Of a DNA stretch of 64,000 bases, positions 1 through 64,000 are shown in pieces. Where the stretch lies: the NCBI GenBank assembly GCA_029779535.1, contig JAKPAG010000124.1:62001-126000 (forward strand), written 5' to 3'. The notes under the pieces are model-generated. The model was not told where the DNA came from. It ran no database searches and saw only the letters and a list, made by a program, of their open reading frames with translations. Source of the DNA: Pseudomonadota bacterium (GTDB lineage: Bacteria; Pseudomonadota; Alphaproteobacteria; Sphingomonadales; Sphingomonadaceae). Position 1 is the stretch's first letter, and the number at the start of each line of letters is the position of its first letter. Made by a program: the position numbers and the translations under genes.

Positions 1-762
1 GCAGGTCGAGGCTGGTCGAATCCTTGGGGTCGAACCCGGCCATTGCTTCCAGCATGATCGCACAGTCGCGCACGTCGCGGGCCATCGGCCCGGCTTGGTC
101 GAGCGAGCTGGCAAAGGCAACGATGCCCCAGCGGCTGCACCGCCCATAGGTCGGCTTGATCCCGGAAATGCCGGTAAAGGCGGCGGGCTGGCGGATCGAG
201 CCGCCCGTATCGGTCCCGGTCGCCGCCGGGCAGAGCCGCGCGGACACGGCCGCCGAGCTGCCGCCCGAGCTGCCGCCCGGGGCCAGCGGCGCGTTGCCAC
301 CGTCATTGCGCCGCCACGGCGAAATCACGTTGCCGAAATAGCTCGTCTCGTTCGACGAACCCATCGCGAACTGATCAAGGTTGAGCTTGCCCAGCATGCC
401 GGCGCCGGCATCCCACAGCTTCTGGCCGACGGTGCTTTCGTATTCGGGCTTGAACCCTTCTAGGATGTGGCTGGCCGCGGTGGTCTGCACGCCCTTGGTG
501 GCGAACAGGTCCTTCATCCCGATCGGCACGCCGCCCATCTTGCCCAGCGGCTGGCCGGCAGCGCGGCGCGCGTCGGTGGCGCGGGCCGCCTCAAGCGCCA
601 TTTCGGGCGTGGTCACGATGAACGCGTTGAGCGCATCCTGCGCGGCGGCAACGTTGGCGTTGAACGCCTCGGCCACTTCAACGGCGGTGAAATCGCCCTT
701 TGCCACGCCATCGCGGATCGCGGCAATCCCCAGGTCGGTCAGCGAGTCAGACGAATTTGGCA
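1..762 (-). CDS. gatA: Aspartyl/glutamyl-tRNA amidotransferase subunit A, partial (N-terminal part; continues off the left edge)
   Basis: Minus-strand translation from the cat at 760-762 gives [19 protein letters not shown]...[33 protein letters not shown]...[22 protein letters not shown]...[12 protein letters not shown], the amidase signature Gly/Ser-rich motif typical of GatA; directly follows gatC. Confidence 0.93.
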
Positions 763-1065
763 TTATTCGATCACCTTGGGCACGCCGAAGAAGCCGTGTT
801 CGGCCGCCGGGGCATTGGCCAGCACCGCATCGCGCCGCCCGCCGCCGGTCAGCGGATCGGCGTCGATCACGTCATCGCGCAGGCGCAGCTTGTTCTCGAT
901 CACCGCGGTCATCGGCTCGATCCCGGTCACGTCCACTTCGCCGAGCTGTTCCACCCAGGCGAGAATGCCGTTGAGTTCGGGGACCATCGCTTCAAGTTCA
1001 GCCTCGCTCACCTTGATGCGGGCCAGCGAAGCGATCTTGGCCACGGTTGCGGTATCGACCGACAT
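763..1065 (-). CDS. gatC: Aspartyl/glutamyl-tRNA amidotransferase subunit C
   Basis: 100 aa [55 protein letters not shown]..., typical GatC; directly upstream of gatA. Confidence 0.95.
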
Positions 1066-1146
1066 GGCGTTCCTTTGCGTTACGGGTTCGGCCCCGCGCT
1101 AGCACCGGCCAGCGCAAGCTTCAACATCTGGCGCCGAAGCGGTGCC

Positions 1147-1710
1147 TCAGCGCGGCGGGCCGGCGGGCAGGACGCCTTCGGGCAGCGGCGGTTCGCCGGG
1201 CGCGGCGCCCTGGCCACCCTTGCCGCCCTGCTGCTGCATCTGCTGCAACTGCTGCATCATGCGCTGCTGCGCCTCGATCTCGGCGCGGCTCTTGAAATCG
1301 ATCAGTTCGATTTCGAAGGTCAGATCGGAATTGGGCGGAATGTCGCCCGCGGCTTTGTCGCCATAGCCCAGCGAGGCCGGGATGAAGACCTTGTACTTGC
1401 CGCCGCGCTGCATCTGTTCAAGCGCCTTGGTGAAGCCGGGGATCACCCCTTCGACCGGGAATGCGGCCTGTTCCTGCTGGTCGAACACCTTGCCGTTGGC
1501 CAGCGTGCCCTTGTACTTGATCAGCACCACGTCGGCCACGGTCGGCGAAGCGCCGGCACCGGCCTTGACCACTTCGACCGCCACGCTGGCGGGCTTGGTC
1601 GCATAGGCGAGGCCGCCGGCGGCGAGCGCGGCGGCGGCGATGCCGATCCACAGCTTGGCAAGGGCGCCCTTGGCGATGGGCTGCAGGGGAACGCGGGTAA
1701 TTTCGGTCAT
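1147..1710 (-). CDS. FKBP-type peptidyl-prolyl cis-trans isomerase with N-terminal membrane anchor and Gln-rich tail
   Basis: ORF contains VLIKYKGTLANGKVFDQQEQAAFPVEGVIPGFTKALEQMQRGGKYKVFIPASLGYGDKAAGDIPPNSDLTFEIELIDF, the FKBP core. Confidence 0.92.
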   Translation of the reverse strand: MTEITRVPLQPIAKGALAKLWIGIAAAALAAGGLAYATKPASVAVEVVKAGAGASPTVADVVLIKYKGTLANGKVFDQQEQAAFPVEGVIPGFTKALEQMQRGGKYKVFIPASLGYGDKAAGDIPPNSDLTFEIELIDFKSRAEIEAQQRMMQQLQQMQQQGGKGGQGAAPGEPPLPEGVLPAGPPR

Positions 1711-1738
1711 GCTGGCCTTCCTTGGCGCGCCGGATGCG

Positions 1739-1764
1739 AAAAGGGCGCGGATTCGTCCGCGCCC
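1739..1764 (-). terminator. Rho-independent terminator downstream of rpsU
   Basis: Minus strand GGGCGCGGA-CGAA-TCCGCGCCC-TTTT: perfect 9-bp stem, 4-nt loop, short T tract. Confidence 0.75.
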
Positions 1765-1838
1765 TCATGGCTTATCACGCTTTGGCGTTCAAGCATTCCG
1801 GTGAGGCGAAAACACGCTTTCCGCCTTATCGGCCTGCC

Positions 1839-2045
1839 TTACTTGACGCCGTCGCGTTCCATGCGCTTGCGCTCCATCTTGCGGGCGCGGCGCACGGCAG
1901 CAGCCTTTTCGCGGGCGCGCTTTTCCGACGGCTTTTCGTAGTGACGACGCAGCTTCATCTCGCGGTACACGCCCTCGCGCTGCAGCTTCTTCTTGAGCGC
2001 ACGCAGGGCCTGTTCGACATTGTTGTCGCGGACGAGAATTTGCAT
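1839..2045 (-). CDS. rpsU: 30S ribosomal protein S21
   Basis: 68 aa [68 protein letters not shown]; start placed at the internal Met of the longer ORF. Confidence 0.97.
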
Positions 2046-2350
2046 AAACCGACACACCTCACATACAAAAAGGCCAGAACCCCGCGTTATGCCTGTGCGG
2101 GGGAGCACCCTTTAGATCAGCAACAGAAAGACGGGCCGAATCCACTCGGATCGGCGCGAACCGGCGGGCGGCTAGCAGAGAGTCGGCACCATGGCAAGCC
2201 GGGATGTTCCGGAGGCGGGGGCACTTTTGCCCCGCAGCCCCCTCCGATGTTGCACGAAAGCAGCACCGGATCGGAAGCGACAATGCTTCTTTCGAAGCGC
2301 CTTCGCGGGGTATCCTGCGACAAGCCGCAATCCCTTGGGAGAGATTGCCG

Positions 2351-2713
2351 ATGCATAACAGTCGCAACCGCCGCGCCGCGTCAGTCCACCACGGACCCCG
2401 GCCATCCGGACGCCCCATCGCCGCGCCGCCGGTCATTGCCCTGCCGCAGTTGACCGAAGCACTGCGCCCCCTTCCGCAGCGCAGCACCCTTGCGTCTAGC
2501 CGTCCGGCTGGACTGGCCGCCCAGATCGCCTGGTGGCTGCAAGGCCGCGCCCACGCCTTGTCACGATTGCTGGCGTCCCTGTCCAGAGCAGATCGCCCGC
2601 CCCCCGGGCATCAGGCGGAACTGGACCGGCTGCGCCAGGAAAACACACACCTGCGCGCCCAGCTTGAAGCCCTGCTGGCATTGCGCCCGCAATCGGCAAT
2701 GCCTGACACCTGA
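2351..2713 (+). CDS. Small hypothetical protein with C-terminal coiled-coil-like segment
   Basis: ORF in the intergenic gap; ends ...HQAELDRLRQENTHLRAQLEALLALRPQSAMPDT. No family recognised; start uncertain. Confidence 0.4.
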   Translation: MHNSRNRRAASVHHGPRPSGRPIAAPPVIALPQLTEALRPLPQRSTLASSRPAGLAAQIAWWLQGRAHALSRLLASLSRADRPPPGHQAELDRLRQENTHLRAQLEALLALRPQSAMPDT

Positions 2714-2851
2714 CCCCCGGCAGGCGGCGGCACCGGCCCGTCCCCCCGCACCGCACCCGCCCGTGCCGCCGCCCTTCTTGACTGCCAGCGCCAATTGCCA
2801 CCCGCGGCGATCTGTGGTCAGTGCCCTGCCGGAAGGGGGCGCAACCAGCCG

Positions 2852-4387
2852 ATGCATACCAGTTTCACCGCGGCCGACTGGGCCGTGCTGGGTCTTTACA
2901 TTGCCTTGCTGGCGCTGGCCGGCTGGCTATCGACCAAGCGCGGCCTGGCCAGCCGTGACGATTATTTCCTCGCCGGGCACCATGCGCCAACCTGGCTGGT
3001 CGCGGTTTCAGTGCTGTCCACGGTGCAATCGGCGGCGACGTTCCTGGGCGCGCCGGATTCGAGCTATCGCGGCAACTTCACTTACCTGTCGGGGGTGATC
3101 GGCGCGCTGCTGGCCGCCTGGATCGTCGCTCAGGTGCTGATCCCGCGCTTCTACGCACTGGGGGTGACGACCGTTTACGAGCTGCTCGAAACCCGCTTCG
3201 ATGCCCGCGCGCGGCGGGCGGCGGCGCTCATGTACCTGGTGGGGCGCATCCTCGCCAGCGGGGCGCGGCTGTACCTTGCAGCCATCGCCGTCTCGATGAT
3301 CCTGTTCCTCGATGTCTCTGCCCCGCACATCGCCATGGCCGCTTTCGTGCTGCTGCTGTTCGGGCTGGTGTTCACCTTCATGGGCGGGCTGCAATCGATC
3401 ATCTGGAGCGACCTGGTGCAGGTCGTGCTTTATGTCGGGGCGGCGCTGGTGGTGGCGGTTTATCTCTGGCAGCTGATCCCGCTCGATTTGGCGCAGGCGG
3501 TCGATGCGCTGCGCCATGCCCCCGGCGGCGACAAGCTGACCGTGATCGACTGGACGCCCAGCCTGTCCGCCCCGTTCGGGATCTTCGCGGTGCTGACCGG
3601 GGTGACGCTGCTCAACGTCGGCTCGTCGGGGCTGGATCAGGACATCACCCAGCGCCTGATTGCCTGCCGCGATGCGAAGCAGGGCAATGCCGCGCTTTAC
3701 CTCGCCAACTGGGTCAGCCTGCCGGTGATCGCGCTGTTCCTGCTGATCGGCGCGCTGCTTCATCTCTATTACGCGGGCGGGCATGGCCCGGCAGGGACCT
3801 TCCAGGGCGAAAAGGTCACCGTGTTCATGCACTTCATTCTGACCGAACTGCCCCCCGGCCTGCGCGGACTGGTGACGGTGGGGGTGATCGCGGCGGCTGC
3901 AATCAATTCCGGGCTGATCAGCATGGCCTCGGTCCTGGTCAACGACCTTTACCGCCCGTGGAGCGAGGCGCGCGGCAGCCACGGTGAGGCGCACTACGTC
4001 CGCGCCGGGCGGGTCGCCTCGGTGCTGCTGGGGCTGGCGCTGTTCGGCATGGCGATTCTGTCCTACTACTGGCAGCACTATTCCGATGCCTCGCTGCTGG
4101 AATTCGTGCTGGGGGTGATGGCCTTCGCCTATTCCGGGCTGATCGGCGTTTACGGCGTGGCGCTGTTCACCGCGCGCGGCAGCTCGGCCAGCGCGATTGC
4201 CGCCTTTGCCGCCGGGTTCCTGGCCGTGCTGGCGTTCCAACCCTATGTCATCGACATTGTCGGCCTGCCCGCCGCCCTCCGGGGCATCGCCTTCCCGTGG
4301 CAGCTGGTGGCGGGCACCATGGTCGCCGCTCTGGTTTGCGCCGCTGCGCCGGGCAAGGGAGTGGCGCGCGGCGCAACAAGCGGCTAA
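2852..4387 (+). CDS. Sodium:solute symporter family (SSS) transporter
   Basis: Multi-TM ORF: YFLAGHHAPTWLVAVSVLSTVQSAATFLGAPDSSYRGNF...GGLQSIIWSDLVQ...SGLDQDITQRLIACRDAKQGNAALYLAN, SSS family motifs. Confidence 0.9.
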   Translation: MHTSFTAADWAVLGLYIALLALAGWLSTKRGLASRDDYFLAGHHAPTWLVAVSVLSTVQSAATFLGAPDSSYRGNFTYLSGVIGALLAAWIVAQVLIPRFYALGVTTVYELLETRFDARARRAAALMYLVGRILASGARLYLAAIAVSMILFLDVSAPHIAMAAFVLLLFGLVFTFMGGLQSIIWSDLVQVVLYVGAALVVAVYLWQLIPLDLAQAVDALRHAPGGDKLTVIDWTPSLSAPFGIFAVLTGVTLLNVGSSGLDQDITQRLIACRDAKQGNAALYLANWVSLPVIALFLLIGALLHLYYAGGHGPAGTFQGEKVTVFMHFILTELPPGLRGLVTVGVIAAAAINSGLISMASVLVNDLYRPWSEARGSHGEAHYVRAGRVASVLLGLALFGMAILSYYWQHYSDASLLEFVLGVMAFAYSGLIGVYGVALFTARGSSASAIAAFAAGFLAVLAFQPYVIDIVGLPAALRGIAFPWQLVAGTMVAALVCAAAPGKGVARGATSG

Positions 4388-4397
4388 GGCGCGGGCA

Positions 4398-4808
4398 ATG
4401 ACCAATCCGCCAAACTTCATGGCCAGCTCGCTCTACGTCGCTCTTGGCGGCGGGATCGGGGCGTGGCTGCGCTACATCGTCGGCCGGGCATGGACCCTGG
4501 CGATCGGCCCGGTCGCGGCCAGCGCATTTCCCTGGGCAACGCTGAGCGTGAACCTGATCGGCAGCTTCGCCATGGGGCTGCTGGCCGGCTGGCTGGCGCG
4601 GTTCGGCGCGCATGGCGAAGGCTGGCGGCTGCTGCTGGGCGTCGGCGTGCTGGGCGGCTTCACCACTTTTTCCGCCTTCAGCCTGGAACTGGCCAGCATG
4701 GCGCAGCGCGGCGCGCTGGGCATGGCGGCGGGCTATGCGCTGGTTTCGCTGGTGGGCGGCGTAGCCGGGCTGTTTGCCGGCCTGGCAATGATGCGGGTGG
4801 CGGCATGA
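4398..4808 (+). CDS. crcB: Fluoride efflux channel CrcB/Fluc
   Basis: MTNPPNFMASSLYVALGGGIGAWLRYIVGR...FPWATLSVNLIGSFAMGLLAG...LLLGVGVLGGFTTFSAFSLE; signature GGxxGAxxRY and NxxGSFxxG and GFTTFSTF-like motifs. Confidence 0.95.
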   Translation: MTNPPNFMASSLYVALGGGIGAWLRYIVGRAWTLAIGPVAASAFPWATLSVNLIGSFAMGLLAGWLARFGAHGEGWRLLLGVGVLGGFTTFSAFSLELASMAQRGALGMAAGYALVSLVGGVAGLFAGLAMMRVAA

Positions 4809-6007
4809 GCGAGAACGTTCGCCAGTTCACCGTGGGCGCCGACGATGATGGCGTGCGCCTCGACCGCTGGTTCAAGCGCCACTTGCCGCAGGTCGGCTTT
4901 GCCACGGTCAGTCGCTGGGCGCGCACCGGGCAGATCCGCGTCGATGGCAAGCGCGCCGACGTGGCCGACCGGCTGGCCAAGGGCCAGGTTGTGCGCGTGC
5001 CCCCCGGCGGCGATGCCCCGGACCGCAAGGCCCGCGCCCGCAAGCCGCTGACCGAGGCGCAGATCGCTTTGGCCGAAAGCATGGTGATCACCCAGGATCC
5101 CGCCGCGATCGTCCTGAACAAGCCGCCGGGCCTGGCAACGCAGGGCGGCAGCGGAACCTACGAACATGTCGACGGACTGCTCGACGCCTTCGCGCCTGAT
5201 GGCCCTCGCCCGAGGCTGGTCCACCGACTCGACAAGGACACTTCCGGCGTGCTGCTGATCGCGCGCACTCCGGGCAGCGCGGCATACTTTTCCCGGCACT
5301 TCTCCGGGCGTTCGGCGCGCAAGATCTATTGGGCGCTCATCGTCGGCGTCCCCTCGATCGAGGACGGGTTGATCGACCTGCCGCTGGGCAAGCAGCCAGG
5401 CAGCGGCGGCGAGAAGATGATGGTCGACCAGAGCGAGCACGGGCAGACCGCCCGCACCCGCTACCGCGTGCTCGACCGCGCCGGCAACCGCTGTGCCTGG
5501 GTCGAACTGCAACCGCTGACCGGGCGCACCCACCAGCTGCGCGTGCACATGGCGGCGATCGGCCATCCGATCGTCGGCGACGGCAAGTATGGCGGCCCCG
5601 ATGCCTTCCTGTCGGGCAGCATCAGCCGCAAGATGCACCTGCATGCGCGCCGCCTGATCATCGACCATCCGGACGGCTCCCCGCTCGACGTGGTGGCCGA
5701 GTTGCCCGAGCATTTCGCCGCCAGCATGGCGCAGCTCGGCTTTGACGAGGAACTGGGCGCGGAACTGCCCGATCCGCCCAAGCTGGATGCGCGCACCGCC
5801 GCGAAGCAGGCAGCCAAGGCCCATGCCAAGCAGCTGCGCAAGGAACACCGGGGCGAACGCCGCAGCCGGGGCAAGTCGGACCTGCCCAAGGCCCCGGGCA
5901 AGCCGCCCGCCAAGAAGCGCGGCCCGACCAAGGGCAAGGGCTCGCCCGTGCCCGCTGCTAAGCGGCCGCCCGCCAAGCGTCCATCCGGCAAGCCGAAACC
6001 GCGCTGA
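4805..6007 (+). CDS. RluC/RluD-family 23S rRNA pseudouridine synthase with long basic C-terminal tail
   Basis: S4-like N-terminus and PRLVHRLDKDTSGVLLIART, LQPLTGRTHQLRVHMAAIGHPIVGD motifs; ATGA overlap with crcB. Confidence 0.93.
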   Translation: MSENVRQFTVGADDDGVRLDRWFKRHLPQVGFATVSRWARTGQIRVDGKRADVADRLAKGQVVRVPPGGDAPDRKARARKPLTEAQIALAESMVITQDPAAIVLNKPPGLATQGGSGTYEHVDGLLDAFAPDGPRPRLVHRLDKDTSGVLLIARTPGSAAYFSRHFSGRSARKIYWALIVGVPSIEDGLIDLPLGKQPGSGGEKMMVDQSEHGQTARTRYRVLDRAGNRCAWVELQPLTGRTHQLRVHMAAIGHPIVGDGKYGGPDAFLSGSISRKMHLHARRLIIDHPDGSPLDVVAELPEHFAASMAQLGFDEELGAELPDPPKLDARTAAKQAAKAHAKQLRKEHRGERRSRGKSDLPKAPGKPPAKKRGPTKGKGSPVPAAKRPPAKRPSGKPKPR

Positions 6008-6624
6008 TGCATCCCAGCCAGTCCTTCCGCTTTTCCGGCACCGAGGGTGAGCGGCGCGAGCTGCTGGAAACGATGCTGGACGAGATCGGCTTCGGCATGA
6101 TCTTTGCCCAGACACCGGACGGCCCGCGCGTGGCGCACACGCCGCTGATCTCCACCGGTGACGGCGCCTTGCAGTTTCACCTGTCGCGCGGCAACGCCAT
6201 GGCCAAGTATCTTGACGGGATGACCGTGCTGGCCGTGATCAATGGCCCGGACGGCTATGTCAGCCCGCGCTGGTATGCCGATCCGCAGCAGGTGCCGACC
6301 TGGAACTACGTCGCGCTTGAACTCGAAGGGCGGGTGCGGCGGCTGGGCAGCGAAGCGCTGACCGCCTTGCTCGAGGACCTGTCCACTCGCCACGAAGCGC
6401 GGATCGAGGAAGGCGAGCCCTGGACGCTGGACAAGCTGCCGCCGGAAAAGCTGCGCGCCATGCTGGCGGGGATCGTCGGCTTCGAACTGGAAGTGCAGGT
6501 CTGGCGCGAAACGCTCAAGCTCAGCCAGAACAAGCCGGCCGAGGAACGCGCCCGACTGGCCGATGGGCTGGAAAGCGAAGGCAGCCCGGCGATCGCGTCG
6601 ATCATGCGGAGCCTGGCGCCATGA
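6007..6624 (+). CDS. FMN-binding negative transcriptional regulator family (PaiB-like)
   Basis: MHPSQSFRFSGTE...FGMIFAQTPDGPRVAHTPLI...LQFHLSRGNAMAKYLDG...VINGPDGYVSPRWYADPQQVPTWNYVALELEGRV, PaiB-type. Confidence 0.88.
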   Translation: MHPSQSFRFSGTEGERRELLETMLDEIGFGMIFAQTPDGPRVAHTPLISTGDGALQFHLSRGNAMAKYLDGMTVLAVINGPDGYVSPRWYADPQQVPTWNYVALELEGRVRRLGSEALTALLEDLSTRHEARIEEGEPWTLDKLPPEKLRAMLAGIVGFELEVQVWRETLKLSQNKPAEERARLADGLESEGSPAIASIMRSLAP

Positions 6625-7274
6625 CCGTGCGGCTGGCTGTGTTCGATTGCGACGGCACCTTGGTCGACGGCCAAGCGGGGGTGTGCCACGCGATGGAGCA
6701 GGCCTTTGTCGAAACCGGCCTGCCCGCGCCCGACCGGCACCAGGTGCGCCGGATCGTCGGGCTGAGCCTGCCGCAAGCGATCCGCCTGCTCGCCCCTGAG
6801 GCGGACGAGGAACTGCGCACCGAGATCGACCGGCAATACCGCGCGATCTTCCGCGCCGCACGCGAGGCCGGACAACTGGTCGAGCCGCTCTATGACGGCA
6901 TCCGCGAGTTGCTCGATGCCCTGCTGGCCGATGGCTGGACGCTGGGCGTAGCCACCGGCAAGAGCGACCGGGGGCTGGAACACTGCCTGGCGAGCCACGG
7001 CCTCTCGCGCCATTTCCTGACCCTGCAGACCGCCGACCGTCACCCGTCCAAGCCGCATCCGTCAATGCTCGACGCGGCGCTGGCCGATGCTCTGGCCGCG
7101 CCCGACCAGGCCGTGATGATCGGCGATACCCAGTACGACATGGCCATGGCGGTCAATGCCGGGGTGCGCGCGCTGGGGGTGGACTGGGGCTATCACACCA
7201 CTGCCGAACTGCACGATGCCGGGGCCCAGGCCGTGGCCACCAGCCCCGCACACCTGTTGGAGCTGCTGGCATGA
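6621..7274 (+). CDS. HAD-superfamily hydrolase (phosphoglycolate phosphatase-like)
   Basis: VFDCDGTLVDGQAGVCHAMEQAF...GVATGKSDRGLEHCL...VMIGDTQYDMAMAVNAGVRALGVDWGYH, HAD motifs I-IV. Confidence 0.92.
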   Translation: MTVRLAVFDCDGTLVDGQAGVCHAMEQAFVETGLPAPDRHQVRRIVGLSLPQAIRLLAPEADEELRTEIDRQYRAIFRAAREAGQLVEPLYDGIRELLDALLADGWTLGVATGKSDRGLEHCLASHGLSRHFLTLQTADRHPSKPHPSMLDAALADALAAPDQAVMIGDTQYDMAMAVNAGVRALGVDWGYHTTAELHDAGAQAVATSPAHLLELLA

Positions 7275-7480
7275 ATGACGATCTCGCGCGCACCCGGTTC
7301 CTGTTCCTCAACCTGATCCGCCTGGGCGCGCTGGCGCTGGTGCTGTTCGGCGTGACCATCGCTTCGGGCAAGATGGGCTGGCCGGAATGGATCGGCCTGG
7401 TCCTGGCCCTGGCCGGGGCGGCCGAATTCTTCTTTCTCCCCTGGATGCTGGCAAAACGCTGGAAAAGCACAGATCAATGA
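7271..7480 (+). CDS. Small two-TM membrane protein, hypothetical
   Basis: 69 aa MNDDLARTRFLFLNLIRLGALALVLFGVTIASGKMGWPEWIGLVLALAGAAEFFFLPWMLAKRWKSTDQ, ATGA overlaps with both neighbours. Confidence 0.8.
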   Translation: MNDDLARTRFLFLNLIRLGALALVLFGVTIASGKMGWPEWIGLVLALAGAAEFFFLPWMLAKRWKSTDQ

Positions 7481-8172
7481 AGCGGTTCTACAAGGAAGTT
7501 GCCGTCACCCCTGAGGCTGGCGGCTGGCGGGTTACCCTGGATGGACGCGGCATCCGCACCGCGCGCGGGGCGGCGCAGCTGGTGCCGACCCAGCCCCTGG
7601 CCGAAGCGATGGCGCAGGAATGGGCCGAACAGGGTGAAACGATCGATCCGGCGCGCTTCATGCTGCGCGACATGGCCGATTATGCCATCGACGTGGTTGC
7701 CGCAGAGCGCGGCGACGTGATCGCCACGCTGCTGGGCTACGCCGAAACCGACACGCTGTGCTACCGCGCCGAAGCCGGGGAACCCTTGCTAGAGCGGCAA
7801 GAGGCGGTGTGGGAACCGCTGCTGACCGCCGCCGAGGCCCGCTGGGACGTGCATTTCGAACGGATCAGCGGGATCATCCACCGCCCCCAGCCCGCCGCCA
7901 CGATCAAGCGGCTGGAAGCCGTGCTGCAAGCGCAAGGCCTCTTTGCCCTGGCCGCGCTCAACACGCTGACCACGCTTGCAGCCTCGCTGGTGATCGGCCT
8001 TGCGGCGCTGGCGGCTGATGCCGATGCCGAAGCGCTGTGGGACGCCGCCGAACTGGAAGGCGACTGGCAGGCCGACCTGTGGGGCAAGGACGCCGAGTCG
8101 GAAGACCGCCGGGCGCGCCGCCTCGCCGCCTTTGCCAGCGCGATGCGATTTGCCGCGCTGGCGCGGGGCTAG
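7477..8172 (+). CDS. ATP12-family F1-ATPase assembly chaperone
   Basis: MKRFYKEVAVTPEAGGWRVTLDGRGIRTARGAAQLVPTQPLAEAMAQEWAEQGETIDPARFMLRDMADYAIDVV..., characteristic ATP12 N-terminal motif. Confidence 0.93.
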   Translation: MKRFYKEVAVTPEAGGWRVTLDGRGIRTARGAAQLVPTQPLAEAMAQEWAEQGETIDPARFMLRDMADYAIDVVAAERGDVIATLLGYAETDTLCYRAEAGEPLLERQEAVWEPLLTAAEARWDVHFERISGIIHRPQPAATIKRLEAVLQAQGLFALAALNTLTTLAASLVIGLAALAADADAEALWDAAELEGDWQADLWGKDAESEDRRARRLAAFASAMRFAALARG

Positions 8173-8801
8173 CCGGCCTTCATCCAGTCGGCGACTTGCG
8201 CGGCGACCTCATTCGCCGCCTTGTTCAGCGCTGGGCCGACCGCTTCGGGCTTGGCCGAAATGCCCGGCACCACGGCTTCGAAGCGCTTGCTGGCCAGCAC
8301 GCCGCTGGCATCGCTGCGCAGGGCATCGAACCGCACGACCACGGCCTGGCGCTGGGCATCGTAGCCCATGTCAAGCAGGCGGCCCGACAGCCGCTGGGCG
8401 ACCAGCGGCACGGCCTGGTCGTCTTCCAGCACCAGCCGCCCGCCCTGTGCGCGCAGTGTTTCGGCCAGCAGGCTGCGGAACAGCCGCGCCGGGCGTTCCA
8501 CCCACAGCGCGTTCTGGAGATAGGCGACACCGCTGGCGCTGAGCTGCACCGGCACCCTCTGCACCGCCAGGCGGCGGTCGGTTTCCGGTTCCATCACCAT
8601 TACCGCGTCGCTGCCGGGCTTGCCCATGCTGGCGGCGCCAGCCGGCACGGCGGCGGCGGCGGACAGGTTGAACAGCACCGGCGGCGGCTTGGCCCCGCCC
8701 AGTCCGAAGCAGCCCGACAGGGCCAGCGCCAGCACGGCGACCAGGCCGCAGCGGACAGGCGTGGTGTGGCGCATCGTGGCGGGTTCCTTCTGTCCGGTCA
8801 T
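8169..8801 (-). CDS. ABC-type transport auxiliary lipoprotein (PqiC/DUF330-type)
   Basis: Lipobox LALSGCFGLGG; position downstream of MCE gene; GVAYLQNALWVERPARLFRSLLAETL. Confidence 0.85.
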   Translation of the reverse strand: MTGQKEPATMRHTTPVRCGLVAVLALALSGCFGLGGAKPPPVLFNLSAAAAVPAGAASMGKPGSDAVMVMEPETDRRLAVQRVPVQLSASGVAYLQNALWVERPARLFRSLLAETLRAQGGRLVLEDDQAVPLVAQRLSGRLLDMGYDAQRQAVVVRFDALRSDASGVLASKRFEAVVPGISAKPEAVGPALNKAANEVAAQVADWMKAG

Positions 8802-9760
8802 GGCTTGTAGTCCGGCAACTGCTGGCTGCCGCCCAGCAGCGATCCAGCGCCCTGGTCCTGAATCTTTTCGGTAATGTCACGCAGCGCCCGGGTGGTCGCG
8901 CGCAGGTCGCGGATCGCGGCTTCGGCCTGGGGCAGCGTGGTTTCATTGAGCTGGCGCGTGGCCGGACGGGCATCGGCGATCATCTTGTTGAATTCATCCG
9001 ACGAACGCTCGACCGATTTCAGCGACTGCCGGAACTGCACCAGCATCTGCTTGCCTTCGGTATTGAGCGTCGCATCGGTGTTGACCGCGGCCTGCTGGAA
9101 CGCCTGGACCGCCACTTGCGCATCGGCCAGGGTCTTCTGCAGTTCCACCATGGTCCGCTGCACTTCGGGCGAGGCATTGGCCAGCTGGCCGGTCATCCGG
9201 TCGGTATTGGCCAGGATGTTCTCGATCGACTGCTGGTTCTTGTCGGAAAAGACCATGGTCATCCGCTCGGTCAGCGTCGCGAGCCGTTCCATCAGCACCG
9301 GCGCGCTGTTGAGCAGCTCGCCCAGCCCGCCGCGCTTGGTCGGTATCACCGGCACACCTTCGGGGCAACCGGCGCGGGGATTGTCCTTGGGACATTCGAT
9401 CGGCGGGGCGCCCTTCATCGCGCCTTCCAGTTGCAGGTTGGACACGCCGGTAAAGCTGCCCTGGATCGTCGCCGTGGTGCCGACCAGGATCGGCACGTCG
9501 GGTTCCACCGCGATCCGCACCCGCACGAAGCTGGGGTCCTTCTTCCACAGCTCGATCGTCTTGACCTGCCCCACCGGCACGCCCGAGAAATTGACCGCCG
9601 ATCCCTTGGACAGGCCGTCGACCGATTGCTTGAAGAAGATGTCGTATTCGTGCCGATCGCCCTGCCCCAGCCGGGCGATCCAGACGATGAACGCCACGAC
9701 CACGGCCAGCAAGGCCAGGGTCACCGCACCCACCCAGACGTTGTTGGCCCTCGTCTCCAT
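8798..9760 (-). CDS. MlaD/MCE-family phospholipid transport substrate-binding protein
   Basis: METRANNVWVGAVTLALLAVVVAFIVWIARLG...YDIFFKQSVDGLSKGSAVNFSGVPVGQVKTIEL...VRVRIAVEPDVPILVGTTATIQGSFTGVSNLQLEG, MCE domain. Confidence 0.93.
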   Translation of the reverse strand: METRANNVWVGAVTLALLAVVVAFIVWIARLGQGDRHEYDIFFKQSVDGLSKGSAVNFSGVPVGQVKTIELWKKDPSFVRVRIAVEPDVPILVGTTATIQGSFTGVSNLQLEGAMKGAPPIECPKDNPRAGCPEGVPVIPTKRGGLGELLNSAPVLMERLATLTERMTMVFSDKNQQSIENILANTDRMTGQLANASPEVQRTMVELQKTLADAQVAVQAFQQAAVNTDATLNTEGKQMLVQFRQSLKSVERSSDEFNKMIADARPATRQLNETTLPQAEAAIRDLRATTRALRDITEKIQDQGAGSLLGGSQQLPDYKP

Positions 9761-9769
9761 CGCGAAGCC

Positions 9770-10615
9770 TTATGCCTTTCCGCCTTGCGGCTTGTCCATC
9801 GCCTTGGTGCGCGCCTGCGCCGCCTCGGCCGCGCGGCCGCGCGGACCGTTGAAGTATTCCTGGATCCACGGATGGTCCAGCGACAGCAATTCAGGGATTG
9901 TCCCAACCGCGATCACCTGCCGGTCGGCGATCACCGCCACCCGGTCGCAGATCTCGTGCAGGGTGTCGAGATCGTGGGTGATCAGGAACACTGTCAGCCC
10001 CAGGGTATCGGTCAGCTCGCGCGTCAGCCGGTCGAACGCGGCCGCGCCGATCGGGTCGAGCCCGGCGGTTGGCTCGTCGAGAAACAGCAGTTCCGGATCC
10101 AGCGCCAGCGCCCGCGCCAGGCCGGCACGCTTGCGCATCCCGCCCGACAGCTCGGACGGGAACTTCGCCGCCGCCTCGGCCGGGAGGCCCGACAGCATGA
10201 CCTTGTACAGCGCGATCTCGTGGCGCAGCCTGTCGCTGATCTCGGGATAGAATTCGAGCAGCGGCACTTCGACGTTTTCCGCCACGGTCAGCGTCGAAAA
10301 CAGCGCCCCGCCCTGGAACAGCACGCCCCAGCGGCTGCGGATATCGATATCCGCGTCGCCGCGCGCATCGGTGATCGACTGGCCCAGCACCGTGATCGCG
10401 CCTTCGCTTGGCACTTGCAGCCCGATGATCGAGCGCATCAGCACCGACTTGCCAGTGCCCGAGCCGCCGACCACGCCCAGGATTTCCCCCCGCCGCACCT
10501 TGAGCGACAGGTTGTCGTGGATCACGTGTTCGCCGAACTGGTTGCGCACCCCTTCGACGACGATCGGGTAATCGCCGGGATAATGCTCGACCTGGTCGGG
10601 TTGATGGGTGCTCAT
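9770..10615 (-). CDS. MlaF-like ABC transporter ATP-binding protein
   Basis: Walker A GGSGTGKS, signature LSGGMRKRAGLARALALDPELLFLDEPTAGLDP; start placed at MSTHQPDQ (cat 10613-10615). Confidence 0.94.
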   Translation of the reverse strand: MSTHQPDQVEHYPGDYPIVVEGVRNQFGEHVIHDNLSLKVRRGEILGVVGGSGTGKSVLMRSIIGLQVPSEGAITVLGQSITDARGDADIDIRSRWGVLFQGGALFSTLTVAENVEVPLLEFYPEISDRLRHEIALYKVMLSGLPAEAAAKFPSELSGGMRKRAGLARALALDPELLFLDEPTAGLDPIGAAAFDRLTRELTDTLGLTVFLITHDLDTLHEICDRVAVIADRQVIAVGTIPELLSLDHPWIQEYFNGPRGRAAEAAQARTKAMDKPQGGKA

Positions 10616-11724
10616 CCCCAGCCCACCTCGCTGAAGAACACCGCGAAGAACGCGTCGAGCACGATCACGACGAAGATCGCCTGGACCACCGCAATGGTGG
10701 TGCGCAGGCCCACTTCCTCGGAATTGCCTTCGACCTGCATCCCCTGGTAGCAACCCGCCAGTGCGACGATTGCGCCGAACACCGGGGCCTTGATCATCCC
10801 GACCCACAGGTCGTGCAGCGGCACAACTTCCTGGATGCGGGTCAGGAAGGTCCAGAACGGGATTTCCAGCGTCATCGTGGAAATGAACGCCCCGCCCAGG
10901 ATCGACAGCAGCGCGGCATAGAAGCCCAGCAGCACCATCATCAGTGTGCAGGCCAGCACCCGCGGGATGATCAGCGCCTCGACCGGGGAAACGCCGATGG
11001 TGCGCATCGCGTCCACTTCCTCGGTCAGCTTCATCGTCCCGATCTGCGCGGCAAAGGCGCTGCCCGACCGGCCCGCGACCATGATCGCGGTCATCAGCAC
11101 GCCCAGCTCGCGAAAGCTGAGCCGCCCGGTGAGGTTGATCGTGTAGATTTCCGCCCCGAACTGCTCCAGCTGGATCGCGCCCTGCTGCGCGATGACGATC
11201 CCGACCAGGAAGCTCATCAAGCCGATGATCCCCAGCGCGTTGACCCCGACCAGTTCAAGCTGGCGGACAAAGGCCTTCCAGCGAAATTCCGCCGGATTGC
11301 GCACCAGGTGCCAGACCGCCACCAGCATCGCCCCGAGGAACCCCAGGAACCGCTGCACCCCGTCGAACAGGCCCAGCACATAGCGGCCGACCGTGGCGGT
11401 AACCCGTTCGAACATCGGATATTCAGGCGGGGTGACCGCGCCCTGCCCGCTCGAGCGGTGCACGGCTGCGATCAGCCGGGCGGCCTTGTCGCTGGCGCCG
11501 ACGATCGTGGCATCATGATCGCGCGCCAGCCGCCAGGCCACCCAGGCCCCGACCGTGTCGATTTCCGTGACCTCAGACAGGTCTACCCGCGCCACCGGCC
11601 CGTCAACCTTGCGCAGCGCGCGGTCAAGCTCGCCAATCGAGGATACCAGCAGGGGGCCGGTCAGGGCCACGGTCACCGCGCCCTGCTCGTCCTCGTCCTC
11701 GCGGTAGTCGGCCCATTCGCGCAT
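10612..11724 (-). CDS. MlaE-family ABC permease with N-terminal STAS domain
   Basis: N-terminal STAS-like [50 protein letters not shown] followed by MlaE permease [21 protein letters not shown]...[42 protein letters not shown]. Confidence 0.92.
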
Positions 11725-11821
11725 CGCTGGTGGTGTGGGCGAAAAATGCGCCCGGGGCAAGGCGCGCCATGGCCCCGCAATGCTTGCGCCCGCGCCGCGC
11801 CGCTGGCAAAGGCCGCTGCTT

Positions 11822-14530
11822 ATGACCGGACAAGCACTCGACAAGACTTTCGACCCCGCCGCGATCGAGGCGAAGTGGTACCAGCATTGGGAAACGAACG
11901 GCCTGTTCCGTCCGGAACGGCCGGACGCGCAGCCCTTCACCATCGTCAACCCGCCGCCGAACGTCACGGGCTCGCTGCACATCGGCCACGCGCTCGACAA
12001 CACGCTGCAGGACGTGGTGATCCGGTATGAGCGCCTGCGCGGCAAGGATGCGCTGTGGGTGGTCGGCACCGACCACGCGGGGATCGCGACGCAGATGGTG
12101 GTCGAGCGCCAGCTGGAACAGCGGCAGGACAAGCGCACCAATTACACGCGCGCACAATTCGTCGACAAGGTGTGGGAATGGAAGGCGGAAAGCGGCGGCA
12201 CCATCACCCGCCAGCTGCGACGCCTGGGCTGTTCGATGGACTGGAGCCGCGAGCAATTCACGATGGACCCGCACTTCACCCGCGCCGTGGTCAAGGTGTT
12301 CGTGGATCTTTACAACCAGGGGCTGATCTACCGCGACAAGCGGCTGGTCAACTGGGACCCGAAGCTCAAGACCGCGATTTCCGACCTTGAAGTCGAGACG
12401 CGCGAGGTCAAGGGCCACTTCTGGCACTTCAAGTACCCGCTGGCCGATGGCGTCAAGCGCGACGACGGGCTGGACTATATCGAAGTCGCCACCACCCGGC
12501 CGGAAACGATGCTGGCCGACATGTGCGTGGCCGTCCACCCGGACGATCCGCGCTACCAGTCGGTGATCGGCAAGGAGATTCTCCAGCCGCTGACCGGCCG
12601 CCGGTTCAAGGTGGTGGCCGATGAACACGCCGACCCGGAACTGGGCAGCGGCGCGGTGAAGATCACGCCGGGCCACGATTTCAACGACTTCGAAGTGGGC
12701 AAGCGCGCCGGGATCAAGCCGGCTGACATGCTCAACATGTTCGATGCCGAAGCCCGCGTGGTGCAAACAGCCGACGGGCTGGTGCCGGAAAAGTATGTGG
12801 GCCTCGACCGCTTCGTGGTGCGGGACATGATCGTGGCCGACATGAAGGCGGCGGGGATGCTGATCCCGCACGTCACCAAGGACAAGGACGGTAACGAGAC
12901 CGAGCACGACGCCGAACCCCGCACCATCCAGACCCCGTTCGGGGATCGCGGCGGGGTGGTGATCGAACCCTGGCTGACTGACCAGTGGTATGTGAATGCC
13001 GAGGAACTGGCAAAGGCCCCGCTGGAGGCCGTGCGCAGCGGCGCCATCGAAATCGTTCCCAAGACCTGGGAAAAGACCTTCTTCAACTGGATGGAAAACA
13101 TCCAGCCGTGGTGCGTTTCGCGCCAGCTGTGGTGGGGGCACCGGATTCCGGCGTGGTATGGCTCGGACGGCCAGTGCTATGTCGCCGAAACCGAGGAAGA
13201 AGCCCAGGCCAAGGCCGGACCGAACGTCACGCTGGAACGCGACCCCGACGTCCTCGACACCTGGTTCTCCAGCGCGCTGTGGCCCTTCGCCACGCTCGGC
13301 TGGCCGGACGACACCACGCTGGTCCAGCGCCACTATCCCAATGACCTGCTGATTTCCGGCTTTGACATCCTGTTCTTCTGGGATGCGAGGATGGCGATGC
13401 AGGGCCTTCATTTCATGAAGGAAGTGCCGTGGAAGCGGCTCTACCTGCACGGACTGGTCCGCGCCGCCGATGGCCAGAAGATGTCCAAGAGCAAGGGCAA
13501 CGTGGTCGATCCGCTGGGGCTGATCGACAAGTACGGGGCCGATGCGCTGCGTTTCTTCATGTGCGCCATGGAAAGCCAGGGCCGCGACGTGAAGATGGAT
13601 GAAAAGCGCGTCGAGGGCTATCGCAACTTCGCCACCAAGCTGTGGAACGCGGCGCGCTTTTGCCAATCGAACGGCATCGGCGCGAGCACTTCGCTTGAGG
13701 CCCCGGCGGCGACCAGCGCGGTCAACAAGTGGATCATCGGCGAAGTGGTCGAAACCCTTGCCGAACTGGACAAGGCCTTTGCCGACCTGCGCTTCGATGC
13801 GGCAGCCAATGCGATCTACCACTTCGTCTGGGACCAGTTCTGCGATTGGTACATCGAACTGATCAAGGGTTCGTTCGACGAGGAAACCAAGGCCGTGGCC
13901 GGCTGGGTGCTCGACCAGATCCTGGTCATGCTCCACCCCTTCATGCCCTTCGTGACCGAGGAACTGTGGAACGCGCTGGGCGCCAATGAAAATGGGGGGC
14001 GCTCGGGCTATCCGCTGATCACCGCGCAGTGGCCGCAGCCGGGCGTGGGCGTCGATGCGGCGGCCAAGGCCGAGGTTGACTGGCTGATCGCGCTGATCGG
14101 CAACCTGCGCACCGCCAAGAACGAGCTGGGCATTGCGCCGGGCGCAAAGCTTGACGCCTATCTGCCCGAACCTTCGGCGCAGACCCGCGGGATCATCGAG
14201 CGCAACCCTGGCGCGATCGACCGGCTGGCGCGGCTTAACGGCATTCGCTTCGAACCGGCCCCGGCAGGCGCAGCGATGCAGGTCGGCGCGGGCGACGCCA
14301 ACATCGTCGTGCCGCTCGAAGGCGTGATCGACATTGCCGCCGAGCGGGCACGACTGACCAAGGCGCTGGAAGCGGCGACCAAGGAGGCCAAGAGCCTTGA
14401 AGGCCGCTTGTCCAACCCCGCCTTCGTCGAGAAAGCCAAGCCCGAAGCGGTCGAAAAGGCCCGCGCCGACCATGCCATGCATGCGGCCGAAGCCGAACGG
14501 CTGGCGGCGGCGCTGGCGCGGCTGGGGTGA
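11822..14530 (+). CDS. valS: Valyl-tRNA synthetase
   Basis: [31 protein letters not shown]...[26 protein letters not shown] (HIGH) ... [12 protein letters not shown] (KMSKS). Confidence 0.97.
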
Positions 14531-15261
14531 GCCTTACCCTCGCCACCACCACCCCGGGCGAGCCGGAGATCTTTGCCTCGCTGCAGGGCGAAGGGGCGAG
14601 CATTGGCCGCCCCTGCGCCTTCGTGCGGCTGAGCCGCTGCAACCTCGCCTGCACCTGGTGCGACACGGCCTATACCTGGCGGTTCGAGGGCGATAACCGC
14701 CCCCACCGCGACGACCGCGCCTTCGAACGCAAGGCCAACCAGCTGGTGCTGGACGAAGCCGATGTCGCCGCGCGGATCATGGCGCTGGGGCAGGACCGGC
14801 TGGTGGTGACAGGCGGCGAACCGCTGCTGCAAGGCGCGGCGCTGGCCCGGATGATCGCCCTGCTGGACGGCGTCAGCGTGGAAGTGGAAACCAACGGCAC
14901 GGTCGCCCCGCATCCCGATCTGGACCCGCTGGTCAGCCAGTACAACGTCAGCCCGAAGTTGAAGCATTCGGGCAATCCCACTGATTCCGCACTGATTCCC
15001 GAACGGCTGGCGGACTGGGCCAGCAAACCTCAAGCTTGGTTCAAGTTCGTGATTGCCGAGCCGGAGGACCTCGCTGAAGTGCTCGCGCTTCAGGCGCGCC
15101 ATGCCATTCCCGGCGCGCGGATCATGTTGATGCCCGAAGGGACCGCCAGCGACGTGATCCGCGCCCGCGCCCGCTGGCTGGCGCCGCTGGCGCTGGAACA
15201 CGGCCTGCGCTTTACCGACCGGCTGCACATCCACCTCTACGGCGACACCCGCGGGACATGA
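14527..15261 (+). CDS. queE: 7-carboxy-7-deazaguanine synthase (GTG start)
   Basis: [38 protein letters not shown] (CxxxCxxC radical SAM, QueE type), [19 protein letters not shown] overlap with valS. Confidence 0.93.
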
Positions 15262-16655
15262 GCGCGCCCAAAGCCCCCGCACTGCGCGGTGACCTGACCC
15301 AGGGCCCGCTGCTGAAAACGCTGATCCTGTTTGCCGTGCCGCAGATGGTTGGCAACGTGCTGCAGAACCTCAACGGGTCGATCAACGCGGTGTGGATCGG
15401 GCAACTGCTGGGCGATGCGGCGCTGGCCGCCACGGCCAATGCCAACATCATCATGTTCCTGCTGTTCGCACTGGTGTTCGGCTTCGGCATGGCGGCAACG
15501 GTGCGGATCGGGCAGGCCTGGGGCCGGCAGGACGTGATCGCGGCGCGGCGCACGCTGGGCACGGCGATTGGCCTGACCACCGGCATTGCCATGGTCACCA
15601 CGGTGGGCGGCATTGTCTTTGCCCCGCAATTGCTCGACTGGCTGGCCACGCCAGGCGCCAGCCGGGCCGAAGCGCTGGCCTATCTGCGAGTGGTGTTCAT
15701 CGCCAACCCGCTGGCTACGATCACCACCATGATCGCCATGGGCCTGCGCGGCGCGGGCGATGCCGGCACGCCGCTGCGTTTCATGATCCTGACCAGCGTG
15801 ATCGACGTGGCGCTGAACCCGCTGCTGATCCGCGGCTATGGCCCGATCCCGCCGCTGGGCATCGCCGGATCGGCCTGGGCCACGGTGATCGCGACGGCAA
15901 TCGGCCTGATCGGTCTGCTGGCCTTCATCTATGCCCGCGACCTGCCGCTGCGGCTGCGCGGGGCGGAACTGGCCTGGCTGAAGCCCCGGCAGGACGAGTT
16001 GTCCTTTATCCTGGGCAAGGGCGTGCCGATGGGGACGCAGATGCTGGTCATCTCTGGCGCGGGGGTGATCATGATCGGGCTGGTCAACCGCGAAGGGCTG
16101 GTCCTGGCGGCGGCCTATGGCGCGCTGCTGCAGATCTGGAACTACATGGGCATGCCGGCCATGGCGATTGGCGCGGCGGTCAGCGCGATGGTGGCCCAGC
16201 ATATCGGCGCGGCGCGCGAAAGCAGGGTCGATGCGATCAGCCGCGCCGGCTCTGCCGCCAACCTGCTGATGACCGGCGCGCTGACGGTGGTGCTGCTATT
16301 GTTCGACGGACCGCTGCTGCGGCTGTTCCTGGGCGCGGGCAGCCCTTCGGTGGCGGCCGCGTTGCATGTGCAGGACCTGGCGATCTGGACCTACCTGCCG
16401 TTCGGCATCACCATCGTGCTGTTCGGCACGCTGCGCGCCTATGGCGTGGTGTGGACGCAGATCGCCGTGCTGCTCACCTCGATGTATCTGGTGCGCTACG
16501 GCTGCTACTACCTGCTGCACCCGCACCTGGGCGCCGACGCGCTGTGGTATTCGCTGCTGGTCAGCTCGGTCCTGTCAATGCTGCTGACCCTGGCCGCCTA
16601 CCTCTACGCGCCGTGGCGCAGGCCCATGCTGCAACGGGTTGCCGCGGGGGGATAA
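15258..16655 (+). CDS. MATE-family multidrug efflux transporter
   Basis: GPLLKTLILFAVPQMVGNVLQNLNGSINAVWIGQLLGDAALAATANANIIMFLLFALVFGFGMAATVRIGQ..., MATE topology. Confidence 0.93.
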   Translation: MSAPKAPALRGDLTQGPLLKTLILFAVPQMVGNVLQNLNGSINAVWIGQLLGDAALAATANANIIMFLLFALVFGFGMAATVRIGQAWGRQDVIAARRTLGTAIGLTTGIAMVTTVGGIVFAPQLLDWLATPGASRAEALAYLRVVFIANPLATITTMIAMGLRGAGDAGTPLRFMILTSVIDVALNPLLIRGYGPIPPLGIAGSAWATVIATAIGLIGLLAFIYARDLPLRLRGAELAWLKPRQDELSFILGKGVPMGTQMLVISGAGVIMIGLVNREGLVLAAAYGALLQIWNYMGMPAMAIGAAVSAMVAQHIGAARESRVDAISRAGSAANLLMTGALTVVLLLFDGPLLRLFLGAGSPSVAAALHVQDLAIWTYLPFGITIVLFGTLRAYGVVWTQIAVLLTSMYLVRYGCYYLLHPHLGADALWYSLLVSSVLSMLLTLAAYLYAPWRRPMLQRVAAGG

Positions 16656-16690
16656 GCCGGTTGCGCGGATCGCCTGCGCGATCGGCAGAC

Positions 16691-16720
16691 AACGCCGGCC
16701 CGCTCCCCCGTCCCGGCGTT
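16691..16720. terminator. Hairpin in convergent intergenic region (AACGCCGG ... CCGGCGTT)
   Basis: 8-bp perfect inverted repeat between the 3' ends of the MATE and HerA-like genes. Confidence 0.45.
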
Positions 16721-16725
16721 GCAGG

Positions 16726-16747
16726 GGACAGGCCGGATGGCCTGTCC
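16726..16747. terminator. Hairpin GGACAGGCC-GGAT-GGCCTGTCC in convergent intergenic region
   Basis: Perfect 9-bp stem, 4-nt loop, between two convergent genes; no long T tract. Confidence 0.5.
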
Positions 16748-16764
16748 GCACCCGGCAAGGACGC

Positions 16765-18480
16765 TTAACGACCCTGCGCGCGCCAGCGCTGGACGGTGCG
16801 CAGGACCATTTCCTCCTCGCCGCCCGAGTTCGACCAGAGCTGGCTGATCGACGGGTCGGCGCTGGCCGGGCGCTTGAATTCCTCCAGCTCGTCGAACGCG
16901 ACGCGGATCGGGATCGACACGCCTTCGCCGCAGATGATGCATTCGCGGTTGCGCAGGGCGGGAATCGAATCGAGGAAGCCGCGCGCCCCTTCGGGCATGG
17001 CCGCCTTGACGAAGGCCTGGTCGCGGTCGTTGTTGAGGCGCATCGAAATGATCGTGCCGCACTGCGACAGCACGCCTTCGGCCAGGTCCGACGGGCGCTG
17101 CGTGATCAGCCCCAGGCTGACCCCGTACTTGCGGCCTTCCTTGGCGATCCGGCTCAGGATCTTGCCGACCGAGGACCCATCGGCATTCTTCTCGTTCGGT
17201 ACGTAGCGGTGCGCTTCTTCGCAGACCAGCAGCACGGGCCGGGTCTTTTCATCGCGCGCCCAGATCGCGAAGTCGAACACCATGCGGCTGAGCACCGCGA
17301 CCACGGTGGACGTAATGTCCGAGGGCACGCCCGACACGTCGATGATCGAGATCGGCCTGCCCTTGCTGGGCATGCGGAAGATCTTGGTGATGAATTCGGC
17401 CATCGTATCGCCGACCAGCATGCCCGAGAACATGAACTGGAAGCGCGGATCGGCCTTGAGCTCGTCGATCTTGGTCTTGATCCGCATGTAGGGCGCGCTG
17501 CTCGTCGCCTTGTCGAGCTTGCCCATTTCGGTCTGGATCAGGTTGGTCAGGTCCGACAGCAGGTAGGGGATCGGGCTGTCGACCGTGATCTTGCCCATGC
17601 TTTCGGCCAGCCGGTTCTTCGACCGCGCCTGGAGCAGGCACTTCGAGAGGATGTCGGCATCCTCCTGGCGGTCGTTGCCGGTGGTGGTCAGGAACACTTC
17701 GCAGTGTTCCTCGAAATTCATCAGCCAGTACGGCATCTGCAGGTTCGACACGTCGAAGATCATGCCGGTCTGCTTGAACGCGGCGCTGTATTCGCCGTGC
17801 GGGTCGATCATCACGATATGCCCTTCGGGGGCATGTTCGCAGATCCGGTGCAGGATCAGCGCGGCGCTGGTCGACTTACCCGTACCGGTTGAGCCGAGCA
17901 GGGCGAAGTGCTTGCCCAGCATCGAATCGATGTACAGCCCGGCGCGGATGTCGCGCGTGGGGAACACGGTGCCGACCTGGATCGAGCTGCGCCCGTCGCT
18001 GGCATAGATCTGGCGCAGGTCGTTGCTGGTGGCCGGATAGATCAGCGCGCCGGGAATCGGATAGCGCGTCACGCCGCGGCGGAAGCTGTGGATGCGCCCG
18101 GTCAGCCGTTCCTCGTCGCCTTCGCCCAGGAAGTCGATGTTGGCCATGATCCCGCCGGGGGTCTTGCTGTCCTGCTTCTGTGTGCGCACGCTGGCCAGCA
18201 GCCAGCTCTTGCCGACCCGGATCTTGACCTGGCTACCAACCTGCCCGGCCAGCGCGACCGAGGGATCGTGATCGCCTGAACATTCCTGCAGGCGTTGCAG
18301 ATCCAGCGCAATGGCAGAGCCCGAACCGGCAATTTCCAGCACGATCCCAATGGGTTCGCGGGCATTGTCAAAGTCCTGCGCGGCAGCCTCTGCCGCGGCT
18401 GCATCCGGTTGGGCCACGTGCCCCGCCCCAAAGCCCTTGTGGCTCATGTTGTCCATTGCGCGTCTAATCCCTTGCGCCAA
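16765..18480 (-). CDS. HerA-like (DUF87) ATP-binding protein
   Basis: LLGSTGTGKSTSAALILHRI (Walker A), HIVMIDPHGEY, VLLVCEEAHRYVPNE (Walker B), EGRKYGVSLGLITQRPSDLAEGVLSQCGTIISMRLNNDRDQ; HAS-barrel-like N-terminus. Confidence 0.9.
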   Translation of the reverse strand: MAQGIRRAMDNMSHKGFGAGHVAQPDAAAAEAAAQDFDNAREPIGIVLEIAGSGSAIALDLQRLQECSGDHDPSVALAGQVGSQVKIRVGKSWLLASVRTQKQDSKTPGGIMANIDFLGEGDEERLTGRIHSFRRGVTRYPIPGALIYPATSNDLRQIYASDGRSSIQVGTVFPTRDIRAGLYIDSMLGKHFALLGSTGTGKSTSAALILHRICEHAPEGHIVMIDPHGEYSAAFKQTGMIFDVSNLQMPYWLMNFEEHCEVFLTTTGNDRQEDADILSKCLLQARSKNRLAESMGKITVDSPIPYLLSDLTNLIQTEMGKLDKATSSAPYMRIKTKIDELKADPRFQFMFSGMLVGDTMAEFITKIFRMPSKGRPISIIDVSGVPSDITSTVVAVLSRMVFDFAIWARDEKTRPVLLVCEEAHRYVPNEKNADGSSVGKILSRIAKEGRKYGVSLGLITQRPSDLAEGVLSQCGTIISMRLNNDRDQAFVKAAMPEGARGFLDSIPALRNRECIICGEGVSIPIRVAFDELEEFKRPASADPSISQLWSNSGGEEEMVLRTVQRWRAQGR

Positions 18481-18551
18481 ATCACGTTTGGCTGCGCCGG
18501 GGTTAGGACCGGGACGGTTAACATCGTGCTAAATTCAGGCTGATCCGCTGA

Positions 18552-19304
18552 CTAGACCAGCGCGAACAGTCGCCCGGCCAGGAAGCCCATGGCGACCGAA
18601 ATCACCACGGCCAGCAGGCCATAGAGGAAGCCGTAGTGATCGGCGAACTGGGCCGTCGCCCGTTCGAAGCCGGTCTTCTTCACCTCGACCCGGCTGAGTG
18701 CGGAGGCAACCACGCGGCCCTGGGTGATGGCAAAGGTTTCGGCCGTGTAAGTGCCGGTCTGGACGCTGGACGGCAGGGCAATGCGCGCCTGGTAGAGCAC
18801 CTGTTCGGACACTTTCACCCCGCGGGGATCGTCCTGGTACAGCCCGTTACGACGCATCAGATCGACCAGCCCGGCGGAAAAGCGGGCCTGTTCCTTGGGT
18901 TCATAGGTCCCGACAGGCGACAGTTGCAGCCAATCGAGGCCCAATTCATAGATCGCGGCGGTCTTGTCATCGACCAGCTTGTCGATCGGGCGGGACGAAG
19001 CCACCGCGAAGAAGCTGGGGGCAGAACGAAATTCGGTGCTGACGGCATTGACCCAGATCCCGGCGATCCGCTGCTTTTCGCGCAGCACGATCGACTGGGT
19101 CGGCCCCTTCAGCACCACGACAATGTCATAGTCCTGGCCGGCGCGCTGCCCTTCCGGCGTCAGGATCGCGCCGAACAGCAGCAATTCCGCGCCCTTGAAC
19201 CCCTGGCGCACCTGGATTTCGTGCTGCGACACTTCCGGCACCAGGATCGGATCGCGCGCGCCGGTCAGGAAAATCAGCGCCAGGATCAACAGCAGCCGCT
19301 TCAC
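18552..19304 (-). CDS. TIGR02186 family membrane-anchored protein
   Basis: MKRLLLILALIFLTGARDPILVPEVSQHEIQVRQGFKGAELLLFGAI...YDIVVVLKGPTQSIVLREKQRIAGIWVNA; C-terminal TM; adjacent to a TSUP gene. Confidence 0.8.
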   Translation of the reverse strand: MKRLLLILALIFLTGARDPILVPEVSQHEIQVRQGFKGAELLLFGAILTPEGQRAGQDYDIVVVLKGPTQSIVLREKQRIAGIWVNAVSTEFRSAPSFFAVASSRPIDKLVDDKTAAIYELGLDWLQLSPVGTYEPKEQARFSAGLVDLMRRNGLYQDDPRGVKVSEQVLYQARIALPSSVQTGTYTAETFAITQGRVVASALSRVEVKKTGFERATAQFADHYGFLYGLLAVVISVAMGFLAGRLFALV

Positions 19305-20221
19305 AGCAGGTCCACCGTATAGATCTCGTCCGGGCGCCAGCCCAGGCCGAGCGCCATGCGCAGCGCGATCACCAGCACGATCGCCGCCAGGATGAAGCGC
19401 AGCCGCTCCGCCGGCAGCTTCTGCGCCAGCTGCGCACCGATCTGCGCGCCCGAAACCGAACCGATCAGCAGCAGGACCGCCAGGACAATGTCGACCGCCT
19501 TGGTGGTCAGCGAATGCATCATGGTCGTGGCCATGGTGACGAACAGGATCTGGAACAGCGACGTGCCAACCACCACGTTCGCGCTCATCCCCAGGATGTA
19601 GAGCATCGCCGGGACCAGCACGAAGCCGCCGCCGATCCCCATCAGCATGGTCAGGATGCCGGTGAACACCCCCAGCAGCAGCGGCGCGAGCGGCGAGATG
19701 TACAGGCCCGAGCGATAGAACCGCCAGCGCAGCGGCAGGCTGGCAACCATCGGGTGATGCCGCCGCTTGCGCGCGGGCAGTGGCACGCCGGATTTCTGCG
19801 CCTGCAGGGCCTGCCAGCTTTCCCGCGCCATGATCGTCCCGATCGAGCCGAGCAGCACGACATAGAGCACGTTGATGACGATATCGATCTGGCCAAGCTG
19901 CTGGAGGAGGCGGAACAGCACAGCGCCCATGCCCGTGCCGATGATCCCCCCGGCCACCATCACCCCGCCCATCTGGTAATCCACCCCGCCGCGGCGCGAA
20001 TGGGCGAAAACGCCGGAAACGCTGGCCCCGGTAACCTGGCTGGCGGCCGATGCGGCGGCGACCGTGGGCGGGATGCCATAGAAAATCATCAGCGGCGTGG
20101 TCAGGAACCCGCCGCCCACCCCGAACATGCCCGACAGGATGCCCGTCAGCGCGCCAAGCGCGACGATCACCAGGCCGTTCACCGACAGGTTGGCGATGGG
20201 CAGATAGACGTCCATGTGCAA
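19301..20221 (-). CDS. TSUP-family (TauE/SafE) anion permease
   Basis: IVALGALTGILSGMFGVGGGFLTTPLMIFYGIPPTVAAASAASQVTGASVSG ... GVFTGILTMLMGIGGGFVLVPAMLYILGM, two copies of the TSUP GxxxGxxGxGGG motif. Confidence 0.93.
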   Translation of the reverse strand: MHMDVYLPIANLSVNGLVIVALGALTGILSGMFGVGGGFLTTPLMIFYGIPPTVAAASAASQVTGASVSGVFAHSRRGGVDYQMGGVMVAGGIIGTGMGAVLFRLLQQLGQIDIVINVLYVVLLGSIGTIMARESWQALQAQKSGVPLPARKRRHHPMVASLPLRWRFYRSGLYISPLAPLLLGVFTGILTMLMGIGGGFVLVPAMLYILGMSANVVVGTSLFQILFVTMATTMMHSLTTKAVDIVLAVLLLIGSVSGAQIGAQLAQKLPAERLRFILAAIVLVIALRMALGLGWRPDEIYTVDLL

Positions 20222-20266
20222 AGGCTGGCCTAGCCCAGCGCGGCGCGCGGGAAAAGGGCGCGGAGG

Positions 20267-21442
20267 CTAGAAACCTGCGGAAACGGTCAGCGCCGGGCCA
20301 CTTTCCGGCGCGGCCCCGCCCGCGATGCGAAAGCGCCAGTCCGCCGACAGCCGCCCGCCGCCGGTTCCCAGCGGGAAGCCAAGCGTGGCACTGGGTCCGG
20401 CATCGATCCGGCTTGCCCCCTGCTGCGCCCCGCCCCAGGCCCCGCCACCGGCGCGCAGCTCGGCCCGGCCGAACCGGGCAATCGGCCGCTCAACGCGCAA
20501 CTGGCCTTCGGCGAAAGGCGTGGCGAACCGTCCGCCGACATAACCGGCGGCGGCATAGCTTTCGGCCCGGAAACCGCCCGGCAGGGGCAAGGGCGGAAAT
20601 TCGCTGACCAGCAGCGCGGCCGGGCGCAGCGCGCTGCCGCTGGCCAGCCGGGTTACCCGCAGTTCCGCCAGGGCCGCCACCGGCAGTCCCTTGACCGGAC
20701 GCAGCGACAGGCCGGCGGCCAGCTCCTCGTCATGCGGCGCACGCACGGCGGCGCTTACGCGCAGGTAGGCTGCCGGGCGCAGTCCGGACGACGGGGCCAG
20801 GCGATAGCGGATCACGGCCCCGGCCTGGCTGGCGCCGTAACTTGCCGGTGCGCCGCCCACAGCGCCCGCGCCGCTGCCGCCGCGCCGCAGCAGCAGCCAG
20901 CCATCGGCGGAGAAGCGCGCTGCCTTTGCCTCGGGCGACCTGGGCAGGTCTGCCGGGGCTGGCCCGGCGGGCGACGCAAGCCGCGCTTCGGGCGGCAGCG
21001 GCAACTGCGCCAGCGCGGCCAGCCACAGCATCTGGTGCCCGCCAGCCAGGCGCGGGTTGCCGAAGCGGGGATCAGCCGGCGGCGCGATCGGATCGACCCG
21101 CGGCCTGGGTTCGGCAATCGGCGCCGGCGCAAGCGGCTGCCCGGCCAGATCGCCGGGCCGCTCGGTCCCGGCTTGCCGATCGGGCCGCGCGGGCACGGCG
21201 GGCGGGGCGGCAAGCGCCGATGGGACCGGCGCGGTGAGAGCGGGGGCAAGGCCCTGCGCGGCCAGTTCGGCCGCGGTCGCATCGGCTGGCAGCCGCGATG
21301 GCGCCGCGGCCAGTCCGGGCGCATCCGGCGTGGCCCTGTGGGTTGCCGCCGCTTCCAGCATCCAGGTGCGCGCGCCCACCCAGGTGACCAGCAGCAGCGC
21401 AAGAGTGATGACGGGCTGGCCGCGCGATCCGGTGCGCTTCAT
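20267..21442 (-). CDS. NfrA-like protein: N-terminal hydrophobic segment, Pro/Ala-rich linker, C-terminal NfrA_C-like beta domain
   Basis: C-terminal ...RFGRAELRAGGGAWGGAQQGASRIDAGPSATLGFPLGTGGGRLSADWRFRIAGGAAPESGPALTVSAGF resembles the NfrA C-terminal domain; 4-nt overlap with NfrB-like glycosyltransferase. Confidence 0.65.
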   Translation of the reverse strand: MKRTGSRGQPVITLALLLVTWVGARTWMLEAAATHRATPDAPGLAAAPSRLPADATAAELAAQGLAPALTAPVPSALAAPPAVPARPDRQAGTERPGDLAGQPLAPAPIAEPRPRVDPIAPPADPRFGNPRLAGGHQMLWLAALAQLPLPPEARLASPAGPAPADLPRSPEAKAARFSADGWLLLRRGGSGAGAVGGAPASYGASQAGAVIRYRLAPSSGLRPAAYLRVSAAVRAPHDEELAAGLSLRPVKGLPVAALAELRVTRLASGSALRPAALLVSEFPPLPLPGGFRAESYAAAGYVGGRFATPFAEGQLRVERPIARFGRAELRAGGGAWGGAQQGASRIDAGPSATLGFPLGTGGGRLSADWRFRIAGGAAPESGPALTVSAGF

Positions 21443-22854
21443 GCCCGGACCTCCTGCAGGACGGCACGGGCCGGATGGCCGGCGTGTTCGGTCTTGTCCC
21501 AGACCACCTGGCCGCCCACCAGCGAGCGCAGATAGGCCAGCAGCGCGCGCCGCCCGGCCATAATCGCAATGACATTGCCCACCGGAATCCGCAGCACCGA
21601 CCGCAGCGCCTCGACCGCGCCGTATTCGCGGCCGGTGAACAGCGCCCGGCTGGCGGCGCGCCAGACGAAGCCGAGCGAGCTGGCGATCAGCATCACGCGG
21701 ACCGGCCCGGACAGCGCCAGCACCGCATCGATCCCCAGCGCCCAGTCGCACAGGAACAGGACTGCATCGATTGCCAGCAGCAGATAGGCCGCGCCCAGCA
21801 CCAGCGCGGTCAGCGGACCGCGCCGGTCACGCAGGGCCATCCACAGTTCGACCGGGCGGAACTGCCAGCCAAGCCGGTCCCAGCCCTGGAAGGCAATGCC
21901 GTGGACCCAGCGGGTCTTCTGGCGCACCGCCGAAGCCAGGGTGGCGGGAAAATAGCTCGACGTGGCAACCAGGTCGCCCTGGGCATCGCGCAGCCGCAGA
22001 AAGGCGCTGCCCCGCCCTTCCCGCGACAGCTCGATCCCCAGTTCGTAATCCTCGGTCAGGCATTCCGGCGCGAAGGGCCCTTCGCCGCCTTCATCCAGCC
22101 GGCGTTCGGCCAGGCGCTGCATCGCGCCGCGTGAAAAGCCGCAGCCGACCCCCGCCGCCGGCAGCGGCGCACCCAGCGCATTGCGGACCACCAGCGCCTT
22201 GGCGTGGCTTTCGGTGAATTCATCGGCATAGTGGCCGCCGATCCAGCGGGAATCGGCCTGGATCAGCGGGCGGACCGGCAGCTGCACGAAATCGACCGCA
22301 CCCAGCGCCGCGTCGATTGCCTGCAGGGCGGCCGGATGCACCATGTCTTCCGCGTCCTGCAGGACCACGCCGCGAAAGGGCTGGCCGGCGCGGACTTCGT
22401 CATCGCACATCGCCCGGTAAAGACGGTTGAGGCAATCGGCCTTGGTCGTCGGGCCGGCCACGCCATGCACCACCAGCCGCACGCGCGGATCCCAGCCTGC
22501 CCCTTCCATCGCTGCGGCCAGCGTGACGCTGTCATTGCGGTAGCACCCCACATAGAGCCGCAGTTCGCGCTGCGGCCAGGCGGCCAGGGCGTGGGCGATA
22601 GTGGCGCCGATCACCCCGGCTTCGCGGTAGGCCGGGATCAGCACGGCAACGGGGCCATGCAACGGATCAGCGCCATAGCCCTGGGGCAGGCGCTGGGTCC
22701 GCGCCCGCCCGGTCAACCGCAGCCAAAGGTAGGTAAGGTCGATCGCCAGTTCATCGATCAGCCCGACCACGAACCAGAACGCCGCAAAGATCAGCAACTC
22801 GCGCTCGCACGTGGCAAGCGCAATCAGCAGTTGCGTGATCCATTCCTGCGTCAT
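21439..22854 (-). CDS. NfrB-like membrane glycosyltransferase (GT2, processive type)
   Basis: PVAVLIPAYREAGVIGATIAHAL...VVLQDAEDMVHP (DxD-type), ECLTEDYELGIEL (TED), AVRQKTRWVHGIAFQGWDRLGW (QxxRW); N-terminal and C-terminal TM segments. Confidence 0.85.
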   Translation of the reverse strand: MTQEWITQLLIALATCERELLIFAAFWFVVGLIDELAIDLTYLWLRLTGRARTQRLPQGYGADPLHGPVAVLIPAYREAGVIGATIAHALAAWPQRELRLYVGCYRNDSVTLAAAMEGAGWDPRVRLVVHGVAGPTTKADCLNRLYRAMCDDEVRAGQPFRGVVLQDAEDMVHPAALQAIDAALGAVDFVQLPVRPLIQADSRWIGGHYADEFTESHAKALVVRNALGAPLPAAGVGCGFSRGAMQRLAERRLDEGGEGPFAPECLTEDYELGIELSREGRGSAFLRLRDAQGDLVATSSYFPATLASAVRQKTRWVHGIAFQGWDRLGWQFRPVELWMALRDRRGPLTALVLGAAYLLLAIDAVLFLCDWALGIDAVLALSGPVRVMLIASSLGFVWRAASRALFTGREYGAVEALRSVLRIPVGNVIAIMAGRRALLAYLRSLVGGQVVWDKTEHAGHPARAVLQEVRA

Positions 22855-22946
22855 TCTGGCGAGAGACCCCGTTCGTCACCCTCTTCGCCAAAACCTTAAA
22901 GGATTAGTAATTCATTACAACGCGCTTTCTATGGTTACGGCCAAGT

Positions 22947-24722
22947 TCACACTCCCGGTGCCGCGCAGGGCACCAGGAACGGCAGCAATTGCTGGCCAAC
23001 GCTCTTGGCGGCGGAATCGAGCCGGCTGCTGGCGTTGATCCCACCCGGCAGGGCCCCGCCCAGCACCACGTTGATCGCGTTCAGTCCGGGCAGGTCGTAG
23101 ATCTGGATCTGCGCCTGCGCCGGATCGCGGAACAGGTGGGCGAACCAGTCCGTCAGCGCCTGCGGGGTCAGCGCGGCGCGGATCGCGGGGAGGTAGGCCG
23201 GATCGCGCGCGATCACGCCGACGTTGACCGTCTCGCCCTTTTCGCCGCTGCGCGTGAAGGCGATCTTTTCGAGCGGCACCAGGGCGCCGCCCGGTGCGGG
23301 CAGTTCCGGCACCGGGGGACGGCTGGTGATGCTCAGCGGCACGCCCGCCGGGCCGCGATCCGGGCAAGGCTGCGGCGTGCCATCAAGGTCGACCAGCGCC
23401 GTCACGCTTTCACGCGGGATCAGGAAGGCGACCATGTGCAGCACCGGGCTGATCCCGGCGAAGGGCACAATGCTGGTGCCCGGCGCCATGCCGCACATCT
23501 GGGCGTGGAGTTCATAGGCGAACAGCCCCGCGCTCTGCTGCGTTTCGAAATCGGCGCTGATCTTGAGCAGGATCTCCATCACGCTGTCGGGATCGGGGGC
23601 ACGCGCGCCGACGCTTTCGCCTGAACCGATCAGAATCGCTTCCTTGGTCAGGAAACCGGGCATGTTGCGTTCCCGCAGCAGGGCGGCACCGCGATCGAAG
23701 TGGGCCTGCGCCTGCTTCTTCGCCTTGGCGATCGCGCGCGGGCCAATCACCGGCTGGTAGGAGGTGACCCGCCAGCCCTGGTCGAAAGTGGCGCAGACCT
23801 TCAGTGTCGGGGTGCGCGGATGCCCTTTCATGCCCGTCACCAGCACCCGGTCCTTGCCCTGCTGGGTCATGGTCACCTGGGTGAAGTCACAGACCACGTC
23901 GGGCACGATGTAGGCCTGCGGATCGCTGGTTTCATAGAGCAGCTGCTCCGAAACGGTGCCCACGGTGACCAGGCCGCCGGTGCCCTCGCCCTTGGTGATG
24001 ACGCAAGTGCCATCGGCGTGGCATTCGGCGATCGGGAAGCCGATCCGGTCCCAGCCTTCGACCTGGTCCCAATCGGTATAGGTCCCGCCGGTGGCCTGGG
24101 CCCCGCATTCGATCAGGTGGCCAACCAGCGTCCCCGCCGCGATCAGGTCCCACTGGTCCGCCTGCCAGCCGAACCGGTTGATCAGCAGCCCCAGCGCCAG
24201 CGCCGAATCGACCACGCGCCCCGTCACCACGATATCCGCCCCGCCGGCCAGCGCCGCCGCGATGGGGAAGCCGCCGAGATAGGCGTTGATGCTGGTCACC
24301 CCGGTTTGGGGCAGCACGTCATCGCCCTCGATGCCCTTCAGGCCCGCAAATTCGCCCACCCGGTCCATCAGGCAGTCCCCGGCCACCGCAGCGACCTTGA
24401 GGTTGAGGCCGCGCCGCGCGATCTCCTCGCGCAGGCGGGCGGCCAGGGCGAGCGGGTTGACCCCGCCGGCATTGCTGACGATCTTCGTCCCGCGGCGCGC
24501 GATCTCGTCGAGGTGGGGGCCGATGTAGCGGGTGATGAAATCCGCCGAATAGCCCATTGCCGGATCGGCCGCGCGCATCCGCCCGAACAGGCCCATCGCC
24601 CCTTCGGCCAGGAAATCCATGATGATCGCATCGACCCCGGCGGCCAGCAACTGCGGCACCGCGGTGATCGAATCGACCATGAACCCGCCGCCGCCGCCAA
24701 TGCGATAAGTATCTTGCGCCAT
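22947..24722 (-). CDS. AtuA family (acyclic terpene utilisation, DUF1446) protein
   Basis: YRIGGGGGFMVDSITAVPQLLAAGVDAIIMDFLAEGAMGLFGRM...TKIVSNAGGVNPLALAARL...ADIVVTGRVVDSALALGLLINRFGW, DUF1446 signature. Confidence 0.9.
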   Translation of the reverse strand: MAQDTYRIGGGGGFMVDSITAVPQLLAAGVDAIIMDFLAEGAMGLFGRMRAADPAMGYSADFITRYIGPHLDEIARRGTKIVSNAGGVNPLALAARLREEIARRGLNLKVAAVAGDCLMDRVGEFAGLKGIEGDDVLPQTGVTSINAYLGGFPIAAALAGGADIVVTGRVVDSALALGLLINRFGWQADQWDLIAAGTLVGHLIECGAQATGGTYTDWDQVEGWDRIGFPIAECHADGTCVITKGEGTGGLVTVGTVSEQLLYETSDPQAYIVPDVVCDFTQVTMTQQGKDRVLVTGMKGHPRTPTLKVCATFDQGWRVTSYQPVIGPRAIAKAKKQAQAHFDRGAALLRERNMPGFLTKEAILIGSGESVGARAPDPDSVMEILLKISADFETQQSAGLFAYELHAQMCGMAPGTSIVPFAGISPVLHMVAFLIPRESVTALVDLDGTPQPCPDRGPAGVPLSITSRPPVPELPAPGGALVPLEKIAFTRSGEKGETVNVGVIARDPAYLPAIRAALTPQALTDWFAHLFRDPAQAQIQIYDLPGLNAINVVLGGALPGGINASSRLDSAAKSVGQQLLPFLVPCAAPGV

Positions 24723-24846
24723 GCGCCTGCCTCTCCAATTATGTTTGCCACAGGCCAGCACACGCGGTGGCGGCCGGCATCACCCGTTTGGATGATGACC
24801 ACATTCCCGCCCCGCGCAAGTCTGCGAGTCTGACGGGAGAGCGAAC

Positions 24847-25692
24847 ATGGCCGAAGACGCCTATCTTTATCGCGGCGTGAACCAGCTGCCGACCATGAGC
24901 AGCGTGCTGGTATCATCGTCGAAATACCTCAATTCGCCCAAGCTGCGCGACTGGGTGGCGCGCTCGCAATTGAAGAAGGGCGGCCTCGATTTCCCCGGCC
25001 CGGCCGAGATGTACGAGTTGCTGCCGATCCTGGACGAGCTGCGCGACTTCGACCGGATCGAGGCGCTGTTCCACGAAGAACGCCGCACCAATCCCCGGCT
25101 GGACCAGTGGATCGGCGAAAGCTTCGTTTCGAACTACAAGCTGGAAGACATGGCCGGACTGCCGCGCGAATCGGTTGGCGGCATCCTTTACGCCGCGTGC
25201 ACGGCGGGCAATTACGGGCTCCAGATCGTGCCATGGACCCAGCCGAAAACCCAGTGGCAGTTCTTCAACATGCGCGCCGGGCAAACCCACGATTTCGAGC
25301 ACATCCTGTGCGGTGGGGGCTTCAATTACCTGGGCGAACTGCTGCCCTACTGGATGCGCCTTGCCAGCATCCACCGCTTCATCGAGAACGAGGAACTGGT
25401 GGGCGAGATCAACGTCCTGTCGATCTTCGGCATGACCCGCATCCTGACCCGTTCCGTGCTGCACTATCCCGCGATCTGGCCCAAGGTGATCGAATGCATC
25501 GAGCACGGCCTGGCGATCGGTCGGCAGAGCGGGCCGATCTGGATGGCGAAGATGGAGGACATCTGGCACCTGAGCGTGCCCGAGGCCCGCGCGGCGCTGG
25601 ACATCGTCGGCGCGGCCGACATCGAAAGCGAAACCGAAGGGCTGATCTACGAAGGCAAGCTGCCCTACCCGCTGCCCAAGGCTGCCGAGTAA
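24847..25692 (+). CDS. COQ4-family protein
   Basis: Contains HDFEHILCGGGFNYLGE, which exactly fits the COQ4 metal-binding motif HDxxHx11E; remaining sequence all-helical, no other domain. Confidence 0.75.
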   Translation: MAEDAYLYRGVNQLPTMSSVLVSSSKYLNSPKLRDWVARSQLKKGGLDFPGPAEMYELLPILDELRDFDRIEALFHEERRTNPRLDQWIGESFVSNYKLEDMAGLPRESVGGILYAACTAGNYGLQIVPWTQPKTQWQFFNMRAGQTHDFEHILCGGGFNYLGELLPYWMRLASIHRFIENEELVGEINVLSIFGMTRILTRSVLHYPAIWPKVIECIEHGLAIGRQSGPIWMAKMEDIWHLSVPEARAALDIVGAADIESETEGLIYEGKLPYPLPKAAE

Positions 25693-25715
25693 GCCCGGCT
25701 CCGCCCAGGCGGCGG

Positions 25716-25732
25716 ACCGGCGCGGCGCCGGT
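25716..25732 (+). terminator. Short hairpin ACCGGC-GCGGC-GCCGGT followed by TTCGGTT after the COQ4-like gene
   Basis: 6-bp perfect stem 24 nt after the stop codon, followed by a T-rich stretch. Confidence 0.4.
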
Positions 25733-25774
25733 TTCGGTTGCCTTTGCCGTGCCTTGCGGCGAATGCTTCGGGCC

Positions 25775-26962
25775 ATGACCCAGCCGCGCCATCCGCTCTC
25801 CCGCCTTGCCACTGCCCTCGCCCGCCTGCTGCATGGCGAGGCGGGTGCGGGCCTGCTGCTGATCGCGGTAGCAGCGGCGGCGATGATCGCGGCCAATTCG
25901 CCGCTGGCCCATGGCTATCACGCGGTGTTCCACGGCGAATGGGCGTGGAGCCCGGTGGCCAAGCTGAACACGCTGCACCTGTGGATCAACGACGCGCTGA
26001 TGGCGCTGTTCTTCTTCGTGGTCGGGCTGGAGATCAAGCGCGAGGTGCTGGACGGTGAACTGTCCAGCCCGGCGCGGCGGCGGCTGCCGGTGCTGGCGGC
26101 GGCGGCGGGAATGGCCATGCCCGCGCTGGTCTATCTGGCGGTCACGCGCGAAGTCCCGGCGCTGCACGCTGGCTGGGCAATTCCCGCCGCCACCGACATT
26201 GCCTTTGCCCTGGGGGTGCTTGCGCTGCTGGGCAGCCGCATACCGCCATCGCTGCGGTTGTTCCTGCTGACCGTGGCGATCGTCGACGATCTGGGCGCGG
26301 TGGCGATCATCGCGCTCGCCTATACCGGCGGGATCAGCCTGCCGTGGCTGGCCGGTGCGGGCGCGCTGCTGGCCGTGCTGGCGGCGTGCAATGCGCGCGG
26401 GGTGACCAGCGGCTGGATCTATGCCCTGCTTGGCGCCGCGCTGTGGTTCGCGGTGCTGCATTCGGGCGTCCATGCCACGGTCGCAGGCGTGCTGGCGGCG
26501 CTGTGCGTGCCGCTGCGGCTGGACGGGCACGGCGATAGCCCGCTGCTGCGCATGGAGCACGCACTGGCCCCGTTCAGCGCCTATCTGATCGTGCCGCTGT
26601 TCGGCTTTGCCAATGCCGGGGTGGCGCTGGCCGGGATCGGCCCGGATGGGCTGGCCGCTGCGCTGCCGCTGGGCGTGGCGCTGGGGCTGCTGCTCGGCAA
26701 GCAGGCCGGCGTGCTCGGCGCGATCTGGCTGGCGCAGCGGCTGCGCCTGGCCGAACCGCCCGCCGGGGCCACCTGGACCCAGCTTTGGGGCATGGCCCTG
26801 CTGTGCGGGATCGGCTTCACGATGAGCCTGTTCATCGGCCAACTGGCCTTCCCCGGCCAGCCCGTGCTGGTCGAGGAAGCCAAGCTGGGCGTGCTTGCCG
26901 GATCGCTGCTTTCGGCGCTGGCGGGCTACGCCGTGCTGCGCTGGGCCCGCCCGGCACGCTGA
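25775..26962 (+). CDS. nhaA: Na+/H+ antiporter NhaA
   Basis: [35 protein letters not shown]-type N-terminal motif ([35 protein letters not shown]), [42 protein letters not shown]. Confidence 0.96.
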   Translation: [395 protein letters not shown]

Positions 26963-26963
26963 C

Positions 26964-27398
26964 TCACCAGGTTCCGGTGTTTTCCATGCTGGCCCAGGGT
27001 TCCTGCGGCGGCAGGTGCCCGTCCTGGAGCAGTTCGACCGAGATTCCGTCCGGCGTCTTGACGAAGGCCATGTGGCCATCGCGCGGCGGACGGTGGATGA
27101 TGTGCCCCGCGGCCATCAACGCGGCGCAGGTTTCGTAGATATTGTCCACCCGGTAGGCGAGGTGGCCGAAATTGCGGGCCCCGGCATAGGTTTCGCCCGC
27201 GCCGTCCTCGCTCGGCCAGTTGTAGGTCAGTTCCACTTCGGCCACCCCTTCATCGCCGGGCGCGGCGAGGAAGATCAGAGTGAAGCGGCCCTGCTCGCTG
27301 GAAAAGCGCTTCACTTCCTTCACGCCGATCAATTCGAAGAAGGCGATCGTCGCTTCGGGATCGGTGACGCGGATCATGGAATGGAGAAACTTGGTCAT
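26964..27398 (-). CDS. VOC-family protein (glyoxalase I-like)
   Basis: MTKFLHSMIRVTDPEATIAFFELIGVKEVKRF...AEVELTYNW...NFGHLAYRVDNIYETCAALMAAGHIIHRPPRDGHMAFVKTPDGISVELLQ. Confidence 0.9.
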   Translation of the reverse strand: MTKFLHSMIRVTDPEATIAFFELIGVKEVKRFSSEQGRFTLIFLAAPGDEGVAEVELTYNWPSEDGAGETYAGARNFGHLAYRVDNIYETCAALMAAGHIIHRPPRDGHMAFVKTPDGISVELLQDGHLPPQEPWASMENTGTW

Positions 27399-27494
27399 CG
27401 GGTCTTTCCAACTCAATTCATCGATGGATATGCACGGTTCATCGTGCAGACAGCATCAAGCGCGCATCCCCTGCCCATCGCAGGGAGATTGGCC

Positions 27495-28262
27495 ATGTCC
27501 GATTCTACGCATGATGACCCCACCATTGCCACCCAATTCTGGCACGATCCGCTAAACCGCCGTTGGCTGGCCACGGCCGGGGTGCTGACCGTAGGTCTGA
27601 TCGTGGGCGGATACCTCCTCGGCAATGGCCTGGTCCGCGCGCGCGAGGCGGACCGCGCAGTGACCGTGCGGGGCCTCGCGGAAAAGGACGTGACCGCCGA
27701 TCTTGCCACCTGGTCGCTCAGCTTTTCGGCCAGCGCGCCGGACCTGGCCAGTGCCCAGGCCGATGCCGACCGTGATGCCGCCGCGATCCGCGCCTTTTTC
27801 AAGGCCGCCGGCTTTCCGGCGGGCGAATTGCAGCCGGTGGGGGTCAACGTTTCGACCTTTACCGAAAACGGCAACCCCAAGGTAACCGTGCGCCAGCGCA
27901 TGACCCTGCGCACCCAGGACATCAAGCGCGCGCAGGACGCCGCCAGGCGGCAGTTCGACCTGGTCCGCGCCGGGGTGGAGCTCGAGGACGGGTCGGCAAT
28001 CAGCTACAGCTTCACCAAGCTCAATGCGATCAAGCCCGAAATGATCGCGGCGGCCACCCGGGACGCCCGCGCCTCGGCCGAACAGTTCGCCAAGGACAGC
28101 GGCACTTCGGTCGGCGCGATCCGCAGCGCGACGCAGGGCTATTTCTCGATCCTCGATCGCGACACGGCGAGCGGGGATGAAAGCGGCGGCGGCTGGGGCG
28201 CGGCCAGTACCCCCTACAAGAAGGTCAGGGTGGTCACCACGGTGGAATTCTCGCTGCGCTGA
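27495..28262 (+). CDS. SIMPL domain-containing (DUF541) periplasmic protein
   Basis: TM helix then VTVRGLAEKDVTADLATWSLSFSASAPDLASAQADADRDAAAIRAFF...ASAEQFAKDSGTSVGAIRSATQGYFSI, SIMPL/DUF541 features. Confidence 0.9.
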   Translation: MSDSTHDDPTIATQFWHDPLNRRWLATAGVLTVGLIVGGYLLGNGLVRAREADRAVTVRGLAEKDVTADLATWSLSFSASAPDLASAQADADRDAAAIRAFFKAAGFPAGELQPVGVNVSTFTENGNPKVTVRQRMTLRTQDIKRAQDAARRQFDLVRAGVELEDGSAISYSFTKLNAIKPEMIAAATRDARASAEQFAKDSGTSVGAIRSATQGYFSILDRDTASGDESGGGWGAASTPYKKVRVVTTVEFSLR

Positions 28263-28341
28263 ACGGCCAACGACCCGCTCCGGCTTGCGCCGAAGCGGGT
28301 CGCGCCATGCACCCGGTAAATGCGGAAGCGGAGGCTGCGGC

Positions 28342-29133
28342 CTAGAACGAGGCCTTGAGCGTGCCGACCACGGCATCGTTCGAGTAGCCATCGATCGAAT
28401 TGCCATCGACGCCGACATAGCTGACGCCGATCGACAGGTTCTTGGTGATGTTCGCCGTAGCGCCCACGTTGTAATCGAACCCGCCCTTGTAGCTCAGCGT
28501 CTTGCCGGTGGCGAAGTTGGGCGAAAGCGCGCCCTTGGTCCAGCCAAGGTGGGTCGACAGGCTGATCGGCGTGTTGGGGATCGACGCGCCCAGTTCGCCG
28601 TAGAGGTAGAGGCTGTCGTCGTTGCCGCCGCCGTTGAGGTTCAGCGCTGCCTGCTTCCAGGCATAGTTCATGCCGATCTTCGCGGTCGCCGGCCCCATGG
28701 TGGTCGACAGCGAGGCATAGGGTTCGAAGAATTCCGCCTTGCCGACATGGCCGCCCGGATAGGCGTAGTAGAGCAGGCCGACATCGGCGGTCACGCCGGG
28801 CGTCACTTCGCCGGTCCAGCCGCCGTAGATGTCAAGTTCCTGGCTGCCGTAAACGGCGGCCGGTGCGGCGCCCAGCACCTTGAAATCGGTCGAGGACGAC
28901 CAGGTCGCGACGTACAGGCCGCTGGAATGGGTCACCGTGATCCCGCCCTGCACAGCCGGATCGCCCGAGCTCTGCGACAGGCCGCGGAAGCGGTAGTCGG
29001 TGACCAGCGCAACATTGCCGGTGACGGTGAAGGCGCTGGGGGCATCGGTTTCATCGGCGAGAGCCGGAGTGGCTGCGAGGGCGCAGCCGGCGAGAAGCGA
29101 AGCAGCCATCAGGCTGCGGACGGACGTGAGCAT
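28342..29133 (-). CDS. TorF family putative porin (Gcw_chp / TIGR02001)
   Basis: Signal peptide, FTVTGNVALVTDYRFRGLSQSSGDPAVQGGITVTHSSGLYVATWSSSTDF...YGSQELDIYGGWTGEVTPGVTADVGLLYYAYPG. Confidence 0.88.
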   Translation of the reverse strand: MLTSVRSLMAASLLAGCALAATPALADETDAPSAFTVTGNVALVTDYRFRGLSQSSGDPAVQGGITVTHSSGLYVATWSSSTDFKVLGAAPAAVYGSQELDIYGGWTGEVTPGVTADVGLLYYAYPGGHVGKAEFFEPYASLSTTMGPATAKIGMNYAWKQAALNLNGGGNDDSLYLYGELGASIPNTPISLSTHLGWTKGALSPNFATGKTLSYKGGFDYNVGATANITKNLSIGVSYVGVDGNSIDGYSNDAVVGTLKASF

Positions 29134-29375
29134 GGCAATCTTCCTTGCGGTTGGTTGTGCTTCGTCCCACCTGCGTCATGCCGTCGCCCCTCGTTCTCGG
29201 GAGCAATCGCCATGGACAGGTGCGTTGCAGCACATTTTTGTTGCGCCGCACAAGAGCAAATCGGACCGACGATTGCGTAAACAGTCCATTGTGTGCTTTT
29301 CCGGCAACGCTGCGCGCGCGGTCCATTGTTCGTTAATCGGCTGACAGCTATAGCCGCGCGGCAACGGATCAGCCC

Positions 29376-30173
29376 ATGTTCAACAGATTGCGCAAATTAT
29401 TCGCTCCGGCCGAAAGCGGCCCGCGCCCGGCCCTGCCGGCGGGAACCCGCGCCTATGCGGTGGGCGACGTGCACGGCATGGGTGCGCTGTTCGCCGCGCT
29501 GCGCGATGCGATCGAGGCGGATGACGCGGCCCGCACCGCCGCCGATACCTCGGTGGTGCTGCTGGGCGACCTGATCGACCGCGGCCCCGACAGCGCCGAC
29601 GTGATCGCCCAGGCCCGCGCCTGGACCACCCGCCGCACCGTGCGGATCCTGATGGGCAACCACGAGGAGATGTTCCTCGACGCGCTGGAAAAGGAGGACG
29701 TGCTGCGTCACTTCCTGCGCTTTGGCGGCAAGGAAACCCTGCTCAGCTATCCGATCGATCCCGAGGAATATACCCGGTCGGACCTGGCCGAGACGATCGC
29801 GCTGATGCACCGCGCGATCCCGGCCGAGGACATCGCCTTCATCCGCGGGTTCGAGGACCGGATCGCGCTGGGCGACTACCTGTTCGTCCACGCCGGGATC
29901 CGCCCGGGCGTGCCGCTGGAAGAACAGGCCCTGTCGGACCTGCGCTGGATCCGCGAACCGTTCCTCTCGCACCCGGACAGCCACGGGCCGCTGGTGGTTC
30001 ACGGCCACACCATTGCCGATGATCCGCAGCTGCGCCCCAACCGCATCGGCATCGATACCGGCGCCTACCGCTCTGGCTGCCTGACCGCGCTGGGCCTGGA
30101 AGGCGAAGACCGCTGGCTGATCGAGGCCCGCGACGAAAACGGCGCGATCCGCGTCACGCAAAGGAGCTTGTGA
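29376..30173 (+). CDS. Serine/threonine-type metallophosphoesterase
   Basis: YAVGDVHGMGALFAALRDAI (GDxHG), VVLLGDLIDRGPDSADVI (GDxxDRG), RILMGNHEEMF (GNHE), FVHAGIRPG, VVHGHTI. Confidence 0.93.
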   Translation: MFNRLRKLFAPAESGPRPALPAGTRAYAVGDVHGMGALFAALRDAIEADDAARTAADTSVVLLGDLIDRGPDSADVIAQARAWTTRRTVRILMGNHEEMFLDALEKEDVLRHFLRFGGKETLLSYPIDPEEYTRSDLAETIALMHRAIPAEDIAFIRGFEDRIALGDYLFVHAGIRPGVPLEEQALSDLRWIREPFLSHPDSHGPLVVHGHTIADDPQLRPNRIGIDTGAYRSGCLTALGLEGEDRWLIEARDENGAIRVTQRSL

Positions 30174-31484
30174 ATGAAGATCGCGATGGTCGGTTCGGGC
30201 TATGTCGGCCTCGTCTCGGGGGCGTGTTTTGCCGATTTCGGGCACGACGTGGTCTGCATCGACAAGGACCCGGCCAAGATCGACAGCCTGCGCGGCGGGA
30301 TCATGCCGATCTATGAGCCGGGCCTGGCCGAACTGGTTTCGTCCAACGTCCGCGCCGGCCGCCTGAGCTTCACCACGGACCTTGCCGAAGGGATCGCCGG
30401 CGCCGCCGCGATCTTCATCGCGGTCGGTACCCCCAGCCGCCGCGGCGATGGCCATGCCGACCTCTCGTTCGTCTATGCCGTGGCCGAGGAAATCGGCCAG
30501 AAGCTCGCCAACGATGCCGTGGTGGTGACCAAGAGCACCGTGCCCGTCGGCACTGGCGACGAGGTGGAACGCATCCTCAAGGCGGCTAACCTGCCGGTCC
30601 GCGTCGCGGTCGCCTCGAACCCGGAATTCCTGCGCGAAGGCGCGGCAATCGGCGATTTCAAGCGCCCGGACCGGATCGTCATCGGCACCGAGGATGACTG
30701 GGCGCGCCAGGTGATGACCGAAGTCTACCGCCCGCTGTTCCTCAACAAGGCGCCGCTGCTGTTCACCAGCCGCCGGTCGAGCGAGCTTATCAAGTATGCC
30801 GCCAACGCCTTCCTGGCGGTCAAGATCACTTTCATCAACGAAATGGCGGACCTGTGCGAAAAGGTCGGCGCCGATGTGCAGGACGTGGCGCGCGGGATCG
30901 GCATGGACGGCCGGATCGGGCCGAAGTTCCTGCACGCCGGGCCGGGCTATGGCGGCTCGTGCTTCCCCAAGGACACGCTCGCCCTGCTCAAGACCGCCGA
31001 GGATTACGAGGCGCCGACCCGGATCGTCGAGGCGGTGGTCAAGGTCAACGATGCCCGCAAGCGCGCGATGGGCCGCAAGGTGATCGAAGCGCTCGGCGGT
31101 CTGGATGCGGCGCGCGGCAAGAAGGCGGCGCTGCTCGGCCTGACCTTCAAGCCCAACACCGACGACATGCGCGACAGCCCGTCGATCGCGATTGCCCAGG
31201 CCCTGACCGACGCCGGGGTGGCAGTGACAGCCTATGACCCCGAAGGGATGGAGCTGGCCCACCCGCTGATGCCCGAAGTGACGATGTGCGACAGCGCCTA
31301 TGCCGCCATCGCCGGGGCGGACGCGACCGTGATCGTCACCGAATGGGACGCCTTCCGCGCGCTTGACCTTGCCCGGGTCAAGGCGGCGATGAACGCCCCG
31401 GTGCTGGTCGACCTGCGCAACGTCTACGACCCGGCCGAAGTGCGCGCCAAGGGGTTCGCCTATACCAGCATCGGGCGGCCCTGA
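30174..31484 (+). CDS. UDP-glucose 6-dehydrogenase (UDP-glucose/GDP-mannose dehydrogenase family)
   Basis: MKIAMVGSGYVGLVSGACFADFGHDVVCIDKD...IAVGTPSRRGDGHADLSFVYAVAEEIG...GPGYGGSCFPKDTLALLKTAEDY...LLGLTFKPNTDDMRDSPS. Confidence 0.95.
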   Translation: MKIAMVGSGYVGLVSGACFADFGHDVVCIDKDPAKIDSLRGGIMPIYEPGLAELVSSNVRAGRLSFTTDLAEGIAGAAAIFIAVGTPSRRGDGHADLSFVYAVAEEIGQKLANDAVVVTKSTVPVGTGDEVERILKAANLPVRVAVASNPEFLREGAAIGDFKRPDRIVIGTEDDWARQVMTEVYRPLFLNKAPLLFTSRRSSELIKYAANAFLAVKITFINEMADLCEKVGADVQDVARGIGMDGRIGPKFLHAGPGYGGSCFPKDTLALLKTAEDYEAPTRIVEAVVKVNDARKRAMGRKVIEALGGLDAARGKKAALLGLTFKPNTDDMRDSPSIAIAQALTDAGVAVTAYDPEGMELAHPLMPEVTMCDSAYAAIAGADATVIVTEWDAFRALDLARVKAAMNAPVLVDLRNVYDPAEVRAKGFAYTSIGRP

Positions 31485-31508
31485 AACACAGCCAGAGGCG
31501 GGGCGCCC

Positions 31509-32483
31509 CTACAACCAGCCGATCCGCCGGAACCGCCAGTACAGGCCGCCGCAGATCATCACAATCACGCCCCAGACGGCGAAATAGGCGCCCTTGATCC
31601 GCAGTTCCGGCATGTAATCGAAATTCATGCCGTAGATCCCGGCAATCGCTGTCGGCACAGCCAGAATTGCGGCCCAGCTGGCCAGCTGGCGGGTCATTTC
31701 GCCCTGGCGGTGCTGTTCGAGCATACTGGCGGTTTCGACCACGCTGGCCAGCGTCTCCATCAACCCGTTCACCCGGCGCAAGGTGCGGCGGACATGGTCG
31801 AGCACGTCGCGGAACCACACCCGAGCCGATGGATCGATCGCGGGAAAATCGTGCTGCACCAGCTTTTCGACCATCTCGTCGGTCGGGCCGATCACCCGCA
31901 GGAAACGGCGCAGCTGGCGGCGCAGGCGGAAGATGCGGCGGATTGTCGACGGATCGGGAAAGCTGTCGATCGCGCGCTCCTCGATCGCGATCACGCCGCT
32001 TTCCAGCTTTTCCAGGATCGGGACATAGCCATCGACCACGAAATCCATGATCGCATGGGCGACATAGTCCGGCCCTTCGGCCAGCCGCTCGTCATCGGCC
32101 TCCAGCCGGGTGCGCAGCTCGGTATGGGCGCGGGTCGAGCCGAAGCGGACCGAGACGATGAAATCCTTGCCCAGGAATAGCGCGGTCTGGCCATAGTCGA
32201 TGTTCTCGCCGTTCTGCATTGCCGCGGTGCGGGTGACGATGAACAGCGTCGGGCCATAGACCTCGACCTTGGGCATCTGCATCGGGTTGAGCGCGTCCTC
32301 GACCGCCAGCGGATGCAGGCCGAACTGGCGGCGCACCAGCTCCATCTGCGCCGCGTCCGGCTCGGCCAGGCCCACCCAGTCGAAGCTGTGCGGCGGCAGC
32401 GCGCAGCGCTCTGCGCCGTCCACCCGCAGTTCGGGATCAATCAGTTTCCCGCCACAATAGCGGCGCGCGGCGACAATGGTCAT
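31509..32483 (-). CDS. corA: CorA-type magnesium/cobalt transporter
   Basis: C-terminal ...ILAVPTAIAGIYGMNFDYMPELRIKGAYFAVWGVIVMICGGLYWRFRRIGWL; the GMN motif is diagnostic. Confidence 0.94.
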   Translation of the reverse strand: MTIVAARRYCGGKLIDPELRVDGAERCALPPHSFDWVGLAEPDAAQMELVRRQFGLHPLAVEDALNPMQMPKVEVYGPTLFIVTRTAAMQNGENIDYGQTALFLGKDFIVSVRFGSTRAHTELRTRLEADDERLAEGPDYVAHAIMDFVVDGYVPILEKLESGVIAIEERAIDSFPDPSTIRRIFRLRRQLRRFLRVIGPTDEMVEKLVQHDFPAIDPSARVWFRDVLDHVRRTLRRVNGLMETLASVVETASMLEQHRQGEMTRQLASWAAILAVPTAIAGIYGMNFDYMPELRIKGAYFAVWGVIVMICGGLYWRFRRIGWL

Positions 32484-32518
32484 TGCCAGTCAGTGCCAAA
32501 CCGGCATGATACTGGCAA
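32483..32518. promoter_or_regulatory. Inverted repeat TTGCCAGT-N20-ACTGGCAA with inner TGCC-N4-GGCA-type dyad in the corA/BVMO divergent intergenic region
   Basis: Sequence TTGCCAGTCAGTGCCAAACCGGCATGATACTGGCAA; perfect 8-bp arms, inner partial dyad, abuts the corA start codon. Confidence 0.5.
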
Positions 32519-32593
32519 TCGGGAATGGAATCGCCTAGGCAGGCAATCAGATACTGACACGGGTGTAAGCGCCCGGACTGGGAGAGAGATGGG

Positions 32594-34087
32594 ATGAACG
32601 CAATCGCGCCAATCGAGGACGTGCTGGACATGGTGATTGTCGGTGCGGGCATTTCCGGCATCGGCATGGCCGTGCACCTGACCAGGGATTGCCCGGACAA
32701 GCGCTTTGTCATCCTTGACCGGCGCGACCAGGTGGGCGGCACCTGGGACCTGTTCCGCTATCCCGGCATCCGCAGCGACAGCGACATGCACACGCTGGGC
32801 TTTGCTTTTGCTCCGTGGAAGCACGAAAAGTCGATCGCGGACGGCCCGGCGATCCTGGAATACCTGGAAGACATCACCGACGAATACGCCCTGCGCGACA
32901 AGATGCGCTTCGGCCAGAAGGTCGTCTCGGCCGATTGGGATAGCGCCACCGCACGCTGGAGCGTCGTCACCGAAACCGCCGACGGCACCCGCCAGCGCGT
33001 GCTGGCCCGGTTCCTGTTCCTGGGTTCGGGCTATTACGATTACGACGATCCCTATGACGCCGGCTTCAAGGGCCGCGACAAGTTCAAGGGCACAATCATC
33101 CATCCGCAGTTCTGGCCGAAGGACTTCGACCATACGGGCAAGAAGGTGGTGGTGATCGGATCGGGCGCCACGGCGGTCACGATCGTTCCAGCCATGGCCA
33201 ATTCGGGCGCGGCCCACGTCACCCAGTTGCAGCGCACCCCGACCTACATGGTCAGCCGCCCGGCACGCGATGCCATTGCCAACACCCTGCGCAAGTTCCT
33301 GCCGGAAAAGCTGGCCTATGCCATCACCCGGTTCAAGAACATCACCTTGCAGGACATCACCTTCAAGCGCGTGCGCAACCACCCGGAAAAGTCCAAGGAA
33401 TTCCTGGTCGGCGGGGTCAAGCAGCTGCTGGGCGACAAGTTCAACGAAACCGATTTCGTCCCGCCCTACAACCCGTGGGACCAGCGCCTGTGCCTGGTGC
33501 CCGATGCCGACCTGTTCGATGCGATCAATTCCGGCCGCGCCAGCGTGGTGACCGACCATATCGACAGCTTCGATGAAACCGGCATCAAGCTGAAGTCGGG
33601 CAGGCACCTCGATGCCGACGTGATCGTCACCGCGACCGGCCTCAACCTGGCCTTTGCCGGCAAGATCGCCATTTCGCTGGATGGCAAGCCGGTCGATTTC
33701 GCCAAGACCTTCTACTACCGCAACTGCATGTTCTCGAACGTGCCGAACATGGCGGGGGTGTTCGGCTATATCAACGCCAGCTGGACGCTGCGGGTCGACA
33801 TCATCGGCGAATACATCACCCGCCTGCTGAAGCAGATGGACGTCTATGGCGCGGTCGCGGCCACGCCGGCCCTGCCCGAAGGCACCACCCTCCAGGCCGA
33901 AGACGTGTTCGAAGGTTTCTCCTCGGGCTATCTCGCCCGCGGCAAGGACAAGATGCCGCGCAACGCCCCGGCCCTGCCGTGGCGGCTCAACCAGGACTAC
34001 CGCAAGGACCGGATGGACATGCGCCAGGCCCCGATCGACGACGGCGTGCTGCAGTTCACCCGGGCCAGGGAGCTGGCGCAGGCCTGA
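32594..34087 (+). CDS. Flavin-binding monooxygenase, Baeyer-Villiger type (EthA-like)
   Basis: GAGISGIGMAVHL Rossmann, BVMO fingerprint FKGTIIHPQFWP (FxGxxxHxxxWP), second Rossmann VVVIGSGATAVTIVPAMA. Confidence 0.9.
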   Translation: MNAIAPIEDVLDMVIVGAGISGIGMAVHLTRDCPDKRFVILDRRDQVGGTWDLFRYPGIRSDSDMHTLGFAFAPWKHEKSIADGPAILEYLEDITDEYALRDKMRFGQKVVSADWDSATARWSVVTETADGTRQRVLARFLFLGSGYYDYDDPYDAGFKGRDKFKGTIIHPQFWPKDFDHTGKKVVVIGSGATAVTIVPAMANSGAAHVTQLQRTPTYMVSRPARDAIANTLRKFLPEKLAYAITRFKNITLQDITFKRVRNHPEKSKEFLVGGVKQLLGDKFNETDFVPPYNPWDQRLCLVPDADLFDAINSGRASVVTDHIDSFDETGIKLKSGRHLDADVIVTATGLNLAFAGKIAISLDGKPVDFAKTFYYRNCMFSNVPNMAGVFGYINASWTLRVDIIGEYITRLLKQMDVYGAVAATPALPEGTTLQAEDVFEGFSSGYLARGKDKMPRNAPALPWRLNQDYRKDRMDMRQAPIDDGVLQFTRARELAQA

Positions 34088-34150
34088 TTTCTGGCCTGAC
34101 CGGTTCCGGGAAAACTTGCCCAAGCCGAAATGCGGACCTAACCATCAGTC

Positions 34151-34912
34151 ATGCCTGAAACCCAACGCATCTGGACCGCAGCGCTGATCGTCATCGGGGA
34201 TGAAATCCTCTCTGGCCGCACGCAGGACAAGAACATCGCCCAGGTCGCCAGCTGGCTGAACGTCCAGGGCATCCGCCTGCGCGAAGTGCGGGTGGTGCCC
34301 GATGTGATGGAAGCCATCGTCGAGGCGGTGAACACGCTGCGCGCGCGCAACGATTACCTGTTCACCACCGGCGGGATCGGTCCGACCCACGATGACATCA
34401 CCGTCGATGCCATTGCCCAGGCGCTGGGCGTGGCCGTGGAAGTCCACCCCAGGGCGCGGGCGATCCTGGAAGGGTATTACGCCACGCGCGGCGGCTTGAC
34501 CGAGGCGCGGCTGCGCATGGCCCGTGTCCCCGCCGGGGCCGACCTGATCGACAACCGCATGTCGGGCGCGCCGGGCATCCGGTTCGGCAACGTGTTTATC
34601 ATGGCCGGGGTTCCGGCGATCACCGCGGGGATGCTCGATGCGCTGACCGGCACGCTGGAAGGCGGCCTGCCGCTGCTGGCGGGCACGATCGGCGCATGGA
34701 TCGGCGAAACCGAAGTGGCCGACCTGCTGCGCGAAACCGAACAGGCGCGCGAAGGCGTGTCGATCGGTTCCTATCCATTCTTCCGCGATGGCCGGGTCGG
34801 CGCGAACTTCGTGGTCCGATCGACCGACACGGCGGTGATTGACGAATGCCTCGAGGAGATCGCCCAGGGCATCCGCGCCGCCGGGCGCGAGGCCGTGCCG
34901 GGTGGAATCTGA
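34151..34912 (+). CDS. Competence/damage-inducible protein A-like molybdopterin-binding domain protein (CinA N-terminal domain only)
   Basis: TAALIVIGDEILSGRTQDKNIAQVASWLNVQGIRLREVRVVPD...NDYLFTTGGIGPTHDDITVDAIAQALG; COG1058 type, no PncC domain. Confidence 0.92.
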   Translation: MPETQRIWTAALIVIGDEILSGRTQDKNIAQVASWLNVQGIRLREVRVVPDVMEAIVEAVNTLRARNDYLFTTGGIGPTHDDITVDAIAQALGVAVEVHPRARAILEGYYATRGGLTEARLRMARVPAGADLIDNRMSGAPGIRFGNVFIMAGVPAITAGMLDALTGTLEGGLPLLAGTIGAWIGETEVADLLRETEQAREGVSIGSYPFFRDGRVGANFVVRSTDTAVIDECLEEIAQGIRAAGREAVPGGI

Positions 34913-35456
34913 ACGTCGCCGCGCGCTGCCAGTTCTGGCGGCGCTGCTGCTGGGGGCAAGCGGGCCGCCCGCAACGCTGGACCAGTTCGAACAGGCGCTG
35001 GCCGCGCAGCCCAGTGCTACCGCCGCGCTGGGCGAATGGTGCGCGGCGCGCCATCTGGCTGGCGATCCGCAGATCCGTGCCGCGGTGATCAGCGGGCGGA
35101 CCAACGATCCGCCGGGCGACCTGCGCCGCATCCTCGACCTGTCAGAGGATGACCGGATGGGCTACCGCCACGTCCGGCTGACCTGCGGCGGCAAACTGCG
35201 GTCGGAGGCGCACAACTGGTATGCCACCGACCGGCTGACGCCCGAAATGAACCACGCGCTGGACGATACCGACACCCCGTTCGGGCGGGTTGCCGCGCCG
35301 CTGCGCTTCACGCGTGAGCGGCTGGCGGGCGAGCGCGGGGCGGCCAGCTATTGCCCGCGCGGCACGGTGCTGTCGCACCGTGCGCTGCTGCGCCTGCCGG
35401 ATGGCACGGCGCTGGCCTATGTCGTGGAATGCTATACCGCCGCGAACCTCGAATGA
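34902..35456 (+). CDS. Hypothetical protein, possibly chorismate lyase-like
   Basis: NWYATDRLTPEMNHALDDTDTPFGRVAAPLRFTRERLAG...SHRALLRLPDGTALAYVVECY resembles the TD(T/K)PxGR and C-terminal acidic strand of UbiC-fold proteins; GTG start overlaps cinA-like gene by 11 nt. Confidence 0.45.
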   Translation: MESERRRALPVLAALLLGASGPPATLDQFEQALAAQPSATAALGEWCAARHLAGDPQIRAAVISGRTNDPPGDLRRILDLSEDDRMGYRHVRLTCGGKLRSEAHNWYATDRLTPEMNHALDDTDTPFGRVAAPLRFTRERLAGERGAASYCPRGTVLSHRALLRLPDGTALAYVVECYTAANLE

Positions 35457-35460
35457 AAAA

Positions 35461-35486
35461 GGCCGGGAAGGTTTCCCTTCCCGGCC
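35461..35486. terminator. Bidirectional Rho-independent terminator
   Basis: AAAAA-GGCCGGGAAGG-TTTC-CCTTCCCGGCC-CTTT: perfect 11-bp stem flanked by A and T tracts between convergent genes. Confidence 0.85.
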
Positions 35487-35514
35487 CTTTCAAGCGTGGG
35501 TTGCCCCGGCTGGC

Positions 35515-36216
35515 TTAGCCGCCGTGGACCTGCGCCACGTCGATCTTCAGGCCCGGGCCCATCGACGAGCTGAGCGCGACCTTGCGGACGTACTTGCCCT
35601 TGGCGCCGGCCGGCTTCGACTTGACCACCGCATCGACGAAAGCGTCGAAGTTGGCGCGCAGCGCTTCGTTCGAGAACGACAGCTTGCCCAGACCGCCATG
35701 GATGATCCCGGCCTTTTCGACGCGGTATTCAATCTGGCCGCCCTTGGCCGCCTTGACGGCTTCGGCGACGTTCGGGGTCACGGTGCCCAGCTTCGGGTTC
35801 GGCATCAGGCCCTTGGGACCCAGCACCTTGCCGAGGCGGCCGACCAGGCCCATCATGTCCGGCGTGGCGATCACGCGGCCATAATCCAGGTTGCCGGCCT
35901 GCATGTCTTCCAGCAGGTCTTCGGCGCCAACCTTGTCAGCCCCGGCGGCCAGCGCCGCTTCAGCCTTGTCGCCGCGCGCGAACACGGCAACCTTGACGTC
36001 CTTGCCGGTGCCCGAGGGCAGCACGACCATGCCGCGCACCATCTGGTCGGCGTGACGCGGATCGACACCCAGGTTCAGGGCGACTTCCAGCGATTCGTCG
36101 AACTTGGTGGTCTTGAGGTCCTTGAGCAGCTGGATGGCTTCATCGACGCCATAGAGCTTCTGGTTGTCGCCCAGCTTTTCGACCAGCGACTTCTGCTTCT
36201 TCGTCTGCTTCGCCAC
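35515..36216 (-). CDS. rplA: 50S ribosomal protein L1 (GTG start)
   Basis: [79 protein letters not shown]...[19 protein letters not shown]. Confidence 0.97.
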
Positions 36217-36220
36217 GTTC

Positions 36221-36652
36221 TTAGCCCTCCACAACCTGCAGGCCCATCGAGCGGGCGGAACCTTCGATGATCTTGGTCGCCTGTTCGATGTCGTTGGCGT
36301 TGAGATCGGCAAACTTGGTCTGCGCGATTTCAGCCAGCTTCGAGCGGGCGATCGTTCCGGCCGAAACCTTGCCCGGTTCCTTCGAACCCGACTTGAGGTT
36401 GGCGGCCTTCTTGATCAGGTAGCTGGCGGGGGGCGTCTTGGTGACGAACGTGAAGCTGCGATCGGCATAGACCGTGATGATGGTCGGGATCGGCATGCCC
36501 TTTTCAAGGTCCTGCGAGGCAGCGTTGAACGCCTTGCAGAATTCCATGATGTTCACGCCGCGCTGACCCAGCGCCGGACCGATCGGCGGGGCGGGCTTGG
36601 CATCGCCAGCCGGCACCTGCAGCTTGATATAGCCTTCAATCTTCTTGGCCAC
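36221..36652 (-). CDS. rplK: 50S ribosomal protein L11
   Basis: [84 protein letters not shown]. Confidence 0.98.
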
Positions 36653-36675
36653 GGATGGCCTCCTTTCTTCCTGTC

Positions 36676-36693
36676 GGGCCGGAAAACCGGCCC
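36676..36693 (-). promoter_or_regulatory. Stable hairpin in the rplK 5' leader
   Basis: GGGCCGG-TTTT-CCGGCCC (minus strand), perfect 7-bp stem about 24 nt upstream of the rplK start. Confidence 0.5.
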
Positions 36694-36721
36694 TCAGATC
36701 AAGCGGTCAAGCAAAGGGCGC

Positions 36722-36769
36722 AAAACCCTTCTCCCGCACGGAATCACCCGGGGGGTGCCCGGGAGAAGG
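36722..36769 (-). terminator. Nested terminator-like hairpin between the acyltransferase gene and rplK
   Basis: Minus strand CCTTCTCCCG ... CGGGAGAAGG followed by GTTTTG: perfect 10-bp outer stem with an inner CACCC/GGGTG stem. Confidence 0.6.
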
Positions 36770-36798
36770 CGCGCGCCTAGGCCAGAATGGCGATGAAA

Positions 36799-37881
36799 TC
36801 AAGCGGCGGCTGGCAAAACCGCTGTTTTCGCCGCGCGGCGGCGGTCCCAGGCCTGCCGGATCGCGCGGCGCGCGGGCATCTCGAAGCGGCGATAGGCCAG
36901 GTCCGACAGCACGAGGACCGCGGCGATAATCGCGCCGTAGAGCGCCCAGACCATCACCCCCTCGCCCGGCACCGGGCCGGTCTGGCCCTTGACCAGCGCG
37001 ATCACCGGCAGGTGAATGAGGTAGATCGCATAGGAGCGGTCGCCCAGCCACTGCATCACCCGCCAGTCCAGCCATGTCTGGCGCAGCGCCAGCAGCAGCG
37101 CGGCGGGAAATGCCAGCAGGACCAGGGGCAGGAGCGAGGAGAACGACCCCGTCGGCACGGTCAGCCCCGCCGCCAGCAACGCCGCCAGCACCGGCCACGG
37201 CACGCGGGCCAGCCCGGCGCGGCCCTGCCACAGCACCACCCCCAGGAAGAACCCCAGCAGCCCGCGCGGCAGGTTGTCGGCCACCCACGGGCCTTCGGGC
37301 AGGCCGTTCAGCAGCAGGTGCCCCAGCCCCAGCGCTATGGCCGCGCCGGTCACCAGCCGCAGCCGCAGCCCATTGCCGCGCATCGCGGCGAAAGCGAACA
37401 ACAGATAACAGCACACCTCGACGCTGAGCGACCAGGCCGGGCCGTTGAAAGTATCGGGCACCGGCCGCACGAAATTCTGCGCCATGAGGAGGTGCATGGC
37501 AAAGGCACTCGCCGTGTTGCCATGCTCGCCCCAGGCAAAGGCAGCAACCGCCAGCAGGGTCAGCAGGTGCAGCGGATAGAGCCGGGCGATCCGGGCCACG
37601 GCGAACTGTTCCAGCGCGCCCGGCCGGGCGAGCTTTTCCCCCGCCAGGTAGACATGGGCAAAGATATAGCCCGACAGCAGGAAGAACAGGTCGACAAAGG
37701 CCCAGCCCCAGTGGCTCAGCCAGGCAAGCACGGGTCCGTGTCCGGTGAACAGTTCCGGCGCGAACAATGTGCGCGGGTGATAGGCAAATGCCACCACGCA
37801 GGCCGCAATCCCGCGCAGTCCGTCAAGCCGGGTCAGCCGCGCGGGCGCCTCGGCGGGGTAATCGGGGGCAGTCCCGGCCAT
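36799..37881 (-). CDS. Acyltransferase family 3 membrane protein
   Basis: LTRLDGLRGIAACVVAFAYHPRTLF...WGWAFVDLFFLLSGYIFAHVYLAGE...FNGPAWSLSVEVCCYLLFA, acyltransferase-3 motifs. Confidence 0.92.
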   Translation of the reverse strand: MAGTAPDYPAEAPARLTRLDGLRGIAACVVAFAYHPRTLFAPELFTGHGPVLAWLSHWGWAFVDLFFLLSGYIFAHVYLAGEKLARPGALEQFAVARIARLYPLHLLTLLAVAAFAWGEHGNTASAFAMHLLMAQNFVRPVPDTFNGPAWSLSVEVCCYLLFAFAAMRGNGLRLRLVTGAAIALGLGHLLLNGLPEGPWVADNLPRGLLGFFLGVVLWQGRAGLARVPWPVLAALLAAGLTVPTGSFSSLLPLVLLAFPAALLLALRQTWLDWRVMQWLGDRSYAIYLIHLPVIALVKGQTGPVPGEGVMVWALYGAIIAAVLVLSDLAYRRFEMPARRAIRQAWDRRRAAKTAVLPAAA

Positions 37882-37915
37882 GCAGCCGGGTCTAGCGGCC
37901 TATGGTTAAGGAGAG

Positions 37916-39256
37916 CTAACGCTCGATCCCGGCCGCGCCCAGGATCGTCGCCATGGCGGCGGTCATGCCGGCAAGGCTTGGCCCTTCGGCCACGTCGATC
38001 CATTCGCTGGGGGCATGGGCATCGCCGCCGCTGCCGCCCGAACCGATCGCGATGGCGGGAATGCCCAGGCTCATCGGCACGTTGGCATCGGTCGATTGCG
38101 AACCGGCCTTCGATTCGATCCCCTGCGCGCGGGCGGCGGCAAAGGCGATGCGGACCAGCGCACTGTCTTCGGGCGTCGATCCGGCGGGACGGTCCCCGAT
38201 CGGCTTGAACGTGACGCTGACCTTGCCGCCAGAGGTATCGCGCGCGGCGTTTTCCTGGTCCACGGCGCGCGCGGCGATCTCTTTCAGCGCGGCATCGACA
38301 CGGTCGACCTCGGCCGGGGCGACCGAACGGATGTCCACTTCAAGGAACACCTCGTTGGGGATGGTGTTGACCGAGGTGCCCCCGCCAACCACGCTGGCCG
38401 AATAGGTGGTGCGCGGGTCCTGCGGCACCGGCACGGCGTAAAGCCCGGTCACGGTGCCAGCCAGCGCGGCCATCGGGTTGACGATCCCGAACTTGCCATA
38501 GGAATGCCCGCCCGGCCCGCTGAAGGTCAGCCGGTAGCGGCGCGAACCGACGCCCTGGGTGGTGATCAGCCCCTGCCCGGCGCCGTCGATGGTGATGAAG
38601 CCCGCCGCTGCCTTGGCGCGGGCATCCTGAGCGAACAGGTGGCGGGTGCCGCGCAGGTCGCCCGGTCCTTCCTCACCCACGTTGCCGATGAACACCACGT
38701 CGCGCTTCGTGCGGATCCCCGCCTTGTCGAGCGCGCGGATGATCGACAGCATCACCGCCAGAGCGCGCGTATCATCGCCAATCCCCGGCGCCATCAGCCG
38801 CGTGCCTTCGCGCTTCACCTTCACATCGGTCCCGGCGGGAAACACGGTGTCGAGATGGGCGGCGACCAGCAGCGGCGCGGCCTTGGGATCGGTGCCCTTG
38901 CGCACCGCGATGACATTGCCGACCGCGTCGGTCGTCACTTCCGGCAGCCCGCTGCCACGCAGCAGCGCGGCAAAGGTGCTGCCGCGCTCCGCCTCACCAA
39001 ACGGCGGGGCGGGCACTTCGGTCAGGGTGACGAGCTGTTCGATCATCCGCGGATGATCAAGCCGCAGCGCCTCGCGCGCAGCGGCGAAGCGCTTGGAGGC
39101 GAGGACTGCGGCCAGTTCCGGCGGCACCGGATTGGCGGCGGCCTTGGCGGCAGGTGCCGTCTTGGCCGGGGCGGTTTTCGCCAGGGCGGGCTGGGCCAGC
39201 ATGGCCAGGCCCAGCGCCAGGGCGACGGACAAGTTGCCCCGCACCGCCCGGCCCAT
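37916..39256 (-). CDS. M20-family zinc peptidase, exported
   Basis: Signal peptide; LLVAAHLDTVFPAGTDVKVKREGTRLMAPGIGDDTRALAVMLSIIRAL, IGNVGEEGPGDLRGTRHLF, AIGSGGSGGDAHAPSEWID. Confidence 0.92.
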   Translation of the reverse strand: MGRAVRGNLSVALALGLAMLAQPALAKTAPAKTAPAAKAAANPVPPELAAVLASKRFAAAREALRLDHPRMIEQLVTLTEVPAPPFGEAERGSTFAALLRGSGLPEVTTDAVGNVIAVRKGTDPKAAPLLVAAHLDTVFPAGTDVKVKREGTRLMAPGIGDDTRALAVMLSIIRALDKAGIRTKRDVVFIGNVGEEGPGDLRGTRHLFAQDARAKAAAGFITIDGAGQGLITTQGVGSRRYRLTFSGPGGHSYGKFGIVNPMAALAGTVTGLYAVPVPQDPRTTYSASVVGGGTSVNTIPNEVFLEVDIRSVAPAEVDRVDAALKEIAARAVDQENAARDTSGGKVSVTFKPIGDRPAGSTPEDSALVRIAFAAARAQGIESKAGSQSTDANVPMSLGIPAIAIGSGGSGGDAHAPSEWIDVAEGPSLAGMTAAMATILGAAGIER

Positions 39257-39258
39257 GG

Positions 39259-39795
39259 TTACTTGACCAGTTCGACGTGTTCGAAATCGAGTTCGACCGG
39301 CGTCGCGCGGCCGAAGATCGAGACCGAAACCTTGACCCGGTTCTTGTCGAAATCCAGTTCTTCCACCACGCCGGTGAAGCTGTTGAACGGACCGTCGAGC
39401 ACCTTGACCGAATCGCCGATCTCGTAATCGACGCTGACGTGCTTCTTGGGTTCGGCGGCAGCGGCATCGCGCGCGCCGAAATAGCGGGCAGCTTCGCGGT
39501 CGGTAATCGGCTGCGGCTTGCCGTTGGGGCCAAGGAAACCGGTGACCTTGGCGGTGTTCTTGACGAGGTGGTACACGTCGTCGTTCATGGTCAGCTTGGC
39601 CAGCACGTAACCGGGCATGGTCTTGCGTTCGACCTGGACCTTCTTGCCGCGCTTGACCTCGGTCACGGTTTCATGCGGCACTTCGACCGCTTCGAACAGC
39701 GCTTCCAGGCCCTTGCGTTCCGCTTCGGACAGGATCGATTCGCGGACCTTGTTCTCGAACCCGGAATAGGCGTGGATGATGTACCAGCGAGCCAT
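39259..39795 (-). CDS. nusG: Transcription termination/antitermination factor NusG
   Basis: MARWYIIHAYSGFENKVRESI...MPGYVLAKLTMNDDVYHLVKNTAKVTGFLG...GDSVKVLDGPFNSFTGVVEELDFDKNRVKVSVSIFGRATPVELDFEHVELVK. Confidence 0.98.
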   Translation of the reverse strand: MARWYIIHAYSGFENKVRESILSEAERKGLEALFEAVEVPHETVTEVKRGKKVQVERKTMPGYVLAKLTMNDDVYHLVKNTAKVTGFLGPNGKPQPITDREAARYFGARDAAAAEPKKHVSVDYEIGDSVKVLDGPFNSFTGVVEELDFDKNRVKVSVSIFGRATPVELDFEHVELVK

Positions 39796-39830
39796 GTTTC
39801 GTCTCTAACCTTCGTTTCGCGCGGGGCCGA

Positions 39831-40025
39831 TCAGGCCAGCGACAGCAGCCATTTCACGATCGCGCCGAACAGCGAATCGATCCCTAGGAAGAATACCGCC
39901 AGGATGAACATCAGGATCGCGACGAAGATCGCCGTGCTGACCGTTTCCTGCCGCGTCGGCCATACGACCTTGCGTGCTTCCGCCTGAACCTGGCGCATGA
40001 ATTCGCCCGGATTGATCTTGGCCAT
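39831..40025 (-). CDS. secE: Preprotein translocase subunit SecE
   Basis: MAKINPGEFMRQVQAEARKVVWPTRQETVSTAIFVAILMFILAVFFLGIDSLFGAIVKWLLSLA. Confidence 0.97.
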   Translation of the reverse strand: MAKINPGEFMRQVQAEARKVVWPTRQETVSTAIFVAILMFILAVFFLGIDSLFGAIVKWLLSLA

Positions 40026-40159
40026 GGCAGCTATCGCCCGTCCTGTTGAAATTGCGTTTCCTGGCGTCTCCCGCGGCTTTGGGGAACAGCGCCGCCCCGG
40101 CGCCGCAGGGGGCTACCGGGGTGAACGTGTTCTCCAAATGACGGAAGACACTGCCGCAC

Positions 40160-41704
40160 TTAGCTATCGCCCGGCGGTTTTGCAAGGCCGCGCTCGGGGC
40201 GCGGTGGCGGCATGCGCGCCAGCAGCGCCTCGTCGGTGCGCAGCGTCACCTTTGCCTTGCTCGGCAGGGCGTCCAGCTCGTGCCGGCCGATGTACCAGAA
40301 CCAGTCGACATAGCGCGCCGGGGCATAGGTGGTCATGTCGGTCTTGCGACCCTTCTTCCACAGCAGGCGGTGGTAGGGATCGCGGAAGAACTTGCCGCCC
40401 TCGTTGATCGTCAGCATGTGGATCAGCGGAAGGGCGAAATGCATGTTGACCAGCGCATCCTTGCGCACCACCGCATAGCCGGCGATGTGTTCCTGCGGGT
40501 TGATCGGCCAGACGCCGATCTCGGTTTCGACCAGGCTGGCGATCTTCACCCCCTGCGGCAGCGGATCGATCATCGCCAGCAGCCGCTCGGTCCGCTGCGA
40601 TTCGGTGTACCAGGTATGCGTAGTCAGCCCCAGGCGGCCCAGGAACAGCGCGGCGGCGAGCAGCAGCACCAGCCGCGGCGCGCGCCAGCTCAGCGCCAGG
40701 CAGCCGACCATCAGCCCGGTATAGATCATCCGCGCATCGACATAATCGCCGCCGATGATGTGGCGCGGCAGCACCAGCGACAGCACCAGCATGGCGATCG
40801 CCGCCCAGCCGAGCCGCCCGTCGAGCCGCTTCAGTCCGAACGAGCCGACCAGCACCACTCCGATCCCGATCAGCGTGCCGTAATCGAGCCAGCGCCAGGT
40901 ATCGCGCATCGCCTGGCGCCAGATCGCCCATTTGTAGGTGCCGACGACCTTGCCGTAGGAATAAAGCTCGCCGCCGCTTTTCTCGCCCGCGATCGACAGG
41001 CCGATCAGCGCGACGAAGGGCAGCGTCAGCGGCCAGGGGGCAACAAAGGCTCGCCAGCTTTTGTCCTTGTGCCATTCATAGCCGAACACCATCACGCCCA
41101 GCGTGCCCCAGCCCGAAACGTGGCACAGCCAGACCACCAGCCCGATCGGCATGAACAGCGGCGCGCGCCATTTCCAGCCGTCCAGCCGCACCCACAGCGC
41201 AAAGGCGAATAGCGCGGCAGCCAGCGACAGCCCGAAGTTGAGGAAGCCCAGCAGCATCGCCGGCGACCAGACAAACAGCAGCCCGAGCAGGCCGCCGATC
41301 CCGATGCGCCGCCGCAGCGACCATTCCACCGCCAGCACGCCGAGACCATTCAGCAGCACGGTGACATAGACGATCACCTTGCCGGCCGCTTCCAGCGACA
41401 TCAGCTTGGCCAGCGGGATGATCAGCAGATCGGCCCCGAGGTTGCCCGACCAGCGCCACTGGAATCCGTAGTATTCCTTCAGTAGCGCGCTCGAATCGCG
41501 GTTCAGCATGACGTGGTAGCGCGCGAGGTGCGCGGGATAGTCCACCATCTGCGGATACTGGGCGACGAACACTGGCAGCAGCGCCAGCACGGCCAGGATC
41601 AGGCCCAGCCAGAAACTTTCACGCGGGGTGGGTTCGCCCCACAACCAGCCGGGCCGCGACCTGCCCCGCACGTTGAACTGCTCGAAGGGAGGTTCGGCGG
41701 ACAT
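40160..41704 (-). CDS. Polytopic membrane protein with C-terminal soluble domain (GT-C-like topology), hypothetical
   Basis: About 10 hydrophobic segments, early FVAQYPQMVDYPAHLARYHVML; long soluble C-terminus; no family named with certainty. Start at MSAEPPFEQF or MPLPPSDV (41731). Confidence 0.8.
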   Translation of the reverse strand: MSAEPPFEQFNVRGRSRPGWLWGEPTPRESFWLGLILAVLALLPVFVAQYPQMVDYPAHLARYHVMLNRDSSALLKEYYGFQWRWSGNLGADLLIIPLAKLMSLEAAGKVIVYVTVLLNGLGVLAVEWSLRRRIGIGGLLGLLFVWSPAMLLGFLNFGLSLAAALFAFALWVRLDGWKWRAPLFMPIGLVVWLCHVSGWGTLGVMVFGYEWHKDKSWRAFVAPWPLTLPFVALIGLSIAGEKSGGELYSYGKVVGTYKWAIWRQAMRDTWRWLDYGTLIGIGVVLVGSFGLKRLDGRLGWAAIAMLVLSLVLPRHIIGGDYVDARMIYTGLMVGCLALSWRAPRLVLLLAAALFLGRLGLTTHTWYTESQRTERLLAMIDPLPQGVKIASLVETEIGVWPINPQEHIAGYAVVRKDALVNMHFALPLIHMLTINEGGKFFRDPYHRLLWKKGRKTDMTTYAPARYVDWFWYIGRHELDALPSKAKVTLRTDEALLARMPPPRPERGLAKPPGDS

Positions 41705-41733
41705 GGGCACATCGCTGGGTGGAAGGGGCATGC

Positions 41734-41809
41734 TGGCAGGAGTGGCAGGATTCGAACCCGCGGCCCTCGGTTTTGGAGACCGATGCTCTACCAACTGAGC
41801 TACACTCCT
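41734..41809 (-). tRNA. tRNA-Trp (anticodon CCA)
   Basis: Minus strand AGGAGTGTAGCTCAGTTGGTAGAGCATCGGTCTCCAAAACCGAGGGCCGCGGGTTCGAATCCTGCCACTCCTGCCA; cloverleaf, anticodon CCA, encoded CCA end. Confidence 0.95.
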
Positions 41810-41824
41810 GCGGGCGGACGGGCC

Positions 41825-41852
41825 TCTATAGGTTACTACAGAGCTTGGCAAG
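41825..41852 (-). promoter_or_regulatory. Candidate promoter for tRNA-Trp: CTTGCC-N16-TATAGA
   Basis: Minus strand CTTGCC AAGCTCTGTAGTAACC TATAGA upstream of the tRNA 5' end. Confidence 0.55.
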
Positions 41853-41905
41853 GCTGCAAATCCTTCCCTTCCCCCGAACATGACGAAACTGCTACACAGT
41901 GTGCA

Positions 41906-42688
41906 ATGCACGCCCCGGCCCCGCCCCCGCCGATCGATCCGGACCTGCTGATGCTGGCCTATCGCGGCGGCGTCTTCCCGATGGCGGACGCCCGCGACGA
42001 TCCCGAAATCTTCTGGGTCGAGCCGCGCCGCCGGGCGATTCTGCCGCTGGACGGCTTCCACCTGTCGAAATCGCTGGCCCGCACGCTGCGGCGCGGGCGC
42101 TTTGCCGTGACCTGCAACCGGGACTTTGCCGCAGTGATGCAGGCCTGCGCCGGGCCGCGCCGCGATGAGGGGGATACCTGGATCAGCGAGCGGATCGAGG
42201 CGAGCTACCGCCAGCTGCATGCGCGCGGCGCCGCCCATTCGATCGAATGCTGGCAGGATGGCCGGCTGGTCGGCGGGCTTTACGGCGTGGGGTTCGACCG
42301 GGTATTCTGCGGCGAAAGCATGTTCAGCCGCGTGCCGGACGCGTCAAAGGTGGCGCTGGCCTGGCTGGTCGCGGCGCTGCGCCGGGCGGGCGCGCGCTTG
42401 CTCGACTGCCAGTTCATGACCGAACACCTCGCCTCGCTCGGCGCGGTGGAAATCACCCAGGCGGAATACCTGGTGCGGCTGCGCGATGCTCAGAGCCCGA
42501 CGGCGGGCGATGCGGCGGGCTTGGGCGTTGCTGCCGGCTTGGGCGACGACGCCGGGCTTGGCGCTGGCGTTGGCGTGCCGCTGGCGCTGCCCGAAGGCTT
42601 TGCCGCGCTGCTGGGCGATGCGGCGGCGGCCGGGCTGTCTTCCTCGCCCGGGAACTTCATCGCGCAGTCCTTCACCCAGACGTCATAG
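41906..42688 (+). CDS. aat: Leucyl/phenylalanyl-tRNA--protein transferase with extended C-terminus
   Basis: LLMLAYRGGVFPMADARDDPEIFWVEPRRRAILPLDGFHLSKSLARTLRRGRFAVTCNRDFAAVMQACA...GDTWISERIEASYRQLHARGAAHSIECW...GGLYGVGFDRVFCGESMFSRVPDASKVALAWL. Confidence 0.94.
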   Translation: MHAPAPPPPIDPDLLMLAYRGGVFPMADARDDPEIFWVEPRRRAILPLDGFHLSKSLARTLRRGRFAVTCNRDFAAVMQACAGPRRDEGDTWISERIEASYRQLHARGAAHSIECWQDGRLVGGLYGVGFDRVFCGESMFSRVPDASKVALAWLVAALRRAGARLLDCQFMTEHLASLGAVEITQAEYLVRLRDAQSPTAGDAAGLGVAAGLGDDAGLGAGVGVPLALPEGFAALLGDAAAAGLSSSPGNFIAQSFTQTS

Positions 42689-43125
42689 ACCGGATGCTCA
42701 ACCACGTTGAGCGAAGGCGAATTCCTGAACAGCCAGCCGGAAAAGACCTTGCGCCATTGCAGCGGGCTTTCGGCATTGGCGCGTTCTTCAACGAAGACCT
42801 GGACGAAGGCCCCCACTTCGGGCGGGCTTTCCCACGGCAGGGTCCGTTCGCAGCTGGCCAGCTTGACCACCACGTTGCCCACCCGGCGCGATTCGCCCGG
42901 CTTCATCACCAGGTCCTGGCTGAGGTTGTTGCGCTTGTTGAGCAGGCCCAGCGTGGCGACGCGGTCCTTCACCGGGGTGCCGTATTCGCTTTCCACCGCC
43001 TGGGCCGAAGCGGCCGCGGCGGCAACGTCCCGGGGCACTTCGGTAGCCGCCGCGTCAGGCTCGCCGCCCGAATTGCACGCGGCCAGCGCCAGCACAGGCA
43101 GCAGGGCAAGCGCCCGACGCATCAT
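42490..43125 (-). CDS. DUF2155 domain-containing lipoprotein with Pro/Ala/Ser-rich tail
   Basis: Lipobox LALAACNSG; DUF2155 core ATLGLLNKRNNLSQDLVMKPGESRRVGNVVVKLASCERTLPWESPPEVGAFVQVFVEERANAESPLQWRKVFSGWLFRNSPSLNVVEHPVYDVWVKDC. Confidence 0.9.
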   Translation of the reverse strand: MMRRALALLPVLALAACNSGGEPDAAATEVPRDVAAAAASAQAVESEYGTPVKDRVATLGLLNKRNNLSQDLVMKPGESRRVGNVVVKLASCERTLPWESPPEVGAFVQVFVEERANAESPLQWRKVFSGWLFRNSPSLNVVEHPVYDVWVKDCAMKFPGEEDSPAAAASPSSAAKPSGSASGTPTPAPSPASSPKPAATPKPAASPAVGL

Positions 43126-43538
43126 CAGGCTTCGGGCGACCAGGCTTCGTAATCGCCGGTGGCGCCAGCGCGCTTGCCGCCGCGCTCAAGCGCGCCTTGC
43201 GGGCGATAGGCGGCGACAGTGCCGGTGGCGTTGGGGGTATATTCAGCTTCCCAGATGCGCGGCGCGGGCAGGTTGCTTTCGGGCACGCCATCCAGCGTGC
43301 CGTGCAGCCAGCCGTGCCATTCGGCCGGGACGCGGCTGGCATCGTTGGCGCCGTTGTAGATCACCCAGCGGCGTTCGCGCCCGGCAAAGGGATGGCCCGC
43401 CGGATAGCGCTTCTTCGCGCGGTAATAGGTGTTGCCCTGCGCATCGGTGCCGACCTGTTCGCCGGTCAGCGCGCTGTTGAGCAGCGTGGTCACGGTCGCG
43501 CCGTTCCACCAGGTGAAGATCTTGCCAAGGATTCCCAT
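43125..43538 (-). CDS. NDUFA12-like NADH:ubiquinone oxidoreductase accessory subunit (17.2 kDa family)
   Basis: MGILGKIFTWWNGATVTTLLNSALTGEQVGTDAQGNTYYRAKK...RERRWVIYNGANDASRVPAEWHGWLHGTLDGVP. Confidence 0.94.
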   Translation of the reverse strand: MGILGKIFTWWNGATVTTLLNSALTGEQVGTDAQGNTYYRAKKRYPAGHPFAGRERRWVIYNGANDASRVPAEWHGWLHGTLDGVPESNLPAPRIWEAEYTPNATGTVAAYRPQGALERGGKRAGATGDYEAWSPEA

Positions 43539-43585
43539 GGCCGCCGCCTAGCCGAATTGTTCGCCGCTTGAAAGGGGGCTTGGCC

Positions 43586-44071
43586 TTACCATTCCACCGT
43601 ATCGCCGGGAACGATCCCCAGCTGCGCGGCGCGGCCGGCGTTCAGTTCCAGCACCGCCTTGACCAGCCCGACCGAGGACAGCGGGGTTTCGTCATAGGGC
43701 ACGGCATTGGCGGCGATGTTGCTGACCTTGCCATCGACGCCGATGAACAGGATGTCGAGCGGCAGCACGGTGTTGCGCATCCAGAACGAGGCCCCGCGCG
43801 GCGGGTCCATCGGAAAAATCATCCCTTCGTCCGGGCCCATCGCGGTGCGGAACATCAGCCCCTTGGCCTGTTCGCGGCTCGTTGCGGCCACTTCCACCCG
43901 GAACACGTGCTTCTTGCCGGCGTGGGTCACGGTCAGCGGGATCACCCGCAGCCCGGATTCGGGGTGAACCGAGGCGGCCTGCGCCACCGCAGCGCCCGCC
44001 TCGCCCGAATTGGCGGAACAGGCCGCAAGCAGGACGAGCGCGGCGGCGGCAAGCAACGGATGACGCATCAT
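43586..44071 (-). CDS. DUF192 domain-containing lipoprotein
   Basis: VFRVEVAATSREQAKGLMFRTAMGPDEGMIFPMDPPRGASFWMRNTVLPLDILFIGVDGKVSNIAANAVPYDETPLSS, DUF192. Confidence 0.92.
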   Translation of the reverse strand: MMRHPLLAAAALVLLAACSANSGEAGAAVAQAASVHPESGLRVIPLTVTHAGKKHVFRVEVAATSREQAKGLMFRTAMGPDEGMIFPMDPPRGASFWMRNTVLPLDILFIGVDGKVSNIAANAVPYDETPLSSVGLVKAVLELNAGRAAQLGIVPGDTVEW

Positions 44072-44622
44072 TGTTCCCCATCGAGTTCGGCGGCCCATTC
44101 CTCGGCCGCGGCAATGCTGGCGGCATCGACCAAATTGCGCGCGCTGTCCAGCGGATGCCCGGCGCGCAGCATCGCCGCCACCTGCTTTTCGCGCCCCCTC
44201 GGGTCCGCCGCGCCGGGGCCGAACGGGCCGAGCCGCCGCTTGCGCGCCATGGCCAGCGCGGCCTGGCGCTGCGCGGCGGGGGCGGCGCGCACCTCGTCGC
44301 GCACGGTGGCGGCGATGCCCGCCTGGTCCAGCGCCTGGTCCACCCGGCGCGGGCCATAGCCCCGGCGCAGCAGGCTGCCGCTTTTCGCGCGGGCGAAGCT
44401 TTCGTCATCAACATAGCGCAGCGACACCATGCGCTGCACCAGCTCGGCCACCGGCGGCTCGCCCTCGCCCGCCCAGCCGCGTTCGCGCAGCTTGCGGCGC
44501 AGATAGCCCTCCAGTTTCGCGGCGCTGGTGGCGAAGCGCGCGACATAGGCCAGCGCCATGTCGTTGAGCCGCGTGGCATCAAGCGGCCGGGGATTGCGGC
44601 GTTCGCGGGTCATCTTGGCCAT
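44068..44622 (-). CDS. recX: Regulatory protein RecX
   Basis: LNDMALAYVARFATSAAKLEGYLRRKLRERGW...LRYVDDESFARAKSGSLLRRGYGPRRVDQALDQAGI; start placed at MAKMTRER. Confidence 0.85.
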   Translation of the reverse strand: MAKMTRERRNPRPLDATRLNDMALAYVARFATSAAKLEGYLRRKLRERGWAGEGEPPVAELVQRMVSLRYVDDESFARAKSGSLLRRGYGPRRVDQALDQAGIAATVRDEVRAAPAAQRQAALAMARKRRLGPFGPGAADPRGREKQVAAMLRAGHPLDSARNLVDAASIAAAEEWAAELDGEQ

Positions 44623-44753
44623 ATTCGTGCCACACTGTGCCGCAATTGGGAACGCTCGGGGGCACGTCCTGTTCGCAGGCTCGTGCCGTGTAACGATCGG
44701 GAGACGGACCGAATGATGGTCGATCCCTTTGAAAATAAACGGGTTATCGCGCA

Positions 44754-46514
44754 ATGACTGACGCCGCCGACATGGTGACGACTGCTGTGGACCAATTGGT
44801 CCCGACCCCCAATTTCGATGAGCTGCCGCGCCGCTTTTCCGATTTTGCCACTTTCGGCGAAGCGCTGGACTATGCCGCGCGAGGGCAGCGGGGGATGAAT
44901 TTCCACGATCCGCGCGGCAATCTCGCGCGGGCCTATCCGTTCAGCGAGCTGCGCCTGGACGCGCTGGCCATGGCCCGCCGCCTGGTCGCCCACGGCATCG
45001 CCAAGGGTGACCGCGTCGCGCTGGTCGCCGAAACCGGGCCGGAATTTGCCGCGCTGTTCTGCGGCGCGGTCTATGCCGGGGCCTGGCCGGTGCCGCTGCC
45101 GCTGCCGACCAGCTTCGGCGGCAAGGACAGCTATATCGACCAGCTGGCCGTGCAGCTGCAAAGCAGCGATCCCAAGGTGCTGTTCTATCCCGCCGAAATC
45201 GCGGAAATGGCCGGTGCCGCCGCGGCACGCCAGGGCTGCGAGGGGATCACCTGGCAGGACTTCGCGCAGACTGAACCGGCCGATTGCGCCCTGCCCGAAT
45301 CCAGCCCGGACGACATCTGCTACCTGCAGTATTCGAGCGGTTCGACCCGCTTTCCGCACGGCGTGGCGGTGACCCATGCGAGCCTGCTCAACAACCTGGC
45401 CGGCCACGGCGAAGGGATGGAATTGCAGCAGCTGGACCGCTGTATCAGCTGGCTGCCGTGGTATCACGACATGGGGCTGGTCGGCTGCTTCCTGTCGGTA
45501 ATCGCCAACCAGATCTCGGTCGATTACCTCAAGACCGAGGATTTCGCCCGCCGCCCGCTCGCCTGGCTCGACCTGATCAGCCGCAATCCGGGCAATTCGA
45601 TCTCGTACTCGCCCACCTTCGGCTATGACATCTGCGCGCGCCGCATTTCCAGCCAAAGCCACGTGGCCGACCGGTTCGACCTGTCGCGCTGGCGGATCGC
45701 CGGCAACGGCGCCGACATGATCCGCCCCGACGTGATGCAGGGCTTCGTCAATGCCTTTGCCGAAGCCGGGTTCAAGGCGCAGGCGTTCCTGCCCAGCTAC
45801 GGCCTGGCCGAAGCGACCCTGGCGGTCACCCTGATGCCGCCGGGCGAAGGAATCCGCGTCGAACTGGTCGAGGAAGAACGTCTGTCGGGCACCCCGCGCG
45901 ACCTGTCGCGCCCGGCCCGCTACCGCGCGATCGTCAACTGCGGCAAGGCGGTCAAGGACATGGCGCTGGAAATCCGCGGCGAAGGCGGTGAAGTGCTGCC
46001 CGATCATCACATCGGCAAGGTATGGTGCAAGGGGCCGTCGGTGATGGTCGGCTATTTCCGCGATCCCGAAGCGACCGATGCCTGCCTGGTCGATGGCTGG
46101 CTGGACACCGGCGACATGGGCTACATGGTTGATGGCTACCTGTTCATCGTCGGCCGCGCCAAGGACATGATCATCATCAACGGCAAGAACCACTGGCCCC
46201 AGGACATCGAATGGGCCGTGGAACAACTGCCGGGGTTCAACCACGGCGATATCGCTGCCTTCTCGATCGAGACCGAGAACGGCGAGGAAGCGCCCGCCGT
46301 GCTGGTCCACTGCCGCGTCTCCGATCCCACCGCGCGGATCGAACTGCGCGACATGATCCGCGACAAGGTGCGCTCGATCACGGGCATGAACTGCGTGGTC
46401 GAACTGGTTCCGCCGCGCACCCTGCCGCGCACCAGCTCTGGCAAACTGAGCCGCGCCAAGGCCAAGAAGATGTTCCTCTCGGGCGAGATCGAACCGCTCA
46501 AGCTGGCCGCCTGA
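44754..46514 (+). CDS. Fatty acyl-AMP ligase (FAAL-type adenylating enzyme)
   Basis: CYLQYSSGSTRFPHGVAVTHASLLNNL (P-loop), SWLPWYHDMGLVGCFLSVI, GWLDTGDMGYMVDGYLFIVGRAKDMIIINGKNHWPQDIEWAVEQL, RTSSGKLSRAKAKKMFLSGEI. Confidence 0.9.
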   Translation: MTDAADMVTTAVDQLVPTPNFDELPRRFSDFATFGEALDYAARGQRGMNFHDPRGNLARAYPFSELRLDALAMARRLVAHGIAKGDRVALVAETGPEFAALFCGAVYAGAWPVPLPLPTSFGGKDSYIDQLAVQLQSSDPKVLFYPAEIAEMAGAAAARQGCEGITWQDFAQTEPADCALPESSPDDICYLQYSSGSTRFPHGVAVTHASLLNNLAGHGEGMELQQLDRCISWLPWYHDMGLVGCFLSVIANQISVDYLKTEDFARRPLAWLDLISRNPGNSISYSPTFGYDICARRISSQSHVADRFDLSRWRIAGNGADMIRPDVMQGFVNAFAEAGFKAQAFLPSYGLAEATLAVTLMPPGEGIRVELVEEERLSGTPRDLSRPARYRAIVNCGKAVKDMALEIRGEGGEVLPDHHIGKVWCKGPSVMVGYFRDPEATDACLVDGWLDTGDMGYMVDGYLFIVGRAKDMIIINGKNHWPQDIEWAVEQLPGFNHGDIAAFSIETENGEEAPAVLVHCRVSDPTARIELRDMIRDKVRSITGMNCVVELVPPRTLPRTSSGKLSRAKAKKMFLSGEIEPLKLAA

Positions 46515-46537
46515 ACCGCGCCGACCCGTTGAAACTG

Positions 46538-46571
46538 GCGTCCCGGTCACCCACGGCGGTGGCCGGGACGC
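46538..46571 (+). terminator. Rho-independent-like terminator after the fatty acyl-AMP ligase gene
   Basis: GCGTCCCGGTCACC-CACGGC-GGTGGCCGGGACGC followed by TTTGCC: 14-bp stem with one G.T pair. Confidence 0.7.
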
Positions 46572-46703
46572 TTTGCCTGGGCCTTTTCATCGGCTTGCGC
46601 AGCATCACGCTTGCGGCCCCTGTCTTATTTCGATAACACAGCTTGAACTCGATCGGGTCGCACACAACATATCCGCTCGGGAAGAAAGTACGGAATAGAC
46701 GCC

Positions 46704-47909
46704 ATGGCCAATACGCCTGATCAGACTGCCGCGCCCGCCATCACCCTGACCCCGCCCGAACCGGTGCCGGTGATCGCGCCTGAACAGGCCGTGGGGCTGG
46801 TGCCCGTATCGGACGAAAACAAGTCCAGGTTGCAGACCAAGGTCGACGCCTTCGTCAACGAACTGGTCGCGCAGGACGCCAATTCGCCCGAATTCGGCAA
46901 GCGGGTCGATCAGCTGACCAACATGGGCCGCAAGGAAATCGCCGCGGCCGCCGCGATGTCGAACCGCTTTCTCGACCGGCCGGTGCGGGCGATGGACAAG
47001 GATTCGGGCGTTGGCGCCAACCTGGCGGAACTGCGCAAGGTGGTGGAGGAACTGGACCCCGGCAAGAAGGGCCAGCTATCGACCGGGCGCAAGATCCTCG
47101 GCTTCATCCCGTTCGGCAACTCGGTGAAGCGCTATTTCCAGTCCTATGAAAGCGCGCAGGGACACATCCAGGGCATCCTCGGCCACCTCGCCTCGGGCAA
47201 GGACGAGCTGCTGATGGACAACGCCGCGATCGACGTGGAACGCCAGAAGCTGTGGGAAGCCATGGGCAACCTGGAGCAGATGATCCACATCAGCCGCACG
47301 CTGGATACCAAGCTGGAAGACAAGGCGAACGAGCTGGACGCGACCGACCCGGCCAAGGCCAAGGCGATCCGCGAAAGCGCGCTGTTCTATGTCCGCCAGC
47401 GCACCCAGGACCTGCTGACGCAGATGGCGGTGACCGTGCAGGGTTACCTGGCGCTGGACCTGGTCAAGAAGAACAACGTCGAACTGGTCAAGGGCGTGGA
47501 CCGCGCCAGCACCACCACCGTGGGCGCGCTGCGCACCGCGGTGACCGTGGCCCAGGCGATGTACAACCAGCGCCTGGTGCTGAGCCAGATCACTGCTCTG
47601 AACGACACCACCGCCGGGCTGATCGATTCCACCAGCCAGCTGCTGCGCGACCAGACCGGCAAGATCCACGAACAGGCCGCATCCAGCACGATCCCCGTGG
47701 AAACGCTGCAGCGCGCCTTCCAGAATATCTACGACACGATGGACAACATCGACACGTTCAAGGTCAAGGCGCTGGACAGCATGAAGCAGACGGTAACCAC
47801 GCTGACCGCCGAGGTGGAAAAGTCGCGCGGCTATATCGCCCGCGCCGAAGGCGCCGCCCAGGCAGCCAAGGCCGGCGATGCCCCCAGCCTGCTGAGCCTG
47901 GAGGGCTGA
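46704..47909 (+). CDS. Toxic anion resistance protein, TelA/YceH family
   Basis: FGKRVDQLTNMGRKEIAAAAAMSNRFLDRPVRAM...GVGANLAELRKVVEELDP...FIPFGNSVKRYFQSYESAQGHIQGILGHLASGKDELLMDNAAIDVERQKLWEAM, TelA features. Confidence 0.92.
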   Translation: MANTPDQTAAPAITLTPPEPVPVIAPEQAVGLVPVSDENKSRLQTKVDAFVNELVAQDANSPEFGKRVDQLTNMGRKEIAAAAAMSNRFLDRPVRAMDKDSGVGANLAELRKVVEELDPGKKGQLSTGRKILGFIPFGNSVKRYFQSYESAQGHIQGILGHLASGKDELLMDNAAIDVERQKLWEAMGNLEQMIHISRTLDTKLEDKANELDATDPAKAKAIRESALFYVRQRTQDLLTQMAVTVQGYLALDLVKKNNVELVKGVDRASTTTVGALRTAVTVAQAMYNQRLVLSQITALNDTTAGLIDSTSQLLRDQTGKIHEQAASSTIPVETLQRAFQNIYDTMDNIDTFKVKALDSMKQTVTTLTAEVEKSRGYIARAEGAAQAAKAGDAPSLLSLEG

Positions 47910-47916
47910 CCCCCGC

Positions 47917-48660
47917 ATGGCCGGCGAAGCCAACCAGTCTGACCTGATCCTGCAGCAGGCGCGCCAGTCGCTGTCCAACCAGCGCGCCGGCGGGCGCCGC
48001 GCGGGTTCGATCGGCCGCCGCTCGGCCGCGCTCAAGCGGGAACATGCCTTCCGCAAGCTGGTGCGGGTGCTGCTGGCGGTGGCGGGCGTGATCTTTGCCG
48101 CAATGGTCGCCGGACTGGTGCTCGACGGGATCGGCTGGACCGGCGTGATCGTGACCATGCTGGCGATTGTGGTCGCGGCGGGGGTGTTCTCCTCCTTCCC
48201 CAGGCTGAAAGTGCCGACGCTTGAATCGCTGGGCCAGGGCGATACCCGCTCGCTGGTCGGGCGGACCGAGATGTGGCTGGAAAGCCAGCGCCCGGCGCTC
48301 CCCGCTCCGGCGGTGCAGCTGGTCGACCAGATCGGGCTGCAGCTGGACGCGCTGGGTCAGCAACTGGACGGGCTGGACGAGGCCGCACCCGCCGCACGCG
48401 AAGTGCGCAAGCTAGTGGGCGAGCACCTGCCCGGCCTGGTTTCCACCTATACCAGCATCCCGCGCCACCTGCGCGGCGAGGCCAGCGGCGGCGCCACGCC
48501 GGATCAGCGGCTGACCGAAAGCCTGGGCAAGATCAGCGGCGAAATTGACAGCGTCACCCGCCAGCTGGCCAGCGGGGCGATCGACAACCTGGCGATCCAG
48601 ACCCGCTACCTCGATTACAAGTACGGCAGCGCGCTGGACGACGCGGCCAAGGTGGACTGA
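47917..48660 (+). CDS. Two-TM protein with helical C-terminus, XpaC-like by position and architecture
   Basis: Basic N-terminus, two TM segments, then helical segment LVDQIGLQLDALGQQLDGLDE...LVGEHLPGLVSTYTSIP; 7 nt after telA-like gene. Confidence 0.65.
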   Translation: MAGEANQSDLILQQARQSLSNQRAGGRRAGSIGRRSAALKREHAFRKLVRVLLAVAGVIFAAMVAGLVLDGIGWTGVIVTMLAIVVAAGVFSSFPRLKVPTLESLGQGDTRSLVGRTEMWLESQRPALPAPAVQLVDQIGLQLDALGQQLDGLDEAAPAAREVRKLVGEHLPGLVSTYTSIPRHLRGEASGGATPDQRLTESLGKISGEIDSVTRQLASGAIDNLAIQTRYLDYKYGSALDDAAKVD

Positions 48661-48664
48661 CCCG

Positions 48665-48964
48665 ATGGAACTGACATTTCCCCACAGCCTCGGCCGCGAG
48701 GAAGCCTGCCGCCGCCTGCGCGAGCATGAGGCCGAGATTGCCAATATTGCCCCCGGCATGGCCGAAGTGACCACCCATTGGCCCAGCGCCGAGCGGCTGG
48801 AACTGCAGGTTTCGGCGATGGGCAAACAGATCACCGGCGCGGTCGAGATCGGCGAAAGCAGCGTCAGCTTCAATTTCGACCTTCCTGCCGCGCTGTCGTT
48901 TGCCGCACCGATGATCAAGGCGGCGCTGGAACCCAAGGCGAGGAAGCTGCTGGGCCCGGCCTGA
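48665..48964 (+). CDS. Polyhydroxyalkanoic acid system family (PHA_gran_rgn) protein
   Basis: MELTFPHSLGREEACRRLREHEAEIANIAPGMAEVTTHWPSAERLELQVSAMGKQITGAVEIGESSVSFNFDLPAALSFAAPMIKAALEPKARKLL. Confidence 0.82.
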   Translation: MELTFPHSLGREEACRRLREHEAEIANIAPGMAEVTTHWPSAERLELQVSAMGKQITGAVEIGESSVSFNFDLPAALSFAAPMIKAALEPKARKLLGPA

Positions 48965-48973
48965 GGGCTGGCG

Positions 48974-49414
48974 CTAAAGCTCGCGCTCAAGCTCCAGATA
49001 GCCGCGCGGGATGCGCAGCTGCGCGGCGGCAACTCGGGTCTCGGCCAGAAACAGCAGCAGCGCCACCATCATCAGCGCCAGCGCCACCAGGAAGAAGCCC
49101 GCTGCCACCAGGGGCAGCTTGAACCCGGCAACCTCGTCCAGGAACAGCACGGCCACTGTCGTCCCGATGGCCAGGCCCGACAGCACCAGCAGGAAGATCG
49201 CGCGGGTGATCAGGTGGATGCGACGCGCAATCGCCCGCATTTCACGCACCACCTCGTCATGCTCCGGCCCTTTCGTCTCGACGTGGCGTTCCTGCAACTG
49301 GCGCGACCGGTCAACGATCCGGCCAAGGCGGGTGGACAGCAGGTTCATGATGTTGCCGATCGCCACCAGGACGAACACCGGAGCAAGCGCGAGCTGGATG
49401 GTCTGGGCGATCAT
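48974..49414 (-). CDS. DUF2721 membrane protein
   Basis: MIAQTIQLALAPVFVLVAIGNIMNLLSTRLGRIVDRSRQLQERHV...EMRAIARRIHLITRAIFLLVLSGL, DUF2721 signature. Confidence 0.88.
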   Translation of the reverse strand: MIAQTIQLALAPVFVLVAIGNIMNLLSTRLGRIVDRSRQLQERHVETKGPEHDEVVREMRAIARRIHLITRAIFLLVLSGLAIGTTVAVLFLDEVAGFKLPLVAAGFFLVALALMMVALLLFLAETRVAAAQLRIPRGYLELEREL

Positions 49415-49486
49415 GCCCTTTGGTCTAGGCTCCAAGCGGGAACACTTTCAAGTATAACCGGTCGAAATCCAACGTCGGAGTTTACC

Positions 49487-50038
49487 ATGCTGCCACCCAC
49501 CGTCCGTCCTATCCTGATCGCGATTTTCGCGGGCGTTCTGCTGCAAGGCTGCGCGGCGCTGGGGCCAAAGCACCCGGTCGGCAACGCGGCGGTGCCGCAG
49601 CCGGCCAAGGCGGTCGAGCTCGATCGCTACCTGGGCCGCTGGTACGAAATGGCGCGCTACGAACAGAGCTTCCAGAAGGACTGCGAAGGGGTGACGGCCG
49701 ACTATGCCCGGCGCGAAGACGGCAAGATCAGCGTACTCAACGCCTGCCGCAAGCCCGATGGGCGCACCACCCAGGCCAAGGGCAAGGCCAAGGTGGTCGA
49801 CACAGTGACTGGCGCGAAGCTGAAGGTCAGCTTCTTTGGCCCGTTCTATGGCGATTACTGGGTGCTGGACCGGGCGGACGATTACAGCTGGTCGATCGTC
49901 GGCGAACCGTCAGGCCGCTACCTGTGGCTGCTGACGCGCGAGGCGGTGCCGGCCGCCGCCACGCGCGATGCGATCATCGCGCGGGCCAAGGCGCTGGGCT
50001 ATGATACCTCGATGCTGCGGATCACGCAGCAGCCCTGA
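49487..50038 (+). CDS. Bacterial lipocalin (Blc-like lipoprotein)
   Basis: Lipobox GVLLQGCAAL; AVELDRYLGRWYEMARYEQSFQKDCEGVTADYARREDGKISVLNACRKPDG...GDYWVLDRADDYSWSIVGEPSGRYLWLLTR (GxW lipocalin motif). Confidence 0.95.
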   Translation: MLPPTVRPILIAIFAGVLLQGCAALGPKHPVGNAAVPQPAKAVELDRYLGRWYEMARYEQSFQKDCEGVTADYARREDGKISVLNACRKPDGRTTQAKGKAKVVDTVTGAKLKVSFFGPFYGDYWVLDRADDYSWSIVGEPSGRYLWLLTREAVPAAATRDAIIARAKALGYDTSMLRITQQP

Positions 50039-50047
50039 TCCAGCGGG

Positions 50048-51976
50048 TCAGCGCCCGCTGGTCAGCAGCACATCGACCACACCGGGATCCGCCAGCGTGC
50101 TGGTATCGCCCAGGTTCGACACATCGCCTTCCGCGATCTTGCGCAGGATGCGGCGCATGATCTTGCCCGACCGGGTCTTGGGCAGGCCCGGGGCGAAATG
50201 GATCACGTCGGGCGTGGCGATCGGACCGATTTCGTGGCGGACCCACTGCACCAGTTCCTTGCGGACGTCCTCGCTCGGCTCCTCGCCCGCGTTCAGCGTG
50301 ACATAGGCATAGATGCCCTGCCCCTTGATCTCGTGCGGCATCCCGACCACCGCGGCTTCGGCAACCTTGGCATGGGCGACCAGCGCGCTTTCGACCTCGG
50401 CCGTGCCCATGCGGTGGCCCGACACGTTGATCACGTCATCGACGCGGCCGGTGATCCAGTAATAGCCATCCGCGTCGCGCTTGCACCCGTCGCCGGTGAA
50501 ATACTTGCCGCGATAGGTGGTGAAATAGGTCTGGAAGAAGCGTTCGTGATCGCCCCAGACGGTGCGCATCTGCCCCGGCCAGCTTTGCGTGATGCACAGG
50601 TTGCCTTCGGTCGCCCCTTCCAGCACGTTGCCATCGCCATCGACGATCTGCGGCACCACCCCGAACATCGGGAAGCTGGCCGCGCCGGGCTTCAGCGCAT
50701 GGGCGCCGGGCAGCGGGGTCATCATGCAGGCGCCGGTTTCGGTCTGCCAATAGGTATCGACGATCGGGCAGCGTTCATCGCCGACCACGCGCCAGTACCA
50801 TTCCCAGGCTTCGGGGTTGATCGGCTCACCCACGCTGCCCAGCAGGCGCAGGCTCTTGCGGCTGGTCTTCTTGACCCATTCGTCGCCCTCGCGCATCAGC
50901 GCGCGCAGCGCGGTGGGCGCGCCATAGAAGATCTCGACGTTGTGGCGATCGACGATTTCCCAGAACCGGCTGTGGGTGGGATAATTCGGCACGCCTTCGA
51001 ACATCACCGTGGTCGCCCCGTTGGCGAGCGGACCGTAAACGACATAGGAGTGGCCCGTGACCCAGCCGATGTCGGCCGCGCACCAGTAGATTTCGCCGGG
51101 GCGGTAATCGAACACGTACTGGTGGGTCATCGCCGCCCAGGTCAGGTAACCGCCGGTGGTGTGCAGCACGCCCTTGGGCTTGCCGGTGGAACCCGAGGTG
51201 TAGAGAATGAACAGCGGGTCTTCCGCGCCCATTTCCTCGTAAGGGCAATCGTCGCTCACGCTGTCGCGCAGCTCGTGCCACCAGTGGTCGCGGCCCGGCT
51301 CCATCGTCACCGGGTTCGACACGTGGCGCACGGTCAGCACCGCCTTGACCGAAGGGCAATGCCCCAGCGCTTCATCGACATTGGCCTTCAGGGGCACCTG
51401 CTTGCCGCCGCGCATCCCGGCATCGGCGGTGATCACCAGGTTGCTGTCGCAATCCTGGATGCGCCCGGCCAGGGCTTCGGGGCTGAAGCCGCCGAACACG
51501 ATCGAATGGATCGCGCCGATCCGCGTGCAGGCCAGCATGGCCACCGCCGCTTCGGGGATCATCGGCATGTAGATGGTGATCCGGTCGCCCTTCTTCGCGC
51601 CAAGCTGCTTCAGCGCATTGGCCATCTTGCACACTTCGCCGTGCAACTGGCGATAGGTCAGCCGGCGCTGGTGTTCGCTGTCGTCCCCTTCCCAGATGAT
51701 CGCCACGCTGTCGCCGCGTTCCGCCAGGTGCCGGTCAAGGCAATTGGCCGACACGTTGAGCGTGCCATCGGAAAACCATTCAATCCCGAAGTCCGCCTCG
51801 TCATAGGAGCACTGGCTGAGCTTGGTCCACGGCTTGATCCAGTCGAGCCGGGCCGTCTCCTCGCGCCAGAACTGCTCCGGCGTTTCCAGCGCGGCGCGAT
51901 ACTTGCGGGCATAGACATCGGCGTTGATCAAGGCACGCTGGGCCCATTCGGCAGGGACGGGATGGGTGGTGGCCAT
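50048..51976 (-). CDS. acs: Acetyl-CoA synthetase
   Basis: [37 protein letters not shown]...[28 protein letters not shown]...[36 protein letters not shown]...[26 protein letters not shown]...[18 protein letters not shown]. Confidence 0.97.
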
Positions 51977-52101
51977 TGCTCTCTCCAGCAAGATTCGGGT
52001 TTGATCGCAGGTAGGAGGCGGCAGGCGCGCGCGTCAATGCCGCGCGAGGCGGAAAGCCGCCGTGTGTCTCGATTGGGAGACGCGTGAAGGCACGCGCAGG
52101 G

Positions 52102-52827
52102 TCAGAAAAAGAACTTCTGCTGCCAATAGAAGGTCGCGGTCACCGGTTCGCCCGCCGCATTGGTCGCCGGCTTGAAGCGCAGCCGCTCCATCGCCAGCCG
52201 GCAGGCGGCGGCATCGGTATCGGGCAACCCGCTCGACTTGTAGATGCGGCAGGCGGTGGCCCGGCCCGATGGGGCAACGGTCAGCGCCAGGATCACCGCC
52301 TTGCCGATCCGTTGCTCGCGCCCGCCGGGGGGAACGGGAAAGTCGCGCGCGTTGTTGATCTGGCCGCCAATATGCTGAACCTTGCTGGCCGCACCGCCGC
52401 CCGCGCCATTGCCGCTGCCGCCTGCGCCGGGACCGCTGCCGGTTCCGCCCGCGCCGGTCCCGACCCCGGCCTGGGCGGCCCCGCTGTTGTTCGCAGCCCC
52501 CGAAGCGGCCGCGCGCGGGGCACGCGCCTTGGCCAGTTCGACCTTCGGCTTGGCCGCGTTCACTTCGCGCGCCACTGCCTTTCTGCCGGCATCGCCAGCC
52601 GCCCCGGCCTTGTCCGGCGCCTTGGGCGGTTCGGGCGGCGGCGGCGCGGTGATGGTGACGGTAAAGGTGGAGACGACGGTTTCGACCGCCTTGGTCGCGA
52701 AATCGGGCGCGAAGGCGCGGATCAGGCCCAGCACCACGATGACATGAAACAGCACGACCAGCACGGCAACGCCCACCCTGGTGCGCGGCGAACTGTCCGG
52801 TTCGGCCGCGCCTTCATGCTGGTCCAT
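52102..52827 (-). CDS. TonB-like energy transducer with Gly/Ala-rich linker
   Basis: N-terminal TM, PPPPEPPKAP, long G/A/S linker, C-terminal VILALTVAPSGRATACRIYKSSGLPDTDAAACRLAMERLRFKPATNAAGEPVTATFYWQQKFFF (TonB C-terminal fold). Confidence 0.88.
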   Translation of the reverse strand: MDQHEGAAEPDSSPRTRVGVAVLVVLFHVIVVLGLIRAFAPDFATKAVETVVSTFTVTITAPPPPEPPKAPDKAGAAGDAGRKAVAREVNAAKPKVELAKARAPRAAASGAANNSGAAQAGVGTGAGGTGSGPGAGGSGNGAGGGAASKVQHIGGQINNARDFPVPPGGREQRIGKAVILALTVAPSGRATACRIYKSSGLPDTDAAACRLAMERLRFKPATNAAGEPVTATFYWQQKFFF

Positions 52828-52832
52828 CGCCG

Positions 52833-54437
52833 TTACCTCTTGCCGTGTTCCTTCCGGTTTTGGCGGAAATCGGTGTAACTTTCCAGTACCTTGCGCATCG
52901 TCTCAACCGCTTCGGCGCGGCGCTGGGCGCTGTCGATCCGGGCGAGGTCCCGCTTCAGCCCGCTGACGAAATCGGCATAGCTGTTCTGCCAGTCATGCCC
53001 GGCGGCGCGGGTCAGGTCGCTGCGCCCGGTATGGGTGCGCCGCGCCGACTGACCGGCCACGAGGTCATAGCTTTCGCCGATTTCGGGCAGCACCGCCTGG
53101 ACTTCGGGCAGGCGCGCCTGGGTCAGCCGGCGCAGCTCCTCCAGCGCGGCCTGTTCGCCGTGGACCAGGAACAGGCTGCCCCGGATCGGCGCGCGTTCGG
53201 CAATCCAATCGAGCAGTTCGCCCTGATCGGCATGGGCCGAATAGCTGTCGATCCGGCGGATCGCGGCGCGCACGGTGATGTCCTGCCCGGAAATCCGCAC
53301 CCGCTCCGCCCCTTCCAGGATCACCCGGCCCAGCGTGCCCTGCGCCTGGTAGCCGACGAACAGCACGGTCGAATCCCGCCGGAACAGGTTGTGGACCAGG
53401 TGATGGCGGATGCGCCCCGCCTCGCACATCCCCGATGCCGCCAGGATGATCGCGCCCGATACCGAATTGAGCCGGATCGATTCCTGCACGCTTTCGGTGA
53501 AGTGGAAATTGGGACACTTGAAGGTGCAGTCGGGATGGACGTCTTCCAATTCGGCGGCGTGGCGTTCGAACACGTGGGTGGCGTTGTGTGCCAGCGGACT
53601 GTCGATGAACACCGGCACATCGGGCAAGGCCCCGGTCCGCACCAGTTCGGCAATGTCGAGCAGCAGTTCCTGCGTGCGTTCCAGCGCGAAAGTGGGGATC
53701 ACCAGGTTGCCGCCGCGGGTCAACGCGCCGCGGATTTCGGCATGGAGCAGCTTGCGGCGCTGCTCGATCGTGATCGGTTCGCGCGCGCGGTCGCCATAGG
53801 TGCTCTCGCAAAGCACGAAATCGAACCCGGACGGGCTTTCCGGATCGGCGTGGAAGGCCTTGTTGTCCGGGCCGAGATCGCCCGAAACCAGCACCCGCGC
53901 CCCGCCCGCCTCAAGCTCGGCCGAAGCGCTGCCAAGGATGTGCCCCGCATTCCACAGCCTTGCGCGAAAGCCAGGGACGGGTTCGAACCATTCCTTCAGC
54001 GCGACCGGCTGGCACTGCCCCCAGGCGGCAAGCGCGTCGGCCTCGGTATAGAGCGGCTGGAATTCCTCCTCGCCCGCGCGGTCGCGGCGGCGGTTGCGGC
54101 GGGCAACGTCGGCTTCCTGGATGCGGCCCGCATCGGCCAGCATGTATTCCAGCAGGTCGGCGGTCGGCTGGGTGCACCAGATCTTGCCGGTGAAGCCTTC
54201 GGCCACCAGCCGGGGCAGCAGCCCGGAATGGTCGATGTGGGCGTGGGTCAGGATTACCGCGTCGACCTTGGCCGGGTTGAAGCCGAAGGCCCCGGCATTC
54301 AGTCCTTCCAGCGTGCGCGAACCCTGGAACATCCCGCAATCGACCAGCACGCGCCGGCCATCGTGGACAAATTCGTGGCACGATCCGGTAACGGTCCGGG
54401 CGGCGCCGTGGAAGGTGAGGCTGAGCGGCTTGGTCAT
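52833..54437 (-). CDS. MBL-fold metallo-hydrolase with beta-CASP / RNA-specificity (RMMBL) domains
   Basis: LTFHGAARTVTGSCHEFVHDGRRVLVDCGMFQG...VILTHAHIDHSGLLPRLV (HxHxDH)...RTQELLLDIAEL...ILAASGMCEAGRIRHHL...SYSAHADQGELLDWI. Confidence 0.94.
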   Translation of the reverse strand: MTKPLSLTFHGAARTVTGSCHEFVHDGRRVLVDCGMFQGSRTLEGLNAGAFGFNPAKVDAVILTHAHIDHSGLLPRLVAEGFTGKIWCTQPTADLLEYMLADAGRIQEADVARRNRRRDRAGEEEFQPLYTEADALAAWGQCQPVALKEWFEPVPGFRARLWNAGHILGSASAELEAGGARVLVSGDLGPDNKAFHADPESPSGFDFVLCESTYGDRAREPITIEQRRKLLHAEIRGALTRGGNLVIPTFALERTQELLLDIAELVRTGALPDVPVFIDSPLAHNATHVFERHAAELEDVHPDCTFKCPNFHFTESVQESIRLNSVSGAIILAASGMCEAGRIRHHLVHNLFRRDSTVLFVGYQAQGTLGRVILEGAERVRISGQDITVRAAIRRIDSYSAHADQGELLDWIAERAPIRGSLFLVHGEQAALEELRRLTQARLPEVQAVLPEIGESYDLVAGQSARRTHTGRSDLTRAAGHDWQNSYADFVSGLKRDLARIDSAQRRAEAVETMRKVLESYTDFRQNRKEHGKR

Positions 54438-54557
54438 GGCGGCAGGGTGATCCTTTGTGCGCATCGTGGCAAGCAAATCAGGACCGGGCATTGACCTTGC
54501 GCAAGCCGCGCGCGCTGCGGGGCATCAAGCCCGGCCGCCTCCACCCCACCACCTGCC

Positions 54558-55562
54558 TCACCCACTTCTTCGTCGCCACTCGCGCGGGCTCATACCAAAT
54601 TGCCCCCTGAACCACGTGCTGAACGCGGCCGGGCTGGAAAAGCCCAGCAGTTCGGCGATCTGCCCGATCGAGCGCACCCGACCCGCCAGGTGGCGCTGTG
54701 CCACTTCGCCGCGTTCGGCATCGAGCAAGGCAAGGAAACGCGTGCCTTCGGCTTCCAGCGCGCGGGTCAGGGTGCGTCGCGACATGCCAAGCTGCGCGGC
54801 GACATGACCGGCGGTGCAGCGCCCGCTCGACAGCAGAAGGGCCAGCACGCGGCGCACCCTTTCGCTGGTGCTTTCGCCGTTGCCGGGATCGGCCAGCCGC
54901 ACCATCTGGCTGGCATAGGGGCGCAAGGCCGCCTCGGCCATCGGGTTGGGCCGGTCGAGCAGTTCGGCGCGGATCACGATCCCGTTGAAATCGGCATCGA
55001 AGCGCAGGCGCGGCCCCAGCACCTGACGGAACTTGGCAAGGTCCGCCGGGCGCGGGCGCGACAGGCAGACTTCCTCGGCCTCCCACGCCGGGCCGGTCAG
55101 CTGGCGCAGGATCCGGTGCTGCATCGCCACGGCAATGTCGGTGGCCTGGATCCGCGCTCCGGGGCCAAGCAGGGTCGAGCGCAGCACCACGATCTCGCCG
55201 TGGTGTTCGCGCGTGACCACCAGGGCATCGTTGTGGAGCGGCAGATAGGCCTCGATCGCGGCCAGCGCTGCCCCGACGGTGGGTTCATCGCGCGCCAGCA
55301 GGCTGATGGGGCCAAGGTTGGCAAAGCCGCGCAGTTCCGACAGGCGCAGGCCGAAATCGTCGCGGCCGCAGGCCAGCGCGGCCAGTTCGAACGCCTGATC
55401 CACCGCGCGGCACGGCACGCGCAGGTCGGGCGCGGCCTCGGCAGTGGCGGGAAGCCCCGCGCGGCGCAACAGCGGCGCGGCATCGACACCGTAGGACCGG
55501 CACAGCGCGGCCAGCCCGGTCAGGGCGGCGGCGCGAACGGTCAGACCCCTAGCTTGGCTCAT
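54558..55562 (-). CDS. AraC-family transcriptional regulator (OruR/AraC_binding_2-type N-terminal domain)
   Basis: C-terminal HTH RVRRVLALLLSSGRCTAGHVAAQLGMSRRTLTRALEAEGTRFLALLDAERGEVAQRHLAGRVRSIGQIAELLGFSSPAAFSTWFRGQFGMSPREWR. Confidence 0.93.
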   Translation of the reverse strand: MSQARGLTVRAAALTGLAALCRSYGVDAAPLLRRAGLPATAEAAPDLRVPCRAVDQAFELAALACGRDDFGLRLSELRGFANLGPISLLARDEPTVGAALAAIEAYLPLHNDALVVTREHHGEIVVLRSTLLGPGARIQATDIAVAMQHRILRQLTGPAWEAEEVCLSRPRPADLAKFRQVLGPRLRFDADFNGIVIRAELLDRPNPMAEAALRPYASQMVRLADPGNGESTSERVRRVLALLLSSGRCTAGHVAAQLGMSRRTLTRALEAEGTRFLALLDAERGEVAQRHLAGRVRSIGQIAELLGFSSPAAFSTWFRGQFGMSPREWRRRSG

Positions 55563-55645
55563 ATTCGAAAGTTTATGGCGCAATTAATAAAGAACGCAAT
55601 CCCGGCCCGCCCTATGATCGGATCATGGACGGGAGAGAATGCACA

Positions 55646-56029
55646 ATGAGCCGGACGCCGATCAGCGATGCCATGCGCCAGGGCGGCGAATGGAACCAGG
55701 CCTGGGACCAGGCCGCCGGCTTTGACGCCGAATGGATGGAAAAGTTCCTCGACATGGGGACCCATGCCGCGCGCAAGGGGATCATCGATCCCAGGACCTA
55801 CGAGCTGATCGCGATCGCGGTCGATGCCAGCTGCACCCACATGTATTCGCCGGGGGTCAAGCGGCACATCGCCAAGGCATTGGACCTGGGGGTCACGCCT
55901 GAGGAAATCATGGCCGTGCTGCAACTGGTCGCCGTGCTGGGGATCCATTCGGTCGCGCTCGGCACCCCGCATCTCGTCGATGAAATGAACGCCCGCGGGA
56001 TGCCCGTTCCCGCAGCCAAGGAGGACTGA
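55646..56029 (+). CDS. Carboxymuconolactone decarboxylase (CMD/AhpD) family protein
   Basis: FLDMGTHAARKGIIDPRTYELIAIAVDASCTHMYSPGVKRHIAKALDLGVTPEEIMAVLQLVAVLGIHSVALGTPHL; single Cys followed by THMY rather than a CxxC pair. Confidence 0.88.
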   Translation: MSRTPISDAMRQGGEWNQAWDQAAGFDAEWMEKFLDMGTHAARKGIIDPRTYELIAIAVDASCTHMYSPGVKRHIAKALDLGVTPEEIMAVLQLVAVLGIHSVALGTPHLVDEMNARGMPVPAAKED

Positions 56030-56032
56030 GCA

Positions 56033-57091
56033 ATGCAGTTTCTTGATGACAGCCTGCTGCCCGAAAACCAGGAAAAGCTGGTGATCCAGGTCGCCCCCTA
56101 CGGCCCGCAGTGGCTGCCGGGCGATTTCCCCGAAGACATCCCCGTGACCATGGCCGACCAGGTCCAGAAGGCGGTCGATTGCTACAACGCCGGGGCCACC
56201 GTGCTGCACCTGCACTGCCGCGAGGCGGACGGCAGCGGATCGAAGCGCCTGTCGATGTTCAACGAGATGATCGACCGCATCCGCAGTGCCTGCCCGGACA
56301 TGCTGATCCAGGTCGGTGGCTCGATCAGCTTTGCCCCCGAGGGCGAAGGCGCCGAGGCCAAGTGGCTCTCCGACGAGACCCGCCACATGCTGGCCGAACT
56401 GAAGCCCAAGCCGGATCAGGTGACCATCGCGGTCAACACCAACCAGATGGACATTTCCGCGCTGATGGACGCCAGCGACATCGAGGGAACCTGCCTCACC
56501 AACCCGGCGATGTTCGAAGCCTATCGCAACATGTATTTCGAATGCGGCCCGGTGTTCATGGAAGAACACCTCAAGCGCCTGGTCGCCAACGGCATCCAGC
56601 CGCACTTCATGGTCGGCGACATGAGCCAGCTGGAAACGGTCGAACGGCTGATCCGCAAGGGCCATTACCAGGGGCCGCTGGTGCTCAACTATGTCGCCAT
56701 CGGCAGCGGCGCGGCCGGCACCCATCCGGCCGACCTGATCGAATTCGCCCGCCGCGTGCCCGATGGCGCCGTGCTGACGATCGAGACGGTGATGCGCAAC
56801 GTCGCCCCGTTCAGCGCCATCGCCATTGCGCTCGGCCTGCACGTGCGCTGCGGCATTGAGGACAACCTGTGGGGCCGCAAGGGCGAGCGCATGACCAGCG
56901 TCCAGCAGGTCGAACAGATGGTGCGGATCGCGAACGAACTGCACCGCGATGTCGCCAGCGGCCCCGAAGCCAAGGCGATCTATCAGATCGGCGAGTTCTA
57001 TCAGTCGACCGACGAAACGCTGCGCAAGCTGGGCTATTCGCCCAACCGCCAGCCCGGTCAGCGCGGCGTGCCGCGGTGGGAATACGCATGA
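56033..57091 (+). CDS. Beta-keto acid cleavage enzyme (BKACE, DUF849) family protein
   Basis: VIQVAPYGPQW...CYNAGATVLHLHCREADGSGSKRLSMFNEMIDRIRSACPDMLIQVGGS...ALGLHVRCGIEDNLWGRKGERMTSVQQVEQMVRIANEL. Confidence 0.88.
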   Translation: MQFLDDSLLPENQEKLVIQVAPYGPQWLPGDFPEDIPVTMADQVQKAVDCYNAGATVLHLHCREADGSGSKRLSMFNEMIDRIRSACPDMLIQVGGSISFAPEGEGAEAKWLSDETRHMLAELKPKPDQVTIAVNTNQMDISALMDASDIEGTCLTNPAMFEAYRNMYFECGPVFMEEHLKRLVANGIQPHFMVGDMSQLETVERLIRKGHYQGPLVLNYVAIGSGAAGTHPADLIEFARRVPDGAVLTIETVMRNVAPFSAIAIALGLHVRCGIEDNLWGRKGERMTSVQQVEQMVRIANELHRDVASGPEAKAIYQIGEFYQSTDETLRKLGYSPNRQPGQRGVPRWEYA

Positions 57092-57912
57092 CACCAGTCG
57101 AGGGGAGAGTCTGCGTCGTCAAGGGGGCGGCGCGCGGGCTCGGGCAGGCGATCGCCGCGGCACTAGGGGCTGCGGGCGGTCGCCTCGCCTTGTGCGACGT
57201 GCTGGACGAGGAACTGGCGGCGACGGCAGCGGATCTGCGCGACCATGGCGTCAAGGTTTACGCAGCGCGCTGCGACGTTTCGGATAGCGCTTCGGTCGAT
57301 GCCTTCTTCGCCGCGGTGGAACAGCAGCTCGGCCCGGTCGAGGTGCTGGTCAACAACGCCGCGCTGGTCCCTGGCGGGCCGGATGACGAGGTGCGCCGCA
57401 GCAAGCATTACGCCTATATCACCACCCCGGTGCCGCGCGGCAGCCTGGGTTTCACCAGCGCGATGAGCGATGCGGAATGGCTGAAGTACTGGGGCGTCAA
57501 CGTCCACGGCACCTTCTTCTGCACCCGCGCCGCGCTGCGCCAGATGGAGAGGCGCGGCTACGGCCGGATCGTCAACGTGGCCTCGGTCGCAGGCCTGTCG
57601 ATGTACAGCGCGCACAGCTCGCATTACAGCGCCACCAAGGGCGCGGTGGTGGCCTTCACCCGCGCGGTTGCAGCGGAAGTCGCGGGGGCGAACATCTTCG
57701 TCAACGCCATTGCCCCGGGCGGCGTCGCGACGCCGATGTTCGAGGACTACCTGGCCCGGCTGGACGAGGAATCGCGCAATCGCATGTTCCAGTTTGTCCC
57801 GGCCGGCAGGCTGGGCACCTTGGCGGAATATGCGGGTCTGGCGGTCTATCTGGCGGGGGACAACCATTACCTTGCCGGGCAGATCATCAGCCCCAACGGC
57901 GGAATGTTCTAG
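57088..57912 (+). CDS. Short-chain dehydrogenase/reductase
   Basis: VCVVKGAARGLGQAIAAALGAAGGRLALCD, VEVLVNNAAL, IVNVASVAGLSMYSAHSSHYSATKGAV (S-Y-K), NAIAPGGVATPM; ATGA overlap with BKACE gene. Confidence 0.94.
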   Translation: MTPVEGRVCVVKGAARGLGQAIAAALGAAGGRLALCDVLDEELAATAADLRDHGVKVYAARCDVSDSASVDAFFAAVEQQLGPVEVLVNNAALVPGGPDDEVRRSKHYAYITTPVPRGSLGFTSAMSDAEWLKYWGVNVHGTFFCTRAALRQMERRGYGRIVNVASVAGLSMYSAHSSHYSATKGAVVAFTRAVAAEVAGANIFVNAIAPGGVATPMFEDYLARLDEESRNRMFQFVPAGRLGTLAEYAGLAVYLAGDNHYLAGQIISPNGGMF

Positions 57913-59184
57913 TTGGCCGGCGCGGTCCTGATCAGTGACGAGCCGGGGCCGGAACGGGCCAGCGCCTATGGCTGGCTGGTCTTTGCGATCAGCTTTGGCC
58001 TGCTGATGAGCGACCACATGGCACGGCAGGTGCTCAACGCGGTCAACCCGCTGCTCAAAGCCGAATGGGCGCTGTCGGATGCGCAGCTGGCCAGCTTGTC
58101 GAGCGTGGTCGCGCTGGCGGTGGGGCTGCTGACATTTCCGCTGTCGCTGCTGGCGGATCGCTATGGCCGGGTGAAGAGCCTGTTCGCCATGGCGACCTTG
58201 TGGAGCCTTGCCACCCTGGCCGGAGCCTTTGCCCAAAGCTACCAGCAGATGTTGCTCGCCCGGCTGCTCGTGGGCGTGGGCGAGGCGGCCTATGGCAGCG
58301 TCGGGATCGCGGTGGTACTGGCAGTGTTCCCGGTCCACCTGCGCGCCACCCTGTCATCGTCGTTTCTGGCGGGATCGGTGGTCGGGCAGATGCTGGGCGT
58401 GGTAATCGGCGGACAGGTCGCGGCTGCGCACGGCTGGCGCATGGCATTCCAGGTGATCGGCGTGTTCGGGCTGGCACTGGCGGTGCTGTATCCGCTGGTA
58501 GTGCGCGAAAGGCGGATCGGCACTTCCCCGCGCGAGCCATTGGTCTGGCGCGAGTTGGGCCGGGCCCTGTTCGGCAAGCGGCTGCTGTGGCTGTGCTATT
58601 TCGCCAGCGGCATCCAGCTGTTCTGCACGGGCGCGCTGGCGGTGTGGCTGCCCAGCCTGTTGAACCGGCATTACGCCATGCCGCTTGACCGGGCCGGCCG
58701 CACGACCGCGCTGTTCCTGCTGGTATGCGCGGTGGGCATGGTCACCTGCGGGATTCTGGCCGACCGGGTCGCCCGGCGCGATCCGGCGCTGAAACCGCAC
58801 TTGGCGCTGGCTTACTCGCTAGTCACCGCCGCGCTGTTTGCCGGGTGCTTCTTCCTGCCGCCGGGCAGGCTGCAACTGGCGCTGCTGGCAGCCGCGCTGT
58901 TCATCGTCGCGGGCGTGGCGGGAATCGCCGGGGCGATGGTTGCCAACCTGACCCCGCGAAAGGTCCACGGCACGGCCATGGCTGTGCTGGCGCTGGCGAA
59001 CAACCTGCTCGGGCTGGCCCCCGGCCCCTATGTCACCGGCTGGCTGGCCGACCGATGGGACCTGCTGTCAGCGATGAAGGTAATGCCGCTGCCGTGCCTG
59101 TTGTGCGCGGCTGCGCTGTGGCTGGCGCGCAGGCCCTATGCCGCAGAAATGGCTGCGCGGATCAAGCCGCGCGCAGTCCCGTAA
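57913..59184 (+). CDS. MFS transporter (TTG start)
   Basis: 12-TM ORF: YGWLVFAISFGLLMSDHMARQVLNAVNPLLKAEWALSDAQLASLSSVVALAVGLLTFPLSLLADRYGRVKSLF..., MFS motif A. Confidence 0.92.
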   Translation: MAGAVLISDEPGPERASAYGWLVFAISFGLLMSDHMARQVLNAVNPLLKAEWALSDAQLASLSSVVALAVGLLTFPLSLLADRYGRVKSLFAMATLWSLATLAGAFAQSYQQMLLARLLVGVGEAAYGSVGIAVVLAVFPVHLRATLSSSFLAGSVVGQMLGVVIGGQVAAAHGWRMAFQVIGVFGLALAVLYPLVVRERRIGTSPREPLVWRELGRALFGKRLLWLCYFASGIQLFCTGALAVWLPSLLNRHYAMPLDRAGRTTALFLLVCAVGMVTCGILADRVARRDPALKPHLALAYSLVTAALFAGCFFLPPGRLQLALLAAALFIVAGVAGIAGAMVANLTPRKVHGTAMAVLALANNLLGLAPGPYVTGWLADRWDLLSAMKVMPLPCLLCAAALWLARRPYAAEMAARIKPRAVP

Positions 59185-59797
59185 GTCCCTTGGCCCCGCG
59201 GTCCTGTGCCGACAGGCCATCGAACACGGCATCAATGATCCGCGCCAGCTTGTCAGTCGTCAGCCGGTGCATCACCTGCTCCATCGCGCCGATGTTGACG
59301 TAGCAGTTGACCATCTGGTTGATCAGGCTCAACGTCTCGTCGATCGACAGGCCGGAAAAATGGCCCTCGGCCAGCGCCTCGCCGATGATCACCGACAGGT
59401 AGTGATCGCCCAGGTCCACGTAGGAGCGGACCAGCTCGAAGTTCTCCTTGCCCAGCTCGACATAGTTGGCGAAGGCCACCGGGTCGTGTTCCCATTCGGT
59501 CTTCATCAGGGCGAAGCGGCGGGCGAAGAATTCGTACATCTTGCGGCGCGGCGGCAACTCGCTGGCGACCACGTCCTCCATGATCGCGACCTTGGGCTGG
59601 AACCAGCGTTCGGCCACAGCGTCGATCAGGGCTTCCTTGCTCTCGAAGTAGCGATAGAGATTCGCGGGCGACATCTGCGCGCGGGCGGCCAGTTCCGCCA
59701 CGGTCAGGCTGGTGGAGCCACGCTCTTCGATCAATCCGATCACCAGATCGATCAACTGTTCCCGTCCGGCTTCGATGTCCGTCTGCGGCCGCGCCAT
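59162..59797 (-). CDS. TetR/AcrR-family transcriptional regulator
   Basis: MARPQTDIEAGREQLIDLVIGLIEERGSTSLTVAELAARAQMSPANLYRYFESKEALIDAVAERWF, TetR N-terminal HTH. Confidence 0.95.
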   Translation of the reverse strand: MARPQTDIEAGREQLIDLVIGLIEERGSTSLTVAELAARAQMSPANLYRYFESKEALIDAVAERWFQPKVAIMEDVVASELPPRRKMYEFFARRFALMKTEWEHDPVAFANYVELGKENFELVRSYVDLGDHYLSVIIGEALAEGHFSGLSIDETLSLINQMVNCYVNIGAMEQVMHRLTTDKLARIIDAVFDGLSAQDRGAKGLTGLRAA

Positions 59798-59820
59798 CGC
59801 GAAATCTCCCCGCCGTAGCT

Positions 59821-59859
59821 TTGTACAAGCCAAGATAAACACCCAGCGCCGAATTTCAA
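59821..59859 (-). promoter_or_regulatory. Candidate tetR promoter TTGAAA-N16-TATCTT with palindrome TTGTACAA downstream of the -10
   Basis: Minus strand TTGAAA TTCGGCGCTGGGTGTT TATCTT ... TTGTACAA, upstream of the TetR start at 59797. Confidence 0.5.
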
Positions 59860-59924
59860 GAAACTGTCTTATCGATACAATACGCACCCCTTGCCGCCAT
59901 GCGTCACTCGGCTAGGAAGACCCG

Positions 59925-61691
59925 ATGAACCAAAGCCCCCGCCCGATCGCCCGAATCGCCCCTGCCCTGGTGCTGCTGCCGCTGCTGGCGGCCTGTGCCG
60001 GCGGCCCGCGCACGGGCGCGGCTGGCCCCGCCCCGGTAACCGTGGGCGTGATCGGCCTCAACGATTTCCACGGCAGCCTTGAGGCGCCGCGCACGGCCGT
60101 GATGGTGCCCGATGGCCAGGGCGATGCCCGCGCCGTTCCGGCCGGCGGCGCGGCCTTCCTCGCCTCGGCGGTGGACAGCGTGCGCAAGAACTACACCAAC
60201 TCCGTCACCGTGGCGGCGGGCGATCTGACCGGGGCCTCCCAGATCGCCTCGTCGCTGTTCCTCGATGAACCGGCGATCGGGGTGCTGAACCGCATCGGGC
60301 TGGAATTCAACGCGGTCGGCAACCACGAATTCGACCAGGGAACCGAGGAACTGCTACGCAAGCAGACCGGCGGCTGCGCCCAGCATACCGCGCGCAAGCC
60401 CTGCCAGATCGAACGGTTCGAAGGCGCGAAGTTCAAGTATCTCGCGGCCAGCACCGTGCGGGCCGATGGTTCCACCCTGTTCCCCGCCACCGGCATGCGC
60501 AGCTTTGGCAAGGGCCGCGGCGCGGTGCAGATCGGCTTCATCGGGCTGACCTTGAAGGACACTTCGAACCTGGTGTCGCCCGACGGGATCAAGGGCCTGA
60601 CCTTTGGCGACGAGGCCGCCGCGATCAACGCCCAGGTCCCCCGCCTGCGCAAGGCCGGGGCCGATGCGGTGATCGTTCTGATCCACCAGGGCGGCTACAC
60701 CTCGGGCAATCCTGATCCCAGCGGCTGCGCCAACCTGACCGGCGAGATCAAGCCGATCCTCGACAAGCTGGATCCGGGCGTGGACGTGGTGGTGTCGGGC
60801 CACACCCACTGGTCCTATGTCTGCGATTACGGCCAGATCAATCCGGCAAAGCCGATCCTGCTGACCAGCGCCGGGGTTTACGGTCAGCTGATCACCGACA
60901 TCACGCTCGAGATCGACCCGCGCGCTGGCAAGGTGGTATCGAAGCGCGCCCGCAACGTGGTCGTGCAGAGCGATCCCTATGTCTCGCCGCGCGGGCCGGT
61001 GAACAACGCCGCCGATCTGCCGCGCTTCACCGCGCGGGCGGATGTCGCGGCCTATGTCGGCCAATATACCGAAGCGGCCAAGGCCTACAGCCTGCGCCCC
61101 GTGGGCAAGCTGGCCGGTCCGGTCGCGCGCGGCCCCAGCGGAGGCATGAGCAACCAGGGCGGCTCGCTTGGCAACCTGATTGCCGACGCGCAGCTCGCCG
61201 CAACGCTGGGCGCCGGCGCGCAGATCGCCTTCATGAACCCGTTCGGCCTGCGCGCGCCGCTCAACCCGGCAGCCGATGGCTCGCTGACCTTTGGCGATAT
61301 CTACGCCGCCCAGCCGTTCAACAACACGCTGGTGACCCAGACGATGACCGGCGCGGAACTGAAGGCGGTGCTGGAACAGGGCTTCGACGATTACCAGCCC
61401 AAGCAGGCGCTCTCGCCCTCGGCCGGGTTCGCCTATCGCTTCGACCTGTCGCGCCCGGTGGGCGACCGGGTGACCGCAATGACGCTGAACGGCCAGCCGA
61501 TCGATCCGGCGGCCAATTACCGGATCACCACGAACAGCTTCCTGGCCGGCGGCGGCGACAGTTTCAGCCTGTTCAACCGCCAGCGCGACCGGGTGATCGG
61601 CATGGCCGATCTCGACGCGCTGGAAGCCTGGCTAAAGGCCACCCCGCCCCGTGCTGTCCCGGCCGAGGACCGCGCCGGCGCGGGCAGGTAA
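59925..61691 (+). CDS. Bifunctional metallophosphatase / 5'-nucleotidase family lipoprotein
   Basis: Lipobox LLAACAGG; VGVIGLNDFHGSLE, NAVGNHEFDQGTEEL, VVSGHTHWSYVCDYG, TQTMTGAELKAVLEQGFDD, ITTNSFLAGGGDSFSLF. Confidence 0.94.
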   Translation: MNQSPRPIARIAPALVLLPLLAACAGGPRTGAAGPAPVTVGVIGLNDFHGSLEAPRTAVMVPDGQGDARAVPAGGAAFLASAVDSVRKNYTNSVTVAAGDLTGASQIASSLFLDEPAIGVLNRIGLEFNAVGNHEFDQGTEELLRKQTGGCAQHTARKPCQIERFEGAKFKYLAASTVRADGSTLFPATGMRSFGKGRGAVQIGFIGLTLKDTSNLVSPDGIKGLTFGDEAAAINAQVPRLRKAGADAVIVLIHQGGYTSGNPDPSGCANLTGEIKPILDKLDPGVDVVVSGHTHWSYVCDYGQINPAKPILLTSAGVYGQLITDITLEIDPRAGKVVSKRARNVVVQSDPYVSPRGPVNNAADLPRFTARADVAAYVGQYTEAAKAYSLRPVGKLAGPVARGPSGGMSNQGGSLGNLIADAQLAATLGAGAQIAFMNPFGLRAPLNPAADGSLTFGDIYAAQPFNNTLVTQTMTGAELKAVLEQGFDDYQPKQALSPSAGFAYRFDLSRPVGDRVTAMTLNGQPIDPAANYRITTNSFLAGGGDSFSLFNRQRDRVIGMADLDALEAWLKATPPRAVPAEDRAGAGR

Positions 61692-61694
61692 GGC

Positions 61695-62489
61695 TTACCC
61701 CTTGCGCGGCGGCCAAGGAATGAAGCCCGAGGTGCGGGCGACATATTCGGCATAGCCCGGGCGGCTCTTGGCCAGGCCCTTTTCGAGCAAGGGCTTGCCC
61801 GACCAGCGGGTGAGCGTGAAGGTCAGGAACACCGGGCCGATCAGGCTGGCCAGCGCAACCGCGGTGCCCGCTTCGGCCGCGACCAGCCAGATGCCCCACC
61901 ATACGCAGGTATCACCGAAATAGTTGGGATGGCGGGTATAGCGCCACAGCCCCGTATCCAGCACCTTGCCCTTGTTCGCGGGATTGGCGCGGAACGCCTT
62001 CAATTGTGCGTCGCCGACCGTTTCGAACACCATGCCCGTCAGCCACAGTGCCGCGCCCGCCCAGCCGAGTGGGCCCAGCCCGGCGGGTGCGCCGCTGGCA
62101 AGGATGCCAAACTGCGCGGGAAGGCAGGTCAGGAACAGCAGCACGGCTTGCGGGCCGAACACCAGCTTGAACGCAGCGCTGCCATAGCGGCCCTGCTCCT
62201 TCGCCTTGCCCAGGATGCGGGCATAACGCGGGTCCTCGCCGTGGGCGCGCCAGCGGGTGTACAGGTGCAGCGCCAGCCGCAGCCCCCACAGCGCGGTCAT
62301 GCCCAGCAGCAGCGTGGCGCGCTGGCCGGGGTCAGCCAGTTGCAGCCAGCTGGACGCGGCCATGACCACCATGCCGCCGCCCCACACCGCATCGATGAAC
62401 GACACGTCACGGATCCGCGCCGCGACCCAGCACAGCGCCAGCATCATGCCCACGTCGAGCGCGGCATTGATCAGCAGGGCATCAAGCAT
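61695..62489 (-). CDS. DUF1295 (steroid 5-alpha-reductase-like) membrane protein
   Basis: SFIDAVWGGGMVVMAASSW...LWGLRLALHLYTRWRAHGEDPRYARI...GKVLDTGLWRYTRHPNYFGDTCVWWGIWLVA...RPGYAEYVARTSGFIPWPPRKG. Confidence 0.93.
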   Translation of the reverse strand: MLDALLINAALDVGMMLALCWVAARIRDVSFIDAVWGGGMVVMAASSWLQLADPGQRATLLLGMTALWGLRLALHLYTRWRAHGEDPRYARILGKAKEQGRYGSAAFKLVFGPQAVLLFLTCLPAQFGILASGAPAGLGPLGWAGAALWLTGMVFETVGDAQLKAFRANPANKGKVLDTGLWRYTRHPNYFGDTCVWWGIWLVAAEAGTAVALASLIGPVFLTFTLTRWSGKPLLEKGLAKSRPGYAEYVARTSGFIPWPPRKG

Positions 62490-63105
62490 CGGCTTCTCCT
62501 TCACGCGGCACGTTGGCCTCGATCCCGTCGTTGCGCGGATGGCCCGGCAGGACCGAACGATAGAACGCCGCGATCCGCGCCATGTCGGCTCGGAAATCGC
62601 CGCTGGGCATCAACGCCGGGCCGATCCCGCCGCGCAAGGTGGCGTTGTTGACCCAGGCCGGCACGATCGGCACGCCCGCGCCCAGCGCGATGTGGTAGAA
62701 GCCCGACCGCCAGCCCTTGGTCGCGCTGCGCGTCCCTTCGGGCGCGATCACCAGCGCCAGCTTGGACCGCCGCTTGAACTCGGCCACCAGACCCTCGACA
62801 TAGTTGCCGCCGGTGCTGCGGTTGACCGGCACCCCGCCCATGTCGAACATGAAGCGCGTCAGCGGCCATTTGAACAGGGTGTGCTTGCCCATGAAGGCCG
62901 GTTCGATGCCCAGCTGGTGCGTGGCCCCCAGGAAGAACACGAAGTCCCAGTTGCTGGTATGCGGCGCGCCCAGGATCACGCAGCGCGGGGGGATGAAATC
63001 CTCCCCTTCGAGCCGCCAGCCTTTCCAGCGATAAAGCCACAGCAGCGCGCCTTTGACCAGGCGCGACAACAGCGTCGGTGGCCGTTCGGCCGCATCGACT
63101 TCCAT
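62482..63105 (-). CDS. 1-acyl-sn-glycerol-3-phosphate acyltransferase-like (PlsC family)
   Basis: CVILGAPHTSNWDFVFFLGATHQLGIEPAFMGKHTLFKWPLTRFMFDMGGVPVNRSTGGNYVEGLVAEFKRRSKLALVIAPEGTRSATKGWRSGFYHIALGAGVPIVPAW. Confidence 0.9.
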   Translation of the reverse strand: MEVDAAERPPTLLSRLVKGALLWLYRWKGWRLEGEDFIPPRCVILGAPHTSNWDFVFFLGATHQLGIEPAFMGKHTLFKWPLTRFMFDMGGVPVNRSTGGNYVEGLVAEFKRRSKLALVIAPEGTRSATKGWRSGFYHIALGAGVPIVPAWVNNATLRGGIGPALMPSGDFRADMARIAAFYRSVLPGHPRNDGIEANVPREGEADA

Positions 63106-63161
63106 CAATTTTCCCCCGCGTTTGCGGCCCAGACTAGCAATTTCGCCACAAGACGGAATAG

Positions 63162-64000
63162 CTACATTCTAAAGACGCCGAACTGTGGCTTTTGGGGAAT
63201 CGGTGCCTCAAGGCTGGCAGCGAGCGCGAGGCCCAGCACGTCGCGGGTCTGGGCGGGATCGATCACCCCGTCGTCCCACAGCCGCGCGGTGGCGTGATAG
63301 GGATTGCCCTCGTCTTCGTATTTCTGGCGGATCGGGGCCTTGAACGCCTCGGCCTCCTCTGGCGTCCACTTGTCGGAATCGCGGTGGACCGTGGCGAGCA
63401 CGCTGGCCGCCTGTTCGCCGCCCATCACGCTGATCCGGCTGTTGGGCCAGGAAAACAGGAAGCGCGGGGAATAGGCGCGGCCGCACATGCCATAGTTGCC
63501 TGCGCCAAAGCTGCCGCCGATCAGCACAGTCAGCTTGGGCACGGTGGCGGTGGCCACCGCCGTCACCAGCTTGGCGCCGTGCTTGGCTATACCTTCCGCC
63601 TCGTACTTGCCGCCGACCATGAAGCCGGAGATGTTCTGCAGGAACAGCAGCGGCACTTTGCGCTGGCAGGCCAGCTCGATGAAATGCGCGCCCTTGACCG
63701 CGCTTTCGCTGAACAGCACGCCGTTGTTGGCCAGGATCGCTACCGGCATACCCCAGATATGGGCAAAGCCGCAGACCAGCGATGCGCCGTAATGCGCCTT
63801 GAATTCATGGAACTGGCTGCCATCGACGATCCGGGCGATCACCTCGTGCACGTCATAGGGGGCGCGCACGTCCTCGGGGATAATGCTGTAGATTTCCTCA
63901 GCCGGGTAAAGCGGCGCGCGCGGTTCCAGCACGGTCAGGTCGTGCCGGTGCGCCGGGCCAAGGTGGCTGACGATATCGCGCACGATCGACAATGCATGCA
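63162..64000 (-). CDS. Acyl-CoA carboxylase beta (carboxyltransferase) subunit, methylcrotonyl-CoA carboxylase-like; partial (C-terminal part)
   Basis: [117 protein letters not shown]...[36 protein letters not shown]. Confidence 0.93.

Follow-up and report, generated by a model that had tools for sequence, protein, structure and literature searches.

The 64-kb stretch of DNA analysed here (the window, whose numbering is used for all coordinates of the locus) comes from a member of the Sphingomonadaceae, referred to below as the host family. On its minus strand lie a gene for a glycosyltransferase (GT) and, directly after it, a gene for a partner protein with an N-terminal membrane helix, a linker and a C-terminal beta-barrel domain (Table 1). 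The original prediction had described both open reading frames and their 4-nt overlap, and we confirmed that the gene pair is real: the GT carries the QDAEDM, TEDYELG and QKTRW motifs, the partner ends in GGAWGGAQQGASRIDAGP...SGPALTVSAGF, and the overlap arises because the partner start sits on an ATGA that contains the GT stop. Of 120 distinct relatives, 112 have the partner start codon at precisely -4, and 19 columns are invariant among 44 aligned partners, showing that the pairing is more than chance.

Table 1. Positions of the gene pair and of the partner domains in the 64-kb window.
Feature	Position	Strand	Basis or remark
GT2 glycosyltransferase, processive type, 471 aa, NfrB-like without MshEN	21439-22854	-	NF011307, Glyco_tranf_2_3, NfrB alignment
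Overlap of GT stop with partner start, ATGA, 4 nt	21439-21442	-	112/120 distinct relatives alike
Partner protein, 391 aa: membrane helix, linker and NfrA-type beta-barrel	20267-21442	-	undescribed family
Conserved transmembrane helix, partner residues 9-34 (GQP...W-x3-R), probably an uncleaved inner-membrane anchor	21341-21418	-	predicted model, conservation
Pro/Ala-rich, poorly conserved, predicted disordered linker, partner residues 35-175, with a short helix at 130-145	20918-21340	-	pLDDT mostly <60
Predicted 12-stranded outer-membrane beta-barrel, partner residues 177-391, NfrA C-terminal homologue	20270-20914	-	predicted model and hhalign

Directly downstream of the pair, genes for TauE, an Alph_Pro_TM protein and a HerA-like ATPase (16765-20221, minus strand) form a trio that is conserved in most relatives read. 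These usual neighbours were considered as parts of the system and rejected, as they are absent beside the pair in two of the stretches read (L100 and L101). On the other side, nhaA is separated from the GT by two ORFs (22947-25692), one of them an AtuA-like gene of 604 aa, and in several relatives nhaA directly adjoins the GT. An ORF at 25409-27079 (minus strand) that seemed to be conserved upstream proved to be a shadow of plus-strand nhaA. A CtrA-type box upstream of the GT was also rejected, with 8 of 118 regions matching at one mismatch versus 5.0 expected from shuffles, which is no excess. About half of 117 upstream regions contain TTGCAAG/C at about -90 to -45 from the GT start, in many cases with TAGGCT-like letters after it. 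This motif resembles a promoter element for the pair, and its counterpart in the window is TTGTAA, perhaps at 22915-22920.

The GT belongs to an already named family, NCBIfam NF011307, a fact absent from the original prediction. It scored 552.3 bits against a cut-off of 431, with GT residues 5-463 aligned to positions 4-453 of the 464-position model, and also matched Pfam Glyco_tranf_2_3 (E 3e-35) and, marginally, a cellulose synthase model (E 2e-4, 19 bits). The NfrB equivalog model gave only 260 bits, against a cut-off of 1170. Alignment to E. coli NfrB showed 34% identity over 463 aa, including the GT2 features of NfrB (DxD-type, TED and QxxRW motifs), and reached as far as a WDKTxH motif that follows the GT domain and membrane helices. 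The GT is thus homologous to NfrB over the entire GT domain, catalytic motifs included. The GT ends 16 residues past WDKT, whereas E. coli NfrB continues for 272 more residues that include its MshEN domain.

As proposed from the sequence, a Pfam search of the GT found no MshEN cyclic di-GMP domain, a domain that scores 52.9 bits in E. coli NfrB and 39.1 bits in a canonical alphaproteobacterial NfrB (L084). A local loss or frameshift of MshEN, which had been raised as a way for the prediction to fail, does not account for this absence, because nearly all of the host family has the short GT. Residues after WDKT vary in number between loci (272, 157, 87, 29 and 10), so that loss of MshEN is not unique to the clade with the short partner. 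MshEN-less NfrB homologues have indeed been counted before, 1,705 of 1,841 homologues carrying the domain (PMC8669469). Elsewhere in the same genome, an ORF of 1100 aa (L091 4379-7681, G000:C98) has a second, weak GT2 match with 35% identity and E 1e-7.

For the partner, resemblance of the C-terminus to NfrA held at the level of profiles but not as a direct Pfam match. The protein had no match in Pfam or NCBIfam at E<=1, 44 members of its family gave only scattered single-member chance matches to these libraries with NfrA_C (PF13283) never among them, and an NfrA_C search of the whole source genome found nothing. When a profile of the partner C-terminal domain was compared with 1,916 ORFs, however, the best match beyond its own family was a protein from another host-family genome, G042, that we call the bridge (E 2e-7), followed by canonical NfrAs (E 0.07-0.2). 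With the bridge left out, hhalign aligned the partner barrel with NfrA over 216 columns (probability 95.7, E 9e-9, score 63.6), versus scores of at most 17.8 for 60 column shuffles and at most 14.8 for reversed profiles. On this profile-level evidence, the ~215 C-terminal residues of the partner are homologous to the C-terminal barrel of NfrA, and the possibility that the domain would model as something unrelated to NfrA_C was not borne out.

Structure prediction gave the C-terminal part of the partner as a beta-barrel of 12 long strands (residues 177-389, pLDDT mostly 85-96), and the protein is accordingly a predicted outer-membrane beta-barrel. Sequence searches found no solved structure for the GT or for the partner. 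The PDB folds closest to the partner model were outer-membrane barrels including BrkA, LpxR, a designed 12-stranded barrel and NanC, a 12-stranded barrel that passes small sugars. For a canonical NfrA (L073), the C-terminus modeled as TPR-like helices followed by 12 strands, and the best PDB fold for this barrel was BcsC, with FapF and AlgE also among the top matches. The L073 barrel (1486-2385, minus strand) thus has 12 strands in our model versus 16 in the published description of the E. coli NfrA model (PMC8669472).

These folds bear on whether the partner is an exporter at all. It could be an outer-membrane enzyme or receptor that acts on the glycan while the chain exits via another channel, a role that would suit a barrel with many near-invariant polar residues, given that 12-stranded barrels include enzymes and that LpxR is among the best folds. 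We regard this as improbable, since the barrel is homologous to and colinear with an NfrA barrel whose closest fold is a cellulose exporter and whose top folds extend to AlgE, and since the synthase gene is paired with the barrel gene at a fixed 4-nt overlap.

No TPR was found by Pfam search in the partner or 44 relatives, as the original prediction had stated. Among 39 relatives, mean pairwise identity was 47% for residues 6-32, 21% for the linker and 52% for the barrel, and the length of the linker ranged from 104 to 187 aa. G8, P10, W21 and R25 are near-invariant in 44 sequences, and [WYF]x3R is retained in 112 of 112 partner sequences. As a control, the neighbouring Alph_Pro_TM protein showed 31% identity in its signal peptide versus 62% in its mature part; the comparison for the partner, on a set as divergent as this control, gave 31% versus 40%. 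The proposed N-terminal anchor is conserved, unlike an ordinary signal peptide, and we read these results as pointing to an anchor that stays on the protein and probably touches the GT.

The same exporter could also be built with an ordinary signal peptide in place of this anchor, in which case cleavage would leave the mature partner as an unanchored outer-membrane barrel whose loose tail lies in the periplasm, linked to the GT by another protein or by none. The helix looks the part in its position and basic N-terminus, canonical NfrA carries a signal sequence (PMC8669469), and an A-x-A-like triplet follows the helix in 19 of 39 relatives, which keeps cleavage in contention. We think this version unlikely, though not negligible, because conservation of the helix almost matches that of the barrel, with the near-invariant residues and [WYF]x3R motif given above, whereas the plain signal peptide of the Alph_Pro_TM neighbour lacks such conservation. 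No common cleavage motif was seen among the partners.

The suggested survey of sphingomonad genomes found the two-gene unit to be widely conserved: of 201 host-family genomes, 183 have the GT and 169 have the partner. In a sample of the class, the partner occurred only in the four host-family genomes and in 0 of 285 others, and the nine non-family genomes with a GT match all also have NfrA_C. Among the best 80 of 335 records with the partner, the named ones are from Novosphingobium, Erythrobacter, Altererythrobacter, Croceibacterium and other Sphingomonadales, together with some loosely labelled metagenome bins. A search for plasmid copies of the partner returned one weak match only, and a search for phage copies, with the 50-residue partner N-terminus as the only query, returned none.

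A GT tree of 30 rows placed the GTs that have short partners in one clade, and possession of the short partner requires a single change (support 99/95). The bridge GT of G042 lies next to TPR systems from outside the host family, and this locus may have moved between lineages by transfer. The feature peculiar to the short-partner clade is the partner and not the loss of MshEN. The best reading of the homology and architecture seen here is that the pair is a lineage-specific remodelling, in one clade, of an Nfr synthase/exporter.

Two genomes in which the pair is damaged are informative about its function. In G030, from the same genus as the source, a decayed copy (L092 6834-9076) has TEN for TED and DAAD for DAED in the GT, and its partner ORF stops about 100 residues past the helix. 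In G075 the GT was not found and the partner remains only as a 98-residue piece. GT and partner thus decay together, which supports a joint role. The copy in G030 and the absence of domains found in NfrA and NfrB could also be taken to mean that the pair is a functionless Nfr remnant in decay. We give this very little credence, as the pair is intact and constrained in most of the host family with its catalytic motifs retained, and such family-wide conservation contradicts it.

Genomes that lack a good WecB match tend to lack the GT as well (10 of 14 versus 7 of 175 genomes, Fisher p 1e-9) at a cut near 1e-48 that was chosen after looking; at a cut of 1e-30 set beforehand, the figures were 5 of 8 versus 12 of 181 (p 2e-4). 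Because some of the genomes in this sample, all at least 90% complete, are close kin (two genera contribute three each), the association counts as support and not proof. In the Nfr system, UDP-ManNAc is supplied by WecB/NfrC. In the source genome, a WecB-like gene lies beside one for a WecC-like dehydrogenase, unlinked to the pair. The likeliest substrate of the GT would be UDP-ManNAc or a close relative.

We favor, with fair but far from full confidence, the explanation that the pair represents an Nfr-type synthase/exporter in remodelled form, in which the partner tethers an outer-membrane pore to the inner-membrane synthase. The GT would polymerise sugar in the inner membrane and hand the chain to the periplasm, while the partner helix would stay uncleaved in the same membrane beside it. 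The periplasm would be crossed by a flexible linker, some 100-190 residues long, and the predicted 12-stranded barrel in the outer membrane, if wide enough for a polymer, would be the exit for the chain. An extended chain of at least 104 residues is longer than the periplasm is wide, and the linker would take over the tethering done by TPR repeats in NfrA, BcsC and PgaA. Cyclic di-GMP would not be expected to control the GT as it does in E. coli, since the unit has no MshEN or PilZ domain. The stronger form of this proposal, that one polypeptide spans the envelope as a synthase-binding helix, a disordered leash and an export barrel without any periplasmic scaffold, seems to us evenly poised between right and wrong.

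If the proposal is true, this is a near-universal surface-glycan system for a large family of bacteria from soil and water, for which we came across no earlier account of such a system based on this gene pair. Literature searches returned nothing on the pair in sphingomonads and nothing on a one-chain envelope-spanning barrel, both of which are weak evidence of absence. The pair would offer a natural minimal case for asking how TPR scaffolds contribute to Nfr, cellulose and PGA export, and an outer-membrane barrel anchored in the inner membrane would pose a question for the outer-membrane assembly machinery. The E. coli Nfr machine makes a sugar coat used by phage N4, and the sphingomonad system would offer a candidate phage receptor.

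Compared with the E. coli NfrB-NfrA-YbcH system, the pair shares the GT2 motifs and their order, the overlap of GT and barrel genes, and a homologous C-terminal barrel. It differs in having neither MshEN nor TPR, and where E. coli NfrA begins with a signal peptide and TPR, the partner has its N-terminal helix and linker instead. No YbcH-like (DUF4434) gene was found among the neighbours scanned, where the next genes are TauE and Alph_Pro_TM; YbcH itself does score for DUF4434. The G042 bridge locus (L093 3788-6846) is alike in its GT without MshEN, its 4-nt overlap and its NfrA_C-type barrel, but its partner (5233-6846, 537 aa) has a TPR-like region and matches Pfam NfrA_C at 43 bits against a cut-off of 25. 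The NF011307 entry, which covers the PRK14716-type short GTs and includes our GT by score, describes only a glycosyl transferase and says nothing on a partner or mechanism. Finally, the BcsA/BcsC and Pga systems for cellulose and poly-GlcNAc likewise combine a processive GT with an outer-membrane barrel, but they use TPR scaffolds where this pair has a linker.
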